From Lachnospiraceae bacterium (GTDB lineage: Bacteria; Bacillota; Clostridia; Lachnospirales; Lachnospiraceae): 50,575 bases of DNA. The stretch is from assembly GCA_017617545.1 (NCBI GenBank), contig JAFZVZ010000009.1, positions 1 through 50,575 of the forward strand. The letters are read 5' to 3'. The notes under the pieces were generated by a model. That model ran no database searches, had not been told where the DNA came from, and saw nothing but the letters and a program-made list of their open reading frames with translations. The translations under genes and the position numbers were made by a program. Shown here piece by piece: positions 1 to 50,575 of this stretch; position 1 is the first letter of the stretch, and every line of letters starts with the position of its first letter.

Positions 1-1809
1 AAGGCGGTCCTCAAGAAGATCAAGGAGTCCGAGGGAAAGATCATACTCTTCATCGACGAGATACACACGATCGTCGGCGCAGGGAAGACGGAAGGCTCTT
101 GGGACGCCGGCAACATGCTAAAGCCGATGCTCGCACGAGGCGAGCTGCACTGTATCGGCGCTACGACGTTAAATGAATACCGTCAGTACGTCGAGAAGGA
201 CGCGGCGCTGGAGCGCCGGTTCCAGCCGGTCATGGTGGATGAGCCTACCGTCGAGGATACGATCAGCATTTTACGAGGCCTGAAGGAACGCTACGAGGTG
301 TACCACGGCGTGAAGATCAGCGACGGCGCTTTGGTGAGCGCGGCTGTTCTGTCGAACCGTTACATCAGTGACCGGTTCCTGCCGGACAAGGCGATCGACC
401 TTGTGGATGAGGCGTGCGCTTTGATCAAGACCGAGCTTGACTCGATGCCGACGGAGCTCGATGAGGCGAAGCGTTCGATGATGCAGCTGGAGATCGAGGA
501 GGCTGCGCTTAAGAAAGAGGAGGATGCGCTCAGCAAGGAGCGTCTGGAGGCACTGCAGCAGGAGCTCGCGAAAGCGAGGGAGGATTTTGCGCTTGCGAAG
601 GCGCAGTGGGACAGTGAGAAGGCGGAGCTGGAGAAGGTTCGCGCGCTCAAGGAGGAGATCGAGGCCGTGAACGGACAGATCGCGGACGCGCAGCGCTCGT
701 ACAACCTTGAGAAGGCGGCGGAGCTTACATACGGCAAGTTGCCGCAGCTGAAGCAGGAGCTGGCGGACGCCGAGGAGAGCATCCGTGAGAAGGGCCATAC
801 GATGGTGCATGAGACCGTCGACGAGGAGGAGATCGCGAAGATCGTCTCGAAGTGGACGGGTATTCCGGTTTCAAAGCTCAACGAGAGCGAGCGCAACAAG
901 ACGCTGCACCTCGCGGATGAGCTGCACCGCCGTGTCATCGGCCAGGACGAGGCCGTGGCGCGCGTGACCGAGGCGATCATGCGCTCGAAGGCGGGCATCA
1001 AGGATCCCAACCGTCCGATCGGATCGTTCCTGTTCTTAGGCCCGACCGGCGTCGGCAAGACCGAGCTTGCGAAGGCGCTCGCCGAGGCATTGTTTGACAA
1101 CGAAGCGAACATGGTTCGTATCGATATGAGTGAGTATATGGAGAAGTACTCCGTGTCGCGTCTGATCGGAGCGCCGCCCGGATATGTCGGCTACGACGAG
1201 GGCGGTCAGCTGACTGAGGCAGTGCGCCGCAAGCCGTACAGCGTCGTGTTGTTCGACGAGGTGGAGAAGGCGCATCCCGACGTGTTCAACGTGCTTTTGC
1301 AGGTGCTGGACGACGGTCGGATCACCGACTCGCAGGGCCGCACGGTGGACTTCAAGAACACCATCCTGATCATGACCTCGAACATCGGCTCGGAGTATCT
1401 GCTGACGGGCGTCCGCGAGGACGGCACGATCTCGGCGGAAGCATCGGAGAGCGTCATGCGCGATCTGCGTGCGCATTTCCGTCCGGAGTTTTTGAACCGT
1501 CTGGATGAGACGATCCTGTTCAAGCCGCTTACCAAGGACAATATCCGAAGCATCATCAAGCTTCTCACCAACCGCCTGAACGAGCGACTGCATGAGCGCC
1601 AGGTGAGCGTGCGCTTCACCGATGCCGCGATCGACCTCGCCTGCGAGCAGGCGTACGATCCGGTCTACGGCGCGCGTCCTCTCAAGCGCTACCTGCAGAC
1701 CAACGCGGAAACCATGAGCGCCCGCATGATCCTCGAGGATCAGGTACACGCCGGAGACACGATCGTGATCGACGTGGTTGACGGGGTTCTGACAGCGTAT
1801 GTGGAGTGA
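1..1809 (+). CDS. clpB: ATP-dependent disaggregase ClpB, 3' part
   Basis: This gene enters from the left edge already open; its reading frame runs from base 1 to the TGA at 1807. The first visible residues are the Walker B of the first AAA+ domain ([14 protein letters not shown]), followed by [13 protein letters not shown] and the ALERRFQ arginine-finger region. A long charged coiled coil follows (about 425-800), the ClpB middle domain that works with DnaK. The second AAA+ domain shows Walker [17 protein letters not shown], the pore loop [13 protein letters not shown], Walker [17 protein letters not shown] and a C-terminal D2-small domain. About 602 residues are visible, so some 260 N-terminal residues lie outside. 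The middle domain separates ClpB from ClpA and ClpC. Role (family knowledge): hexameric cytosolic chaperone that rescues aggregated proteins after heat stress. The promoter is out of view, so its regulation cannot be judged. Confidence 0.97.
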
Positions 1810-1840
1810 TGCAGCTGTGTGTTGATTGCAGCAGAATCCC

Positions 1841-1869
1841 TTGACATGAGTTAGAAAATCAAGTACAAT
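1841..1869 (+). promoter_or_regulatory. Strong sigma-A promoter for a small RNA
   Basis: TTGACA at 1841-1846 and TACAAT at 1864-1869 are 17 nt apart. No protein gene starts on this strand within the next several hundred bases, and a terminator lies about 60-100 nt downstream, so the promoter most likely drives a short RNA. Confidence 0.75.
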
Positions 1870-1875
1870 AAGCGC

Positions 1876-1973
1876 AGAAAAGAGGTGCCGCCTCAGCGGC
1901 GACCTCTGTCTGCTTAGCAGAATTGACAGAAGTGACCGGTTCCTTGGAGTGGAGTGGCGGTCACTTCTTTTTA
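1876..1973 (+). ncRNA. Candidate antisense RNA antitoxin (type I)
   Basis: The predicted RNA of about 98 nt starts from the promoter at 1841-1869 and ends in the terminator at 1928-1973. It contains a GC-rich hairpin near 1883-1908 (GAGGT GCCGC / GCGGC G ACCTC) and the sequence CCTCTGTCTGCT at about 1904-1915. The same 12 nt occur in the opposite-strand transcript upstream of the small toxin-like gene (plus-strand AGCAGACAGAGG at about 2146-2157). The RNA runs convergently into the 3' end of that gene and overlaps its last codons, the geometry of RatA/TxpA and of RNAII/Fst. The RNA and its boundaries are inferred, not observed. Confidence 0.5.
1928..1973 (+). terminator. Intrinsic terminator of the small RNA
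   Basis: An 11-bp stem AGAAGTGACCG (1928-1938) / CGGTCACTTCT (1958-1968) is followed by a T run to 1972. The opposite strand reads the same hairpin, and the toxin-like gene's stop codon lies inside the stem, so it may end both convergent transcripts. Confidence 0.75.
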
Positions 1974-2086
1974 TGTTTGCGACGTCTGCCGCTTCTGTCG
2001 TTCGAGAAATTTCTCTCAAGCTCGATCCCAAGACCGATACATGCAAGCATAAATCCGATGACCTGAATGAGTTCTGTCGTAATCAT
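1961..2086 (-). CDS. 41-aa membrane peptide, putative type I toxin
   Basis: This small gene has an excellent ribosome site (GGAGG at about 2097-2101, 9 nt from the ATG at 2084-2086) and encodes 41 residues. There is one hydrophobic segment (about residues 5-23, LIQVIGFMLACIGLGI) and a strongly basic tail ending RSGRRRKHKKK. Short length, a single helix and a polar basic tail are typical of the holin-like/Fst/TxpA toxins of Firmicutes, but no sequence signature proves membership. The upstream ATG-less extension to 2170 in the same frame lacks a ribosome site and is rejected. The gene has its own promoter at 2307-2336, a leader of about 215 nt, and faces a convergent small RNA that overlaps its 3' end. 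The toxin function is inferred from architecture; a small harmless membrane peptide is the alternative. Confidence 0.55.
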   Translation of the reverse strand: MITTELIQVIGFMLACIGLGIELERNFSNDRSGRRRKHKKK

Positions 2087-2306
2087 AGTAGAAGTACCTC
2101 CTTCCCTGCCGTATTTGAAACCTCCTTTCGTTAGAATCAAACCCAGCAGACAGAGGCTGACCGCCGCCAACCGTGGTAGGCGACACCTGAAAAAAGTCTA
2201 TCATGTTTTCCTGTGTGTATCTATTCGCATTTCATTCAAGAAAGCAGGAGTGCTTTTTACATAACAGGTATTCAATAATGTGAGATTCTATTTTCCGCTA
2301 TCAAAA

Positions 2307-2336
2307 TAAATAAATGATGATGCCTGTTTTTGTCAA
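2307..2336 (-). promoter_or_regulatory. Promoter of the 41-aa peptide gene
   Basis: On the minus strand TTGACA (plus 2331-2336) is followed after 18 nt by TATTTA (plus 2307-2312). The transcript would carry a long leader of about 215 nt before the ATG at 2086, containing the structured GC-rich stretch near 2150-2190. Confidence 0.5.
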
Positions 2337-2361
2337 CTCTGATGAGGAGAATGGATTTTGA

Positions 2362-2397
2362 TGCAAAGAGAAAGGGCTGTCGCCTCGGCGATAGCCC
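2362..2397 (-). terminator. Terminator of asd
   Basis: The 11-bp stem GGGCTGTCGCC (2374-2384) / GGCGATAGCCC (2387-2397), with one A-C type mismatch, is followed on the minus strand by TTTCTCTTT. It lies about 57 nt past the asd stop codon. Confidence 0.8.
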
Positions 2398-2453
2398 CTT
2401 GTTGTTAATTGATACTGTGTTGTTTTGAGCAATGAGTAGTTTCGTCAGGGTGG

Positions 2454-3554
2454 TTACTTTGCTGCGATATATCCCTTCGCGACGAGAAGCTCTGCGGAGA
2501 GGATCGCGCCGCCTGCGGCACCACGCTTGGTGTTGTGCGACAGACCGACGAACTTCCAGTCATAGACAGCGTCCTCGCGGAGACGACCTGCGCATACGCC
2601 CATGCCACCCTCGATCTCACGGTCGAGCTTGCACTGCGGACGATTGTCCTCCTCGAAGTAGGTGATGAACTGCTTCGGTGCGCTCGGAAGCTCGAGCTCC
2701 TGAGGAAGACCCTTGAAATTCTTCCAAGCCTCGAGAATCTGTTCCTTCGTGGGCTTCTTCTTGAAGTTTACGAACACGGCAGCGGTGTGACCGTCCGAAA
2801 CCGGAACGCGGATGCACTGCGTCGTGATGATCGGAGAGCTTGCCTTGACGATCTCGCCGTTCTCGATGTGACCCCAGATACGGAGAGGCTCCTGCTCGCT
2901 CTTCTCCTCCTCGCCGCCGATGTACGGGATGACATTGTCGATCATCTCAGGCCAGTCCTTGAACGTCTTGCCGGCACCGGAGATCGCCTGGTAGGTCGTT
3001 GCGACAACAACCGTGGGCTCGAACTCCTTGAGGGCGTGAAGCATAGGCGTGTAGCTCTGGATGGAGCAGTTCGGCTTGCAGGTGATGAAACCGCGCTTCG
3101 TGCCGAGGCGCTTCTTCTGGAACTCGATGACATCGTAGTGCTGCGGGTTCAGCTCCGGCACAACCATCGGAACGTCGGGCGTCCAGCGGTGTGCGCTGTT
3201 GTTGGAGACAACGGGCGTCTCGGTCTTGGCATATGCCTCCTCGATCGCGCGGATCTCGTCCTTCTTGAGATCTACAGCGGAAAATACGAAATCACACGTT
3301 GCGGCAACCTTCTCCACCTCGCTTGCGTCGTAGACGATCAGATCCTTGACCGCCGTAGGTATAGGGGTGGGCATTTTCCAACGATCACCGACCGCATCCT
3401 CGTAACGCTTGCCGGCGCTTCTGGGCGAAGCGGCCAGGGTTACGACGTCGAACCAGGGATGGTTCTCCAAAAGGGAGATAAAGCGCTGTCCGACCATACC
3501 GGTAGCACCGATGATACCGACGCGCAGTTTTTTCTCGGGAATAATAGCTTTCAT
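2454..3554 (-). CDS. asd: Aspartate-semialdehyde dehydrogenase
   Basis: The enzyme makes L-aspartate 4-semialdehyde from aspartyl phosphate with NADPH, the branch point for lysine/diaminopimelate, threonine and methionine. The 366-aa protein opens with the Rossmann motif GIIGATGMVGQRF (residues 13-25). The catalytic cysteine is C163 in KPNCSIQSYTPML and the acid-base histidine is H256 in SDGHTAAV. The length and the end, SHNTKRGAAGGAILSAELL, fit the archaeal/fungal-type branch of the family rather than the classic E. coli type. The ATG at 3554 has GGAGG 7 nt upstream. The gene is single, with its own promoter and terminator. dapF, later in the same lysine/peptidoglycan pathway, lies 20 kb away. 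Confidence 0.97.
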   Translation of the reverse strand: MKAIIPEKKLRVGIIGATGMVGQRFISLLENHPWFDVVTLAASPRSAGKRYEDAVGDRWKMPTPIPTAVKDLIVYDASEVEKVAATCDFVFSAVDLKKDEIRAIEEAYAKTETPVVSNNSAHRWTPDVPMVVPELNPQHYDVIEFQKKRLGTKRGFITCKPNCSIQSYTPMLHALKEFEPTVVVATTYQAISGAGKTFKDWPEMIDNVIPYIGGEEEKSEQEPLRIWGHIENGEIVKASSPIITTQCIRVPVSDGHTAAVFVNFKKKPTKEQILEAWKNFKGLPQELELPSAPKQFITYFEEDNRPQCKLDREIEGGMGVCAGRLREDAVYDWKFVGLSHNTKRGAAGGAILSAELLVAKGYIAAK

Positions 3555-3620
3555 AGTCTGTCCTCCGAACCGAACGGGAATGGTATTTCGTAGCCCGTTC
3601 TTTTAAAATGTTTTTCTGTC

Positions 3621-3636
3621 ACGGACATTTGTCCGT
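3621..3636 (-). promoter_or_regulatory. Perfect 16-bp palindrome at the asd transcription start
   Basis: ACGGACATTTGTCCGT lies a few bases downstream of the predicted start site. In RNA it forms a 7-bp hairpin with a 2-nt centre at the very 5' end; in DNA it could be a repressor site. No lysine riboswitch or T-box is visible in the 90-nt leader. Confidence 0.45.
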
Positions 3637-3647
3637 AATTAGTCGCT

Positions 3648-3676
3648 ATTCTACTCCAAGCAAAGGAATAATGCAA
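3648..3676 (-). promoter_or_regulatory. Promoter of asd
   Basis: On the minus strand TTGCAT (plus 3671-3676), 17 nt, TAGAAT (plus 3648-3653). The leader to the asd start is about 90 nt. Confidence 0.7.
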
Positions 3677-3841
3677 GCACTTTTTTCACATTTTTCGAAA
3701 AAAAGAAACGCGGATGCGCCGATCGATGATCTCCGAAGCAAAAATCGGAAGTTCTCGTCTGCCGGCTCCGACGTTTCTTTCTATAAAGGAAATGCGGAAA
3801 ATTCTACCGATTTCCGTGGCTCACCCCATTTTCCGCAGTGA

Positions 3842-4567
3842 TCACGACCCGGTTATCACGTACTTGAGCACGCGCAACACGTTGTCTCTGCGCTCCGGGT
3901 CACTGTTCCGGCAGAGGCCGATGAACATTTCCGGGGTTTCGTAACCGTCGATGTTGACGAAATGTTCGAACGCGGTGCCCGCGAGGCTGAAGGCGTAATC
4001 GCGAGTGCCCTCGTCCTCCACCTTGTCGGAGCTGACGCGGTTGGCATCCTTGATGGCGCTCTGAATGTCCTCGGGGAGCTCGTCGAGCGGAAGGAAAATT
4101 GCGTTGTTCGCGTACAGCTGCACGGCATCGAGCGGGCCGATGATGAAATCGAGGTCACCGGCGTAGATATGCGTGGAGATCGCGAGACCGTCCGAGGAAT
4201 TGCCGTACGTATATCCGTCCGAAATGACGGCTTCGTTGTGTTTCTTGTCAAAGTCGAGAGCTTTGAGAAGCTCGTCAGGATAGTTCTGAACCGCGTTTGA
4301 ATCCCAGGGAGAGTTCAAAATGGCAAAGTTGCCGATCATGTTCGGCTTCGGCCGAAGCACGAGCACGATGACCGCGACGATCAGACCGCCGAAGAAGAGA
4401 ATGAGGCCTGCGGCGACAGCGTAATAGTCCCAGAGATACCGGAGCTTTCCTTTGAAAGAGAGCTCCGACAGCTTCTGCCGCTCGGTTTTGGCGGTTTCCG
4501 TGGATTCCAGACGCTGGTAAATGCTCGCGTCGTCGTCCAACGCGGTTTTCTTGTTGTCAATATTCAT
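3842..4567 (-). CDS. Single-pass membrane protein of unknown function
   Basis: A 241-aa protein I do not recognise at family level. Residues 1-45 are charged and cytoplasmic-looking, one strong transmembrane helix spans about 48-71 (VAAGLILFFGGLIVAVIVLVL), and the remaining 170 residues would be extracytoplasmic, acidic and globular (segments such as DLDFIIGPLDAVQLYANNA). The C-terminal part resembles a solute-binding-protein-like fold in flavour only. The ATG has AGAAGG upstream. The gene starts 11 nt after the stop of the upstream lipoprotein gene, so the two form an operon transcribed leftward from the promoter at 5481-5509. Product localisation is read from the sequence; function is unknown. 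Confidence 0.85.
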   Translation of the reverse strand: MNIDNKKTALDDDASIYQRLESTETAKTERQKLSELSFKGKLRYLWDYYAVAAGLILFFGGLIVAVIVLVLRPKPNMIGNFAILNSPWDSNAVQNYPDELLKALDFDKKHNEAVISDGYTYGNSSDGLAISTHIYAGDLDFIIGPLDAVQLYANNAIFLPLDELPEDIQSAIKDANRVSSDKVEDEGTRDYAFSLAGTAFEHFVNIDGYETPEMFIGLCRNSDPERRDNVLRVLKYVITGS

Positions 4568-4578
4568 TCGTACACCTT

Positions 4579-5445
4579 CTATTTTACAATCTCATTGATA
4601 ATGTTCAAACATTCCGCTTCGGACATGCCTGCCGTGATCGCGGGGTGGTACAGGATCTCAAACAGGATCCAGTCGAGGGTGGTCGGCTCCTGAACCTCGT
4701 TGTAGCCCTGGTAGAAAAGGCTGTCCGGGTATGTGTAGGAGTCGTTCTGCAGACCGGTAGCCTGCACGATCTCCTCCCAGATGACGGAGTTGCGCTCATT
4801 TTGCGAAATGCTCGTGCGGATGCCGATCTTTGCTTTGAAAATGCTTGCTCCCTGCCACCAGCAGGAGGCGAAGCCGTCCGTCGAATCGGTGATGTTCGCC
4901 GGTGTAATGTTGCGATACTCGTTATCGTCCGCGAACGTGATCACCAGGTTGGCAAGCTCGTCCGAGATCGTCTCGCTGATGCTGGGGAACCCCTTCACCG
5001 AGTTCATTTTACGGAAAATGTTCTGGATCACGGCCAAGTCCTGCGCGGTCGGAGACCCCTTGATATATACGAGAATCGGCGCGGACCACTTGTGAATGCA
5101 GTTGGTGTCGGTGCCGTACTCCGTGTGGAGCGCGATATCGCTGAAGTAATCGGTGATATCCTTGATGGAATACCCCCTGCTGCTGATCGTGAAGTACGAA
5201 CCGGTCCCGGTCGCGGCACCCGGAGTCAGCGCCGCGCCGTTGGTCGGTCGCAGCAGCATCTGCAGAACCTCGGGGTCGAGGTCCGTCGGCAGCGCTATGT
5301 AGTCAGGTTCCTCCGTCGGTGTCGGGGAGGGCGTAGGCTCTGCGGAATTGTATCCGATACAGCCGATCACGGACACCATCGCTGTCAGCGCTACCGTCAA
5401 CAGCAGCATTTTCAGCCGGAAACGCATACTTTGTTTCTCTTGCAA
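4579..5445 (-). CDS. Lipoprotein with a DUF2927-like domain
   Basis: The 288-aa product has a basic N-terminus, a hydrophobic core and a lipobox (VIGC, cysteine about residue 29), then a short Pro/Thr stretch (TPSPTPTEEP). The rest resembles DUF2927 proteins: a domain beginning YSIKDITDYFSDIAL, a central VITFADDNEY segment, and an end rich in aromatic residues (WEEIVQATGL, then TTLDWILFEILYHP). Many such proteins look like inactive or distant metallopeptidases, but no HExxH is present. The start is a TTG at 5443-5445 because GGAGGG lies 7 nt upstream; the ATG at 5427 is too far from it. First gene of a two-gene leftward operon with the membrane protein at 3842. The DUF assignment is by memory of the family and moderately sure. 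Confidence 0.85.
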   Translation of the reverse strand: MQEKQSMRFRLKMLLLTVALTAMVSVIGCIGYNSAEPTPSPTPTEEPDYIALPTDLDPEVLQMLLRPTNGAALTPGAATGTGSYFTISSRGYSIKDITDYFSDIALHTEYGTDTNCIHKWSAPILVYIKGSPTAQDLAVIQNIFRKMNSVKGFPSISETISDELANLVITFADDNEYRNITPANITDSTDGFASCWWQGASIFKAKIGIRTSISQNERNSVIWEEIVQATGLQNDSYTYPDSLFYQGYNEVQEPTTLDWILFEILYHPAITAGMSEAECLNIINEIVK

Positions 5446-5480
5446 TTCTGAACCCTCCTTCCCTTGTTCTGCAATTTTTT

Positions 5481-5509
5481 AGTATATCACATCCGCTTCG
5501 GATATGCAA
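5481..5509 (-). promoter_or_regulatory. Promoter of the lipoprotein operon
   Basis: Minus strand TTGCAT (plus 5504-5509), 17 nt, TATACT (plus 5481-5486). The spacer contains the inverted repeat ATCCG-AAG-CGGAT, a possible operator. Confidence 0.7.
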
Positions 5510-5595
5510 GACAGAGGGGTGCAGAGCAAGGGGCTCAGAGGGGCGCAGGGCAAGGAGGATCGGGTGTGGGAGCAAGGGAAATCGGGGCCGGCAGG

Positions 5596-6222
5596 TTATT
5601 CCTCCGTCTTCTCGATGATCATATCCGAAAGGGCGCAGGAGAGAAGGTCGGCCGGATCCGAGGACGGGTCGATCCATTCTTCGATCTTGTCCCCGGAAAG
5701 CATGAGAGGCATGCGGTCGTGGATCTTCGACAGCTCCACAGTGGGCTGCTTCGTGAGCACGACGAAGACGGGGAAGCCGTTCTCGATGCGGTACAGGCCG
5801 CAGAGCCAGGTGATTGTGCAGCCGACGGGCTGGATGGCGAAGCGGTCGCCGGTTTTCTCCCTTCCGTCGGGAGTCTTCAGATGCTGCCATTCGAAATAGC
5901 AGGAGGCCGGTATGATGCAGCGGTGGGAGCGCCATGCGTCCCGGAAGGTCGGCTTTTCACCGGCGGTTTCCACCCGGGCGTTGAACAGCGTGCGCCGGTT
6001 GTCACCGGTCAGGAAGCCCCATTGCATGGGAAATACGGCCCTTCGGCCCTTAGCGTCCGGCGCGATGACCGGAACGATATCCGTAGGGCGCACCTCGCCG
6101 TCGGTGATGATCGGTCTTGCGTGGGTGTCAATGAACCTTTGCGCCAACAGGGACCGCAACGCGGCGTCGATGATCCCGCTGAGTTCGGGAAGGTCTTTCT
6201 CCAAAGCATATCTGGTACACAT
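5596..6222 (-). CDS. SRAP-family abasic-site DNA-protein crosslink protein (YedK/HMCES type)
   Basis: SRAP proteins form a covalent thiazolidine link with abasic sites in single-stranded DNA through the amino-terminal cysteine exposed after Met removal. The start is therefore the ATG at 6220-6222, giving Met-Cys2 (MCTRYAL), with AGGAG upstream; the longer reading begins MFRRIVMC and would bury the cysteine. Visible active-site residues are C2, N81 (LFNARVET), E111 (ASCYFEW) and H168 (KIHDRMPLML), a complete set in 208 residues, the usual family length. It is the last gene of the LexA-box operon with a Y-family polymerase and a YolD-like gene, which fits DNA damage tolerance. Function is strongly supported by conserved residues; SOS control is inferred from the operon promoter. 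Confidence 0.95.
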   Translation of the reverse strand: MCTRYALEKDLPELSGIIDAALRSLLAQRFIDTHARPIITDGEVRPTDIVPVIAPDAKGRRAVFPMQWGFLTGDNRRTLFNARVETAGEKPTFRDAWRSHRCIIPASCYFEWQHLKTPDGREKTGDRFAIQPVGCTITWLCGLYRIENGFPVFVVLTKQPTVELSKIHDRMPLMLSGDKIEEWIDPSSDPADLLSCALSDMIIEKTEE

Positions 6223-6293
6223 AACAATTCTCCTGAACAATCTTTCGGGCGCTTCCCGGGGGCGGTTCCGGAAGCCCGGTCCGTCTCTCTTTA

Positions 6294-6401
6294 CGGAGGC
6301 TCTCCGGCGGCATCCGCATCCGTCTTACTCTGCGGAGGCTCTTCTGTGACATCCGCGTCCGTCTTCCTCTACGGAGGATCTTCTGTGACATCCGCGTCCG
6401 C
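6294..6401 (-). repeat. Three 39-bp direct repeats encoding a 13-aa acidic unit
   Basis: Read leftward, about three units of 13 codons follow one another: the last ten codons of the YolD-like gene (ADADVTEDPP), then TAG-RKTDADVTEEPP (6333-6371), then QSKTDADAAGEPP (6294-6332), ending at a TAA at 6291. The period is a multiple of three and all units stay in the YolD frame, so the array looks like coding sequence now cut by the TAG. Confidence 0.8.
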
Positions 6402-6620
6402 GAGGAAGCCTGCGGTCACTTCGGACTGCGCCTTCGAGAGTTCGTCCTGAAACCCCTTCAGAGCGTCGAAGGGACTGAATATCTTGGCCCGCCGCAGGAG
6501 GTTCATGGGCGGGTGCCTGATGAGAAAAATGTCGTTCTTATCGTGCGTCGGTTTCCCCTTCTCAATGACATGCCGGTAACGGAAAGAGGAGGAAAACGAA
6601 GCGTCGGTCGTCTTACTCAT
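6369..6620 (-). CDS. YolD-like protein, C-terminal repeat tail cut by a stop codon
   Basis: This 83-aa protein carries the YolD-like core (RHPPMNLLRRAKIFSPFDALKGF, residues about 36-58). YolD-like proteins are commonly encoded beside Y-family polymerases (yolD-uvrX, yqjX-yqjW) and belong to damage-inducible genes. The ATG at 6618-6620 follows GGAGAA by 6 nt and is preferred over the TTG two codons upstream. The tail ends in ADADVTEDPP just before a TAG at 6369-6371. The same frame continues for 25 codons with two more copies of a 13-residue unit up to a TAA at 6291, so the tail was probably longer once. It sits 37 nt after the polymerase gene and upstream of the SRAP gene in the same operon. 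Family assignment is good; exact role is unknown. Confidence 0.85.
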   Translation of the reverse strand: MSKTTDASFSSSFRYRHVIEKGKPTHDKNDIFLIRHPPMNLLRRAKIFSPFDALKGFQDELSKAQSEVTAGFLADADVTEDPP

Positions 6621-6657
6621 GGGCAATTCTCCGATTGGTTAACAGACCGGAGCAGGC

Positions 6658-8064
6658 TTATGCACGGTGACCTCCGATCTGTTCGTTTCTCATCTTCGCG
6701 GTCGCGCCTTCCAGAAGGTTGAAGCCCTTGAGAATGGCGTTGGCACCATAGCGGGTCCGCACTTCCAGGAGGGCGGCGTGCAGCTGTCGCTCCCTGTCCA
6801 GCGCGTCATAATCGGTAAACATATCCATCTGATACACTCCGTCATCGTCGGCGACATCGCAGGCGCACACGCCGAGCCTGCGGAGAAGAATGCGATGGTC
6901 GCTTTTCTTCCCGACATCCTGCATGATCCTGCCGGTCACCTCCTTCGCAACGTTGGTCGGAGCGGACAGGCGAACGGTCCCGTTCGAATGCGCGGGGTGA
7001 AGCCGGCCGTACCAGTCGATGGAGAGCCGGCCGTCATATTGCGGAAAATACTCCAGGCTCTTGTAATCGTAGCTGATCCACCATGTGAAGCGGGAGGAAA
7101 CAAGACCTTTTTTGTACAGGTCACAGCACAGAACGTCGATCATCTCCCGAAGAACGATGCAGGCCTCATCATACTTGTAGGGGCGGGGAAGCACCTGACC
7201 GTTGGAAAGGGAGTGACTGTCGCTTTTGTAATGCTTGATGTGGTACATGGTGACAGGTTCGACGCCCCAGGCGTGATCGATCAGGATCTCCGCATCGATG
7301 CCGAAGGTTTTGTAGAACCATTCCTCGTCCCAGAGCGAGCGCTCCGCCACATCGCCCATGGTGTACATATGGTTCCGTTCGAGCCTCGCGGCCTTGCCGT
7401 GACCGATCTGCCAGAAGTCGGTGAGCGGCCTGTGCTCCCAGAGAAGATACCGGTACGATTCCTCGGTGAGAGCGGCGATGCGGACTCCGTCGCTGTCCGC
7501 GGGCGCTTTCTTTGCGACGATATCCATGGCGATCTTGGCGAGATACAGATTGGTTCCGATCCCCACGGTCGCCGTGATGCCGGTGTTCGCGAGGACATCC
7601 CGGATCATGGTGAGCGCCATGATATGAGCGGGGAGCTGCCCGCTTTGCTTCGCGGCGTCTTCATAAAAGTGAAGATACGGAGTGCAGTCAATGAAGCATT
7701 CGTCAATGCTGTAGACGTGGATGTCCTCCGGGGAAACATACTTCAGGTAAATGCCGTATATCCGGGCGGATACGCGCTCGTACTCGGCCATCCGGGGAAC
7801 CGCGGTAATGTAGAGAACGCGGGTATGATGCGTAAGTTCATACCGCGAGATCGCCTGCTTGGCCTCGAAAAGCCGGGGTCTGGCCGGGACGCCGATGGCC
7901 TTCAGGGCAGGGGAAACTGCGAGGCAGATGGTCTGGTCGGAACGGCTTGCATCCGCGACCAGAAGGTTGGCCTTCAGGGGGTCCAGACCTCTTGCAACGC
8001 ACTCCACGGACGCGTAGAAGCTCTTCATGTCAATGGCGATATATGCTTTCTGTCGGTCTTCCAT
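6658..8064 (-). CDS. Y-family DNA polymerase (UmuC/UvrX type)
   Basis: A translesion polymerase of 468 residues. The catalytic carboxylates are visible: D12 in AIDMKSFYASVE and D121-E122 in YSIDECFIDCT. The little-finger region includes LSNGQVLPRPYKYDE and a late LRRLGVCACDV. The sequence resembles the Firmicute UvrX/YqjW group rather than DinB (Pol IV), which fits the neighbouring YolD-like gene. The start is the ATG at 8062-8064, only 4 nt after the stop of the upstream HAD-like gene, so translation is probably coupled; the 32-residue upstream extension in frame is ignored because it runs through that gene. Transcription comes from the LexA-box promoter at 8745-8773, so the polymerase should be made during the SOS response. 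Confidence 0.95.
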   Translation of the reverse strand: MEDRQKAYIAIDMKSFYASVECVARGLDPLKANLLVADASRSDQTICLAVSPALKAIGVPARPRLFEAKQAISRYELTHHTRVLYITAVPRMAEYERVSARIYGIYLKYVSPEDIHVYSIDECFIDCTPYLHFYEDAAKQSGQLPAHIMALTMIRDVLANTGITATVGIGTNLYLAKIAMDIVAKKAPADSDGVRIAALTEESYRYLLWEHRPLTDFWQIGHGKAARLERNHMYTMGDVAERSLWDEEWFYKTFGIDAEILIDHAWGVEPVTMYHIKHYKSDSHSLSNGQVLPRPYKYDEACIVLREMIDVLCCDLYKKGLVSSRFTWWISYDYKSLEYFPQYDGRLSIDWYGRLHPAHSNGTVRLSAPTNVAKEVTGRIMQDVGKKSDHRILLRRLGVCACDVADDDGVYQMDMFTDYDALDRERQLHAALLEVRTRYGANAILKGFNLLEGATAKMRNEQIGGHRA

Positions 8065-8068
8065 AGGT

Positions 8069-8395
8069 TCAGCAGGCCTGCAGGGCCTCCGGCAAAACTG
8101 CCTTGTCATCAATGTAATAATCGCAGGTGATCTTCCGGGAATTGTTGCCGTACAGCGCAACGATCTCCGGAAGGTTGTCGTTGATCGCGTCGAAGGTGAG
8201 ATCGTGGTCCCTGCACCAGGAGACGGCCCGCTCCAGGGCTTCCCCGGCTCTGCAGGTCCAGAGGATAAGCTTGTTGCCGGACTGCCGCTGCGCGCGCAGG
8301 TATTCGATCAGCGGCCGGTTCGGCTCCCCGAGATCCGGCCAGTTGCTGTAGCAAAGGGTTCCGTCAAAATCCACTGCGATGATCGTGTAATCCAT
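8069..8395 (-). CDS. Small HAD-like hydrolase
   Basis: A 108-aa HAD-superfamily protein with motif I VDFDGTLC (nucleophile and acid aspartates) and a late DYYIDDKA segment that supplies the metal-binding acids. There is essentially no cap domain, as in small phage- and plasmid-borne HADs. A conserved KLILWTCRAGE segment holds the motif II Thr. The start is the ATG at 8393-8395, 9 nt after AGGAG; that ribosome site lies inside the end of the regulator gene. The stop is 4 nt from the polymerase start. A nucleotide or polynucleotide phosphatase role would suit a repair operon, but this is inference only. Confidence 0.85.
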   Translation of the reverse strand: MDYTIIAVDFDGTLCYSNWPDLGEPNRPLIEYLRAQRQSGNKLILWTCRAGEALERAVSWCRDHDLTFDAINDNLPEIVALYGNNSRKITCDYYIDDKAVLPEALQAC

Positions 8396-8400
8396 AAGGG

Positions 8401-8655
8401 TCATCTCCTTTCCCCTTCCGCTCCCCGGCAGGAGACGAGATGCGTCTCCGCAAGAAGCGGGAAAACCTCCGGGATGTTCCGGCCGAAGTAGGCGGAGATC
8501 CGGTAGACGATCTCCAGCGAGGGGTTCTGTTCGCCGCATTCAATCTTGCTGATGCTGCGCCTGCTGATATTGAGATCCCCGGCCATACGCTCCTGGCTGA
8601 TCCCGAGGCTGGTTCGAAGTTCGTAAATGTTGTTGCGATAGATCAAATTTCTCAT
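8401..8655 (-). CDS. XRE-family HTH regulator
   Basis: The 84-aa protein is almost only a Cro/C1-type helix-turn-helix: ELRTSLGISQERMAGDLNISRRSISKIE with the conserved Q and the recognition helix ISRRSISKIE, then GEQNPSLEIVYRISAYF. The ATG at 8653-8655 is preceded by AAGAAGG. It is the first gene of the SOS operon, and its final codons overlap the ribosome site for the HAD-like gene. It may fine-tune the operon or act elsewhere. The DNA-binding assignment is firm; the target is unknown. Confidence 0.9.
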   Translation of the reverse strand: MRNLIYRNNIYELRTSLGISQERMAGDLNISRRSISKIECGEQNPSLEIVYRISAYFGRNIPEVFPLLAETHLVSCRGAEGERR

Positions 8656-8744
8656 AGTACAGCCTTCTTCCGTAAGACAGACAGCCGGCTCCGGTCGGGA
8701 GCGAAAACCTTCCGGACCGGCGGGAAAACAACTTGTATGGCTGT

Positions 8745-8773
8745 AATATACCAAACATATGTTCGATTTTCAA
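8745..8773 (-). promoter_or_regulatory. Promoter of the SOS operon
   Basis: Minus strand TTGAAA (plus 8768-8773), 17 nt, TATATT (plus 8745-8750). The spacer is filled by a LexA/DinR box, so repressor binding would block the polymerase directly. Confidence 0.8.
8752..8765 (-). promoter_or_regulatory. LexA (DinR) box
   Basis: The minus strand reads CGAACATATGTTTG, an exact match to the Bacillus/Clostridium consensus CGAACRNRYGTTYG. Its place between -35 and -10 upstream of a Y-polymerase/SRAP operon makes the call secure. Confidence 0.9.
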
Positions 8774-8816
8774 GAGGAAAATCCCAATTGTGATGTTTAG
8801 TATCGGAAAATAATGC

Positions 8817-8845
8817 TTGACAAAATATATTTGACGCAATATAAT
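8817..8845 (+). promoter_or_regulatory. Consensus promoter of the ohrR operon with repeated TTGAC boxes
   Basis: TTGACA (8817-8822), 17 nt, TATAAT (8840-8845) matches the sigma-A consensus in all twelve positions. TTGAC recurs at 8817, 8831 and 8846 with AT-rich spacers, giving three imperfect 14-15 bp direct repeats that could hold the MarR-type repressor. Confidence 0.85.
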
Positions 8846-8876
8846 TTGACTAAAGATAAAAAGCGAGGCGGAAACC

Positions 8877-9308
8877 ATGGCACAGGAATACGAACAGCTG
8901 AAACTGGAGAATCAACTTTGCTTTCCGATGTACGCGTGTGCCCGGAAGATCGTAAATGCCTATACGCCGTATCTCAAGCCGCTGGGGCTTACGTATACGC
9001 AGTATATCGTGTTTATGGTCCTGTGGGAGAAGGAGAGCGTGAACGTGGGACAGCTCGGGGAGATCCTCCGGCTTGATGCCGGTACGCTCACGCCGCTTCT
9101 GAAGCGGCTGGAGCAGGAGGGCTACGTGACAAGAAGGCGGTCGGCGGAGGATGAGCGGATCACCGTCGTGAGTATCACGGAGAAGGCGGAGGCATTAAAG
9201 GAACAATGTAAGGACATCCCTCTTGCGCTTGCGAGGGAGGGCTCCCCGCTGAGCGCGGAGGAGGCGAAAGAGCTGTACGGACTGCTGTACCGCTTCCTGG
9301 ACGGCTGA
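8877..9308 (+). CDS. ohrR: OhrR-type peroxide-sensing MarR repressor
   Basis: The 143-aa protein matches OhrR in length and layout. The reactive cysteine is C15 in ENQLCFPMYACARKI, at the same position as in Bacillus OhrR, and the following GLTYTQYIVFMVLWE carries tyrosines that hydrogen-bond the thiolate. The winged helix is GTLTPLLKRLEQEGYVTRRRS with a DERIT wing. OhrR represses an organic-peroxide detoxification gene until C15 is oxidised. Here the partner downstream is a GPx-type peroxidase rather than the usual ohrA. A second cysteine, C21, lies close by; family members with extra cysteines elsewhere may behave as 2-Cys sensors, but that cannot be told here. The gene follows a perfect promoter and is divergent from the SOS operon. 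Confidence 0.92.
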   Translation: MAQEYEQLKLENQLCFPMYACARKIVNAYTPYLKPLGLTYTQYIVFMVLWEKESVNVGQLGEILRLDAGTLTPLLKRLEQEGYVTRRRSAEDERITVVSITEKAEALKEQCKDIPLALAREGSPLSAEEAKELYGLLYRFLDG

Positions 9309-9440
9309 GACGGACAGCTGAACCGGACGGCAAACCGGAGGCACAAAGCGAGAAACCAAACAAAGAAACCAAACGGATGCGGACCCGGCCGGTCAGGACA
9401 GCCGTTGAAAACAATTCATCTGATTGACAGGAGAACAACT

Positions 9441-9986
9441 ATGGCAAATGTGTATGATTTTACTGTAAAAGACCGCAAGGGCAATGAGGTGAGTCTTTCC
9501 GAATATAAGGGGAAAGTGCTCTTGATCGTGAATACCGCGACGGGATGCGGATTTACGCCGCATTATGATCCGTTGGAGGCGATGTACCGCGAGTTGAAGG
9601 ACAAGGGATTTGAGATCCTGGATTTTCCGTGCAACCAGTTTGCGAACCAGGCGCCGGGCAATGACGACGAGATCCATGAATTCTGCACGGTCAAGTTCGG
9701 CACCGAGTTCCCGCAGTTTGCAAAGATCGATGTGAACGGGGAGACAGCGGATCCGCTGTTTGCGTACCTCGCGACAGAGAAGCCGTTTGAGGGCTTCGGC
9801 AAGGGTCTCAAGATGAAGGCACTCGATACGTTTGCCAATATGAACAACAAGAAGTTCGGCGAGAAGGCATATATCAAGTGGAATTTTACGAAGTTCCTGA
9901 TTGACCGTGAGGGCAACGTGATCGCACGCTTCGAGCCGACGGTTGACATGGATAAGGTGAAGGAAGCGGTGGTCGCGGCACTGTGA
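9441..9986 (+). CDS. Glutathione-peroxidase-family thiol peroxidase
   Basis: A 181-aa GPx-family enzyme that reduces H2O2 or lipid hydroperoxides in the cytosol. The catalytic residues are present: C36 (NTATGCGFTP), Q70 (FPCNQFANQ) and W147-N148 (KWNFTKFL). Cysteine replaces the selenocysteine of animal enzymes; C36 is TGC, not a UGA codon. C82 in EFCTVKFGTEFP is at the position of the resolving cysteine of plant and bacterial GPx that use thioredoxin, so thioredoxin is the likely reductant rather than glutathione. The ATG at 9441 follows AGGAG by 7 nt. It lies 132 nt after ohrR with no promoter or terminator between, so it should be released from OhrR repression by peroxide. Confidence 0.95.
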   Translation: MANVYDFTVKDRKGNEVSLSEYKGKVLLIVNTATGCGFTPHYDPLEAMYRELKDKGFEILDFPCNQFANQAPGNDDEIHEFCTVKFGTEFPQFAKIDVNGETADPLFAYLATEKPFEGFGKGLKMKALDTFANMNNKKFGEKAYIKWNFTKFLIDREGNVIARFEPTVDMDKVKEAVVAAL

Positions 9987-10061
9987 CCCGGCGGAACAGG
10001 TGCCCGGAGGGCAGCGGCAGGCACAGGGCCGGCGGACAGGAAATCCACGTGAACGGAGACA

Positions 10062-11144
10062 ATGATGGAACAGGAATTTGATCTGCAGGAATACATGACG
10101 GAGGGCGTGGAACGCGTAGTGGCCGACGCCGTGAAAGCGACATTTTCAAATCCCAAGGAAAGCCTCTTTATGCTGCGCTTCGGAAGGGCTGCTTCTTCGG
10201 CTTCGAAGAAGCGCAGGAAGGCGGAGAAACTCGGGGAGCACATCCCTCCGTTTCTGATCGCGAGCATCACGAGCAGCTGCAACCTGCACTGCGCGGGGTG
10301 CTATTCGCGGTGCAACCATGCCACTACGGACACGGAGCCGGTCAGCCAGCTGACGGATGAAGAGTGGCTTCGGATATTTGACGAGGCCGATGAGCTGGGC
10401 ATCAGCTTTATTCTCCTCGCCGGCGGCGAGCCGATGCTCCGCAGGGACGTGATCGCGGCGGCGGGCAGGAAGAAACGCATTCTTTTCCCCATTTTCACGA
10501 ACGGAACGTTCATGGATGAGAAGTATTTTGCGATGTTTGATAAGTGCCGCAACCTTGTTCCCATCATGAGCATCGAAGGAAGCAAGGAGATCACCGATGC
10601 AAGGCGCGGCGACGGCATCTACGACCGTCTGATCCGGAACATGGACGAGCTTCGCAGCCGCGGTCTGATCTTCGGAGCTTCGGTCACGGTCACGACGGAA
10701 AATGTGCGTGAGGTCGTTTCGGATGCCTTTCTCTCGGAGCTTTCGGAAAAGGGCTGCAAGGCCGTGATCTTCGTGGAGTTCGTGCCGGTGACGGAGGAGA
10801 GCAGGCATCTGGCACCCGGCGAGCCGGAGAGAGAGTTCCTGGCAGGGGAGATCGCGCGTCTGCGGGAGGAGCGGCCGGAGATGGTATACATTTCCTTCCC
10901 GGGCGATGAGAAGAGCTCCGGCGGCTGCGTGGCGGCCGGAAGGGGGTTCTTCCACATCAATTCCCACGGCGGCGCGGAACCGTGCCCGTTCTCGCCGTAT
11001 TCGGACATAAACGTGAAAAATACATCCCTTCGCGAGGCGCTGCATTCACCGCTGTTCCTTGCGCTTCAAAGCGAAAACCTTCTCACGGACGACATGACGG
11101 AGGGTGCGTTTTGTACAACAAGAGGGAACTTGTGGAGCAGTTGA
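10062..11144 (+). CDS. Radical SAM protein with frameshifted C-terminus
   Basis: The N-terminal and central parts are a radical SAM protein: the cluster motif CNLHCAGC (C73, C77, C80), LAGGEPMLRRD, and a SPASM-like C-terminal part with CVAAGRGFFHINSHGGAEPCPFSPYS. As written the frame ends MTEGAFCTTRGNLWSS at 11144. In the next frame the same bases give GGCVLYNKRELVEQLM and a stop at 11168-11170, which is how related proteins normally end. One missing G in the run near 11097-11104 (ACGGAGGG instead of ACGGGAGGG) explains the switch, so the intact gene probably spans 10062-11170. The start may equally be the ATG at 10065, 6 nt after GGAG. It follows the peroxidase by 75 nt, probably as the third gene of the OhrR operon. 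Substrate is unknown. Confidence 0.88.
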   Translation: MMEQEFDLQEYMTEGVERVVADAVKATFSNPKESLFMLRFGRAASSASKKRRKAEKLGEHIPPFLIASITSSCNLHCAGCYSRCNHATTDTEPVSQLTDEEWLRIFDEADELGISFILLAGGEPMLRRDVIAAAGRKKRILFPIFTNGTFMDEKYFAMFDKCRNLVPIMSIEGSKEITDARRGDGIYDRLIRNMDELRSRGLIFGASVTVTTENVREVVSDAFLSELSEKGCKAVIFVEFVPVTEESRHLAPGEPEREFLAGEIARLREERPEMVYISFPGDEKSSGGCVAAGRGFFHINSHGGAEPCPFSPYSDINVKNTSLREALHSPLFLALQSENLLTDDMTEGAFCTTRGNLWSS

Positions 11145-11200
11145 TGCGCGGGAGCAACGGCGCGGAATGATCGTTCCGGCATTGGGATTGCAGGAGAGAG

Positions 11201-11232
11201 GGCGTTCGGTTAATTCATCGAACGCCTTTTTT
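11201..11232 (+). terminator. Terminator of the peroxide operon
   Basis: Stem GGCGTTCG (11201-11208) / CGAACGCC (11219-11226) followed by six T, 31 nt after the restored stop of the radical SAM gene. Confidence 0.9.
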
Positions 11233-11288
11233 GATGCAGACCCGATGCGTGATCCGGGGCGTTCCGGGGGCATGCCGGCGGAAAGCAC

Positions 11289-11317
11289 TTGCATTTTCCG
11301 GGGCGGCAGTGTATGAT
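11289..11317 (+). promoter_or_regulatory. Promoter of the ABC importer operon
   Basis: TTGCAT (11289-11294), 17 nt, TATGAT (11312-11317). A copy of the frequent word CATTTTCCG (11292-11300) overlaps the -35 box. Confidence 0.7.
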
Positions 11318-11370
11318 AGGGGTTGCAAAAAATCACATAAGGTCCACTGGAAAGTGGGGAAGGAGCAAAG

Positions 11371-12900
11371 ATGAAGAAGTTTTTTGCTTGTTTTCTGCTT
11401 CTGGTGTCCGCGATGACTGCACTTTGCGCTTGCAAAGGCGGTACTAAGGACCCGGAAGACGAACTGAAAGGTGGAGCGGTAGTGATAGGAATAACACAGG
11501 ATTTGGACAGTCTTGACCCTCACAAAGCGGTAGCGGCAGGAACCAGAGAAGTCTTGTACAACATTTTCGAAGGGCTTGTGAAGCCCGACAAAGACGGCAA
11601 ACTGGTACCCGCGGTAGCGGAGAGCTACGAGATCTCGGCGGATGGCAAGACTTACACCTTCGTGTTGCGCGACGGCGTGAAGTTCCATAACGGCGAGACC
11701 GTTACGGCGGATGACGTTGTATATTCGTTAAATCGATGCGCAGGACGCTTGGAGAATCCGGATCCGGAGGTTCAGGTTGTCGCTGCGTTTTCTGTTATTT
11801 CCGACATTACTGCTTCGAAAAATGGTGACAAGGACGTGGTTACGGTCACCCTTGCAAGCCCGAACACTGAGCTGATCGGGTATTTTACGTGCAATATCGT
11901 TCCGAAGAACTATGCGGATCAGGCGAAGTCGCCGGTCGGTACGGGCCCGTTCAAGTTCGTGTCGTACAAGCCGATGGACAGCCTGGTCATGGAGCGGTTC
12001 GAGGACTATCACGGGGAGAAGGCTCACCTGGCGAAGGTGACATTTTCCATCTCCGAGAGCGCGGACGCGGCATTCCTGAAGCTGCAGGCGGGAAATATCG
12101 ACATTTTCCCGTATCTGACCGTCGATCAGGCGGAGCAGCTCAAGGATCAGTTCAACATCGAGGTCGGCTCCATGAGCCTTGTGCAGGGCCTGTTCCTGAA
12201 CAACGCGAGAAAGCCCTTCGATGACATCCGTGTGCGCCAGGCGGTGAACTACGCGGTTGACAAGGCAGAGGTTCTGCAGATGCTCAATGGCGGTTACGGC
12301 ACGGCCATCGGCAGCGGCGTGTACTCGACGTTCGGTCTGTACTATGACGGCGGACTTGCGAACCTGTACGCGCACGACGAGGCGAAGGCGAAGGAACTGC
12401 TCGCTGCGGCCGGTTACGCTGACGGTTTCACGTTCACGGTAAAGGTTCCGTCGAACTATACGTACCATGTGCAGACGGCTGAGGTTCTCGCGAACCAGCT
12501 CAAGAAGGTCGGCATCACAATGAAGATCGAGCTGATCGAGTGGGCGAGCTGGCTTTCGGATGTGTACAAGGGACATGACTGCGACGCGACCATCATCGGT
12601 CTTGATTCGCAGCTCGCTCCGAGCGACATCCTCAAGTACTATGTCGGCGGCTCGACCAAGAACTTCATCAACTACACGAGCGATGAGTTCGACCGCATCT
12701 ACAAGGAGGCACAGGCGACGGTTGACACGAACGCCAAGGTAGAGCTTTACCATCAGCTGCAGGCTTGTCTTGCGAACGATGCGGCTTCGGTGTTCCTTCA
12801 GAGCCCGTCTCTGATGGTGGCAGTCAACAAGAAGCTTGCGGGCTACACGTTCTATCCCGTGTACGTACAGGATATGGCTTCCGTGTACTTCAAGGATTGA
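11371..12900 (+). CDS. ABC importer solute-binding lipoprotein, family 5 (Opp/Dpp type)
   Basis: A 509-aa lipoprotein: signal sequence MKKFFACFLLLVSAMTALCAC, with lipobox cysteine at about residue 19 or 21, then a family 5 extracellular binding domain. The characteristic start GGAVVIGITQDLDSLDPHKA and the loop GKTYTFVLRDGVKFHNGETVTADDVVYSLNR are both present; later segments such as DIRVRQAVNYAVDKAEVL are also typical. The family binds oligopeptides, dipeptides, nickel or sugars, and the specificity cannot be read here. It is followed by two permease genes and fused ATPases in one operon (11289-16558). The ribosome site is AAGGAG, 7 nt before the ATG. Confidence 0.96.
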   Translation: MKKFFACFLLLVSAMTALCACKGGTKDPEDELKGGAVVIGITQDLDSLDPHKAVAAGTREVLYNIFEGLVKPDKDGKLVPAVAESYEISADGKTYTFVLRDGVKFHNGETVTADDVVYSLNRCAGRLENPDPEVQVVAAFSVISDITASKNGDKDVVTVTLASPNTELIGYFTCNIVPKNYADQAKSPVGTGPFKFVSYKPMDSLVMERFEDYHGEKAHLAKVTFSISESADAAFLKLQAGNIDIFPYLTVDQAEQLKDQFNIEVGSMSLVQGLFLNNARKPFDDIRVRQAVNYAVDKAEVLQMLNGGYGTAIGSGVYSTFGLYYDGGLANLYAHDEAKAKELLAAAGYADGFTFTVKVPSNYTYHVQTAEVLANQLKKVGITMKIELIEWASWLSDVYKGHDCDATIIGLDSQLAPSDILKYYVGGSTKNFINYTSDEFDRIYKEAQATVDTNAKVELYHQLQACLANDAASVFLQSPSLMVAVNKKLAGYTFYPVYVQDMASVYFKD

Positions 12901-12943
12901 AACAGAAATAAGGAATAACCCTTAAAGAAAGGAGGGCGCAGGT

Positions 12944-13849
12944 ATGAAGTGGATCAGAAAAGGCGCTGCCGTGCTGATCGCGGTGCTTGCGCTCTCTTTT
13001 GTTACGTTCCTGGCATTCCAGGTGCTCCCGGGTGACCCGGCGATGATGAAACTCGGGACCAACGCGACGCCGGAGGCACTGGAGGCGCTCCGTGAGGAGA
13101 TGGGCCTGAACGATCCGATGATCGTGCGCTACGGGCGCTGGCTCGGCGGCGTGCTCAAGGGCGATTTCGGCGAGTCGCTGCACTACAAGATGCCGGTGTC
13201 GGAGCTGTTGTGGCAGGTTCTGCCGAACACGCTCCTGCTGGCGGGAATGTCCATCCTGATGATCCTTGTGATCGCGTTCCCTCTCGGGCTTCTGTACGCG
13301 CGGTTCCCCGGCTCTGCCGTCGACCGCACGGGCGCGGTGGTCAACCAGACCATGATGGCAGTGCCTGCATTTTTCTTAGGACTGGTGATCTCGGTCGTGC
13401 TCGGATTATGGCTTAAGGTGTTCATGCCGGGAGCATTTGTCTCGTACGATGAAGGGCTCGGCGCATGCCTTGCCTACCTGATCTTCCCGGCGCTCGCGAT
13501 CGCAATCCCGAAGGCAGCGATGACCGTGCGCTTCCTGCGAAGCGCCCTGCTGACGGAGCGCAGCAAGGACTATGTGCGCACGGCACGGAGCAAGGGCCTT
13601 ACCGAGGGCAAGGTGCTGATGCTTCACATGCTGCCGAACGCGCTGCCGGGTGTGAGGACATTTATCGGCGTCATCGTCTCGGAGATCATTGCCGGCAGTA
13701 TCGTCGTGGAGCAGGTCTTCGGCGTGAACGGCCTCGGACGGCTTCTGGTGCGGTCGATCTCGAACCGCGACTACAATGTCGTGCAGGCGATCGTTTTGTA
13801 TATCGGAATCGTGGTGCTGCTTGTAAATTCAAGCGCTGAGACAGAGTAA
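12944..13849 (+). CDS. ABC importer permease 1 (OppB/DppB type), short C-terminus
   Basis: A 301-aa inner-membrane permease with the usual N-terminal helix followed by LPGDPAMMKLG, then a five-helix BPD_transp core and the EAA-like loop DYVRTARSKGLTEGKVLMLHMLPNALP that contacts an ATPase. Family members end with a conserved segment like VDLLYxxLDPRIR after the last helix. Here the last helix (IVLYIGIVVLLVNS) is followed only by SAETE and a stop, so about 15 residues are missing. No other frame supplies them, so this is a true loss or a natural variant, not a simple frameshift. The ribosome site AAAGGAGG lies before the ATG; the gene follows the binding protein by 43 nt. Confidence 0.93.
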   Translation: MKWIRKGAAVLIAVLALSFVTFLAFQVLPGDPAMMKLGTNATPEALEALREEMGLNDPMIVRYGRWLGGVLKGDFGESLHYKMPVSELLWQVLPNTLLLAGMSILMILVIAFPLGLLYARFPGSAVDRTGAVVNQTMMAVPAFFLGLVISVVLGLWLKVFMPGAFVSYDEGLGACLAYLIFPALAIAIPKAAMTVRFLRSALLTERSKDYVRTARSKGLTEGKVLMLHMLPNALPGVRTFIGVIVSEIIAGSIVVEQVFGVNGLGRLLVRSISNRDYNVVQAIVLYIGIVVLLVNSSAETE

Positions 13850-13892
13850 AAAACTCTTAGACGGAAAATCATCTTACGGAAAGGGACAGAGC

Positions 13893-16505
13893 ATGAAGCG
13901 GAAGCATTCGTTCAATTTCATATGCGGCTGCGCGCTTCTCCTCCTGACGATCTTGCTGATCGCGGGGGGCTTGTTCCTGTCGCCTTACGGGGCGGATGAA
14001 ATGGATGTCGCATCGAAAAATCTTGCCCCGTCGTTCAAGCATCTCTTCGGCACGGACCACTACGGCCGCGACGTGTACACGCGCGTGGCGCACGGTGCGC
14101 TGACCACGATGCTGATCGGCGTGATGACGGTGGCGATCGGCGGTGTCTTCGGAACGCTCGTCGGAGCGCTTGCCGGCTACATCGGCGGAACCTTCGACGC
14201 GGTCATCATGCGCATCAACGACTGTCTTCTCGCGTTTCCGAGCATCCTTCTTGCGCTCGTGTTCGTCGGCGTTCTCGGTCCTTCCGAGAAAAATGTAGTC
14301 ATCGCGCTCGGCATCCTTTTCGTTCCGAGTATCGCGCGTGTCGTCCGCAGCGACGTGCGCACGCAGCTGCAGTCGGACTACGTCGTCAACGCGAAATTAT
14401 TGGGCGTTTCGAACGCCCGGATCCTGTTCGTGCATATCCTGCCGAACATCCGCGCCACGCTTCTCGTGACGATGGCTGTCGGCTTCAACAATGCCGTGCT
14501 CGCGGAGTCGGGCATGAGCTACTTAGGTCTCGGCGTTCAGCCGCCGAAGGCGAGCATCGGACGCATGCTTTCCGAGGGGCAGTCGTACCTGCGGAGCGCG
14601 CCGTGGACGGTGCTGTTCCCGGGTCTGATCCTTGTGCTCGCGGTGCTCGGCGTTTCGCTTCTGAGCGACGCGTACTCCGGCAACCAGGGTGACACCGGAA
14701 GTCCCGCGAGGATCCGCGCGCGCATCAGCCGGAAACTTGCAGCGGCCGGGTACGGGACGGAGTGCGAGAGTTGCGAGGTCGCAGCGGCAGACGGAATTGC
14801 TTCGGCCGATGCGGATGGCACTACGGAAGACGGCAATCCGGAGAATGTAGCCGGGGCGACGAAAGAAACAACGGTCAATAGCGCGGAGGATATTCCCGAC
14901 AGCGCGATATTGTGCGTGCGCAACCTTGCCGTCGCGTTTGAGAAGGCGAACGGATCGCTGCAGACTGTCGTCAAGGATGTGAATTTTACGCTTCATGCGG
15001 GCGAACGGCTCGGAATCGTCGGCGAATCCGGCAGCGGCAAGAGCATGACGGCGTTGTCCGTGATGGGCCTTCTGCCCGACACGGCCGGTGTGACGGGGCG
15101 GATTTTGCTCCGCACGGACGCGGGGCTTGTCGATGTGCTGCAGTGCTCGAAGAAGGAGCTCGCGGTGCTTCGCGGCGACGCGATGGCGATGGTGTTCCAG
15201 GAGCCGATGACGTCCCTGAACCCCACGATGCCAATCGGGCGTCAGATGCGGGAAATGCTCACGCACAACGAGGTGCATTTGCCGAAGGAGGAGCAGGACA
15301 AGAAGCTTGCGGATGCCCTTCTGGAGGTTGAGCTCACGGAGACGGAGCGCATCCTGCGAAGCGTTCCGAAGGAGCTGTCCGGCGGACAGCGGCAGCGCGT
15401 GATGATCGCGATCGCGATGCTCCTGCGGCCGCGGTTGCTGATCCTCGATGAGCCCACGACGGCGCTCGACGCGGAGACGCGCGACGGGATCCTGGAGCTT
15501 CTGGATGAGCTTCAGAAGAAGCACGGCATGGCGGTTTTGTTTATCTCTCATGAGTTGGCCGTGGTGCGGCGGATCTGCCAGCATGTGCTTGTGATGGACG
15601 ATGGGCACATCGTCGAGGAGGGAACCGTCAGGGAGATCTTCGAGGACCCGAAGGCAGCGGAGACGAAGCAGCTGCTCCGTTCGCTCGAGGGAACGGATTT
15701 TACGGAGAAAATGCATTGGGCGCAGGATGCCCCGACCATACTCAGCGTGAAGCATCTTCACGTGTACTACGGAAAGCGGCGCGGCCGCAATCCTCTCAAT
15801 TATGACAATAAAGTCCTCGAGAATTTCGAGATGGAGCTTAAGGAAGGCGAGGTGCTCGGCATCATCGGCCGGAGCGGCAGCGGCAAATCGACGCTTGCGC
15901 GCTGCCTCGCGGGTCTGATCCCGCGCCAGGCAGGCACGATCGAGACGGACGCGCGCATCGGCATGGTGTTCCAGGATCCGTACGGAAGCCTGAACCGCGC
16001 GAAGACGGTGCAGTGGCTTTTGGAGGAGCCGCTTCGCGTACGGCAGAAGAAGGAGAGACGCGAGGCGATCCGGTCGCTGCGCAAGAACGGTTTGACCGGT
16101 GAGCAGCGCCGAACCCGCAAGAATGAGATTGTCGCGATGTACCGGAAAGCGGCTGAGGAGCGTCGGCACGAGGCGCAGGAGATGCTCACGGCTGTCGGCC
16201 TCGGCAAGGAGTACGCGGAGCGCAAGATCACCGAGCTCTCGGGCGGCCAGCGGCAGCGTGTCGCGATCGGTATGGCGATCCTCGGCAAGCCGGATATCCT
16301 GATCCTCGACGAGCCCGTGTCGGCACTCGACGCGACCGTGCAGGAGCAGGTGCTGGCGCTGTTGGCGGACTTCCACGACCGCTTCAATCTGACATATCTC
16401 TTCATCACGCACGATGAGGCCGTGATGAAGCGCATGGCGCACCGTGTGATCTACCTGAAGGGTAAGCAGGATTTGAGCCCTGACAAGACGAACAAGAACG
16501 GTTGA
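13893..16505 (+). CDS. Fused ABC importer permease 2 and two ATPases (DppC-DppD-DppF in one chain)
   Basis: One uninterrupted 870-aa frame holds three normally separate subunits. Residues 1 to about 265 are a DppC-type permease: FGTDHYGRDVYTRVAHGA, the EAA loop AKLLGVSNARILFVHILPN (167-185), helices to about 258. Residues 265-335 are a polar, acidic linker. The first ATPase (about 337-595) has Walker A GESGSGKS (377-384), signature LSGGQ (495-499), Walker B LLILDEP (515-521) and switch H553. The second (about 615-858) has GRSGSGKS (659-666), LSGGQ (782-786), ILILDEP (802-808) and H840. Both lack the usual C-terminal oligo_HPY tail. All ATPase motifs are intact, so the fusion should be functional; with permease 1 it would make a two-chain transporter. 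DppD-DppF fusions are known; joining the permease as well is unusual. Confidence 0.93.
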   Translation: MKRKHSFNFICGCALLLLTILLIAGGLFLSPYGADEMDVASKNLAPSFKHLFGTDHYGRDVYTRVAHGALTTMLIGVMTVAIGGVFGTLVGALAGYIGGTFDAVIMRINDCLLAFPSILLALVFVGVLGPSEKNVVIALGILFVPSIARVVRSDVRTQLQSDYVVNAKLLGVSNARILFVHILPNIRATLLVTMAVGFNNAVLAESGMSYLGLGVQPPKASIGRMLSEGQSYLRSAPWTVLFPGLILVLAVLGVSLLSDAYSGNQGDTGSPARIRARISRKLAAAGYGTECESCEVAAADGIASADADGTTEDGNPENVAGATKETTVNSAEDIPDSAILCVRNLAVAFEKANGSLQTVVKDVNFTLHAGERLGIVGESGSGKSMTALSVMGLLPDTAGVTGRILLRTDAGLVDVLQCSKKELAVLRGDAMAMVFQEPMTSLNPTMPIGRQMREMLTHNEVHLPKEEQDKKLADALLEVELTETERILRSVPKELSGGQRQRVMIAIAMLLRPRLLILDEPTTALDAETRDGILELLDELQKKHGMAVLFISHELAVVRRICQHVLVMDDGHIVEEGTVREIFEDPKAAETKQLLRSLEGTDFTEKMHWAQDAPTILSVKHLHVYYGKRRGRNPLNYDNKVLENFEMELKEGEVLGIIGRSGSGKSTLARCLAGLIPRQAGTIETDARIGMVFQDPYGSLNRAKTVQWLLEEPLRVRQKKERREAIRSLRKNGLTGEQRRTRKNEIVAMYRKAAEERRHEAQEMLTAVGLGKEYAERKITELSGGQRQRVAIGMAILGKPDILILDEPVSALDATVQEQVLALLADFHDRFNLTYLFITHDEAVMKRMAHRVIYLKGKQDLSPDKTNKNG

Positions 16506-16520
16506 TTCTTTGAAAAAACA

Positions 16521-16558
16521 CGGTGGATTTTGCCCGGGCGGGCAAAATCCACCGTTTT
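16521..16558 (+). terminator. Bidirectional terminator between the ABC operon and pepF
   Basis: A perfect 15-bp stem CGGTGGATTTTGCCC (16521-16535) / GGGCAAAATCCACCG (16540-16554) with a 4-nt loop, TTTT after it and AAAAAA before it, so it can end both the ABC operon and the convergent pepF transcript. Confidence 0.92.
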
Positions 16559-16637
16559 CGTTTGCGGAAAGGATCGGTTAAAAGGGCAAAGTAAAGGTTT
16601 TACTGTTTCCGGGTTCAAATAAAGGTTAACTGACACA

Positions 16638-18440
16638 TCAACCGACCAGCGCTTCCGCCTCATCCAGAAGTTTGGCGAACTTGTCGAGAGCCTTGGCAAC
16701 CGGGGCCGGCGTGGAGAGGTCAACACCGCCGTGCGCAAGAGCTTCGAGCGGGTAGACCGAGTTGCCGAGCGAGAGGAACTCGAGGTAGCGCTTGACCGCG
16801 GGCTCACCCTCGTGAAGGATGCCCTCGGAGAGAGCGACTGCCGACGAGAAGCCGGTCGCGTACTGGTATACGTAGAACGGACGGTAGAAGTGAGGAATGC
16901 GCGCCCACTCATACTGAACTTCGTCGTCGATCACAAGCTCGTCACCGAAGTAGAGCTTGATGAGATCGCGGTAAATGGTGCACAGATCCTCGGGAGATGC
17001 GCTCTCGCCGTTCTGTACGCGAAGATGCGCGATCTGCTCGAACTCGGCAAACATCGTTTGGCGGAACACCGTGCCGCGGAAACCGTCAAGCAGGTTGTTG
17101 ATCAGGAACAGGCGGGCGGTAGGGTCGGTCGTCTTCGAGAGAAGATTCTCCGCGAGAAGGTTCTCGTTGACCGTGGAAGCAACCTCGGCGATGAAGAGCG
17201 AGTAGTCGTCGTACTGCGGCGGCTGGTTCTCATGCGTGAGGTAGGTGTGCATCGAGTGGCCCATCTCATGGCAGAGCGTCGACACGGAGTCGAGCGTGCC
17301 CGTAAAATTCATCGAGATGTGAGGCGTCGTCTTGCAGGAACCGATCGAGTACGCGCCGGAGCGCTTGCCCGCGTTCGGGAACACGTCAACCCAGCGGGAC
17401 GCGAGGCCCTTGCGGACCGTCTCAACGTAGTGCTCGCCGAGCGGAGCGACGGACGAGAGCAGCAGCTCCTTCGCCTCGTCGTAGGTGTAGGAAACGTTGT
17501 AGTCCTTCGTGATTGGCGTGTAAATGTCATAGTAGTGAAGCTCGTCAAGTCCGAGCAGCTTCTTACGAAGCTTCAGGTAGCGATACATCTGAGGCAGGTA
17601 CGCATGCACCGTCTCAACGAGGCTGTCGTACACGGACTCGGGAATGTTGTAGGAAGCCAGCGACGCCGCGCGCGCAGACGAAAAATGACGCAGGTTCGTC
17701 ATGAGCGTGCTCTCCTTGAGCGTGTTCAGATAGGTCGCGCCGAAGGTGTTGATGTGCTTGCGGTACGAACGGTACAGGCTCTCAAACGAAGCCTTGCGGA
17801 TGTTGCGGTCCGTCGATTCCTGCAACTGGATGTAGTTCGCGTGCGTCACTTCAATCGGCTTGGACGGATCCTCGGGATTGTCAATCGAGTCAAACGTCAT
17901 ATCCGCGTCCATGAGCATGTCAGCTACATCGCCGCCTGCGCCGCGGATGTCACCGAACGCCGCGATGATCGCTTCCTCGGCACCGGTCAGCGTGTGCGCC
18001 TTCTGACGAAGAAGATCCTCGTACACATGCAGATACGGCGCCATCTCCGGAGCCGTGCGGTAGCTCTCCAGCACGTCATCGGGCAGGGAGAGAATTTCGG
18101 GATCGAAGTACGAAACCGCACCCATAAAACGCACATACAGCGAGTCGCCCTTGGTCATCATGTTCTGCGACTTCGTATCGCGCGTGTCCTCGGTGCGGCG
18201 CTGGTACGCGTAGCCGTGAACGGCCTCCAGCCGGACCGCGAGGTCGTGCAGCACGCGGTAGGCCTCAACAACAACCTGCACGCCGTCGCCGAGCTTGCCG
18301 CGGAACAGATCCATCTGCGCCAGATCGGCATCCAACTGCGCGTACGCCGCCTCCCACGCATCGTCATCGGCAAATAAAGACGTCAGGTCCCACAGGTATT
18401 GCTTCTCTATTTCGCTACGTTCTTTTACTTGTTCAGCCAT
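16638..18440 (-). CDS. pepF: Oligoendopeptidase F
   Basis: A cytosolic zinc metallopeptidase of family M3B that cuts short peptides, typically 7 to 17 residues. The 600-aa length is standard. The active site is LCHEMGHSMHTYLTHENQP: zinc ligands H391 and H395, catalytic E392, and the third ligand E419 in LFIAEVASTVNE. The N-terminal half is the usual helical lid. The ATG at 18438-18440 follows GGAGG by 8 nt. Its location opposite a peptide-type ABC importer suggests that imported peptides may be degraded here, but the two are transcribed convergently. It lies 48 nt downstream of the small membrane gene at 18489. Confidence 0.97.
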   Translation of the reverse strand: MAEQVKERSEIEKQYLWDLTSLFADDDAWEAAYAQLDADLAQMDLFRGKLGDGVQVVVEAYRVLHDLAVRLEAVHGYAYQRRTEDTRDTKSQNMMTKGDSLYVRFMGAVSYFDPEILSLPDDVLESYRTAPEMAPYLHVYEDLLRQKAHTLTGAEEAIIAAFGDIRGAGGDVADMLMDADMTFDSIDNPEDPSKPIEVTHANYIQLQESTDRNIRKASFESLYRSYRKHINTFGATYLNTLKESTLMTNLRHFSSARAASLASYNIPESVYDSLVETVHAYLPQMYRYLKLRKKLLGLDELHYYDIYTPITKDYNVSYTYDEAKELLLSSVAPLGEHYVETVRKGLASRWVDVFPNAGKRSGAYSIGSCKTTPHISMNFTGTLDSVSTLCHEMGHSMHTYLTHENQPPQYDDYSLFIAEVASTVNENLLAENLLSKTTDPTARLFLINNLLDGFRGTVFRQTMFAEFEQIAHLRVQNGESASPEDLCTIYRDLIKLYFGDELVIDDEVQYEWARIPHFYRPFYVYQYATGFSSAVALSEGILHEGEPAVKRYLEFLSLGNSVYPLEALAHGGVDLSTPAPVAKALDKFAKLLDEAEALVG

Positions 18441-18488
18441 AAATTAATCCTCCATAGTTGTATATTTTTGAATAAATAATTCAAATCG

Positions 18489-18992
18489 TTAGAAAATGTA
18501 GTCCTTGAGGGTGAGGTAAAGCATCATCCCCCAAATGATGGTAAACATAATGGGCAGAATAATGTCAAGTTTTACTCTTGTAATTCTATAATTTCTCTTG
18601 TATTTTGCTTGCTTCGTTTTTTCGGCAACCCAGTTGTTTGCTTTTTTTCTGACAGACCAATTATTGATATACGTATGTTCACTTAAATGATTGTCGCCTT
18701 CTTTCCAAAGTTTGCCTTCTTCATTAATGTTTAGAGACAGTTCGTACAAGGCGTTGTGCTTGTGAAAATCAGTGACTAATGATCTGGCTCGTATTACTCT
18801 ATACCATATAAACCACTGATTAAAAAGTCCAATAATACAAACAGTTATAGTCATAGCATCAGATTTGCTGAAGAAAAGTGCTGCAACGGCTAATAACAAG
18901 GATTGCGAAGAAATCATGTTTGACCGATACGACTGAATCATATCGTCGTAAACAGACCATTGAGAAAACTCTGTTTCGTTGTATACTTTCAT
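18489..18992 (-). CDS. Small AT-rich membrane protein, possibly RipA-like
   Basis: A 167-aa protein with a hydrophilic N-terminus, two central hydrophobic helices (about 28-42 and 47-64, LLLAVAALFF then TITVCIIGLFNQWFIWY), a basic middle and one C-terminal helix (about 143-162). The arrangement and the WFIWYRVIRARSL segment recall the RipA-type small octameric membrane proteins, but this is a weak resemblance. The gene is markedly richer in A/T than everything around it and uses A/T-ending codons, which suggests recent transfer. It has AGGAGG before the ATG and its own promoter at 19035-19063. It could also supply read-through transcription of pepF. Confidence 0.82.
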   Translation of the reverse strand: MKVYNETEFSQWSVYDDMIQSYRSNMISSQSLLLAVAALFFSKSDAMTITVCIIGLFNQWFIWYRVIRARSLVTDFHKHNALYELSLNINEEGKLWKEGDNHLSEHTYINNWSVRKKANNWVAEKTKQAKYKRNYRITRVKLDIILPIMFTIIWGMMLYLTLKDYIF

Positions 18993-19034
18993 CGGATTTC
19001 TTGCCTCCTAAAGATAGTGGTGCTTAGCCTATAC

Positions 19035-19063
19035 ATATTAACATCAGAGAAAAAAGCTGTCAA
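19035..19063 (-). promoter_or_regulatory. Promoter of the AT-rich membrane gene
   Basis: Minus strand TTGACA (plus 19058-19063), 17 nt, TAATAT (plus 19035-19040). A second TTGACA lies 11 nt further upstream. Confidence 0.72.
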
Positions 19064-19202
19064 GAATTGTCAAGGTCGTAAAGCATGTACAAGTGGTTGT
19101 CCGTCTGAGCGTTCTACTATCCGTACAAGTTAGAAAAGCGGTGTAATGTCGTACTCCTGTCGGGGCCGAAACCGCGGCGAACACGAAATCAATACGGTAA
19201 GG

Positions 19203-19382
19203 AGATCGGGCTCGCTTTGCCGCAACGAAGCATGAGGCAAGCACTTAGCGAGCGTGAGTGCGAATAGGGGCGCTGCGAGGGTGTTTGAGCGAAGCGAGTT
19301 CGGGAGCAGCGCCCCTTGTCATGAGCAGGTGACGGTCGCTTAGTACTTGCGCTCCGCTGAGTGAGGCAATCGAGCCCGATCT
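19203..19382. repeat. 180-bp nested inverted repeat without coding capacity
   Basis: The outer arms are AGATCGGGCTCG (19203-19214) and CGAGCCCGATCT (19371-19382). Inside lie imperfect arms GCAAGCACTTAGCGA (about 19238-19252) and TCGCTTAGTACTTGC (about 19336-19350), and a perfect inner stem GGGGCGCTGC (19267-19276) / GCAGCGCCCC (19306-19315). The whole can fold into one long hairpin in DNA or RNA. It separates the AT-rich membrane gene from the greA promoter. A small non-autonomous mobile element or a structured RNA are both possible; no flanking target duplication was seen. The rest of 18993-19522 is the two promoters and AT-rich sequence in which I see nothing else. Confidence 0.75.
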
Positions 19383-19419
19383 TCCCCCCGTTTGATGGGT
19401 GCGAGCCCCCCCGGTTTCG

Positions 19420-19448
19420 TTGACACCGCAGTTGAAGTATGGTATTAT
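19420..19448 (+). promoter_or_regulatory. Promoter of greA
   Basis: TTGACA (19420-19425), 17 nt, TATTAT (19443-19448). Confidence 0.8.
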
Positions 19449-19522
19449 GAAAAGAGTTGAAGAACAGCACTCAACGGGCGCGAGAACGCCTGTACAGAAT
19501 AGATGAAGTAAGGAGATTAGTA

Positions 19523-20050
19523 ATGAGCGGAAAACTGACGGAAGAGCAAAAGAAGGGCATCACGGATGGTGATCGCCGCAAGATAAATAATGAGCTCTGG
19601 AAGATAGCGAACGAGGACAAGCCGGTTGTGCTGAAGGCGCTCAACGAAGCGCGCGCGCAGGGCGACCTCAGCGAGAACGCCGAGTACTCGGCAGCCAAGG
19701 CAAAGCTTCGCGCGATGGAAGGCAGAGAGCGGTATCTGGAGAGGGTGCTCGAGACGAGCCCGAGATTTACGGACAACGCCGGGGACGATGAGGTCGGAAT
19801 GAACAACATCGTGACGATTCATTCGGAGAAGACCGGCCGCGACATGACGGTGAAGGTTGTGACATGGCTTCGCGCCAATCCGCTGGAGCGGAAGATCAGC
19901 GTCGCGTCGCCGATCGGTGATGCCATCTACATGCAGAAGGTCGGAGACCGCGAGAAGGTTACGCTTGACAACGGCGAAACGTTTTATGTAACGGTTCTGG
20001 AGATTGACAAGAACACGGACGAGTCCGAAGACGCAATTAACTCGTATTGA
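19523..20050 (+). CDS. greA: GreA/GreB-family transcript cleavage factor
   Basis: A 175-aa factor that enters the secondary channel of RNA polymerase and triggers cleavage of backtracked transcripts. The N-terminal coiled coil has its acidic tip in ARAQGDLSENAEYSAAK, where the aspartate and glutamate position the catalytic magnesium; the C-terminal FKBP-like domain includes VGMNNIVTIHSEKTG and a late SPIGDAIY motif. The product is slightly longer than typical GreA (about 158 aa), with the extra residues at both ends. The start is the ATG at 19523, 7 nt after GGAG; the 22-residue upstream extension lacks a ribosome site. An AEC transporter gene follows by 33 nt and may be cotranscribed. Confidence 0.93.
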   Translation: MSGKLTEEQKKGITDGDRRKINNELWKIANEDKPVVLKALNEARAQGDLSENAEYSAAKAKLRAMEGRERYLERVLETSPRFTDNAGDDEVGMNNIVTIHSEKTGRDMTVKVVTWLRANPLERKISVASPIGDAIYMQKVGDREKVTLDNGETFYVTVLEIDKNTDESEDAINSY

Positions 20051-20083
20051 TTTTCGTCCGGCAGAGAACGGGACTGGTGAGCG

Positions 20084-21040
20084 ATGAATGATTTCATTTT
20101 CAGTTTGAATGCGACCGTGCCGGTGTTTCTGGTGATCGTGCTCGGGTTCGTGCTTCGGAAAATCGGTCTTCTGAACGAGGAGTTTGCACGCGTCGGAGAC
20201 CGGTTGACCTTTCGCGTCACGCTCCCGGTTCTTTTGTTCACGCAGCTCTCCACGGTTGACTGGTCGGAGAGCTTTGATCTGAAATTCTTTTTGTTCTGCG
20301 TTATCGCAACATGCGTCTCATTTGCCGTGATATACGGGCTTTCGTGGGCGTTCCTGCGGGACCGCAGCATGATCGGCACGTACGCGATGGTGAGCTTTCG
20401 CGGAAGCGCCGCGGTACTCGGTATCGCGTTCGTGTCCAACATCTACAACGGCAGTGTCGGCTTTGCACCGCTGATGATCGTGGCGGTCGTGCCGTTCTAT
20501 AATTTCTTCTCGGTTCTGGCGCTGGCCATCAGCGCGAAGAAGGAGGACAATGTCCGCTTCTCCGCGAAAACGGTCGCGTTCGAAGTAGTCACCAACCCGC
20601 TGATCCTGGCGGTTCTTCTGGCAATTCCCGCGGCACAGCTGCATTGGACGGACTGGCGCGGCATGACGATCCCGTACAAATTCCTGACGAGTGTCGGCAA
20701 TATGGCGACGCCGCTCGCGCTCCTTGTGCTCGGCGCCGGGTTTGAGCACCGCGAGGCGGTCTCGAAGATGCGCACGGTTCTGTCTGCGGCGCTGACGAAG
20801 CTTGTGCTTCTGCCCGCCGTGTTTGTGCCGATCGCGGTGTGGCTCGGGTTCCGCAACGAGCAGCTCCTGGCCATCGCGGTGATGCTTGCGTCCCCGACGA
20901 CGGTCGCCTGCTACATCATGGCGAAGAATATGAAAAATGATGCCGCTCTCGCTTCGGGGACGGTCCTCGTCGCGACGGTGCTCTCGCCGTTGACGATCAC
21001 GGCCATGGTGTTCATCTTACGTACATTCGGCTATATTTGA
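20084..21040 (+). CDS. AEC-family (auxin efflux carrier type) transporter
   Basis: A 318-aa integral membrane protein with about ten hydrophobic segments, starting FSLNATVPVFLVIVLGFVLRKIGLLNEEF, the classic AEC N-terminus, and a central break where the two five-helix halves meet. Helices include LPVLLFTQL and MATPLALLVLGAGF in the second half, with the family's TPLALLxxG motif. Bacterial members export or exchange organic acids such as malate; the substrate cannot be told from sequence. The gene follows greA by 33 nt. A weak hairpin CCCCGT / ACGGGG (21057-21089) with T-rich flank follows the stop. Confidence 0.93.
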   Translation: MNDFIFSLNATVPVFLVIVLGFVLRKIGLLNEEFARVGDRLTFRVTLPVLLFTQLSTVDWSESFDLKFFLFCVIATCVSFAVIYGLSWAFLRDRSMIGTYAMVSFRGSAAVLGIAFVSNIYNGSVGFAPLMIVAVVPFYNFFSVLALAISAKKEDNVRFSAKTVAFEVVTNPLILAVLLAIPAAQLHWTDWRGMTIPYKFLTSVGNMATPLALLVLGAGFEHREAVSKMRTVLSAALTKLVLLPAVFVPIAVWLGFRNEQLLAIAVMLASPTTVACYIMAKNMKNDAALASGTVLVATVLSPLTITAMVFILRTFGYI

Positions 21041-21071
21041 CGCGGAAAATGCGCTTCCCCGTGTTTTTCTG

Positions 21072-21100
21072 TTGTTTTTTCCAACGGGGTATTTTATAAT
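21072..21100 (+). promoter_or_regulatory. Promoter of the PH-like gene
   Basis: TTGTTT (21072-21077), 17 nt, TATAAT (21095-21100). Confidence 0.65.
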
Positions 21101-21206
21101 GAACTGGCGGGGAGTTGCGAATGCTCGTCCGAACGCCTCCTGCGAACGGAAGCGGTACATTATTCGAGGGCGGCAATTCACTCATTGAGAGAAAGGGGTT
21201 TTGATC

Positions 21207-21677
21207 ATGGTTGATTTGGAAAATGAAGAGATTTTGTGGAAAGACAGAAAGCACTGGATGTGGTTTCCGTTTTCGTTTACCAGATACTCCGTAACGAAGG
21301 AGCATCTCAATCAGGAGATCGGCTTTTTCAAGACGATCTACGAGGAGACACTTCTCTACCGTATCGTTGACGTCCGTCTGGTTCGCACCTTCGGACAGAA
21401 GATCTTCGGTACCGGTACGGTCCAGATCTTCAACCGTGTGGATACGGAGAAGATGATCGAGCTGAAGAACATCAAGAAGCCGAAGCAGGTCAAGAAACTG
21501 ATCTCGCAGCTTGTGGAGCAGGTCCGCAACGAGAAGAAGGTTGTCGGCAAGGAGTTCTACGGCATGATGGGCGGCGGCATGGCGATGATGCCCGACCTCG
21601 ACGGCGACGGATTGCCGGATATGCCGGATATGCCTGATTTTGACGGTGACGGCGAGCCCGACGGCCCGATGCACTGA
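21207..21677 (+). CDS. Bacterial PH-like domain protein with Asp-rich tail
   Basis: The 156-aa protein begins with a bacterial PH-like (bPH_2) domain: EEILWKDRKHWMWFPFSFTRYSVTKEHLNQEIGFF, a string of beta strands, then LLYRIVDVRLVRTFGQKIFGTGTVQIFNR and a C-terminal helix (KKLISQLVEQVRNEKK). No transmembrane segment is present, unlike many bPH proteins. The last 40 residues are unusual: GMMGGGMAMM, then PDLDGDGLPDMPDMPDFDGDGEPDGP, with two DxDGDGxPD motifs that look like calcium-binding thrombospondin type 3 loops. The start is the ATG at 21207, 8 nt after AAAGGGG, rather than the TTG at 21201. Function unknown; calcium binding is inferred. Confidence 0.88.
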   Translation: MVDLENEEILWKDRKHWMWFPFSFTRYSVTKEHLNQEIGFFKTIYEETLLYRIVDVRLVRTFGQKIFGTGTVQIFNRVDTEKMIELKNIKKPKQVKKLISQLVEQVRNEKKVVGKEFYGMMGGGMAMMPDLDGDGLPDMPDMPDFDGDGEPDGPMH

Positions 21678-21715
21678 TCGCGACAGCATTTTCCGAGAAG
21701 GTATTATCTTTTCTA

Positions 21716-21744
21716 TTGACAAACATGTTGCGGTGGAATATGAT
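21716..21744 (+). promoter_or_regulatory. Promoter of the acyl carrier protein gene
   Basis: TTGACA (21716-21721), 17 nt, TATGAT (21739-21744). The copy of CATTTTCCG at 21687-21695 lies just upstream. Confidence 0.78.
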
Positions 21745-21797
21745 TCATTCGGTACAAGACGTACCGGCATCTATTTTGCATTCAAAGGAGTAAGACT

Positions 21798-22028
21798 ATG
21801 TTCGAAAAGATTCTGGAGATCCTGCAGAACCAGCTCAACATTGATGTGACCGGTGTTACGGAGGAGACTTCGTTCCGTGATGACCTTCGCATTGATTCCC
21901 TGGATCTGTATGAAGTTGTTACGGCGCTCGAGGATGAGTACGGCATTGAGATCCAGCCGGAAGACCTTGACGGTATCGTAACGATCGGTGATGTTGTAAA
22001 GTATCTCGCTGATAATGGAATCGAGTGA
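21798..22028 (+). CDS. Acyl carrier protein
   Basis: A 76-aa acidic four-helix protein with the phosphopantetheine site RIDSLDLYEVV, serine at residue 34, and typical ends (VTEETSFRDDL and GIVTIGDVVKYLADNG). It carries acyl groups on a 4'-phosphopantetheine arm. No fatty acid synthesis gene is adjacent: the neighbours are a PH-like gene and lipoproteins, and it has its own promoter and terminator. It may still be the housekeeping AcpP, or a secondary ACP for a specialised pathway. AAAGGAG precedes the ATG. Confidence 0.95.
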   Translation: MFEKILEILQNQLNIDVTGVTEETSFRDDLRIDSLDLYEVVTALEDEYGIEIQPEDLDGIVTIGDVVKYLADNGIE

Positions 22029-22087
22029 TCATCGAGTGATCGGTGAGCCGGAGTGTGGTCCGGCAAGACAATGAAAGAGTAAACAAA

Positions 22088-22125
22088 AAGACGGCACAAT
22101 TCGCAGAGGTTGTGCCGTCTTATTT
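22088..22125 (+). terminator. Bidirectional terminator after the ACP gene
   Basis: A 12-bp stem AAGACGGCACAA (22088-22099) / TTGTGCCGTCTT (22110-22121) followed by ATTTT, with an A run before it that would serve the convergent lipoprotein transcript. Confidence 0.9.
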
Positions 22126-22142
22126 TGCGTTTATGTGTCAGA

Positions 22143-23225
22143 TCACGAAGCGTCTTCCTCGTCGCTCTCATCCGGCTCTTCCGGAACCGGAAGCTCCACG
22201 GGCGGGCCCTGCGAGATATCTTCGATCACGTGAGGATCGCCGTCCTGCGTGTCCGCGGAGGTGCTCACGGACTGTGAGCGCGCATTGTCCGCGACAGGGT
22301 ACCGGTCCCGCGGCAGCACCGTGACGGTCAGGTCGTCGACGTAGTAGGAGCAGTACAGGCCGACGCTGTTGGGTGCCTCGTCGTACGTGCCGATGAGAAT
22401 GCAGCCCGCGGGAGCATCGGAAGCTCGCACGGTGACGTAAAATGTGCATTCGGTCCAGGTGCCCTTGGGGACGCGCACCGAGTTGCATTTTACGAAGCGC
22501 TCCTGTTCCTGCATCACGGGGTTGCCTTCCTTGTCGAGCGTCTTGAGGCCGTCCTTGCGGTTGTAGACGTAGTCCAGAGCCATCTCGGTGTGGTACGCGT
22601 CGTACGCCGTAAACCAGATCGCCTCCGGCGCGCCGAAGCCTTCGTCCTCGTAGTAAACCATACAGCGCACGCAGATCACGTGGTCGACAAGCTTGTTGAA
22701 GGTGATGCCGTTGTTCATGCTCAGCTTCAGGCCGAAGCCGCTGAGACCGTGGTATTCCTGCTTGCGGCGGGAAACCTTGACGGAGTAGTAGCCGGAGTAC
22801 GCCAGGCGGTCCGTGGTGTAGATCTCCGCCTCGTTGCAGACATTGTCCGGCGAGAGGCGGTTGCCGAGGTCACGCTCGAAATTGTTGGCATAGAGCATCT
22901 CACCGGGCGCCACCGTCGCGGTCTGAACGAGCTTTCCGTTGAAATCCCAGTACGCCATGGCGTTGTACCAGCCGTCGCTCAGTCCGGAGATGTCCGGGGT
23001 GGGCGTGGGCGGCACAGGGGTCGGCGAGGGGGATACGACGGGCGTCAGAGGGCCGGTCGGAGCCTCGGTCGGTGTCGGGGTAGGAGTGGAAAGCTCGGGA
23101 GTCGGCGTCAGGGCATCGAGATCCTCCGAGCCCGGAAGACCCGCGCAGGCACAGAGAATAAGCGCCAGGCAAAGCGCCAGCGCCGACAGGGTAAGTGTCT
23201 TCATGGTCCGTGCAACGGTCTTCAT
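22143..23225 (-). CDS. Lipoprotein with Pro/Thr linker and CBM-like domain
   Basis: About 360 residues: a signal sequence with lipobox (LILCAC), a long Pro/Thr/Ser linker (residues about 35-80, repeated TPTP), then a beta-rich domain containing LYANNFERDLGNRL, SGYYSVKVSRRKQ, FGLKLSMNNG and, near the end, YYVDDLTVTVLP. The DDLTV end is what family 4/9 carbohydrate-binding modules usually show. The acidic tail is PEEPDESDEEDAS. The ATG at 23223-23225 is chosen because the lipoprotein signal begins there; AAGGAG lies 15 nt upstream, which is loose, so the start is not certain. It is tandem with the related lipoprotein at 23362. Sugar binding is inferred. Confidence 0.85.
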   Translation of the reverse strand: MKTVARTMKTLTLSALALCLALILCACAGLPGSEDLDALTPTPELSTPTPTPTEAPTGPLTPVVSPSPTPVPPTPTPDISGLSDGWYNAMAYWDFNGKLVQTATVAPGEMLYANNFERDLGNRLSPDNVCNEAEIYTTDRLAYSGYYSVKVSRRKQEYHGLSGFGLKLSMNNGITFNKLVDHVICVRCMVYYEDEGFGAPEAIWFTAYDAYHTEMALDYVYNRKDGLKTLDKEGNPVMQEQERFVKCNSVRVPKGTWTECTFYVTVRASDAPAGCILIGTYDEAPNSVGLYCSYYVDDLTVTVLPRDRYPVADNARSQSVSTSADTQDGDPHVIEDISQGPPVELPVPEEPDESDEEDAS

Positions 23226-23295
23226 GGTCTTCGTATAATACTCCTTACTGATTGCGGTCCGGATGCTGTCCGGATCGCGGTCTTTCACAAAAGGA

Positions 23296-23327
23296 GTGGG
23301 TCAGTGAGATGTGTCCCACTGACCCAC
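23296..23327 (-). terminator. Hairpin between the two lipoprotein genes
   Basis: An 11-bp stem GTGGGTCAGTG (23296-23306) / CACTGACCCAC (23317-23327), read leftward, followed by CCTTTTG. It lies 34 nt past the upstream gene's stop and could reduce transcription of the downstream one. Confidence 0.6.
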
Positions 23328-23361
23328 TTAGAGGTCTCAGGATTCCCCGACCGGGGAGAGA

Positions 23362-24186
23362 TTACTCCTCGCCTTCCTCAGCAGGCTTGTGCTCTTCCCA
23401 GTAAGCGTTGAAGGCTTCGAAATCGCCTACGCCGTCGCAAAGCGTGATGGAAAGGTTGTCGATCAAAATGTCTTCCTTGCCGGTTCCGTCCGCGCACTCA
23501 AAGTAAAGCTGAGCGGTGGAGGTGTTGGTCTCAGGATCAACGTAAATGTCATCCGGAAGGAATACGGTGCTCTCGCAGTGTACCCACTCGCCGTTCGAGG
23601 AAATACCGGTGATACGGTTGTATGCAGGATACTGAACCGAATGCTTGCCGGCTTCCTTGTCTTTCCAAGCCTCAAACTTGGTCGTGAGGGAAACGGTCAT
23701 ATCGGTTACGCCTTCCTTCTGGGATACGCACTTCGCATCGAAGCTGATCTTGAAGCCCTTGCCGTACCACTTCTGGTCAACCGTGATCGCGATACCGTTC
23801 CAGGTAGCGGTTCTGCCGGTTGCAAGCAGGCAGTTCGTGCCGTCCTTGCCCTGGCCTACGCCGATTGCGGACATGCCGGAACCAACCTGGTCAAACAGCA
23901 GATACATCAGCTTAGGATCCGCGTTGATCGCACCGACGATATCCTCGGACTTATCCTTCAGCAGAAGACCTTCCGGAGCGGAATCAAAATCGCTCTTGAA
24001 GTAGCAGTTCGGGTCCGGTGTCGGTGTCGGCGACGGAGTCGGCGAATCCGTAGGCAGAGCCTCGGTCGGCGTGTTCGTCGGAGCAGGAGTGGTACCGGAA
24101 TCCGAAGGTGTATTGTTCGCGCTGCCGCAGGCGGCAAGCATGCCGACAACAAGGAGCAGTGTCAGCAATAACGCAATTTTCTTCAT
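23362..24186 (-). CDS. Lipoprotein with Pro/Thr linker and CBM-like domain
   Basis: A 274-aa lipoprotein: signal MKKIALLLTLLLVVGMLAAC (Cys about residue 20), a Pro/Thr/Ser linker to about residue 60, then a beta-sandwich-like domain with YFKSDFDSAPEGLL, CLLATGRTATWNGIAITV, GKGFKISFDAKC and a terminal ILIDNLSITLCDGVGDFEAFN. The order (entry strand, jelly-roll core, late VDN/IDNLSI) resembles CBM4/9 domains and echoes the sister gene at 22143, with which it shares architecture but little direct identity. AGGAGG precedes the ATG by 8 nt. Transcribed leftward from the promoter at 24253-24281, divergent from dapF. Confidence 0.88.
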   Translation of the reverse strand: MKKIALLLTLLLVVGMLAACGSANNTPSDSGTTPAPTNTPTEALPTDSPTPSPTPTPDPNCYFKSDFDSAPEGLLLKDKSEDIVGAINADPKLMYLLFDQVGSGMSAIGVGQGKDGTNCLLATGRTATWNGIAITVDQKWYGKGFKISFDAKCVSQKEGVTDMTVSLTTKFEAWKDKEAGKHSVQYPAYNRITGISSNGEWVHCESTVFLPDDIYVDPETNTSTAQLYFECADGTGKEDILIDNLSITLCDGVGDFEAFNAYWEEHKPAEEGEE

Positions 24187-24252
24187 GAAAAATACCTCCT
24201 AAAGTTTTCAATTATGAAACCCCGCGTATGAACGGTTCTTCATACTGCCAAA

Positions 24253-24281
24253 AGAATAGCATTTTCCCTTAAAAATGTCAA
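24253..24281 (-). promoter_or_regulatory. Promoter of the lipoprotein pair
   Basis: Minus strand TTGACA (plus 24276-24281), 17 nt, TATTCT (plus 24253-24258). Confidence 0.78.
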
Positions 24282-24322
24282 TACTGCGGCACCTCCGGAG
24301 CCTCGCATGCGCGCGCGTTGAC

Positions 24323-24351
24323 TTGACTTTTTCCATTTTTGCGGGTAAAAT
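24323..24351 (+). promoter_or_regulatory. Promoter of dapF
   Basis: TTGACT (24323-24328), 17 nt, TAAAAT (24346-24351). Confidence 0.72.
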
Positions 24352-24431
24352 GCAGATGTTTTATGATAGAGTACCATGCCCTTTCTGTCGGAAGGCGGCA
24401 GGAGGCATCGGAGAGGACGGGTTCAAAACAG

Positions 24432-25280
24432 ATGTGGAAGTTTACGAAAATGCATGGCTGCGGCAATGATTACGTGTATTTTGACTGCACGAAAACCCCG
24501 CTGCCGAACGCTTCGGAGGCGGCCGTGTTCATGAGCGACCGCAACACCGGAATCGGTGGCGACGGCATCATTTTGATCAAGCCGAGCGCATGCGCGGATT
24601 TCTATATGGAAATGTACAATCTGGACGGAAGCCAGGGACGGATGTGCGGCAACGGCATCCGCTGCGTCGGCAAATTCGTCTATGACAAGGGGCTGACGGA
24701 CAAGACGGACATCACCGTCGAGACGCTCTCGGGTGTGAAGAAGCTGCACCTGGCGGTGAGAAACGGACTTGTGTACGAGGTGACGGTCGATATGGGCCAC
24801 CCCTCCGTTCAGCCGGCGGATCTTCCGCTCGTCGCGGATGAGCCCGCCATCGGCAAGCCGCTCACGCTCGGCGGAAGAGAGCTTGCATTTACCGCTGTAT
24901 CCATGGGCAACCCGCACGCGGTGATCCCGGTGGAGAGCACGGCGGACACGCCCGTGAAGGAGCTCGGAATGCAGCTTGAGCACGATCCGATGTTTCCCGA
25001 GGGCGTGAACACGGAGTTTGTCGAAGTACTCGGCAGAAATGAAGTGAACATGCGCGTGTGGGAGCGCGGTTCGGGTGAGACGAAGGCCTGCGGCACGGGT
25101 GCCTGCGCGACCGCGTACGCGTGCCGGCTGTTAGGACTCACGGATGATGAGGTGCTCGTTCACCTGCTCGGCGGCGATCTTAAGATCGTCTATGACAGGG
25201 AAAATGATACCATTTTCATGACAGGTCCCGCGGTGACCGTCTTCGAGGGCGAGATCGCGTGGCCGAAAGAAGAGATTTAA
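24432..25280 (+). CDS. dapF: Diaminopimelate epimerase
   Basis: A 282-aa cofactor-independent racemase that converts LL- to meso-diaminopimelate for lysine and peptidoglycan synthesis. It starts MWKFTKMHGCGNDYVYFDC, the standard DapF opening (MxFxKMHGxGNDF). The two catalytic cysteines are C72 (GRMCGNGIRC) and C220 (GETKACGTGACA). Length equals that of the family. The ATG at 24432 is chosen by homology; the ribosome site (GAGAGGA) is rather distant. The adjacent glucosaminidase and cohesin genes follow by 60 nt, so a wall-precursor enzyme and a wall hydrolase may share a transcript. Confidence 0.97.
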   Translation: MWKFTKMHGCGNDYVYFDCTKTPLPNASEAAVFMSDRNTGIGGDGIILIKPSACADFYMEMYNLDGSQGRMCGNGIRCVGKFVYDKGLTDKTDITVETLSGVKKLHLAVRNGLVYEVTVDMGHPSVQPADLPLVADEPAIGKPLTLGGRELAFTAVSMGNPHAVIPVESTADTPVKELGMQLEHDPMFPEGVNTEFVEVLGRNEVNMRVWERGSGETKACGTGACATAYACRLLGLTDDEVLVHLLGGDLKIVYDRENDTIFMTGPAVTVFEGEIAWPKEEI

Positions 25281-25339
25281 GGAAACGAAGATTTATCAGC
25301 GTTTCCTTGGGCTGTACTGCATGAAGGAGGACTTCCTGC

Positions 25340-27658
25340 ATGAAACGAAGAAAAGGAAATGACAATCGCATACTGGCGATCATACTGACGGTGATGCTGA
25401 TCTCATCGCTGATGGTTCCGTGCGGTCTCGCCACGCTGTGGCGCGCCAATGCGGACGAAGCCGGCGAGGGCGAAAAGGGAATGGCCGCGTACGTCAACAC
25501 CGCTCCCGGAGCGAACGTAAGAGTGGCGCCCGGGTCCTCGAGCGACTCGGTGAAGGACAGGCGAGGTTTTTCCATCCAGCTTCCCGCCTCGACCATCGTA
25601 CACATCCTGGAGAAGGTGGAGTACAAGAGCGGAAGCGAGACGACGGAGTGGGCGAAGATCCGGTTTGACTACAACGGCGAGAAGGACCTGACCGGATACG
25701 TGATGACGAAGTTCCTGCTGGAATTCAACGAGGTCACCGTGGACGCCGAATTCGAGGCAGCGATGGATGCCCAGGGCTTTCCGGAGTCGTATCGGAAGAT
25801 CCTGCGCGCGGTACACCAGTGGAACCCGACCTGGACGTTCCAGGCGGAGATCCTGGATCTGGACTGGAACACGGCGGTCAACGCGGAGTACGCCAAATGG
25901 CCGACCATCACCAACAACAACGGAGACTACCCCAGCAGCTGGAAGTCCCACGACATGTCGGATTACAACTATGCCGTGGACGACGGCAACGGCGGACTGA
26001 AGGACGGCAACTGGGTGCTGAAGGACGGCCGGTACGCAAGGGCCTCGAAGCAGATGCTCGCGTACTCGATGGATCCCCGCAACTTCCTTGCGGAGTGCAC
26101 GATCTTCATGTTCGAGGATCTGGACTACAACCCGAACGTACAGACGATCACGGGTGTGGAGCGCATCCTCAGCAAATACGATCCCACCAAGAACAGCAGA
26201 GGAACCTTTGCCCAAGAGGTGGAAGGCACCACCCACGCCGCTCTCTTCATGGAGGCGGCGCAGCAGTCCGGCGTCAACCCGTATTTCCTGGCAACCCGAA
26301 GCGTGCATGAGGTCAACAACTCCGACATCATGCGCGGAAACGGCGTGAAGGTAACCGTCAACGGCGAGGAAGTCACCAAATACGTCGGCATATACAACTA
26401 TTACAACTTCGGCTCCTACGCGGCCGACGGCATGGGCGTCATCGAGCACGGACTGTGGTTTGCGGCGACGGCCCAGAGTGCAGCGACCATTCAGAGCCAG
26501 GGTTATGACGACCTTCGGCCGTGGGATACCCGCGCCAAGGCCATCATCGGCGGCGCGTTACGGCTCGGCAACGAGTATGTCCTGATGGGACAGAATACGC
26601 CGTATTACCAGCGTTACAATGTCGCTCCGAAGAAGAACCCGAACAACGGCAAGATCTACGAGCGGTACGGACATCAGTACATGTCGCTTGTGACGGCGCT
26701 CTACCAGGAATCCACGATGTACTACAGCGGCCTGCTGGACGACGCTGCCACCGGCACGGATGCGGCTTCGGCGATCGAGACGCCGTTCACGTTCATCATC
26801 CCGGTGTACAAGAACATGCCGGAGACGCCGTGCGAGCGTCCTACCGGAGACGGCAACCCGAACCCTTACCTGGCGAGCCTCACTATCGAGGGCGTGGAAC
26901 TGTCACCGGCATTTTCCTGGAAGACGCTGGAGTACAAGTTCACGGTGGAGGCGGATGTCGCCACGCTCAATCTGGTCGCGACACCTCTTGCGAGAACGAC
27001 CCAGATCCAGGGAGCTGGGGAGATCAAGCTCCTCTACGGGGAAAATGAATACACCATCAAGTGTAAGGCTCAGGACGGCACGATCGTCCGGTATAAACTG
27101 ACCATCATGAGGAAGGGTGACGGTGAGAACCCCAGCGTGACGCCGACGCCCATTGATGACGATGACTGGGTGAGCCCGACACCGACGCCGGCAGCGGCGG
27201 CAACGGCGACACCGGTACCTGCGACGCCGACACCTACGCCGGAGCAGGAGACGATCACCTCGGAGACCTTCCGGGTGACGGACAAGCAGATCTGCAACGT
27301 AGCGCCGGGAACGGACGTGAAGACGTTCCTCGCCGGGATCACCGCGAGCGGAGGAAGCGCGTCGCTTCTCAACGCCAAGGGTGAGGCGGTCAATGAGGGA
27401 ACCGTGGGAACGGGATGGACGCTGAAGACGGCGACGAAGACCATTCCGGTCATCATCTACGGCGACGTCAACGGTGACGGTGTGATCACCGCGCTGGATC
27501 TTCTGTATGTGAAGAGACACATTCTCGGGATCAGCACCCTCTCCGGCGTTACTGCGACGGCAGCGGCGGTGAAGAGCGAGGGCACGATCGCCGCGATCGA
27601 TCTGCTGTATATCAAGAGGCACATTTTGGGTATTTCCGAGATCTCGCAGGCGCGATGA
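25340..27658 (+). CDS. Secreted N-acetylglucosaminidase with cadherin-like and dockerin domains
   Basis: A 772-aa exported wall hydrolase. After a signal anchor (residues 10-35) comes an SH3-like domain (about 48-128, NVRVAPGSSSDS), then a glucosaminidase domain of the LytD/GH73-like type (about 285-465) with GVNPYFLATRSVHEVNNSD, where E324 is the likely acid, and YNYYNFGSYAADG. A cadherin-like beta-sandwich (about 508-592) and a Pro/Thr linker (598-636) follow. The end is a dockerin-type module: the approach domain 637-705 and two 22-residue loops, GDVNGDGVITALDLLYVKRHILG (calcium ligands intact) and SEGTIAAIDLLYIKRHILG (ligands mostly lost). The ATG is preceded by AAGGAGG. The next gene encodes a cohesin, so the pair probably docks on the cell surface. 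Confidence 0.93.
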   Translation: MKRRKGNDNRILAIILTVMLISSLMVPCGLATLWRANADEAGEGEKGMAAYVNTAPGANVRVAPGSSSDSVKDRRGFSIQLPASTIVHILEKVEYKSGSETTEWAKIRFDYNGEKDLTGYVMTKFLLEFNEVTVDAEFEAAMDAQGFPESYRKILRAVHQWNPTWTFQAEILDLDWNTAVNAEYAKWPTITNNNGDYPSSWKSHDMSDYNYAVDDGNGGLKDGNWVLKDGRYARASKQMLAYSMDPRNFLAECTIFMFEDLDYNPNVQTITGVERILSKYDPTKNSRGTFAQEVEGTTHAALFMEAAQQSGVNPYFLATRSVHEVNNSDIMRGNGVKVTVNGEEVTKYVGIYNYYNFGSYAADGMGVIEHGLWFAATAQSAATIQSQGYDDLRPWDTRAKAIIGGALRLGNEYVLMGQNTPYYQRYNVAPKKNPNNGKIYERYGHQYMSLVTALYQESTMYYSGLLDDAATGTDAASAIETPFTFIIPVYKNMPETPCERPTGDGNPNPYLASLTIEGVELSPAFSWKTLEYKFTVEADVATLNLVATPLARTTQIQGAGEIKLLYGENEYTIKCKAQDGTIVRYKLTIMRKGDGENPSVTPTPIDDDDWVSPTPTPAAAATATPVPATPTPTPEQETITSETFRVTDKQICNVAPGTDVKTFLAGITASGGSASLLNAKGEAVNEGTVGTGWTLKTATKTIPVIIYGDVNGDGVITALDLLYVKRHILGISTLSGVTATAAAVKSEGTIAAIDLLYIKRHILGISEISQAR

Positions 27659-27721
27659 AGCGGATCGTCGGAATACCGCGTGAGATATGAAAACGACACA
27701 GTCGTAAAGGGGGTTAAGATT

Positions 27722-29695
27722 TTGATCTTCAAGAGAAAACTACTGGGAATTTTGTTGACAGCCTGCATGATCGCAGGGCTTTTCGGGCACATGATGACGA
27801 CGGCGTTCGCTGCGGATCCGGCGACGCTCACCGTCTCGGGAGGCAGCTGCGAGGTCGGCCACAGTGTTGAGGTGAAGGTGAAAGTAAGCGCGCCGGACGC
27901 TATCGGTATCGTTCAGTTCACCCTGACGTACGACACGGATATGCTGGAGTGCGAGGGCTACAGCGGCAAGATTCAGGAACTGGATACGGATATCAAGGAC
28001 AAGAGTAAGACATACACGTATAAATTCCGCGGAAAGAAGGAAGGCACGGCATCCATCAAGGTGTCCGGTGTGGAGATCCTTCCTCTGAACGGCGGCGACG
28101 CCTTCGAGGGCGGAGTAAAGGCATCGGACGGTTCCGTCACCGTCAAGGCGCCCTATGTGGCGTCCACCAATGCATACCTGAAGAGTCTTTCCGTGGAACA
28201 GGGCAAGATCTCACCGTCCTTCTCCAAGGATACCTATGAATACTCCATGGAACTCGACGGCAAATACTCCAAAGTTTCGGTTTCCGCGAAGGCCGAGGAC
28301 GACAAAGCTTCGGTGTCCGTCTCCGGAAACAAGGATCTTAAGGAGGGCAAGAATACCGTTTCCGTCACCGTTACGGCTGAGGACGGCAAGACGAAGAAGA
28401 CATACAAGATCACGGTCACGCGCGGACCGGTGCCGACGAGCACGCCGACGCCGTCCCCCTCACCGTCCCCGACACCGACCCCGTCGGCAACACCGACGCC
28501 GGGCCTTACGGTGCAGGTGGACGCGGAGGAGCTGACCCTGATGGATCAGATCACGGCGGAGCTTCCGGAAGGATTTTCCGCTGAGGACACGGACGTTGAC
28601 GGATACCATGTCGCGGTCGCTTCCTCGGACGGTGAGGACACCAAGCTCGTGCAGCTGAGCGACGGCAAGCTCTACACGTACACACGTGCGGACGACGGAA
28701 CGATCACCTGCGCGCCGTACATCACCCTGGGCGGTGACGTGAGAAAGTACCTTTATATCGGAAAGCCGGATTCGGTTGAACTGCCGCAGGGCTTCAGCGA
28801 GAGCGAGGTTACGGCATTTGGGGAGAGGATCCCCGCGTACCGCGCGGATGCGGATTCGACGATGTTTCTCTCGTATCTGCGCAGCCCCGAGGGCAATGAG
28901 GGATGGTACCTGATCGATGCGAAGGAGCAGACGATCCAGCGTTACTCGGAGGAGCTGTACAGCGTGAAGGAGGAGGTTCCTCCGGAGGAGCCGGAGCCGA
29001 CGCCGACGGGCGTTCCGGATGATCCGGAGCAGCCGACACCGCCGGTATCGCCTACGATCGCGCCGAACGGAGACGGCGGCACCAATCCCGCTCCCGTGAA
29101 GTCGACCTCGGGCGGCGGTTTCTGGAAGCTGATCGAGAGCCTTTCGCAGCGCGAGCGGATCGGCGTGGGCATCATCGCCATTCTGCTCCTGCTCTGTGTT
29201 CTTCTCGGGGTCCTTCTGCTGATCGGTCACAACCGTCACGCGAAGGAGTACGACGCTGAGGAGACGGAGGAGGATGACATTCCCGATGAGCCGGTGAAGA
29301 AGAACCGGAAGGGTGAGAAGGCAGCTCTTGCAGCTGCTGTACCTGCCTCGAAGAAGAGCAGGGATGCGGAAGCCGGCAAGAAGCGTCCGAAGAGGGAGTA
29401 TGTCGCCGAGGATGACACCGAGGACGATATGGGAACGACCTTTGACCCGAGACTTCTGGCAGGCGGCGAGGCCGCTCACAAGGCCAATGTCGACAAGGCG
29501 ATGAAGGCGATGAGAGATGCCGAGGTTGCCGAGAAGAAGGCGAAGAAGGCCGTGAAGGAAGCAAAGGAAAGCCTCGACCGCGTAGACGATCCGAAGAAGG
29601 CGAAGAAGGCCGTGAAGGATACGAAGGCGCCCGATAAGGGCAGCGAAAAGAAGTCCGTCAACTACGATGATTACGATGAGGAAGATTATCTGTAA
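27722..29695 (+). CDS. Membrane-anchored cohesin protein with basic/acidic cytoplasmic tail
   Basis: About 657 residues starting at a TTG (27722) that lies 8 nt after GGGGG; the GTG at 27680 has no ribosome site. Order: signal peptide (to about 30), a cohesin-like domain (about 34-143: LTVSGGSCEVGHSVEVKVKV, GIVQFTLTYDTDMLECEGY), a cadherin-like sandwich (about 148-234), a Pro/Thr linker, an unclassified domain (about 262-415), a second linker, one transmembrane helix (about 480-503) and a 150-residue cytoplasmic tail full of Lys, Asp and Glu with a helical AEKKAKKAVKEAKESL repeat. Cohesins bind dockerins; the preceding gene ends in a dockerin, so this is most likely its receptor. The cytoplasmic tail is longer than usual. 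Confidence 0.88.
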   Translation: MIFKRKLLGILLTACMIAGLFGHMMTTAFAADPATLTVSGGSCEVGHSVEVKVKVSAPDAIGIVQFTLTYDTDMLECEGYSGKIQELDTDIKDKSKTYTYKFRGKKEGTASIKVSGVEILPLNGGDAFEGGVKASDGSVTVKAPYVASTNAYLKSLSVEQGKISPSFSKDTYEYSMELDGKYSKVSVSAKAEDDKASVSVSGNKDLKEGKNTVSVTVTAEDGKTKKTYKITVTRGPVPTSTPTPSPSPSPTPTPSATPTPGLTVQVDAEELTLMDQITAELPEGFSAEDTDVDGYHVAVASSDGEDTKLVQLSDGKLYTYTRADDGTITCAPYITLGGDVRKYLYIGKPDSVELPQGFSESEVTAFGERIPAYRADADSTMFLSYLRSPEGNEGWYLIDAKEQTIQRYSEELYSVKEEVPPEEPEPTPTGVPDDPEQPTPPVSPTIAPNGDGGTNPAPVKSTSGGGFWKLIESLSQRERIGVGIIAILLLLCVLLGVLLLIGHNRHAKEYDAEETEEDDIPDEPVKKNRKGEKAALAAAVPASKKSRDAEAGKKRPKREYVAEDDTEDDMGTTFDPRLLAGGEAAHKANVDKAMKAMRDAEVAEKKAKKAVKEAKESLDRVDDPKKAKKAVKDTKAPDKGSEKKSVNYDDYDEEDYL

Positions 29696-29753
29696 GACGG
29701 CGACGGTTGATGCGCGTCAACCGATCAAATACGAGAAGGAATACAGCAACTTT

Positions 29754-32711
29754 ATGACAAATCTTGAGAATTTTACGTGTGAGGGATATGAGCGGGGCGA
29801 GTACCGCCACCTTCCGGACATCGGTGCGGACGGTCTTGTGTTGAAGCATAAAAAGAGCGGTGCCCGCGTCATTCTCCTCGCGAACGACGATCCGAACAAG
29901 ATGTTCGGCATCGCCTTCCGCACCACGCCGACGAACAGCACGGGCGTGCCGCATATCCTGGAGCATTCGGTGCTGTGCGGCTCCGAGAAATTTCCCGTGA
30001 AGGACCCGTTCACCGAGATGGACAAGGGGTCGCTCCGCACATTTATCAACGCGTTTACCTCGTCCACATGGACCTGCTATCCCTGCTCCAGCTGCAACGA
30101 CAAGGATTTTAAGAATCTGGTCAACGTCTACATGGATGCCGTGCTGCATCCGCTGATCTACAAGAGAAAAGAGATCTTCCTCCAGGAGGGCTGGCACTAT
30201 GAGTTGGAGAGCCCCGAGGCGGAGCTCGGCGTCAACGGCATCGTGTACAGCGAGATGAAGGGAGCATTTTCCAATCCCGACCGAAGCGCGTACCGCGTGC
30301 TCCGTGAGGCGATGTACCCGGATACGACCTACGGCGTGGAGTCCGGCGGCGACCCGAAGGTGATCCCCGAGCTTTCCTACGAGGAGTTTCTCGAGTTCCA
30401 CCGCACCTACTATTCGCCGGCCAACAGCTACATTTATCTCTACGGAAACGCGGACATGGGCGACATGCTCACCTTTATCGACCGCGAGTATCTCTCCGGG
30501 TTCGATGTCATTCCGGTGGATTCCGAGATCGGAACGCAGAAACCCTTCGGGTTCAAGCGCGTGGAGGGGACCTATCCGATCGGTGAGGACGAGGAGGAGA
30601 AGGGCAGGACATATCTGGAGTACGCCGTGAAGGTGATCGACGGGATCGACCCGAAGAAGTCGGGCGCCTGGGACACGCTCTCCACGATCCTGTTCTCCAT
30701 GCCCGGTGCGCCGGTCAAGAAGGCGCTCATCGACGCCGGCATCGGAAGCGACGTGTCCGGCTACGTGAATTCGGATCTTCGCCAGCCGATGGTCGTGATC
30801 ACGGCGCGTGAGGCGGATGCCGATCAGGCGGACCGCTTCCTCGAGATCATCCGCGATACGATCGCAGGGGTGATCAAGGAGGGCGTCAATAAGCACGCCG
30901 TTGAGGCGCTTCTCAACCGCGCGGAGTTTAACTACCGCTCGACGGATTTCGGCGGTGAGCCGAGAGGCATCTACTACGCGATGAACTCGCTCTCCACATA
31001 CTTGATGGATGAGAACCGGCCGTTTGACGGGCTGGATCTCGGCTGGGTGTACAACGAGCTTCGCAAGGAGCTTGATACCGGATACTTTGAGCAGCTGCTG
31101 CAGGAATTCCTCGACGGGGATCATTCGGTGCTCGCCGTCGTGAAGCCCGAGAAGGGACTTGAGACGAAGCAGCAGAAGGAACTCGCCGCAAAACTCGCCG
31201 CGAAGAAGGCGGCGATGAGCGAGGAGGAGATTGCCGCGCTTGTGGCGGAGACAGCCGCGCTCAAGGAGTTCCAGAACCGCGTGGAGACCGAGGAGGAGCT
31301 CTCGTGCATCCCGTCCCTCACGCGTGAGGACATTAGCAAGGAGCCGCTCCCGCTGGAGTACACGGTGGAGAAGACGGAGGATGATGTCCCCGTGATCTTC
31401 GTCGACAATTTTACGGGCGGGATCACGTATATGCAGGCGCGGTTCGACGTGACCGACCTGCCGGAGGAGGAGCTTCCGTACCTCAAACTGTACGCGGAGA
31501 CCCTCAATGTGATGGACACGGAAAATTACACCTATCCGGAGTTCCAGAATGAATTGAACTTCTATACCGGAAGCCTGTCGCAGTTCCCGGAGGCAACCTC
31601 CGTGAAGGGCGAGCCGGGTGAGATGAAGGGCTTCCTGACCTGCGACCTGCGCGTCTTCAACGGCGGCGTTGCCAAGGGCCTGGAGCTTCTCTGGGAGGCT
31701 CTGTGGCGCACGAAGCACACAGACTATAAGCGCCTTCTCGAGATCATTTCCGAGCAGGCTTCGTACCTTCCGAACTCGCTTGTCTCGAGCGGAAGCCGCA
31801 CGGCCAACTGGGTTGCATTTTCCCAGTTCAGCACCCATGTGCGCTTCCGTCACTGGACGGCAGGCGAGGGCTACTACTCCTTCCTCCGCAAGTGGATCGA
31901 CAACTTCGATTCGATGAAGGAGGAGATCGTAGAGCACATGCAGAAGATCCGGCTGCACATTTTGCGCAAAAACCGCCTGTCCTTCGGCATCTCGACGGAC
32001 GCGGACGGTTACGCGAAAGCGCTTCCGGGGATCGAGCAGTTTATCACCGACCTGGCGACCGTGCCCGCGGAGGATCCGCTTGCCGATGTGGCGAAGCTGC
32101 CCCGCCTCGGTGGGTATCATTTTGCGAAGAAAAATGAAGTGCTCACCTGCGCGGGTGCCGTGCAGTACAACGTGGCCGTCGGAAATGTGCGCGCCGCGGG
32201 GTACGAGTGCAGTGGTATCTACCGCGTTCTGGAGACGATCCTCTCGAGGGATTACCTGTGGACGAAGATCCGCGTTCTCGGCGGAGCGTACGGCGCGGGC
32301 TTCGGCGGGGATGCGATCTCGGGCAACATCTTCATGTCGACCTACCGGGATCCGAACCTGCGGGAATCCTACGAGGTGTTCAACGGCGCCGTGGATTACA
32401 TTGCAAAGCTGAACCTGAGCGACCGCGAGATCACGCGCTACATTATCGGAACGATCGCGGACATGGACAATCCGTTCACGCCTTCCACGGCGATGTATTC
32501 GGCGCTGAACCGCTACTACATCGGCATCACGAAGGAGGATGCGCAGTGCGACCGCGATGCTGTTCTCACGGTTACCAACGAGAAGCTGCGCGAGCTTGCG
32601 CCGGTGATCCGCGCCTGCCTGGCGCAGGGCTACCGCGCGTCGGTCGCGTCGGAGAGCAAGGCAAAGGAATGCGAGGATCTCTTCGATGTGCGGAGACCGC
32701 TTCGCGGGTGA
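29754..32711 (+). CDS. PreP-like M16C zinc metalloprotease
   Basis: An insulinase-family protease of about 985 residues, the size of the single-chain presequence protease type. The inverted zinc motif is HILEHSVLCGS (HxxEH), with the distal glutamate in VYSEMKGAFSNPDRSAYRVL. The second, inactive half, from about residue 500, closes the chamber (VPVIFVDNFTGGITYMQARFDVTDLPEEE). No signal peptide is seen, so it should be cytosolic and degrade small unfolded peptides. The ATG at 29754 is preferred because it begins just before the conserved domain; AAGGA lies 13 nt upstream, so the exact start is uncertain. It follows the cohesin gene by 58 nt and may be in its operon. Confidence 0.94.
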   Translation: MTNLENFTCEGYERGEYRHLPDIGADGLVLKHKKSGARVILLANDDPNKMFGIAFRTTPTNSTGVPHILEHSVLCGSEKFPVKDPFTEMDKGSLRTFINAFTSSTWTCYPCSSCNDKDFKNLVNVYMDAVLHPLIYKRKEIFLQEGWHYELESPEAELGVNGIVYSEMKGAFSNPDRSAYRVLREAMYPDTTYGVESGGDPKVIPELSYEEFLEFHRTYYSPANSYIYLYGNADMGDMLTFIDREYLSGFDVIPVDSEIGTQKPFGFKRVEGTYPIGEDEEEKGRTYLEYAVKVIDGIDPKKSGAWDTLSTILFSMPGAPVKKALIDAGIGSDVSGYVNSDLRQPMVVITAREADADQADRFLEIIRDTIAGVIKEGVNKHAVEALLNRAEFNYRSTDFGGEPRGIYYAMNSLSTYLMDENRPFDGLDLGWVYNELRKELDTGYFEQLLQEFLDGDHSVLAVVKPEKGLETKQQKELAAKLAAKKAAMSEEEIAALVAETAALKEFQNRVETEEELSCIPSLTREDISKEPLPLEYTVEKTEDDVPVIFVDNFTGGITYMQARFDVTDLPEEELPYLKLYAETLNVMDTENYTYPEFQNELNFYTGSLSQFPEATSVKGEPGEMKGFLTCDLRVFNGGVAKGLELLWEALWRTKHTDYKRLLEIISEQASYLPNSLVSSGSRTANWVAFSQFSTHVRFRHWTAGEGYYSFLRKWIDNFDSMKEEIVEHMQKIRLHILRKNRLSFGISTDADGYAKALPGIEQFITDLATVPAEDPLADVAKLPRLGGYHFAKKNEVLTCAGAVQYNVAVGNVRAAGYECSGIYRVLETILSRDYLWTKIRVLGGAYGAGFGGDAISGNIFMSTYRDPNLRESYEVFNGAVDYIAKLNLSDREITRYIIGTIADMDNPFTPSTAMYSALNRYYIGITKEDAQCDRDAVLTVTNEKLRELAPVIRACLAQGYRASVASESKAKECEDLFDVRRPLRG

Positions 32712-32807
32712 TGCGGAAGAGCATAGTGACATACGTATAATACCGACGGCAGTCGCGGTGCAAACTGCGGCTGCTGTCGCATGAAGAAAACAAAAGGAGT
32801 ACAGGAC

Positions 32808-33731
32808 ATGGAGCGCGGAAACGCGAACAACAAGGCCTTTCGCTCGGGTTTTGTCGCCCTGATCGGGCGCCCGAACGTGGGCAAATCCACTTTGATGAAC
32901 CAGCTGATCGGACAGAAGATCGCGATCACCTCGAACAAGCCGCAGACGACGAGGAACCAGATCCGCACGGTGTACACCGACGAGCGCGGACAGATCATCT
33001 TCCTCGACACGCCGGGCATTCACAAGGCACGCAACAAGCTGGGCGAATTCATGGCTGAGGTCACGGAAAATACGCTCCGCGACGTTGACCTGATCCTCTG
33101 GCTCGTCGAGCCGAGCGACTACATCGGCGCTGCCGAGCAGGCGATCATCGAGCGGCTCGCGAAGGTGAGGACGCCTGTGATGCTCGTCATCAACAAGATC
33201 GACAAGGTGAAGAAGGAGGAGATCCTCAAATTCATCGACGCCTACCGCAAAGCGCTTGATTTCGCGGCGATCGTGCCGGTGTCCGCGCTCAAGGGCGAGA
33301 ACACGGAGGATCTGACGGCGACGATCTTCACGTACTTGCCCGAAGGACCGCAGTACTACGACGCGGACACGATCACGGACCAGCCGGAGCGGCAGATCGC
33401 GGCGGAGCTGATCCGCGAGAAGGCGCTTCGCAACCTCGAGGACGAAATCCCGCATGGCGTCGCGGTGCTCATCGACCGCATGAAGGAGCGCGAGGGCGGC
33501 ACGCTGATCGACATCGACGCGACCATCGTCTGCGAGCGCGAGTCGCACAAGGGCATCATCATCGGCAAGCAGGGCTCGATGCTCAAGAAGATCGGCACGG
33601 AGGCGCGCCGCGACATCGAGATGATGACCGGCACGAAGATCAACTTAAAGCTCTGGGTGAAAGTGAAGGAGAACTGGCGCGACAGCGACATTCTCATCAA
33701 GAACTACGGCTATCGCGATCCGGAGGAGTAA
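32808..33731 (+). CDS. era: GTPase Era
   Basis: A 307-aa essential GTPase for 16S rRNA maturation and 30S assembly. G1 is GRPNVGKSTLMNQL, the effector region KPQTTRNQIR, G3 DTPGIHKA and G4 NKID; the C-terminal KH domain shows CERESHKGIIIGKQGSMLKKIGTEAR. The ATG at 32808 has AAAGGAG 8 nt upstream, better than the ATG at 32781. It precedes recO by 101 nt, the common era-recO arrangement. Confidence 0.98.
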   Translation: MERGNANNKAFRSGFVALIGRPNVGKSTLMNQLIGQKIAITSNKPQTTRNQIRTVYTDERGQIIFLDTPGIHKARNKLGEFMAEVTENTLRDVDLILWLVEPSDYIGAAEQAIIERLAKVRTPVMLVINKIDKVKKEEILKFIDAYRKALDFAAIVPVSALKGENTEDLTATIFTYLPEGPQYYDADTITDQPERQIAAELIREKALRNLEDEIPHGVAVLIDRMKEREGGTLIDIDATIVCERESHKGIIIGKQGSMLKKIGTEARRDIEMMTGTKINLKLWVKVKENWRDSDILIKNYGYRDPEE

Positions 33732-33832
33732 ACGGCTCCGACAGAGCGCTGTCCGCAGGAAACGGTATCCCGGATAACCGGGATGCGGACCATATAGTTA
33801 TCTAACGATCAACGACAGGAGGAAAGAAGCGC

Positions 33833-34627
33833 ATGACCGATCATCCGATTTTGCATGGCATCGTTCTTTCCTCGATGCCGATGGGCGAGTATGACAGAAG
33901 GCTGTCCGTTCTGACGAAGGAACGGGGGCGCATCTCGGCGTTCGCCAAGGGTGCGCAGCGGCCGAAATCCGCGCTGGTGGCAGCGGCCCAGCCGTTTGTG
34001 ACCGGGGCATTTACCGTGGTCGAGGGGCGCAACTCCTACACGGTGATCCGCGCCGAGGTGAACAATTATTTTACGGAGCTTCGGAGCGATTTTGACAAGA
34101 CCTGTTACGGGGTATACTTCTGCGAGCTCGCGGAGTTCGCGACGGAGGAATATCTCGACGAGAGTGAGACGCTGCAGCTTCTGTACGCGGGGCTGCGGGC
34201 GCTCGCCAAGGGCGAGCCGGAGGCGCGGCTCGTCCGGGCGATCTATGAGATCAAGATCGCGTACACACGGGGCGAGGGACCGCAGGTCAACGAGTGCGTG
34301 CACTGTCACGACAAGAAAGGCCCGTTCGTGTTCCATGTGCCGTCGGGCGGATGTCTCTGCGGAAAATGCGCCGGCGAACTGTTCGACGAGGCCGGCCGCA
34401 AGGCGTACGAGCTGCGGACGCAGGCTGTGGCCGCGGGGTATTTCAACCTTGATGACTCGACCTGGTACGCGCTTCGGATCATCGCGTCGACACAGCCGTC
34501 GAAGCTGTTTTCATTTTCCGTGAGCGACGAGGTTCTTACGGAGCTACGCGCGGTAACGGCAGCCTGGTACGCCGAGCATGTGGACCACACGTTCCGCAGT
34601 GCGGAGATGCTCGCGGAAGTGGAATAA
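33833..34627 (+). CDS. recO: DNA repair protein RecO
   Basis: A 264-aa recombination mediator that anneals single strands and helps load RecA with RecR. The N-terminal OB-fold (GIVLSSMPMGEYDRRLSVLTKERGRISAFAKGA) is followed by a helical region and a zinc finger: CVHCHDKKGPFVFHVPSGGCLCGKC, four cysteines in CxxC-x15-CxxC-like spacing. Length is normal. AGGAGG precedes the ATG. It follows era with a small hairpin (TATCCCGG / CCGGGATG, about 33767-33784) between the genes. Confidence 0.96.
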   Translation: MTDHPILHGIVLSSMPMGEYDRRLSVLTKERGRISAFAKGAQRPKSALVAAAQPFVTGAFTVVEGRNSYTVIRAEVNNYFTELRSDFDKTCYGVYFCELAEFATEEYLDESETLQLLYAGLRALAKGEPEARLVRAIYEIKIAYTRGEGPQVNECVHCHDKKGPFVFHVPSGGCLCGKCAGELFDEAGRKAYELRTQAVAAGYFNLDDSTWYALRIIASTQPSKLFSFSVSDEVLTELRAVTAAWYAEHVDHTFRSAEMLAEVE

Positions 34628-34678
34628 CGGGGGGATTTTTGCAGGCCTTCGACAGAAGGTTATTGAGAGGGGATACGG

Positions 34679-36514
34679 ATGAAGGTTTTCGGGGGACAAC
34701 GGAGGAACGGCTGTGGCCGGAGGACTGTGTTCGGCAGGATTGCGGTGTACGCGGCGCTGCCGGCGTTGATCATGCTTCTGATCGCGCTGTATGCGGCGGG
34801 GGCGGACCGGGCGAACGCGGCAGGCAGCCGGAAGAGAGACGCGGAAGCTGTCTCACTCGCCGTCACGGTGAAAAATAAGGACGGCAGCAAGCAGAGCAAG
34901 CTGCGCGACAACTCCAACAAGACGCGCGAGAAATACAAAAAAGGTGAGGTTCTCACTGTATCATCGGAACAGCCGATGTACGGCGTTTATATCCGCTGGG
35001 GATCGACGGTCTCCCCGTACACGCTTCACTATAACGAGCAGACGGAGAAGCACGGCGAGAACGGGTTTCTGCACGACTATGTCGCGCTCGCGGAACCGGC
35101 GACGAGCGTGGAGATCCGGATCGAGAAAGACGTTTACGTGAGTGAGATCGAGGCATTTTCCGAAGGAACACTTCCCTCGTACGTGCAGGTGTGGAAGCCG
35201 GCGCTGAAGGAGGCGGATATCCTGGTCTTCTCGACGCACGCGGACGATGAGATCCTCTTCATGGGCGGCGTGCTCGCGCAGTACGGCGGGCAGGAGAAGC
35301 GCAAGGTGCAGGTCGCGTACATGTGCGAGTTCTGGTCCACGGAGCCCGTGCGCGAGCATGAGAAGCTCGACGGCCTGTGGGCGAGCGGCATCCGCAACTA
35401 CCCGGTCTGCATGAACTATTACGATTATTATTCAAAGACGCTCGACAAAGCCAAGACGCAGTATGATATCAAGAAACTCACGAAGAGCGTGTGCGAGGTG
35501 GTGCGCCGCTTCAAGCCGCTCGTCATCGTGACGCACGACATCAAGGGCGAGTACGGACACGGCGGGCACATGATCCTGAACGCGGCGGTGCAGGAAGTGA
35601 TCGCGCACTCGATGGAGGCGGATTTTCAGCCGGAGTCGGCGGAAAAGTACGGAACCTGGGATGTGCCGAAGACATACTTCCATCTCTATGGGGACAATAA
35701 GCTCCGCCTGAACATGCGCGTACCGCTCTCGGAGTTCGGCGGCAAGACGGCCCTGGAGGTTGCGACGGAGGCCTACAAAAAGCACGAGTCGCAGCAAGGA
35801 TACTGGTTCTACGTCTCGGACGATTACGAGTACAGTGTTGCGGATTTCGGCCTGTTCCGCACGAAGGTCGGCAAGGACAGCGGGAACGATATGATGGAAA
35901 ATGTGTCGCGGTCGAAGGCGCAGGAGATTAACTCGCCGACGCCGACCCCGACGGAGGAGCCAACGCCTGAGGTGACGGTAGAACCTGTGGATACGCCGAC
36001 GCCGGAAGTGACAGGGGAGCCCGCGGACACGCCTACACCGGAAGTGACGGGAGAGCCTGCGGATACGCCGACACCCGAGGTGACGGAGGAACCGACACCG
36101 ACGCCGACGAATACCCCAACGCCGACGAATACCCCAACGCCGACGAACACGCCGACGCCGACGAATACGCCGACACCGACCAACACGCCGACGCCGAAAC
36201 CAACCAAGACACCGACGCCGACGAACACACCGACACCGACCAACACGCCGACGCCGACGAACACGCCGACGCCGACGAACACGCCGACACCGACGAACAC
36301 ACCGACACCGATGAACACACCGGTACCGACCGATACACCGACACCGGTGCCGACGGCAGTTCCGACGGCTGCGGATGGCAAGGCTCCCGGAGACGGCAGC
36401 GATGGCAACGCACTTCTCTACGCGATCCCGATCGCGGGTATGGCTGCGGTTGCGGCGGCAGGAGGAATCGTGTGGTACCGGAGAAGAAAGAGCGGGACGC
36501 GGAACGACGAATAA
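34679..36514 (+). CDS. Surface PIG-L/LmbE-type deacetylase with TPTPTN repeats
   Basis: A 611-aa exported protein. An N-terminal hydrophobic segment (about 21-44) is a signal or anchor. Residues 58-165 look like a discoidin-type beta sandwich. The catalytic domain (about 179-395) has the PIG-L motif in variant form, [13 protein letters not shown], with H187, D189, D190 and E191, and the second histidine site EYGHGGH (H294, H297). The family removes N-acetyl groups from GlcNAc conjugates with zinc. Residues 420-563 are almost pure Pro/Thr repeats that would span the wall, and a transmembrane helix (579-600) with RRRK anchors the C-terminus. AGAGGGG lies 6 nt before the ATG. Substrate unknown; a wall polymer or glycolipid is plausible given nearby wall genes. 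Confidence 0.9.
35936..36367 (+). repeat. Tandem repeats encoding Pro/Thr-rich stalk
   Basis: About 430 bp of tandem repeats inside the deacetylase gene. First come three 12-residue units ([12 protein letters not shown]), then about twelve 18-bp units encoding TPTPTN (consensus ACNCCGACGCCGACGAAT). Such arrays change length by slippage, in whole codons. Confidence 0.92.
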
Positions 36515-36572
36515 AGAGCATTTCATTTTACGAAAAAAATAAAACAAAAACGGTAACCTACGGAGGAAACAC

Positions 36573-37499
36573 ATGGCAGACAAAATGAGCAAGAACCCGA
36601 TCATCACCTCGATCTACACGGCGGATCCCGCGCCGATGGTGCACGACGGCGTGCTGTACCTGTACACGACGCACGATGAGGACAAGCTGATCAACGATTT
36701 CTACACGATGTTTGACTGGAGATGCTACTCCACGACGGACATGGTGAACTGGACCGACCACGGCAAGATTTTCGGTCTCGACGACATCGAGTGGGCGGAT
36801 GACCGCGCGTGGGCGCCGCAGTGCATCGCGCGCAACGGCAAATTCTACCTGTACTGCCCGGTGCATAAGATTAACGGCGGCATGGCGATCGCGGTGGGTG
36901 TTTCGGACAGCCCGACCGGTCCGTTCAAGGATCTCGGATACCCGCTCGTGGACGAGGGCGACTGGAACGACATCGACCCGACCGTATTTATCGACGACGA
37001 CGGACAGGCGTACCTGTACTTCGGCAACCCGGAGCTCCGCTATGTGCTCCTCAACGAGGACATGATCTCGATCGATGAGAGCGTCGGTGTGCAGAAGATC
37101 CCGATGACTGTCGAGTCGTTCGGCAAGGGCAGCCACATGACCGGTACGACGTACGGCGAGGGACCGTGGTTCTACAAGAGAAACGGACTGTACTACATGG
37201 TGTTCGCGGGCTTCGCTGAGGGCGAGCGCCGCAACGAGCACTTCGGCTACGCGACGTCGGAAGGCCCGACCGGTCCGTGGGTGTACCGCGGCGTCCTGAT
37301 GGAGGAGGGTCCGTGCTTCACGAACCATCCCGGACTTTGCGATTACAAGGGTCACTCGTACCTGTTCTACCACACGGACGAGCTGCCGGGCGGCAGCCTG
37401 TTCCACCGCTCCGTGTGCGTGGCGGAGTTCACGTACAATGAGGACGGCACGATCGACACGATCTCCAAGTGTGACGGCGTGAAGGGCATCGAAGAATAG
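36573..37499 (+). CDS. Family GH43-like glycoside hydrolase
   Basis: A 308-aa five-bladed beta-propeller glycosidase without signal peptide, so cytosolic. The three GH43 acids are visible: general base D18 (YTADPAPMVHDG), the pKa modulator D135 (WNDIDPTVFIDDDG) and general acid E196 (TYGEGPWFYK). Typical activities are beta-xylosidase and alpha-arabinofuranosidase on short plant oligosaccharides that have been imported. No sugar transporter or other glycosidase is adjacent. GGAGG lies 7 nt upstream of the ATG, and a terminator follows. Substrate is inferred only from the family. Confidence 0.94.
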   Translation: MADKMSKNPIITSIYTADPAPMVHDGVLYLYTTHDEDKLINDFYTMFDWRCYSTTDMVNWTDHGKIFGLDDIEWADDRAWAPQCIARNGKFYLYCPVHKINGGMAIAVGVSDSPTGPFKDLGYPLVDEGDWNDIDPTVFIDDDGQAYLYFGNPELRYVLLNEDMISIDESVGVQKIPMTVESFGKGSHMTGTTYGEGPWFYKRNGLYYMVFAGFAEGERRNEHFGYATSEGPTGPWVYRGVLMEEGPCFTNHPGLCDYKGHSYLFYHTDELPGGSLFHRSVCVAEFTYNEDGTIDTISKCDGVKGIEE

Positions 37500-37523
37500 A
37501 ATTTGCCAGCTCGAATAACACAA

Positions 37524-37562
37524 AAAAGCACCCGACGGTAACACAGATCGTCGAGTGCTTTT
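37524..37562 (+). terminator. Terminator of the GH43 gene, shared with higBA
   Basis: Stem AAAAGCAC-cc-GACG (37524-37537) / CGTC-ga-GTGCTTTT (37549-37562) with A and T runs on both sides, so it can work in both directions. Confidence 0.85.
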
Positions 37563-37583
37563 GTTTATGGACTATTGACAGGT

Positions 37584-37877
37584 TTACTGGATCATATGCT
37601 TCGGGACGAACTCGATTCGAAGCGTCATATCCATTGCCTCGGCAAGTCTTTGTAATGTTCGAACGGAAGGGTTTCCCTTACCGCGTTCAAGTTTGCTGAT
37701 GTCGCCTTGGGCAATCCCAGTCACCTCGGAAAGTGCCTTTTGGGTGAGACCGGATTTGTGTCTTGCGTCAATCATGGCCTGTATTAAGGCACGCTCCGGT
37801 TGGAGCGCATCGAACTCCTTGCGAAATTCCGGATCTTTCAGTTGTTCGTTCAGAAAATCATCAAAACGATTACTCAT
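37584..37877 (-). CDS. higA: HigA-type antitoxin
   Basis: A 97-aa helix-turn-helix antitoxin. The N-terminal 30 residues are the toxin-contacting tail; the XRE domain is ARHKSGLTQKALSEVTGIAQGDISKLERGKGNPSVRTLQRLAEAM. It overlaps the upstream toxin gene by 8 nt and has its ribosome site (AAAGGAG, 7 nt from the ATG) inside it. The toxin-first order is diagnostic of higBA. It should bind the palindrome at 38251-38272 and repress the operon. Confidence 0.92.
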   Translation of the reverse strand: MSNRFDDFLNEQLKDPEFRKEFDALQPERALIQAMIDARHKSGLTQKALSEVTGIAQGDISKLERGKGNPSVRTLQRLAEAMDMTLRIEFVPKHMIQ

Positions 37878-38232
37878 TTTCGGACTCCTTTCTTGCTAGG
37901 TAATCGGATCGGTAGCGTCGTGCGCGTTCGAGTTCCTCTGTTGGCGTCTTACGAGATTTCTTTACAAAGCCGTTAGTCAACACAATGTGTCGTCCATAGT
38001 AAAAGAAATACAGAATGCGTGCAGCGTCGTTGCCCAAAGAAGTTCTTAATTCAAAAATCTGCTTACCCAGTGGTTTGGAATACGGCTCACGGAGATCATT
38101 TCCGTTTTCTTCTAGTGCAAGAATGACGTTAGTCATCTTTGCGCGCATTTTTGTATTCAGACTGATCAGAAAATCACGCGCCGGCTGTTCGCCGCTTTCC
38201 GTTTCATAAAACTCTACGATAAATTTGCTCAT
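37870..38232 (-). CDS. higB: HigB/RelE-type toxin
   Basis: A 120-aa toxin of the phage Gp49-like HigB family in the RelE/ParE fold. The core is PLGKQIFELRTSLGNDAARILYFFYYGRHIVLTNGFVKKSRKTP, with the basic LR...R and K/R-rich C-terminal helix that enter the ribosomal A site in this family, which cleaves mRNA at translating ribosomes. The ATG follows AAGGGG by 8 nt. The operon is flanked by housekeeping genes (GH43, glyQS) and is somewhat AT-richer than they are, as expected for a mobile pair. Confidence 0.92.
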   Translation of the reverse strand: MSKFIVEFYETESGEQPARDFLISLNTKMRAKMTNVILALEENGNDLREPYSKPLGKQIFELRTSLGNDAARILYFFYYGRHIVLTNGFVKKSRKTPTEELERARRYRSDYLARKESENE

Positions 38233-38248
38233 GTCTGGTTCCCCTTCA

Positions 38249-38277
38249 AGAATATAGGATAATACCTATATTGTCAA
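38249..38277 (-). promoter_or_regulatory. higBA promoter with palindromic operator
   Basis: Minus strand TTGACA (plus 38272-38277), 17 nt, TATTCT (plus 38249-38254). The spacer contains the perfect inverted repeat AATATAGG-N6-CCTATATT (38251-38272), overlapping both boxes, the natural HigA binding site. Confidence 0.88.
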
Positions 38278-38463
38278 TCTTTTTTTGTTGGGAATCGTAT
38301 CAGATACAGATAGGGAAATCTATTGACTTCTTACCCGAAAAATGAGGATGAGATTTGACGACAATGCAGGAAAAACGTTACGTAAAACGGAAATGTTGCA
38401 CAATCGGATAGAGAAGTATTTGTCGATTTTGCTGTGAGGAGAGTTCGGTAATCTTGTTGGCAC

Positions 38464-38492
38464 TTGACATTGAAGTACTTCAAGGATAATAT
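38464..38492 (+). promoter_or_regulatory. Promoter of glyQS with a palindromic spacer
   Basis: TTGACA (38464-38469), 17 nt, TAATAT (38487-38492). The spacer starts with a perfect 14-bp palindrome TTGAAGTACTTCAA (38470-38483). No T-box leader fits in the 30 nt before the gene. The preceding 38280-38460 is AT-rich; I see nothing else in it. Confidence 0.82.
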
Positions 38493-38525
38493 AGGAAGGC
38501 AAATAACGAAACGAGGTACAACTCT

Positions 38526-39914
38526 ATGGAAAAGACGATGGACAAAATTGTTGCGCTTGCGAAGGCAAGAGGCTTTGTATATCCGGGCTCCGAGATTTAC
38601 GGCGGCCTGGCGAACACCTGGGATTACGGCAACCTCGGCGTTGAGCTGAAGAACAACGTAAAGAAGGCCTGGTGGAAGAAGTTTATTCAGGAAAATCCTT
38701 ACAATGTCGGCGTGGACTGCGCCATCCTGATGAACCCGCAGACGTGGGTTGCTTCGGGCCATTTGGGTGGATTTTCCGATCCTTTGATGGACTGCAAGGA
38801 GTGCCACGAGCGCTTCCGCGCGGACAAGCTGATCGAGGATTTTGCGGCGGAGAAGGGCATCACGCTCCCGAAGCCGATCGACGCATTTTCCCAGGACGAG
38901 ATGAAGGCGTTCGTCGAGGACAACAACATTCCGTGCCCGACCTGCGGCAAGCATAACTTCACCGATATCCGTCAGTTCAACCTGATGTTCAAGACGTTCC
39001 AGGGTGTCACCGAGGATGCGAAGAACACCGTGTACCTCCGCCCGGAGACCGCGCAGGGCATCTTCGTAAACTTCAAGAACGTGCAGCGCACGAGCCGCAA
39101 GAAGATCCCGTTCGGTATCGGCCAGATTGGCAAGAGCTTCCGAAACGAGATCACGCCCGGTAACTTCACGTTTCGTACCCGCGAGTTCGAGCAGATGGAG
39201 CTTGAGTTCTTCTGCGAGCCCGGCACCGACCTTGAGTGGTTCCAGTACTGGAGAGCGTTCTGCCGCGATTGGCTTCTGTCCCTCGGCATCAAGGAGGACG
39301 AGATGCGTCTTCGCGACCATGCTCCCGAGGAGCTTTGCTTCTACTCGAAGGGCACGACCGATATCGAGTTTTTGTTCCCGTTCGGCTGGGGCGAGCTCTG
39401 GGGTATCGCGGACCGTACCGACTATGACCTTACACAGCACATCAACACGTCCGGTGAGGACCTTACCTATTTTGACGATGAGAAGCAGCAGCGCTACACG
39501 CCTTACGTTGTAGAGCCGTCGCTCGGCGCGGACCGCGTCGTGCTCGCGTTCCTGTGCGCGGCATACGACGAGGAGGAGCTCGCCGAGGGCGACATCCGCA
39601 CCGTGCTTCACTTCCATCCGGCACTCGCACCCGTGAAGATCGGCGTTCTGCCGCTTTCCAAGAAGCTTGCAGAGGGCGCTGACAAGATCTACGCGGAGCT
39701 TTCGAAGTACTACAACTGCGAGTACGATGACCGCGGAAACATCGGCAAGCGCTATCGCCGTCAGGACGAGATCGGTACGCCGTTCTGCGTCACCTATGAC
39801 TTTGATTCGGAAAATGACGGCTGCGTCACCGTTCGCGACCGCGACACGATGGAGCAGGAGCGCGTGAAGATCGAGGATCTGAAGGCGTACTTTGCGGCTA
39901 AGTTCGAATGGTAA
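38526..39914 (+). CDS. glyQS: Glycyl-tRNA synthetase, dimeric type
   Basis: A 462-aa class II synthetase of the single-chain alpha2 type found in archaea, eukaryotes and some bacteria, not the alpha2beta2 GlyQ-GlyS type. Class II signatures: motif 1 near [27 protein letters not shown], motif 2 [25 protein letters not shown], and motif 3 [21 protein letters not shown] zinc-binding pair CKECHERF and CPTCGKHNF sits in the insertion, and the anticodon-binding domain begins near [10 protein letters not shown]. The ATG is 8 nt after CGAGGT. A tRNA-Leu gene follows by 48 nt with its own promoter. Confidence 0.97.
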
Positions 39915-39921
39915 AAAAGTA

Positions 39922-39950
39922 TTGACTTTCACACCGAGTGATGGTAATAT
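39922..39950 (+). promoter_or_regulatory. Promoter of tRNA-Leu(CAG)
   Basis: TTGACT (39922-39927), 17 nt, TAATAT (39945-39950). The -10 and its flank (TGGTAATATAAGC) are the same as at the second tRNA-Leu promoter. Confidence 0.85.
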
Positions 39951-39961
39951 AAGCGATGCTT

Positions 39962-40045
39962 GCAGTTGTGGCGGAATTGGCATACGCGCATGATTCAGGT
40001 TCATGTCCATGTACTTGGGTGTGGGTTCAAGTCCCATCAACTGCA
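39962..40045 (+). tRNA. tRNA-Leu, anticodon CAG
   Basis: An 84-nt class II tRNA. The acceptor stem is GCAGTTG / CAACTGC with discriminator A40045; the D-arm contains GAATTGGCA; the anticodon stem CATGA / TCATG closes the loop TTCAGGT (anticodon CAG); the long variable arm and GGGTTCAAGTCCC T-arm are present. CCA is not encoded. Confidence 0.95.
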
Positions 40046-40047
40046 GA

Positions 40048-40085
40048 AAGGCTGTCGGAGAGCAATGCTCGACCGACAGCCTTTT
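40048..40085 (+). terminator. Terminator of tRNA-Leu(CAG)
   Basis: An 11-bp stem AAGGCTGTCGG (40048-40058) / CCGACAGCCTT (40073-40083) with TTTT at its end. Confidence 0.9.
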
Positions 40086-40115
40086 CATTTTCCGATTATT
40101 CACTTAAGAGCCGGA

Positions 40116-40586
40116 TTACTCCGTGCACTTCTTCAGCAGCACCATACCGCTTCCGAACGGAAGAAGACCGTCCTCGTTGAGCTTCAGCTCATCCCACGGG
40201 GACTTTACTTCACCGAAGATCTCGCGATGCTCTTTGGTGTTGTAGAGGATGGAGCCATTTTCCTCTTTCCACTCCTTCTCCTCAAGACACATCATGCCGT
40301 CCTTCCATGCAAAAATCTCGCCGGCCGCGATAGCAGCATCCACTTCCTCCTGAGAAACGCCCTCGGGAGCCTTCATCCACATGTAAACCTTGCCGTCCGC
40401 CGTGAACTCCGTGCGGGAGCTGAACCCGCTCATCATTTCCGCCGGATCACCGTCCAGCTCGCCGGCAGCCTGCTTCGCCTCGAGTTCAGCCTTGACCTCG
40501 TCGAGCGTGAAAAAGTCGAATTTGCCGCCTACAAAAGACCTCGCTTTGGCAACTTCCCAGATACCGATCAGTTCTGCAGCACTCAT
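40116..40586 (-). CDS. Conserved small protein, possibly lipocalin-like
   Basis: A 156-aa cytosolic protein I do not recognise by name. It has no signal peptide or membrane helix and is acidic. The order of elements (LIGIWEVAKARSF, TEFTADGKVYMWMKAPEGVSQEEVDAAIAAGEI, WKEENGSILYNTKEHREIFGEVKSPWDEL, then GMVLLKK) suggests a small beta barrel with repeated strands ending in the LIGxWxV motif of lipocalin-like domains. It is a type of protein often seen as hypothetical in Lachnospiraceae. AAGGAGG lies 9 nt upstream of the ATG; the gene is single, with a promoter at 40667-40695. Ligand or role unknown. Confidence 0.85.
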   Translation of the reverse strand: MSAAELIGIWEVAKARSFVGGKFDFFTLDEVKAELEAKQAAGELDGDPAEMMSGFSSRTEFTADGKVYMWMKAPEGVSQEEVDAAIAAGEIFAWKDGMMCLEEKEWKEENGSILYNTKEHREIFGEVKSPWDELKLNEDGLLPFGSGMVLLKKCTE

Positions 40587-40666
40587 GTAACAATTCCTCC
40601 TTATGATGATACGAAATCCCCTTCCGGCGCCGTGAAACCGGCACTCCGGGAAGACCCCACAAGGTC

Positions 40667-40695
40667 ATTATACCGACGGCGCAACAGTAACGCAA
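40667..40695 (-). promoter_or_regulatory. Promoter of the lipocalin-like gene
   Basis: Minus strand TTGCGT (plus 40690-40695), 17 nt, TATAAT (plus 40667-40672). Confidence 0.72.
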
Positions 40696-40714
40696 GGAAA
40701 ATGTGAAAAAGTGA

Positions 40715-40743
40715 TTGACAAGCTCAAGTCGTAGTGGTAATAT
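40715..40743 (+). promoter_or_regulatory. Promoter of tRNA-Leu(AAG)
   Basis: TTGACA (40715-40720), 17 nt, TAATAT (40738-40743). The leader contains a small hairpin GTGTTG-AAAA-CAACAC just before the tRNA. Confidence 0.85.
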
Positions 40744-40770
40744 AAGCAAGCGTGTTGAAAACAACACTCT

Positions 40771-40853
40771 GCGGACTTGCTGGAATTGGCAGACAGGCAT
40801 GACTAAGGATCATGTGCGCTAAGCGCGTTCGGGTTCAAGTCCCGTAGTCCGCA
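40771..40853 (+). tRNA. tRNA-Leu, anticodon AAG
   Basis: An 83-nt class II tRNA. Acceptor stem GCGGACT / AGTCCGC with discriminator A40853; D-arm with GGAATTGGCAGA; anticodon stem CATGA / TCATG around loop CTAAGGA (anticodon AAG, A34 presumably edited to inosine by TadA); variable arm TGCGC-TAA-GCGCG; T-arm GGGTTCAAGTCCC. CCA is not encoded. Confidence 0.93.
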
Positions 40854-40857
40854 TCGA

Positions 40858-40896
40858 AAATGTCTCTCGACCTAGGTCGGGAGACATTTGTTTTTT
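40858..40896 (+). terminator. Terminator of tRNA-Leu(AAG)
   Basis: Stem AAATGTCTC (40858-40866) / GAGACATTT (40881-40889) with inner CGACC / GGTCG, followed by a T run to 40896. The T run overlaps the -35 box of the next promoter. Confidence 0.92.
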
Positions 40897-40916
40897 ATGG
40901 CGTTTCGTGATATAGT
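40888..40916 (+). promoter_or_regulatory. Promoter of the ArsR-family gene
   Basis: TTGTTT (40888-40893), 17 nt, TATAGT (40911-40916), overlapping the tRNA terminator's T tract. Confidence 0.6.
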
Positions 40917-40994
40917 GTATGTGTCGGACGTTGCGCACAATGCGGGACGGCCGGAAGTCCTTTGTGAGGTGTTTGAGCAAGGAGGTGACACGTG

Positions 40995-41363
40995 ATGACG
41001 AAACTTGGCTGCGATTGCGATCCCATGAATCCGGAACTGGTGGAACAGGCGCTCGCGGGCATGCCTGCGGGGCAGCGGCTGGCACAGATGACGGAGTTTT
41101 TCAAAGTGATCGGCGATGATACCCGTCTGCGGATCCTTGCGTCACTGCGTGGCAGGGAGCTGTGCGTGAGCGACATCGCCAACGTTGTGGACATGTCAAA
41201 ATCGGCGGTTTCCCATCAGCTCCGTGTCCTTTCCTCAGCGGACCTTGTGAAGGGTCGCCGCAAAGGGAAAAATGTGTACTATTCCCTCGATGACGAGCAC
41301 GTTGAAGAGATCTTCAACGACGCGATGGAGCACGTGACGCACCGGCACGGGGACGCGCAGTAA
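40995..41363 (+). CDS. ArsR/SmtB-family metal-sensing repressor
   Basis: A 122-aa winged-helix repressor. The core is GDDTRLRILASLRGRELCVSDIANVVDMSKSAVSHQLRVLSSADLVKGRRKGKNVYYSL. The C-terminal helix carries the alpha-5 site DEHVEEIFNDAMEHVTH, which is exactly DxH-x10-HxxH as in zinc sensors SmtB and CzrA. The N-terminus has CDCD, recalling CadC. In the alpha-3 helix only one cysteine of the CadC CxC is kept (ELCVSD). This points to zinc, with cadmium or lead less likely. Start is the ATG at 40995 or the GTG at 40992, both near AGGAGG. The convergent P-type ATPase has a matching operator in its promoter. Confidence 0.93.
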   Translation: MTKLGCDCDPMNPELVEQALAGMPAGQRLAQMTEFFKVIGDDTRLRILASLRGRELCVSDIANVVDMSKSAVSHQLRVLSSADLVKGRRKGKNVYYSLDDEHVEEIFNDAMEHVTHRHGDAQ

Positions 41364-41371
41364 CAACGAAG

Positions 41372-41412
41372 ACAAAACAAACGCCGCAACCAACATTACG
41401 TAGGCTGCGACG
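41372..41412 (-). terminator. Terminator of the metal ATPase gene
   Basis: Read leftward, a 10-bp stem CGTCGCAGCC / GGTTGCGGCG (plus 41403-41412 and 41382-41391, two G-U pairs) followed by TTTGTTTTGT. Confidence 0.78.
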
Positions 41413-41465
41413 CGTTGAAAGAGATAAATCCATTATCGGAAAATGTTGATCAGTTCAGGGCTTGC

Positions 41466-43496
41466 CTAGTACCGAAGCGTGCGAAGCGCGTTGAGGATCG
41501 CGAGCACACACACGCCGACATCGGCGAAGACGGCCATCCACATACCGGCGAGACCGAGCGCTGCAAGCGCGAGCACGGCGAATTTTACGCCGAGGGAGAA
41601 AATGATGTTTTCCCGGGCGATGCGGACGGTTTTGCGTGCGATCCGCACGGCGAGAGGAATCTTGGCGAGGTCATCGTTCATGATGACGACGTCGGCGGCT
41701 TCGATGGCTGCGTCGGATCCGAGACCTCCCATGGCGATACCGACATCCGCGGCAGCGAGCACCGGCGAATCGTTGATGCCGTCGCCGACGAACAGAACGG
41801 AACCGTTCCGGTCGGGAGCTTCCAAAAGCTCGGTCAGGTGAGTGATCTTGTCGCCGGGAAGAAGTTCCGTGTAGGAGCCGCTCATGCCGAGCTCGGCAGC
41901 GACGGTTTCACCGACCTCACGGCGGTCACCGGTCAGCAGTACGGTTTTGCGGATACCCAGGTCGCGGAGCGCCTGCAGCGCCTCCGCGGCGTTTTGCTTG
42001 ATGCGGTCGGCGATCCGAATTACGCCTGCGGGCTGACCGTCAACAGCGACATAGACGAGGGTGCCGACGGCATCCATCACCCGGTCGGAGTGACCGGCGA
42101 AGGCTTCCGTCACAGCGGGCAGCGAAAGGCTGCCGGCAGCGATGTCATGGCCTTCAAACCGAACGGAGACACCTTTGCCCGCGAACTCGCGCACATCGGA
42201 GGTCCGGCCGCGCAGCTCGGAGGCATCGGAAGCGTCCGCTTCCGCCTGCGAATACGCCTTCAGGATCGAGGTTGCGATCGGGTGCGTGGAACCGCTTTCC
42301 GCGGCAGCCGCGTAGCGGAGAACATCCTGTTCGGAATGGTTGATCGATACGATCTCCTGCACTTCAAAGACGCCCTCGGTGAGCGTTCCGGTCTTGTCAC
42401 AGGCCAGCGCGGAGGCGTTGGCGAGCAGCTCCAGATAGCTTCCGCCCTTCACAAGGATGCCGGCGCGGGACGCGCCGCCGATCCCTCCGAAAAATGAGAG
42501 CGGAACGGAGATGACAAGTGCGCAGGGGCAGGATACGACAAGGAAGGTGAGCGCGCGGTAGATCCAGGTGCGGAACGCGCCGCCGAAGAAGATCGGCGGA
42601 ACGAGCGCCACCAGCACTGCCAGCGCAACCACGATCGGAGTGTAGTAGCGTGCGAAACGGCGGATCATGGCCTCAGGGCGGGATTTCCGGTCGGAGGCAT
42701 GCTCGACCATCTCAAGGATTTTCTGCAGGGAGGAATCCTCTGCAGTATGAGTAACGCGCAGGGTAAGACGACCGTTTGTGCTGATGCAGCCGCTGACGGC
42801 ATTTTCCCCGACACCGATGCGACGCGGCACCGATTCACCGGTCAGCGCGGAAGTATCGAGGAAGGATTCACCGTCCGTCACAACGCCGTCGAGAGGGATC
42901 CGTTCGCCGACACCGACGATGATGGTTTCGCCGACGAGGACATCCTCGGGATCGACGAGAACCTCCTGACCGTCACGAAGAACCGTCGCGCGGTCGGGAC
43001 GGAGCGTCATCAGTTCCTCCACCGAGCGGCGGGAACGCTCCTCGGCGTACTCTTCAAACAGCTCGCCGATGCGGAACAGCACCATGACCGCGATGGCCTC
43101 GGGATACTCGCCGACGGCAAATGCGCCGAGTGACGCGATCGCCATCAGGAAATCCTCCGCGAGGAAGTGTCCGCGAATGAGGTTTCTCGCGGCACCGAGC
43201 AAAACCTCGCCGCCGCTTACAAGGTAGCCTGCGGCAAATACCGCGATCCGCAGCCAGGCGGGATCCTCCGGAAGCAAAAGACCGGTGACAAGAAGAGCGA
43301 GGGATACGGCGATGATGATCAGGGATTTGCGGCGTTCGCCGGGTTCATCCCCGTGGTGATGATCGCAGCCGCATCCGCACTCGACTCCGCAACCATGGTC
43401 GTGATCGTGGTCGTGATGATGCTCGTGAGCATGCTCATGCTTGCAATCGCAATCGTGCTCATGTTCGTGGTCGTGTATAGTTTCATTGTTTTTCAT
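41466..43496 (-). CDS. Zn/Cd/Pb-type P1B ATPase with His/Cys-rich N-terminus
   Basis: A 676-aa heavy-metal exporting P-type ATPase. The first 50 residues contain about 20 His and many Cys and Asp in HEH/HDH repeats plus GCGVECGCGC, in place of the ferredoxin-like GMTCxxC domain of typical ZntA. The transport motif SCPCALV (CPC 323-325), phosphorylation site DKTGT (D367), TGES and GDGINDSP are intact. The SCPC group and the C-terminal helices with MAVFADVGVCVLAILNALR place it in the Zn/Cd/Pb exporters (P1B-2). Start is the ATG at 43494-43496, 8 nt after GGAGGG. Transcription is from the operator-bearing promoter at 43542-43571, so metal-loaded ArsR would release it. Confidence 0.96.
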   Translation of the reverse strand: MKNNETIHDHEHEHDCDCKHEHAHEHHHDHDHDHGCGVECGCGCDHHHGDEPGERRKSLIIIAVSLALLVTGLLLPEDPAWLRIAVFAAGYLVSGGEVLLGAARNLIRGHFLAEDFLMAIASLGAFAVGEYPEAIAVMVLFRIGELFEEYAEERSRRSVEELMTLRPDRATVLRDGQEVLVDPEDVLVGETIIVGVGERIPLDGVVTDGESFLDTSALTGESVPRRIGVGENAVSGCISTNGRLTLRVTHTAEDSSLQKILEMVEHASDRKSRPEAMIRRFARYYTPIVVALAVLVALVPPIFFGGAFRTWIYRALTFLVVSCPCALVISVPLSFFGGIGGASRAGILVKGGSYLELLANASALACDKTGTLTEGVFEVQEIVSINHSEQDVLRYAAAAESGSTHPIATSILKAYSQAEADASDASELRGRTSDVREFAGKGVSVRFEGHDIAAGSLSLPAVTEAFAGHSDRVMDAVGTLVYVAVDGQPAGVIRIADRIKQNAAEALQALRDLGIRKTVLLTGDRREVGETVAAELGMSGSYTELLPGDKITHLTELLEAPDRNGSVLFVGDGINDSPVLAAADVGIAMGGLGSDAAIEAADVVIMNDDLAKIPLAVRIARKTVRIARENIIFSLGVKFAVLALAALGLAGMWMAVFADVGVCVLAILNALRTLRY

Positions 43497-43541
43497 GTGA
43501 GTAACCCTCCAAAACAATTGAGCCGTCGTTCATCTGATTGC

Positions 43542-43571
43542 ATTATAGTTGAACAGCCATTCAATTGTCAA
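43542..43571 (-). promoter_or_regulatory. Metal ATPase promoter with ArsR/SmtB operator
   Basis: Minus strand TTGACA (plus 43566-43571), 18 nt, TATAAT (plus 43542-43547). The spacer contains TTGAA-N6-TTCAA (43549-43564), the 12-2-12-like half-site pattern of SmtB/CzrA operators, placed to block polymerase. Confidence 0.9.
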
Positions 43572-43615
43572 GAGGTTTTTCAATTATTTTTCGAAACAAC
43601 AGAGGTAATTTTTCT

Positions 43616-44200
43616 ATGACGGAAACTACGACAGGCAACCCGCACGGCAGCCTGTATATCATCCGGCACGGCAGGACGGACTGGAACGACCTGCGCAAGC
43701 TGCAGGGAAGGACGGACATTCCGCTGAACGAGGAAGGACGCAGGATGGCCGCCGAGGCGGCGAAGGAATACGCGGACATTCCGTTCGACATCTGTTTCTG
43801 CTCCCCGCTTGTGAGGGCGAAGGAGACGGCGGAGATCCTTCTGCGCGACCGCGACGTGCCGATCGAGTACGATGACCGGCTGATGGAGATGTCGTTCGGG
43901 ATCTACGAGGGCGTGCAATACAGTTTTTCCATCCCGGACTGCCCGGTGAACCGATTTTTCGACCACCCCGAGACGTACACCGATGCGGTGGAGGGCGGCG
44001 AGAGCACACCGGAGTTGATGGCGCGCACCGGCAGCTTCCTGTGCGAGAAGGTGTACCCGCGGCTTCGGCGCGGCGAGAACGTGCTGATTGTCGGGCACGG
44101 CGCGATGAATTCGAGCATCATATGCAACGTGCGCAACCTGCCGCTCACGGAATTCTGGAGCGTCGGAATTGAGAATTGCAAATTGAAGAAATTGATGTGA
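43616..44200 (+). CDS. Histidine phosphatase family protein
   Basis: A 194-aa phosphoglycerate-mutase-like phosphatase. The catalytic RHG is in LYIIRHGRTDWNDLRKLQGRTDIPLNEEG, and the other pocket residues are R in SPLVRAKETAEIL, E in MEMSFGIYEG and H in VGHGAMNSSI, so all four positions are filled. Related enzymes include phosphoserine, alpha-ribazole and broad-specificity phosphatases; the closest activity cannot be told. The ATG at 43616 follows AGAGGT; the in-frame ATG-less extension to 43565 crosses the ATPase promoter and is not used. Confidence 0.93.
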   Translation: MTETTTGNPHGSLYIIRHGRTDWNDLRKLQGRTDIPLNEEGRRMAAEAAKEYADIPFDICFCSPLVRAKETAEILLRDRDVPIEYDDRLMEMSFGIYEGVQYSFSIPDCPVNRFFDHPETYTDAVEGGESTPELMARTGSFLCEKVYPRLRRGENVLIVGHGAMNSSIICNVRNLPLTEFWSVGIENCKLKKLM

Positions 44201-44239
44201 TAATTACCCGAAGAGAGGAAACCGAGGAGGTTCATTGAC

Positions 44240-46900
44240 ATGATTTTTCGGAAAATAACAGCCGTACTGCTTGCGGTGGTCCTGGTCCTGTCCATGGCTG
44301 CGTGCACGAACAGTGCCAAGATCCCGGAGGAGGTCGAGGAGACGCCGACACCGACGCCGTCGGAGGAACCGCAGCCGACGGAGGCGGAGCCTACGCCCAC
44401 GGAGGCCGTTCCGACGGAGGTGCCCGACAAGGGAATTGATCTCTCGCCGGTGAAGGAGGACGACGGCACGATCTACGCGGGAACCGTGAAGACGACGAAG
44501 CGGACGGCGGACGGCGAGGTCGGGCACGAGGCCTATGCGGGCGAAACCGGCAAGGATTACTCGGACGAGGCCGTGTACACGTACAACACCGCCATCGCCG
44601 ACGGAAGCGGCCTGAACTGGTCTCCGTTCGCGTGGAAGAGCGAGGAGGATGAGCAGATCCTCTCGTATCTGTCGATGGGTCTCTATGATTTTGTGCTGAA
44701 CACGGAGAAGACCGGCTGGAGCGTCATTTGCGAGATGGCAGCGGAGCTGCCGGCGGACGTCACGGCGGAGTACGTCGGACGGTACGGAATTGCCGAGGGC
44801 GACACCGCGAGAGCGTGGAAGATCGTCCTGAACAAAAACGCCAAATGGGACGAGGAGACGCCGATCAACGCGGACAGTTATATATACTCCTACAAGGAAC
44901 TGCTGAACCCGCTCATGCAGAACCCGCGCGCCGGGGAGGTGTGCACGGGAGAATTTGCCATATACAACGCCGAAGAGTACCGCAATTCCGGCACGGAATA
45001 CTGGGCGGTCAACAACAACGGAACAAAGACGTACGTAAAATGGTACGCGAAGATGAAGTCGGAGGACGGCACATACACCGCGGGTGACGGCAGTCCGCTC
45101 GCGTTCGGCCTGAAGACGCCGTACGCGTGGATGGAAGGACATTCCCTGGAGGATTACTACAAGGCCGGCTACATGCCGGAGGAAATTTGGAAGACTCTCA
45201 GCGACCTCGCCGATGAGGAGGGATACATTCCGGTGACGGACGAATCCGCTGCGGCGCTGCTCACCTTTACCGGAAGTGATATCTGGGGCAACGAGCAGGA
45301 GATCCATCTGGAAAATTACATGTCCTACAAGAAGCATAACGCGGCTGTCACATGGGATGAGGTCGGTATCATCAAGACCGGTGAGTACGAGCTCGTGCTG
45401 ATCACAAGGGAGCCGGTGAGCAACCCCGAGATCCGCGTTCCCGAATGGCTGAGCAGAATTTTCCTTGTAAAGGAGGATCTGTGGGAAGCCTGCAAGAAGT
45501 ATTACAACGAGGCGGGCAAGGAGGTTAAGGCCGACAGCGAGGAGATCGCGTCCGTGACAAGCGACTACGGCACGAACGCAGAGAAGACGGCAAGCTTCGG
45601 TCCGTACAAGATGACGTCCTTCCGCTCCGATAAGCAGATCACGTTCGAGCGAAACGAGCAGTGGTACGGCTACGCGGACGACACGCACAAGGGGCAGTAC
45701 CAGACCGACGTGATCAACATCAAGGTGATCGGCAAGCACGACGCGCAGATCAGCGCGTTCCGCAAGGGCGAGCTCGACGGCGTTGAGCTGCAGAGCGACG
45801 ATCTGAAGGATTACGCGGAGAGCCCGTACATCCGGTACACGCCGCAGTCATACACGACGAAGCTGTCGTTCAACACGGACAAGAGCGCGCTGGAGCAGAG
45901 AGGCACGCAGATCCTCGCGAACGAGAATTTCCGGCACGCGCTGTCGCTGGCGATCGACCGCGCAAAATTCACCGCGATCTTCACGCTCGCGGGCACACCC
46001 GGCTACGGACTGTTCAACAAGTCCTACCTCTGCGACCCGTATACCTTCACGGTATACCGCGACACGGAGGGCGCCAAGGCGGCGCTGGTCGGCCTCTACG
46101 GCGTGCGGTTCGGCGATGAGACGGAACTTGCCGATATCGCGGCGGCGTACGAAACCATCACCGGCTACAATATTGAGGATGCGCGCGCGTACATGAAGAA
46201 GGCGTACGACGAGTGCATCGCCGACAAGACGTACGACGGATCGTCGAAGGTGGAGCTGGAGATCCTGGTGTACCAGAACAGTGATCTTTACGCGCAGATG
46301 GCGCAGTTCTTAAGCGACGCGCTTTCGGAGGCGTGCGCGGGCACCGGCTTCGAGGGCAAGGTGACGCTCGCGATGAAAGCGGACAGCAACTACTACAGCA
46401 CGATGTACGCCGGAGACGCGGACATGATATTTTCCGCGTGGGGCGGCGCGCCCACCGAGCTGTTCTCCATCCTGTACAAGAGCTACTGCGACGACGCTAC
46501 GGGCAATGGCAACCAGGTCGAGTACGGCTTTGACACTTCAAAGCTGATGGTCAAGATCCAGGCGGACGGCGACGATTACGTTGCGTCCCTGCAGAACTGG
46601 GCCAAATGGGCAGCGGGCGTCGATCCGGAACTGAAGATCGCGACCGAGGACCGCACGAAGGTGCTCGCGGCATTCGCGGAGTATGACTCAGTTACGCAGG
46701 CAGCCATCTACGGCTTGCTCGAGAAGGCGTACCTGAGCACGTACGCGGCGATCCCGCTGTACTACCGCAACACGGTCTCGCTGGTGTCGGCGAAGGGTGA
46801 TTTTGCGAGCGGACAGAGCCTGGACCGCGTCGCGTACGGCGGCATCCGCTTCTACACCTACAAGTACAACGATGAGGAATGGAAGGACGCGGTGAAATAA
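44240..46900 (+). CDS. Large solute-binding lipoprotein, family 5 (Opp/Dpp type)
   Basis: An 886-aa lipoprotein: signal sequence with lipobox LSMAAC (Cys about residue 22), then a Pro/Thr/Glu linker to about residue 62, then a long family 5 solute-binding region with TYNTAIADGSGLNWSPFAW, NKNAKWDEETPINADSYIYSYKELL, GPYKMTSFRSDKQITFERNEQWYG and, late, FRHALSLAIDRAKFTAIFTL. At nearly 900 residues it is about 60% longer than usual binding proteins because of inserts (about 220-400). No permease or ATPase gene adjoins it, so it may serve the distant 11371-16505 importer or another transporter. GGAGG precedes the ATG by 9 nt. Confidence 0.93.
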   Translation: MIFRKITAVLLAVVLVLSMAACTNSAKIPEEVEETPTPTPSEEPQPTEAEPTPTEAVPTEVPDKGIDLSPVKEDDGTIYAGTVKTTKRTADGEVGHEAYAGETGKDYSDEAVYTYNTAIADGSGLNWSPFAWKSEEDEQILSYLSMGLYDFVLNTEKTGWSVICEMAAELPADVTAEYVGRYGIAEGDTARAWKIVLNKNAKWDEETPINADSYIYSYKELLNPLMQNPRAGEVCTGEFAIYNAEEYRNSGTEYWAVNNNGTKTYVKWYAKMKSEDGTYTAGDGSPLAFGLKTPYAWMEGHSLEDYYKAGYMPEEIWKTLSDLADEEGYIPVTDESAAALLTFTGSDIWGNEQEIHLENYMSYKKHNAAVTWDEVGIIKTGEYELVLITREPVSNPEIRVPEWLSRIFLVKEDLWEACKKYYNEAGKEVKADSEEIASVTSDYGTNAEKTASFGPYKMTSFRSDKQITFERNEQWYGYADDTHKGQYQTDVINIKVIGKHDAQISAFRKGELDGVELQSDDLKDYAESPYIRYTPQSYTTKLSFNTDKSALEQRGTQILANENFRHALSLAIDRAKFTAIFTLAGTPGYGLFNKSYLCDPYTFTVYRDTEGAKAALVGLYGVRFGDETELADIAAAYETITGYNIEDARAYMKKAYDECIADKTYDGSSKVELEILVYQNSDLYAQMAQFLSDALSEACAGTGFEGKVTLAMKADSNYYSTMYAGDADMIFSAWGGAPTELFSILYKSYCDDATGNGNQVEYGFDTSKLMVKIQADGDDYVASLQNWAKWAAGVDPELKIATEDRTKVLAAFAEYDSVTQAAIYGLLEKAYLSTYAAIPLYYRNTVSLVSAKGDFASGQSLDRVAYGGIRFYTYKYNDEEWKDAVK

Positions 46901-46944
46901 CGCTGATTAAATCATCGTTATTTCACAGCCTCCGGCGGATCGCA

Positions 46945-47017
46945 CGAATGCGCAGCGGAATCCTGCCCGCTTTGCGGGCGCGCATTCGGCGGCGACAGAC
47001 GCGAAAAGCGTCTGTCG
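46945..47017. other. Cluster of GC-rich hairpins between genes
   Basis: A 9-bp outer stem CGAATGCGC (46945-46953) / GCGCATTCG (46980-46988) encloses GCCCGC-TTT-GCGGGC (46965-46979). It is followed by a 10-bp stem CGACAGACGC (46993-47002) / GCGTCTGTCG (47008-47017). A terminator hairpin comes 26 nt later. The 316-nt gap 46901-47216 otherwise holds a promoter. Confidence 0.7.
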
Positions 47018-47042
47018 ATTCAAGGGAATACTAAGGTTTATG

Positions 47043-47076
47043 AGCGACTCCGCCATGGTTGGCGGGGTCGCTTTTT
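47043..47076 (+). terminator. Terminator before the purO-like gene
   Basis: Stem AGCGAC-t-CCGCC (47043-47054) / GGCGG-g-GTCGCT (47061-47072) followed by TTTT. Confidence 0.88.
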
Positions 47077-47124
47077 CGCGTGGATCATTTGTCGAAAAAT
47101 ACTCTGAATTCCGTCGAAAATGCC

Positions 47125-47153
47125 TTGATTCCGAGATCGGATTCCGATATAAT
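47125..47153 (+). promoter_or_regulatory. Promoter of the split purH operon
   Basis: TTGATT (47125-47130), 17 nt, TATAAT (47148-47153). No PurR box or riboswitch is recognised in the 60-nt leader. Confidence 0.8.
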
Positions 47154-47216
47154 GAGAACGGACGCGGGAGTGGGAACTCCCATGGACACGAAAGTTTCTA
47201 AACGGAGGGAATCCCC

Positions 47217-47930
47217 ATGAATATGCAGTCTTTGAAGCAGGTTTTACAGGGTAATGCGTATCCCGGTCGCGGGATTGTTATAGGCAGGTCAGCGGATGGA
47301 AAGAGCGCCGTGACTGCCTATTTTATTATGGGTCGCAGCGTGAACAGCCGCAACCGCGTGTTCGTCACGGAGGGTGAGGGCATCCGCACGCAGGCATTTG
47401 ACCCGTCCAAGCTGTCGGATCCGAGCCTGATCATCTATGCTCCGGTTCGCGTGCTCGGCAACAAGACGATTGTTACGAACGGTGACCAGACCGACACGAT
47501 CTACGAATTGATGGACAAGCAGCAGACGTTCGAGCAGTCGCTTCGCGGCAGAGAGTTCGAGCCTGATGCTCCGAACTATACGCCCCGCATCAGCGGTATC
47601 ATGCATGTCGAGAACGGCATTTACAACTACGCAATGTCGATCCTGAAGAGCGACAACGGCGATCCCGAGAGCTGCAACCGCTTCACGTTTGCATACACGA
47701 ACCCGAAGGCAGGCTTCGGCCGTTTCATCCACACCTACATGGGTGACGGCAATCCGCTTCCGAGCTTCGAGGGTGAGCCCGAGCTTGTAGACATCCAGGG
47801 CAACATCGATGAGTTCACCGATCTCGTGTGGAACGCTCTGAACGAGGACAACAAGGTTTCGCTGTTCGTACGTTTCATCGACATTGAGACCGGCAAGTAC
47901 GAGACGAGAATTGTCAACAAGAACGTATAA
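47217..47930 (+). CDS. IMP cyclohydrolase, PurO-like
   Basis: A 237-aa protein resembling the archaeal PurO family of IMP cyclohydrolases, which close FAICAR to IMP in the last step of purine synthesis. It starts NAYPGRGIVIGRSADGKSAVTAYFIMGRSVNSRNRVF and continues with IIYAPVRVLGNKTIVTNGDQTDTIY and PNYTPRISGIMH, which are the recurrent PurO segments. It follows a good promoter and ends 73 nt before the AICAR transformylase gene, so the two steps carried by one bifunctional PurH in most bacteria are split here. AACGGAGGG precedes the ATG. Confidence 0.9.
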   Translation: MNMQSLKQVLQGNAYPGRGIVIGRSADGKSAVTAYFIMGRSVNSRNRVFVTEGEGIRTQAFDPSKLSDPSLIIYAPVRVLGNKTIVTNGDQTDTIYELMDKQQTFEQSLRGREFEPDAPNYTPRISGIMHVENGIYNYAMSILKSDNGDPESCNRFTFAYTNPKAGFGRFIHTYMGDGNPLPSFEGEPELVDIQGNIDEFTDLVWNALNEDNKVSLFVRFIDIETGKYETRIVNKNV

Positions 47931-48003
47931 GAAATCCGAGTGAGTGGAATTCATTTTCCGATGAGAGACCACGGCAAGTAACATAGAAAAGGAAAGAAAC
48001 AAC

Positions 48004-49182
48004 ATGAACGAACTGGAACTGAAATACGGATGTAACCCGAACCAGAAGCCGTCCCGCATCTTCATGGCGAACGGCAGCGAGCTTCCGATCACGGTGCTGA
48101 ACGGCAAGCCGGGGTACATCAACTTTATGGATGCATTTAACGGCTGGCAGCTTGTGAAGGAGCTCAAGAAGGCGACGGGTCTTCCGGCAGCGACGTCCTT
48201 CAAGCACGTATCGCCTGCGGGCGCTGCGGTAGGCCTTCCGCTTACGGACACGCTCCGCAAAATTTACTGGGTTGACGATCTCGGTGAGCTCACGCCCCTC
48301 GCAAGCGCATATGCACGCGCGCGCGGCGCGGACCGCATGTCCTCGTTCGGCGACTTTATCGCGCTCTCCGATGTGTGCGATGTGTGCACCGCCAACATGA
48401 TCAAGCGCGAGGTGAGCGACGGTATCATCGCTCCCGGCTACGAGCCCGAGGCTCTCGAGATCCTCAAGAGCAAGAAGAAGGGCAACTACAATGTCATTCA
48501 GATCGATGAGTCGTACGTACCCGAGGCGCTTGAGCGCAAGCAGGTTTACGGCATCACGTTCGAGCAGGGCCGCAATGAGCTCAAGATCGACGATGAGCTG
48601 TTCGCGAACATTCCCACGAAAAATAAAGACCTTCCCGAGCTTGCGAAGATCGACCTGATCATCTCTTTGATCACCCTTAAGTACACGCAGTCCAACTCCG
48701 TGTGCTACGCTAAGGGCGGCCAGGCGATCGGTATCGGTGCCGGACAGCAGTCCCGCATCCACTGCACGCGTCTCGCAGGTTCGAAGGCAGACAACTGGTG
48801 GCTTCGCCAGTCCGAGCAGGTTCTCAACCTTCCGTTCCTTGACACGATCGGCCGTGCCGACCGCGACAACGCGATCGACCTCTACATCGGTGAGGATTAC
48901 ATGGATGTTCTCGCCGAGGGCAAATGGCAGAACATCTTCAAGACGAAGCCCGCTGTATTTACCGCTGAGGAGAAGCGTGCATGGCTTGACAAGAACACCG
49001 ACGTTGCGCTCGGTTCCGACGCGTTCTTCCCGTTCGGCGACAACATCGAGCGCGCGTTTCGAAGCGGCGTGAAGTACGTTGCAGAGCCCGGCGGATCGAT
49101 CCGCGATGACCTTGTCATCCAGGCGGCGGACGACCACGATATGGTGATGGCATTTACCGGTATCCGGCTGTTCCACCATTAA
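48004..49182 (+). CDS. AICAR transformylase (stand-alone PurH C-terminal activity)
   Basis: A 392-aa phosphoribosylaminoimidazolecarboxamide formyltransferase, corresponding to the C-terminal domain of PurH. Typical segments are [30 protein letters not shown] (the KH pair of the active site), [25 protein letters not shown] and the terminal [10 protein letters not shown]. The IMP cyclohydrolase domain is absent; its function is supplied by the upstream PurO-like gene. AAAGGAAAG lies before the ATG. No other pur gene is in the window. Confidence 0.95.
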
Positions 49183-49265
49183 TCAGCGGAAATGCCTTCT
49201 CCGGAGAGTTCCGGAGCGATAGCTTTCGGCCGGAGTATCTTTCAATTTGATTGAATATGCCAAGT

Positions 49266-49326
49266 AAGCCCTCGGGGGCTGTCGGAGCGAGATTGCGGCT
49301 CGCGTCGATGGTTCGCCCGGGGGCTT
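49266..49326 (+). other. Structured hairpin after the purine genes
   Basis: The outer stem AAGCCC-t-CGGG (49266-49276) / CCCG-g-GGGCTT (49316-49326) encloses GAGCGAGATTGCGGCTC. There is no T run directly after it, so it may be a weak terminator or a small structured RNA. The rest of 49183-49538 is AT-rich and holds only the terminator below. Confidence 0.5.
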
Positions 49327-49394
49327 GTCGACTCTATTTATCCATAATTTGAACGTAACTGAAGTGGAACACGTAGTAAAGAGCACAATAGAAA

Positions 49395-49438
49395 AGCCGT
49401 CACATCACAGAAACTTAGTTTCAGGTGAAGTGGCGGCT
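49395..49438 (-). terminator. Terminator of the YgjP-like gene
   Basis: Read leftward AGCCGCCAC (plus 49430-49438) pairs with GTGACGGCT (plus 49395-49403), followed by TTTTC. An inner GAAAC-TTA-GTTTC hairpin lies in the loop. Confidence 0.75.
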
Positions 49439-49538
49439 CGATTATTTCAGTGAGCGAAAACGAAATGTAAATCCATCTGTATGCACAGTTGCGGCTTTCA
49501 TGCGACTCGATTGTCGCACGGAAGCACCCAATGGGCAT

Positions 49539-50291
49539 TTACCAGTTTAGGATTTTCTTCTCAATCGCGCGAAGCTCCTTGCGGCGCTCGGCGTAGTCGG
49601 GGATGTGCATCTCCACAGTCTGCCAGAATTTCTTGCTGTGGTTCATCTCGATGCGGTGGCACAGCTCGTGTACGATGACGTAGTCGCTGAGGCGGTCGGA
49701 GAGCATGATCAGCTTCCAGTGCAGGTTGATATTCCCGATGCTGGAACAGCTGCCCCAGCGCGTGCGCGTCTCCTTGATGTAGAGCGAGCGGTATGTGACA
49801 CCGATGCGCGCGGCCCAGGCGTCCACGCGGGTGCGGAACCAGTCTCCGGCGTATCGGCGGCCCCAGCGGGCGACGAGCAGTTTGCAGACTTCCGGCGGGA
49901 GAGAGCTTCCGCGGAGGCGGAGTTCCAGGCCCTGCATGCCTTCCTGCAGCGTGACCGTGTAGTTCTGAGCCGCAGGGTCCTCGCAAAGGCGAAGAGTGAT
50001 GCGGCCGTTGTGCAGCGGGAAGAGAGCGCCGTCGAAGTAGTGTGACTCCGGAAGATCGGTGTCCTCGTTTGCCTTCTTCAGAGCGTCGCGCTTCTCCAGG
50101 ATCCACGACAGGCGTGACTGCAAGATCCGCGTGATCTCGTCGTAGGAGACGCTGTGCGGCGCCCGAACGATGAGGTCGCCTGCGGAGTTGAGCTGGAGAG
50201 CTACGGTTTTGCGGCTGCTGCGCAGCAGCGTGAAGGGCAGATCACCGTATTTCAGGGTTTCTTTTTTGACAGGACGATGGATACCGAACAT
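49539..50291 (-). CDS. YgjP-like zinc metallopeptidase (DUF45/SprT-like)
   Basis: A 250-aa cytosolic protein of the YgjP/WSS1-like group. The zinc motif is VIVHELCHRIEMNHSKKFWQTV: HELCH, with third ligand in the NHSKKFW segment. The signature TRWGSCSSIGNINLHWKL precedes it, and the N-terminal beta domain ends LQSRLSWILEKRD. The group is related to proteases that remove DNA-protein crosslinks, but most bacterial members are untested. AAGGAG lies 5 nt upstream of the ATG at 50291. The 284 nt beyond it to the window edge are AT-rich, with two copies of CATTTTCCG and a promoter. Confidence 0.93.
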   Translation of the reverse strand: MFGIHRPVKKETLKYGDLPFTLLRSSRKTVALQLNSAGDLIVRAPHSVSYDEITRILQSRLSWILEKRDALKKANEDTDLPESHYFDGALFPLHNGRITLRLCEDPAAQNYTVTLQEGMQGLELRLRGSSLPPEVCKLLVARWGRRYAGDWFRTRVDAWAARIGVTYRSLYIKETRTRWGSCSSIGNINLHWKLIMLSDRLSDYVIVHELCHRIEMNHSKKFWQTVEMHIPDYAERRKELRAIEKKILNW

Positions 50292-50519
50292 GAGAACTCC
50301 TTTGAAAATGATCGTTCATCCGTGTTCTTGCGAACTGAGTAAATTATATCCAATATTCCGGAAAATGAACAGGCACATTTTCCGTAAGAAACGGAAACTG
50401 ACGAAAATGCAATGAAAAATGACCGAAAAGGGGTAGGTCAAATGAAAAACTAAATTCCACCTGACTAGTGAAAAATAGTCTGTGAGAAGATTTTGACGAA
50501 GAAATTCGATGAAATCTTC

Positions 50520-50548
50520 TTGGAAAGCATAAAAAAACGTGGTAAAAT
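50520..50548 (+). promoter_or_regulatory. Putative promoter at the window edge
   Basis: TTGGAA (50520-50525), 17 nt, TAAAAT (50543-50548), pointing to a gene beyond the right edge. An imperfect hairpin GAAGATTTTGACGAA / TTCGATGAAATCTTC precedes it. Confidence 0.5.
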
Positions 50549-50575
50549 CGGACTATCGCATCTGTTTGTTCACAC

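Follow-up and report, generated by a model that had tools for sequence, protein, structure and literature searches.

Two adjacent genes encode a putative wall enzyme with a dockerin and a membrane protein with a cohesin

The window, the whole stretch of 50,575 nucleotides of Lachnospiraceae DNA that we analysed, contains two neighbouring genes on the plus strand. Gene A (25340..27658) encodes a predicted secreted glucosaminidase of 772 aa with a C-terminal dockerin, and gene B (27722..29695), which begins with a TTG start codon, encodes a predicted single-pass membrane protein with a cohesin. The 3′ end of dapF lies ~60 bases upstream of A, and the gene after B encodes an M16C peptidase. This four-gene order recurs in the one genome of the same genus that we fetched, where the flanking proteins are 80% and 61% identical. 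A weak promoter scan, which found 5 matches against a mean of 2.1 in shuffled sequence, placed plus-strand promoter-like matches within A and around the start of dapF, and listed none between A and B. Upstream, on the minus strand (22143-24186), are two adjacent secreted proteins with Thr/Pro linkers, one matching CBM_4_9 over the cut-off (E = 1.4e-6) and the other weakly (E = 0.03). Two tRNA-Leu genes (cag and aag) occupy 39961-40046 and 40770-40855, with ~700 bases between them.

Protein A consists of a signal peptide, a weak SH3 domain, a glucosaminidase region, a cadherin-like module, a Pro/Thr linker, a small module and a type I dockerin. The signal peptide (25340..25453) appears by inspection to be cleaved after ANA. 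No lipobox was seen in it by eye, which means that A would depend on a partner for retention at the membrane. The SH3 domain (25508..25714; Pfam SH3_3, E = 0.0036) scores under the cut-off. The glucosaminidase region (25742..26854) is defined by our own model and by residues 299-429, which match the solved Staphylococcus aureus bifunctional autolysin 6fxo (E = 7e-8); Pfam PF01832 was not among the matches of A. The NCBIfam SagB model, whose cut-off of 425 bits was not reached by any of these proteins, matched A weakly (E = 4e-4, 19.6 bits) and also matched the relatives L085 (E = 3e-12, 46.3 bits) and L078 (E = 6.9e-10, 38.6 bits). Glu324 (26309-26311) is invariant in all 22 aligned A proteins, and we take it, from its position, to be the candidate catalytic residue. 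By sequence, A has a glucosaminidase core with a conserved Glu, and its activity is predicted.

The cadherin-like module of A (26870..27112, residues 511-591) matches Pfam PF12733 (E = 4.6e-9). The small module before the dockerin (27260..27445) has no Pfam match; it is described by our own model, PREDOCK, and is common to many relatives. The dockerin itself (27458..27628, residues 707-763) matches PF00404 (Dockerin_1) with E = 2.8e-12 and 47.1 bits against a cut-off of 22.9, and contains two repeated calcium-loop–helix motifs. Loop 1 is intact. Loop 2 is degenerate, with A, K and E at positions 1, 3 and 5, so that this dockerin lacks one of several type I features, namely ligands in both calcium loops. 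Among 87 dockerins from A proteins, 65 retain every one of the four loop 2 ligand positions and 4 retain two or fewer. The two repeats resemble each other within one protein (median identity 0.73; 0.80 in the window) and not between genomes (0.27), which fits a pressure to keep both binding faces equivalent, as is known of type I dockerins.

Protein B begins with a signal peptide (27722..27811), recognized from sequence and helical in the structure model, followed by a cohesin, a cadherin-like module, a Pro/Thr linker, a domain that we call UNK, a second linker, one transmembrane helix and a charged tail. The type I-like cohesin (27815..28153) scores 23.2 bits against Pfam PF00963 on the protein, just under the cut-off of 24.1, and 29.9 bits in a six-frame search. 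It adopts the cohesin β-sandwich in the fold test. A different fold, named beforehand as the outcome that would speak against the assignment, was rejected by comparison with solved cohesins (2jh2, 2w1n and 2xdh among the matches). The cadherin-like module (28178..28423) matches PF12733 (E = 4.8e-15). UNK (28532..28969) is an all-β domain without a name, delimited by our own model, conserved among relatives and built of strands in the structure model; the match lists of its fold searches were filled by cohesins. The transmembrane helix (29168..29224), seen in hydropathy and in the structure model, is the only hydrophobic helix besides the signal peptide. It leads into a tail of 156 aa (29225..29692), predicted to be cytoplasmic and ending NYDDYDEEDYL. 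The original prediction of a glucosaminidase ending in a dockerin, beside a membrane-anchored cohesin with a charged cytoplasmic tail, is thus borne out domain by domain, including a cadherin-like module and Pro/Thr linkers in each protein.

The pair is widespread in the family and its dockerin is variable

Across 200 genomes of the same family, B matched 112 and A matched 107 (E ≤ 1e-5), although some of the 112 matches cover the cadherin-like module only. We fetched 58 regions in which both matches lay on one contig. A precedes B in all 58, an adjacency that is partly a consequence of this choice; the cohesin model matches B in all 58, and 32 of the A proteins carry a dockerin. A scan of named genomes with A alone, which is less biased, gave the best 80 of a larger number of loci in 576 relatives. 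B adjoins A in 67 of these 80, with a cohesin match in 65 of the 67 and a dockerin on A in 51. Three of the 13 loci with no adjoining B have a contig end within 200 bases of A (L182, L184, L192), six carry a Ruminococcus-type A with a dockerin (L150, L162, L165, L169, L174, L194) and four remain (L180, L183, L202, L206). In a sample of 398 genomes from the phylum, the near-whole receptor ectodomain was matched in 5 genomes: four of the five same-family genomes among the matches listed, that of the window included, and one of the same class. In one further genome (G432) the ectodomain is fragmented; most of the other matches are confined to the cadherin-like module. The search for the adjacent pair in other Lachnospiraceae, suggested with the original prediction, therefore revealed an arrangement that is widespread and often present in related gut bacteria, not a local oddity, and its conservation rules out chance or artefact as the source of the pair.

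To compare the C-termini of A, we reduced 140 proteins to 135 by removing loci with identical last 60 residues of the enzyme region. A dockerin is carried by 87 of these, 80 of them in company with B. Another 34 stop no more than 20 residues from the cadherin-like or enzyme region (29 with B), and the remaining 14 have a different tail (12 with B). The dockerin is thus absent from A in 41 of 121 non-redundant pairs, while the cohesin is kept in nearly all. When the dockerin label is mapped on a tree built from the enzyme and cadherin-like regions, 6 changes are required, which indicates an old feature that has changed few times. Because B is kept in the 41 pairs, the dockerin contact is not the whole story, and other contacts or uses exist. 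One such arrangement would have B holding A mainly through the cadherin-like modules, UNK or a C-terminal peptide, with the dockerin an accessory of some lineages. The match of the cohesin model to B in every fetched region, with or without a dockerin on A, is in keeping with this, as is the C-terminus of 9 of the 14 tail-type A proteins, where a short hydrophobic stretch such as SNVTIVP follows a Gly/Ser-rich linker. We regard this reading as unlikely, although it is the most serious competitor, in view of the co-variation and neighbourhood data below.

Co-variation and a structure model point to a probable dockerin–cohesin contact

We compared evolutionary distances in 73 of the 80 dockerin-bearing pairs, leaving out 7 with short or missing domains. 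Dockerin distances correlated best with those of the cohesin (0.48), followed by the enzyme (0.40), UNK (0.39), the cadherin-like module of B (0.32) and that of A (0.17). The partial correlation between dockerin and cohesin was 0.26, a value reached in 0 of 500 permutations. Those of the dockerin with UNK (0.14; 0 of 500 permutations), the enzyme (0.13) and the cadherin-like module of B (0.10; P = 0.044) were lower. The cohesin is the strongest correlate of the dockerin, but not the only one: the significant values for UNK and the cadherin-like module of B mean that part of the co-variation signal is not specific to the cohesin. The UNK value agrees with a holding role for other modules, whereas the leading place of the cohesin argues against it.

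For structure prediction of the complex we used a read-through chain joining dockerin and cohesin, with an alignment of 54 rows; 17 dockerin-only and 18 cohesin-only rows came from 31 out-of-frame loci. The model, whose linker contains the signal peptide of B, reached a pLDDT of 87.8 and a pTM of 0.70. The multi-domain ectodomain of B, modelled from 55 rows, gave a pLDDT of 83.8 and a pTM of 0.45, and by our own rough estimate a pTM of ~0.45 is expected for two independently placed halves. Judged from pLDDT and pTM alone, the difference suggests a defined contact between dockerin and cohesin, in line with the complex that had been proposed.

Dockerins and cohesins are few in the genome of the window

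A six-frame search of the same genome returned one cohesin match, that of B. Only three dockerins exceeded the cut-off, those of A (contig C13), a 1102-aa protein on contig C14 and a 1098-aa frame on contig C31. The latter two are N-terminal, and their helices look unlike those of A. Their carriers (L127 5949-9254 and L004) are large surface proteins in which the dockerin lies beside β-sandwich stretches that are cohesin-like by eye; they are possibly other clients of B, or self-contained. Contig C31 also encodes a second A-like protein (L126 4185-6941) that has four SH3 matches and no dockerin and falls on a dockerin-less branch of the tree. No B was recognized near it in the 19-kb stretch.

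The pair had been described as lacking cellulase genes. This is correct for the proteins scanned at the locus, and too broad for the genome as a whole, which encodes one GH9 protein on contig C21. The PF00404 search of this genome listed no dockerin on that contig, and neither dockerin-bearing cellulases nor a scaffoldin with several cohesins were found. A search for GH48 had no match, but its control matched nowhere either, so the result carries no weight. The pair could in principle belong to a cellulosome-like system for outside polysaccharides, given that its dockerin and cohesin are of cellulosomal types and that a GH9 gene is present. The single cohesin, the lack of a multi-cohesin scaffoldin, the GH9 contig with no dockerin and the autolysin-like character of the docked enzyme make this highly improbable, and the inventory of cohesin and dockerins leads us to reject a cellulosome for this genome.

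Using PF00404 (E ≤ 1e-4) on the 200 family genomes, we found a single genome-wide dockerin match in 29 of the 32 dockerin-bearing relatives and several in three (G030, 2; G051, 5; G130, 3). Among the matches listed, the single dockerin lies inside A in 23 of the 29 genomes and elsewhere in one (G125); in five (G016, G017, G044, G055, G096) it lies beyond the matches listed. The sole dockerin of the genome thus sits in A in at least 23 of 32 relatives. The Pfam cohesin model (E ≤ 1e-3) had no match in seven of the 32 (G040, G047, G050, G051, G089, G110, G122), where our own model finds the cohesin of B. By computation, genome content is near one-to-one. Other dockerin proteins of the family that we inspected include a GH9 enzyme, a subtilase and a starch-binding protein, so family dockerins are not limited to wall enzymes.

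These inventories bear on a further reading, in which the partners of A's dockerin are cohesins on other surface proteins or cells and the cohesin of B serves other proteins, such as the dockerin carriers on C14 and C31. Those carriers are the only others in the genome, and the Ruminococcus-type A genes have no adjoining B; two such genomes that we searched, of R. albus and R. bicirculans, contain other cohesin matches. The single cohesin of the window's genome, the dissimilar helices of the C14 and C31 dockerins and the single dockerin match in most dockerin-bearing relatives render this reading improbable.

Other wall enzymes adjoin the putative receptor, and some tails end in a common motif

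In one relative (L199), the gene for an S11 D-alanyl-D-alanine carboxypeptidase (E = 3e-41) lies between A and B in a three-gene operon, and its product also carries a dockerin. The dockerins of A and of the carboxypeptidase are near-identical, with DIFDLVG[VI]RNHII in each repeat. In L278, B adjoins a glucosaminidase of the PF01832 family (E = 3.7e-17), which carries a dockerin and is unmatched by the A-type model. The element that these loci have in common beside B is the dockerin and not the A-type enzyme, which argues against a merely accessory dockerin. A sister receptor with a cohesin and UNK, and with no cadherin-like module, was inspected at 8 hand-picked loci. The gene just before it encodes a LytR_cpsA_psr protein in 6 of the 8 and an acyltransferase in L301, and no neighbour was called in L296; no dockerin was recognized in the eight stretches. 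In L187 (60-2273), a second small set lies upstream of the A–B pair; in it, a dockerin protein accompanies a membrane protein that matches the cadherin-like module.

Of 116 B proteins whose genes do not run off a contig, 115 have a hydrophobic helix of set strength. The tails beyond it, which might, as originally suggested, report docking to the inside of the cell, range in relatives from a few to several hundred residues. Some receptor branches end in a common acidic–aromatic motif, around DDFEF[IVLM]D[LI]. The C-terminal pattern is frequent in B of tail-type pairs (10 of 12) and less so in dockerin-type (15 of 76) and short-ended ones (3 of 28); it is absent from B of the window and of the same-genus relative. 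A degenerate form of the pattern had no match in the genome of the window, nor had its reversed control. At the DNA level, a pattern for DFEFxDx gave 20 matches across 200 genomes, compared with 4 for its reversed control. Twelve lie within 9 residues of a stop codon and eight inside other frames; the 12 comprise seven in cohesin proteins, three in proteins with other receptor domains and two in membrane proteins that are SH3-like by eye. Two loci (L304 and L309, ~base 1500) encode acidic-tailed membrane proteins, SH3-like by eye, which end in DFEFLDLK like cohesin receptors. Downstream of them are frames that by eye resemble a GntR regulator and ClpC, surroundings also seen after some receptors. 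As the pattern marks the C-termini of some branches and is absent from B of the window, a cytoplasmic partner is plausible for some branches of the receptor.

Discussion

Cohesin–dockerin pairs have been studied mainly as parts of cellulosomes. Here, we consider it probable that B is a single-pass membrane receptor that docks the SagB-like protein A through a cohesin–dockerin contact. The extracellular type I cohesin of B would capture the C-terminal dockerin of secreted A. Since A has no visible membrane anchor of its own, docking would keep this SagB-like enzyme on the side of the wall that faces the membrane, to trim or release glycan strands there, with B presumably positioning the cutting; the tail of B may touch something inside the cell. 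The membrane tether of the original prediction gains support from gene order, computed genome content, co-variation, the cohesin fold, the read-through model and the second dockerin-bearing wall enzyme in L199. The dockerin-less third of the pairs counts against it as a complete account, and the binding itself is what we infer. Also weighing against it are the co-variation shared with UNK and the cadherin-like module of B, the degenerate loop 2 of the window's dockerin and the six Ruminococcus-type A proteins that have a dockerin and no adjoining B.

The closest parallel is SagB–SpdC, the peptidoglycan release complex of S. aureus: its membrane partner holds the glucosaminidase and sets the orientation in which it trims glycan strands (PMC10581084). 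The likeness lies in the resemblance of A to SagB and in a membrane partner for a glucosaminidase. SpdC, however, is homologous to CAAX proteases, and SagB is associated with the membrane (PMC10581084); in the A–B pair, a single-pass cohesin protein takes the place of SpdC, the enzyme is predicted to be secreted and the link would be cohesin–dockerin. An SpdC-like multi-pass partner is not what B presents, with its one hydrophobic helix besides the signal peptide. This lowers the case for membership in the SagB–SpdC group and not the case for working like it, and by analogy the A–B pair most likely works functionally like SagB–SpdC.

Ruminococcus flavefaciens offers an earlier example, RflaF_05439, a protein that resembles wall peptidases and is held by a surface cohesin. 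RflaF_05439 has NlpC/P60 modules (a wall-peptidase fold) and an X-dockerin that binds the cell-surface cohesin ScaE, given as the authors' unpublished result (PMC3573020). The setting differs, being a cellulosome with many dockerins and scaffoldins in which ScaE is sortase-attached and not transmembrane (PMC3573020). Cohesin folds outside cellulosomes are represented by Clostridium perfringens GH84C and by Archaeoglobus fulgidus (2jh2, 2w1n, 2xdh). By their structure titles, the C. perfringens modules belong to glycoside hydrolases, whereas the present one is on a predicted membrane receptor beside a wall enzyme. With cellulosomal type I pairs (1ohz, 1g1k, 2vn5) the A–B pair has the module types and the two-fold repeated dockerin in common, and differs in having one cohesin to one dockerin and a wall enzyme in place of a cellulase. 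No listing returned by our searches of CC-licensed PMC papers names the pair; subscription papers lie outside that scope, so this is no proof of its being unpublished.

More tentatively, and with less confidence than we place in the docking of A, B may represent a family of transmembrane cohesin receptors for wall enzymes. Its clients would be two glucosaminidase subfamilies and a dockerin-bearing D,D-carboxypeptidase, with LytR-CpsA-Psr ligases for the sister type. The C-terminal motif of some branches could plug into one cytoplasmic partner, coupling the inside of the cell to the cutting and building of the wall. If the docking of A by B is true, the pair would be a Lachnospiraceae counterpart of the SagB–SpdC complex, open to a simple binding test and offering, in the conserved cytoplasmic motif, a means of seeking a partner.
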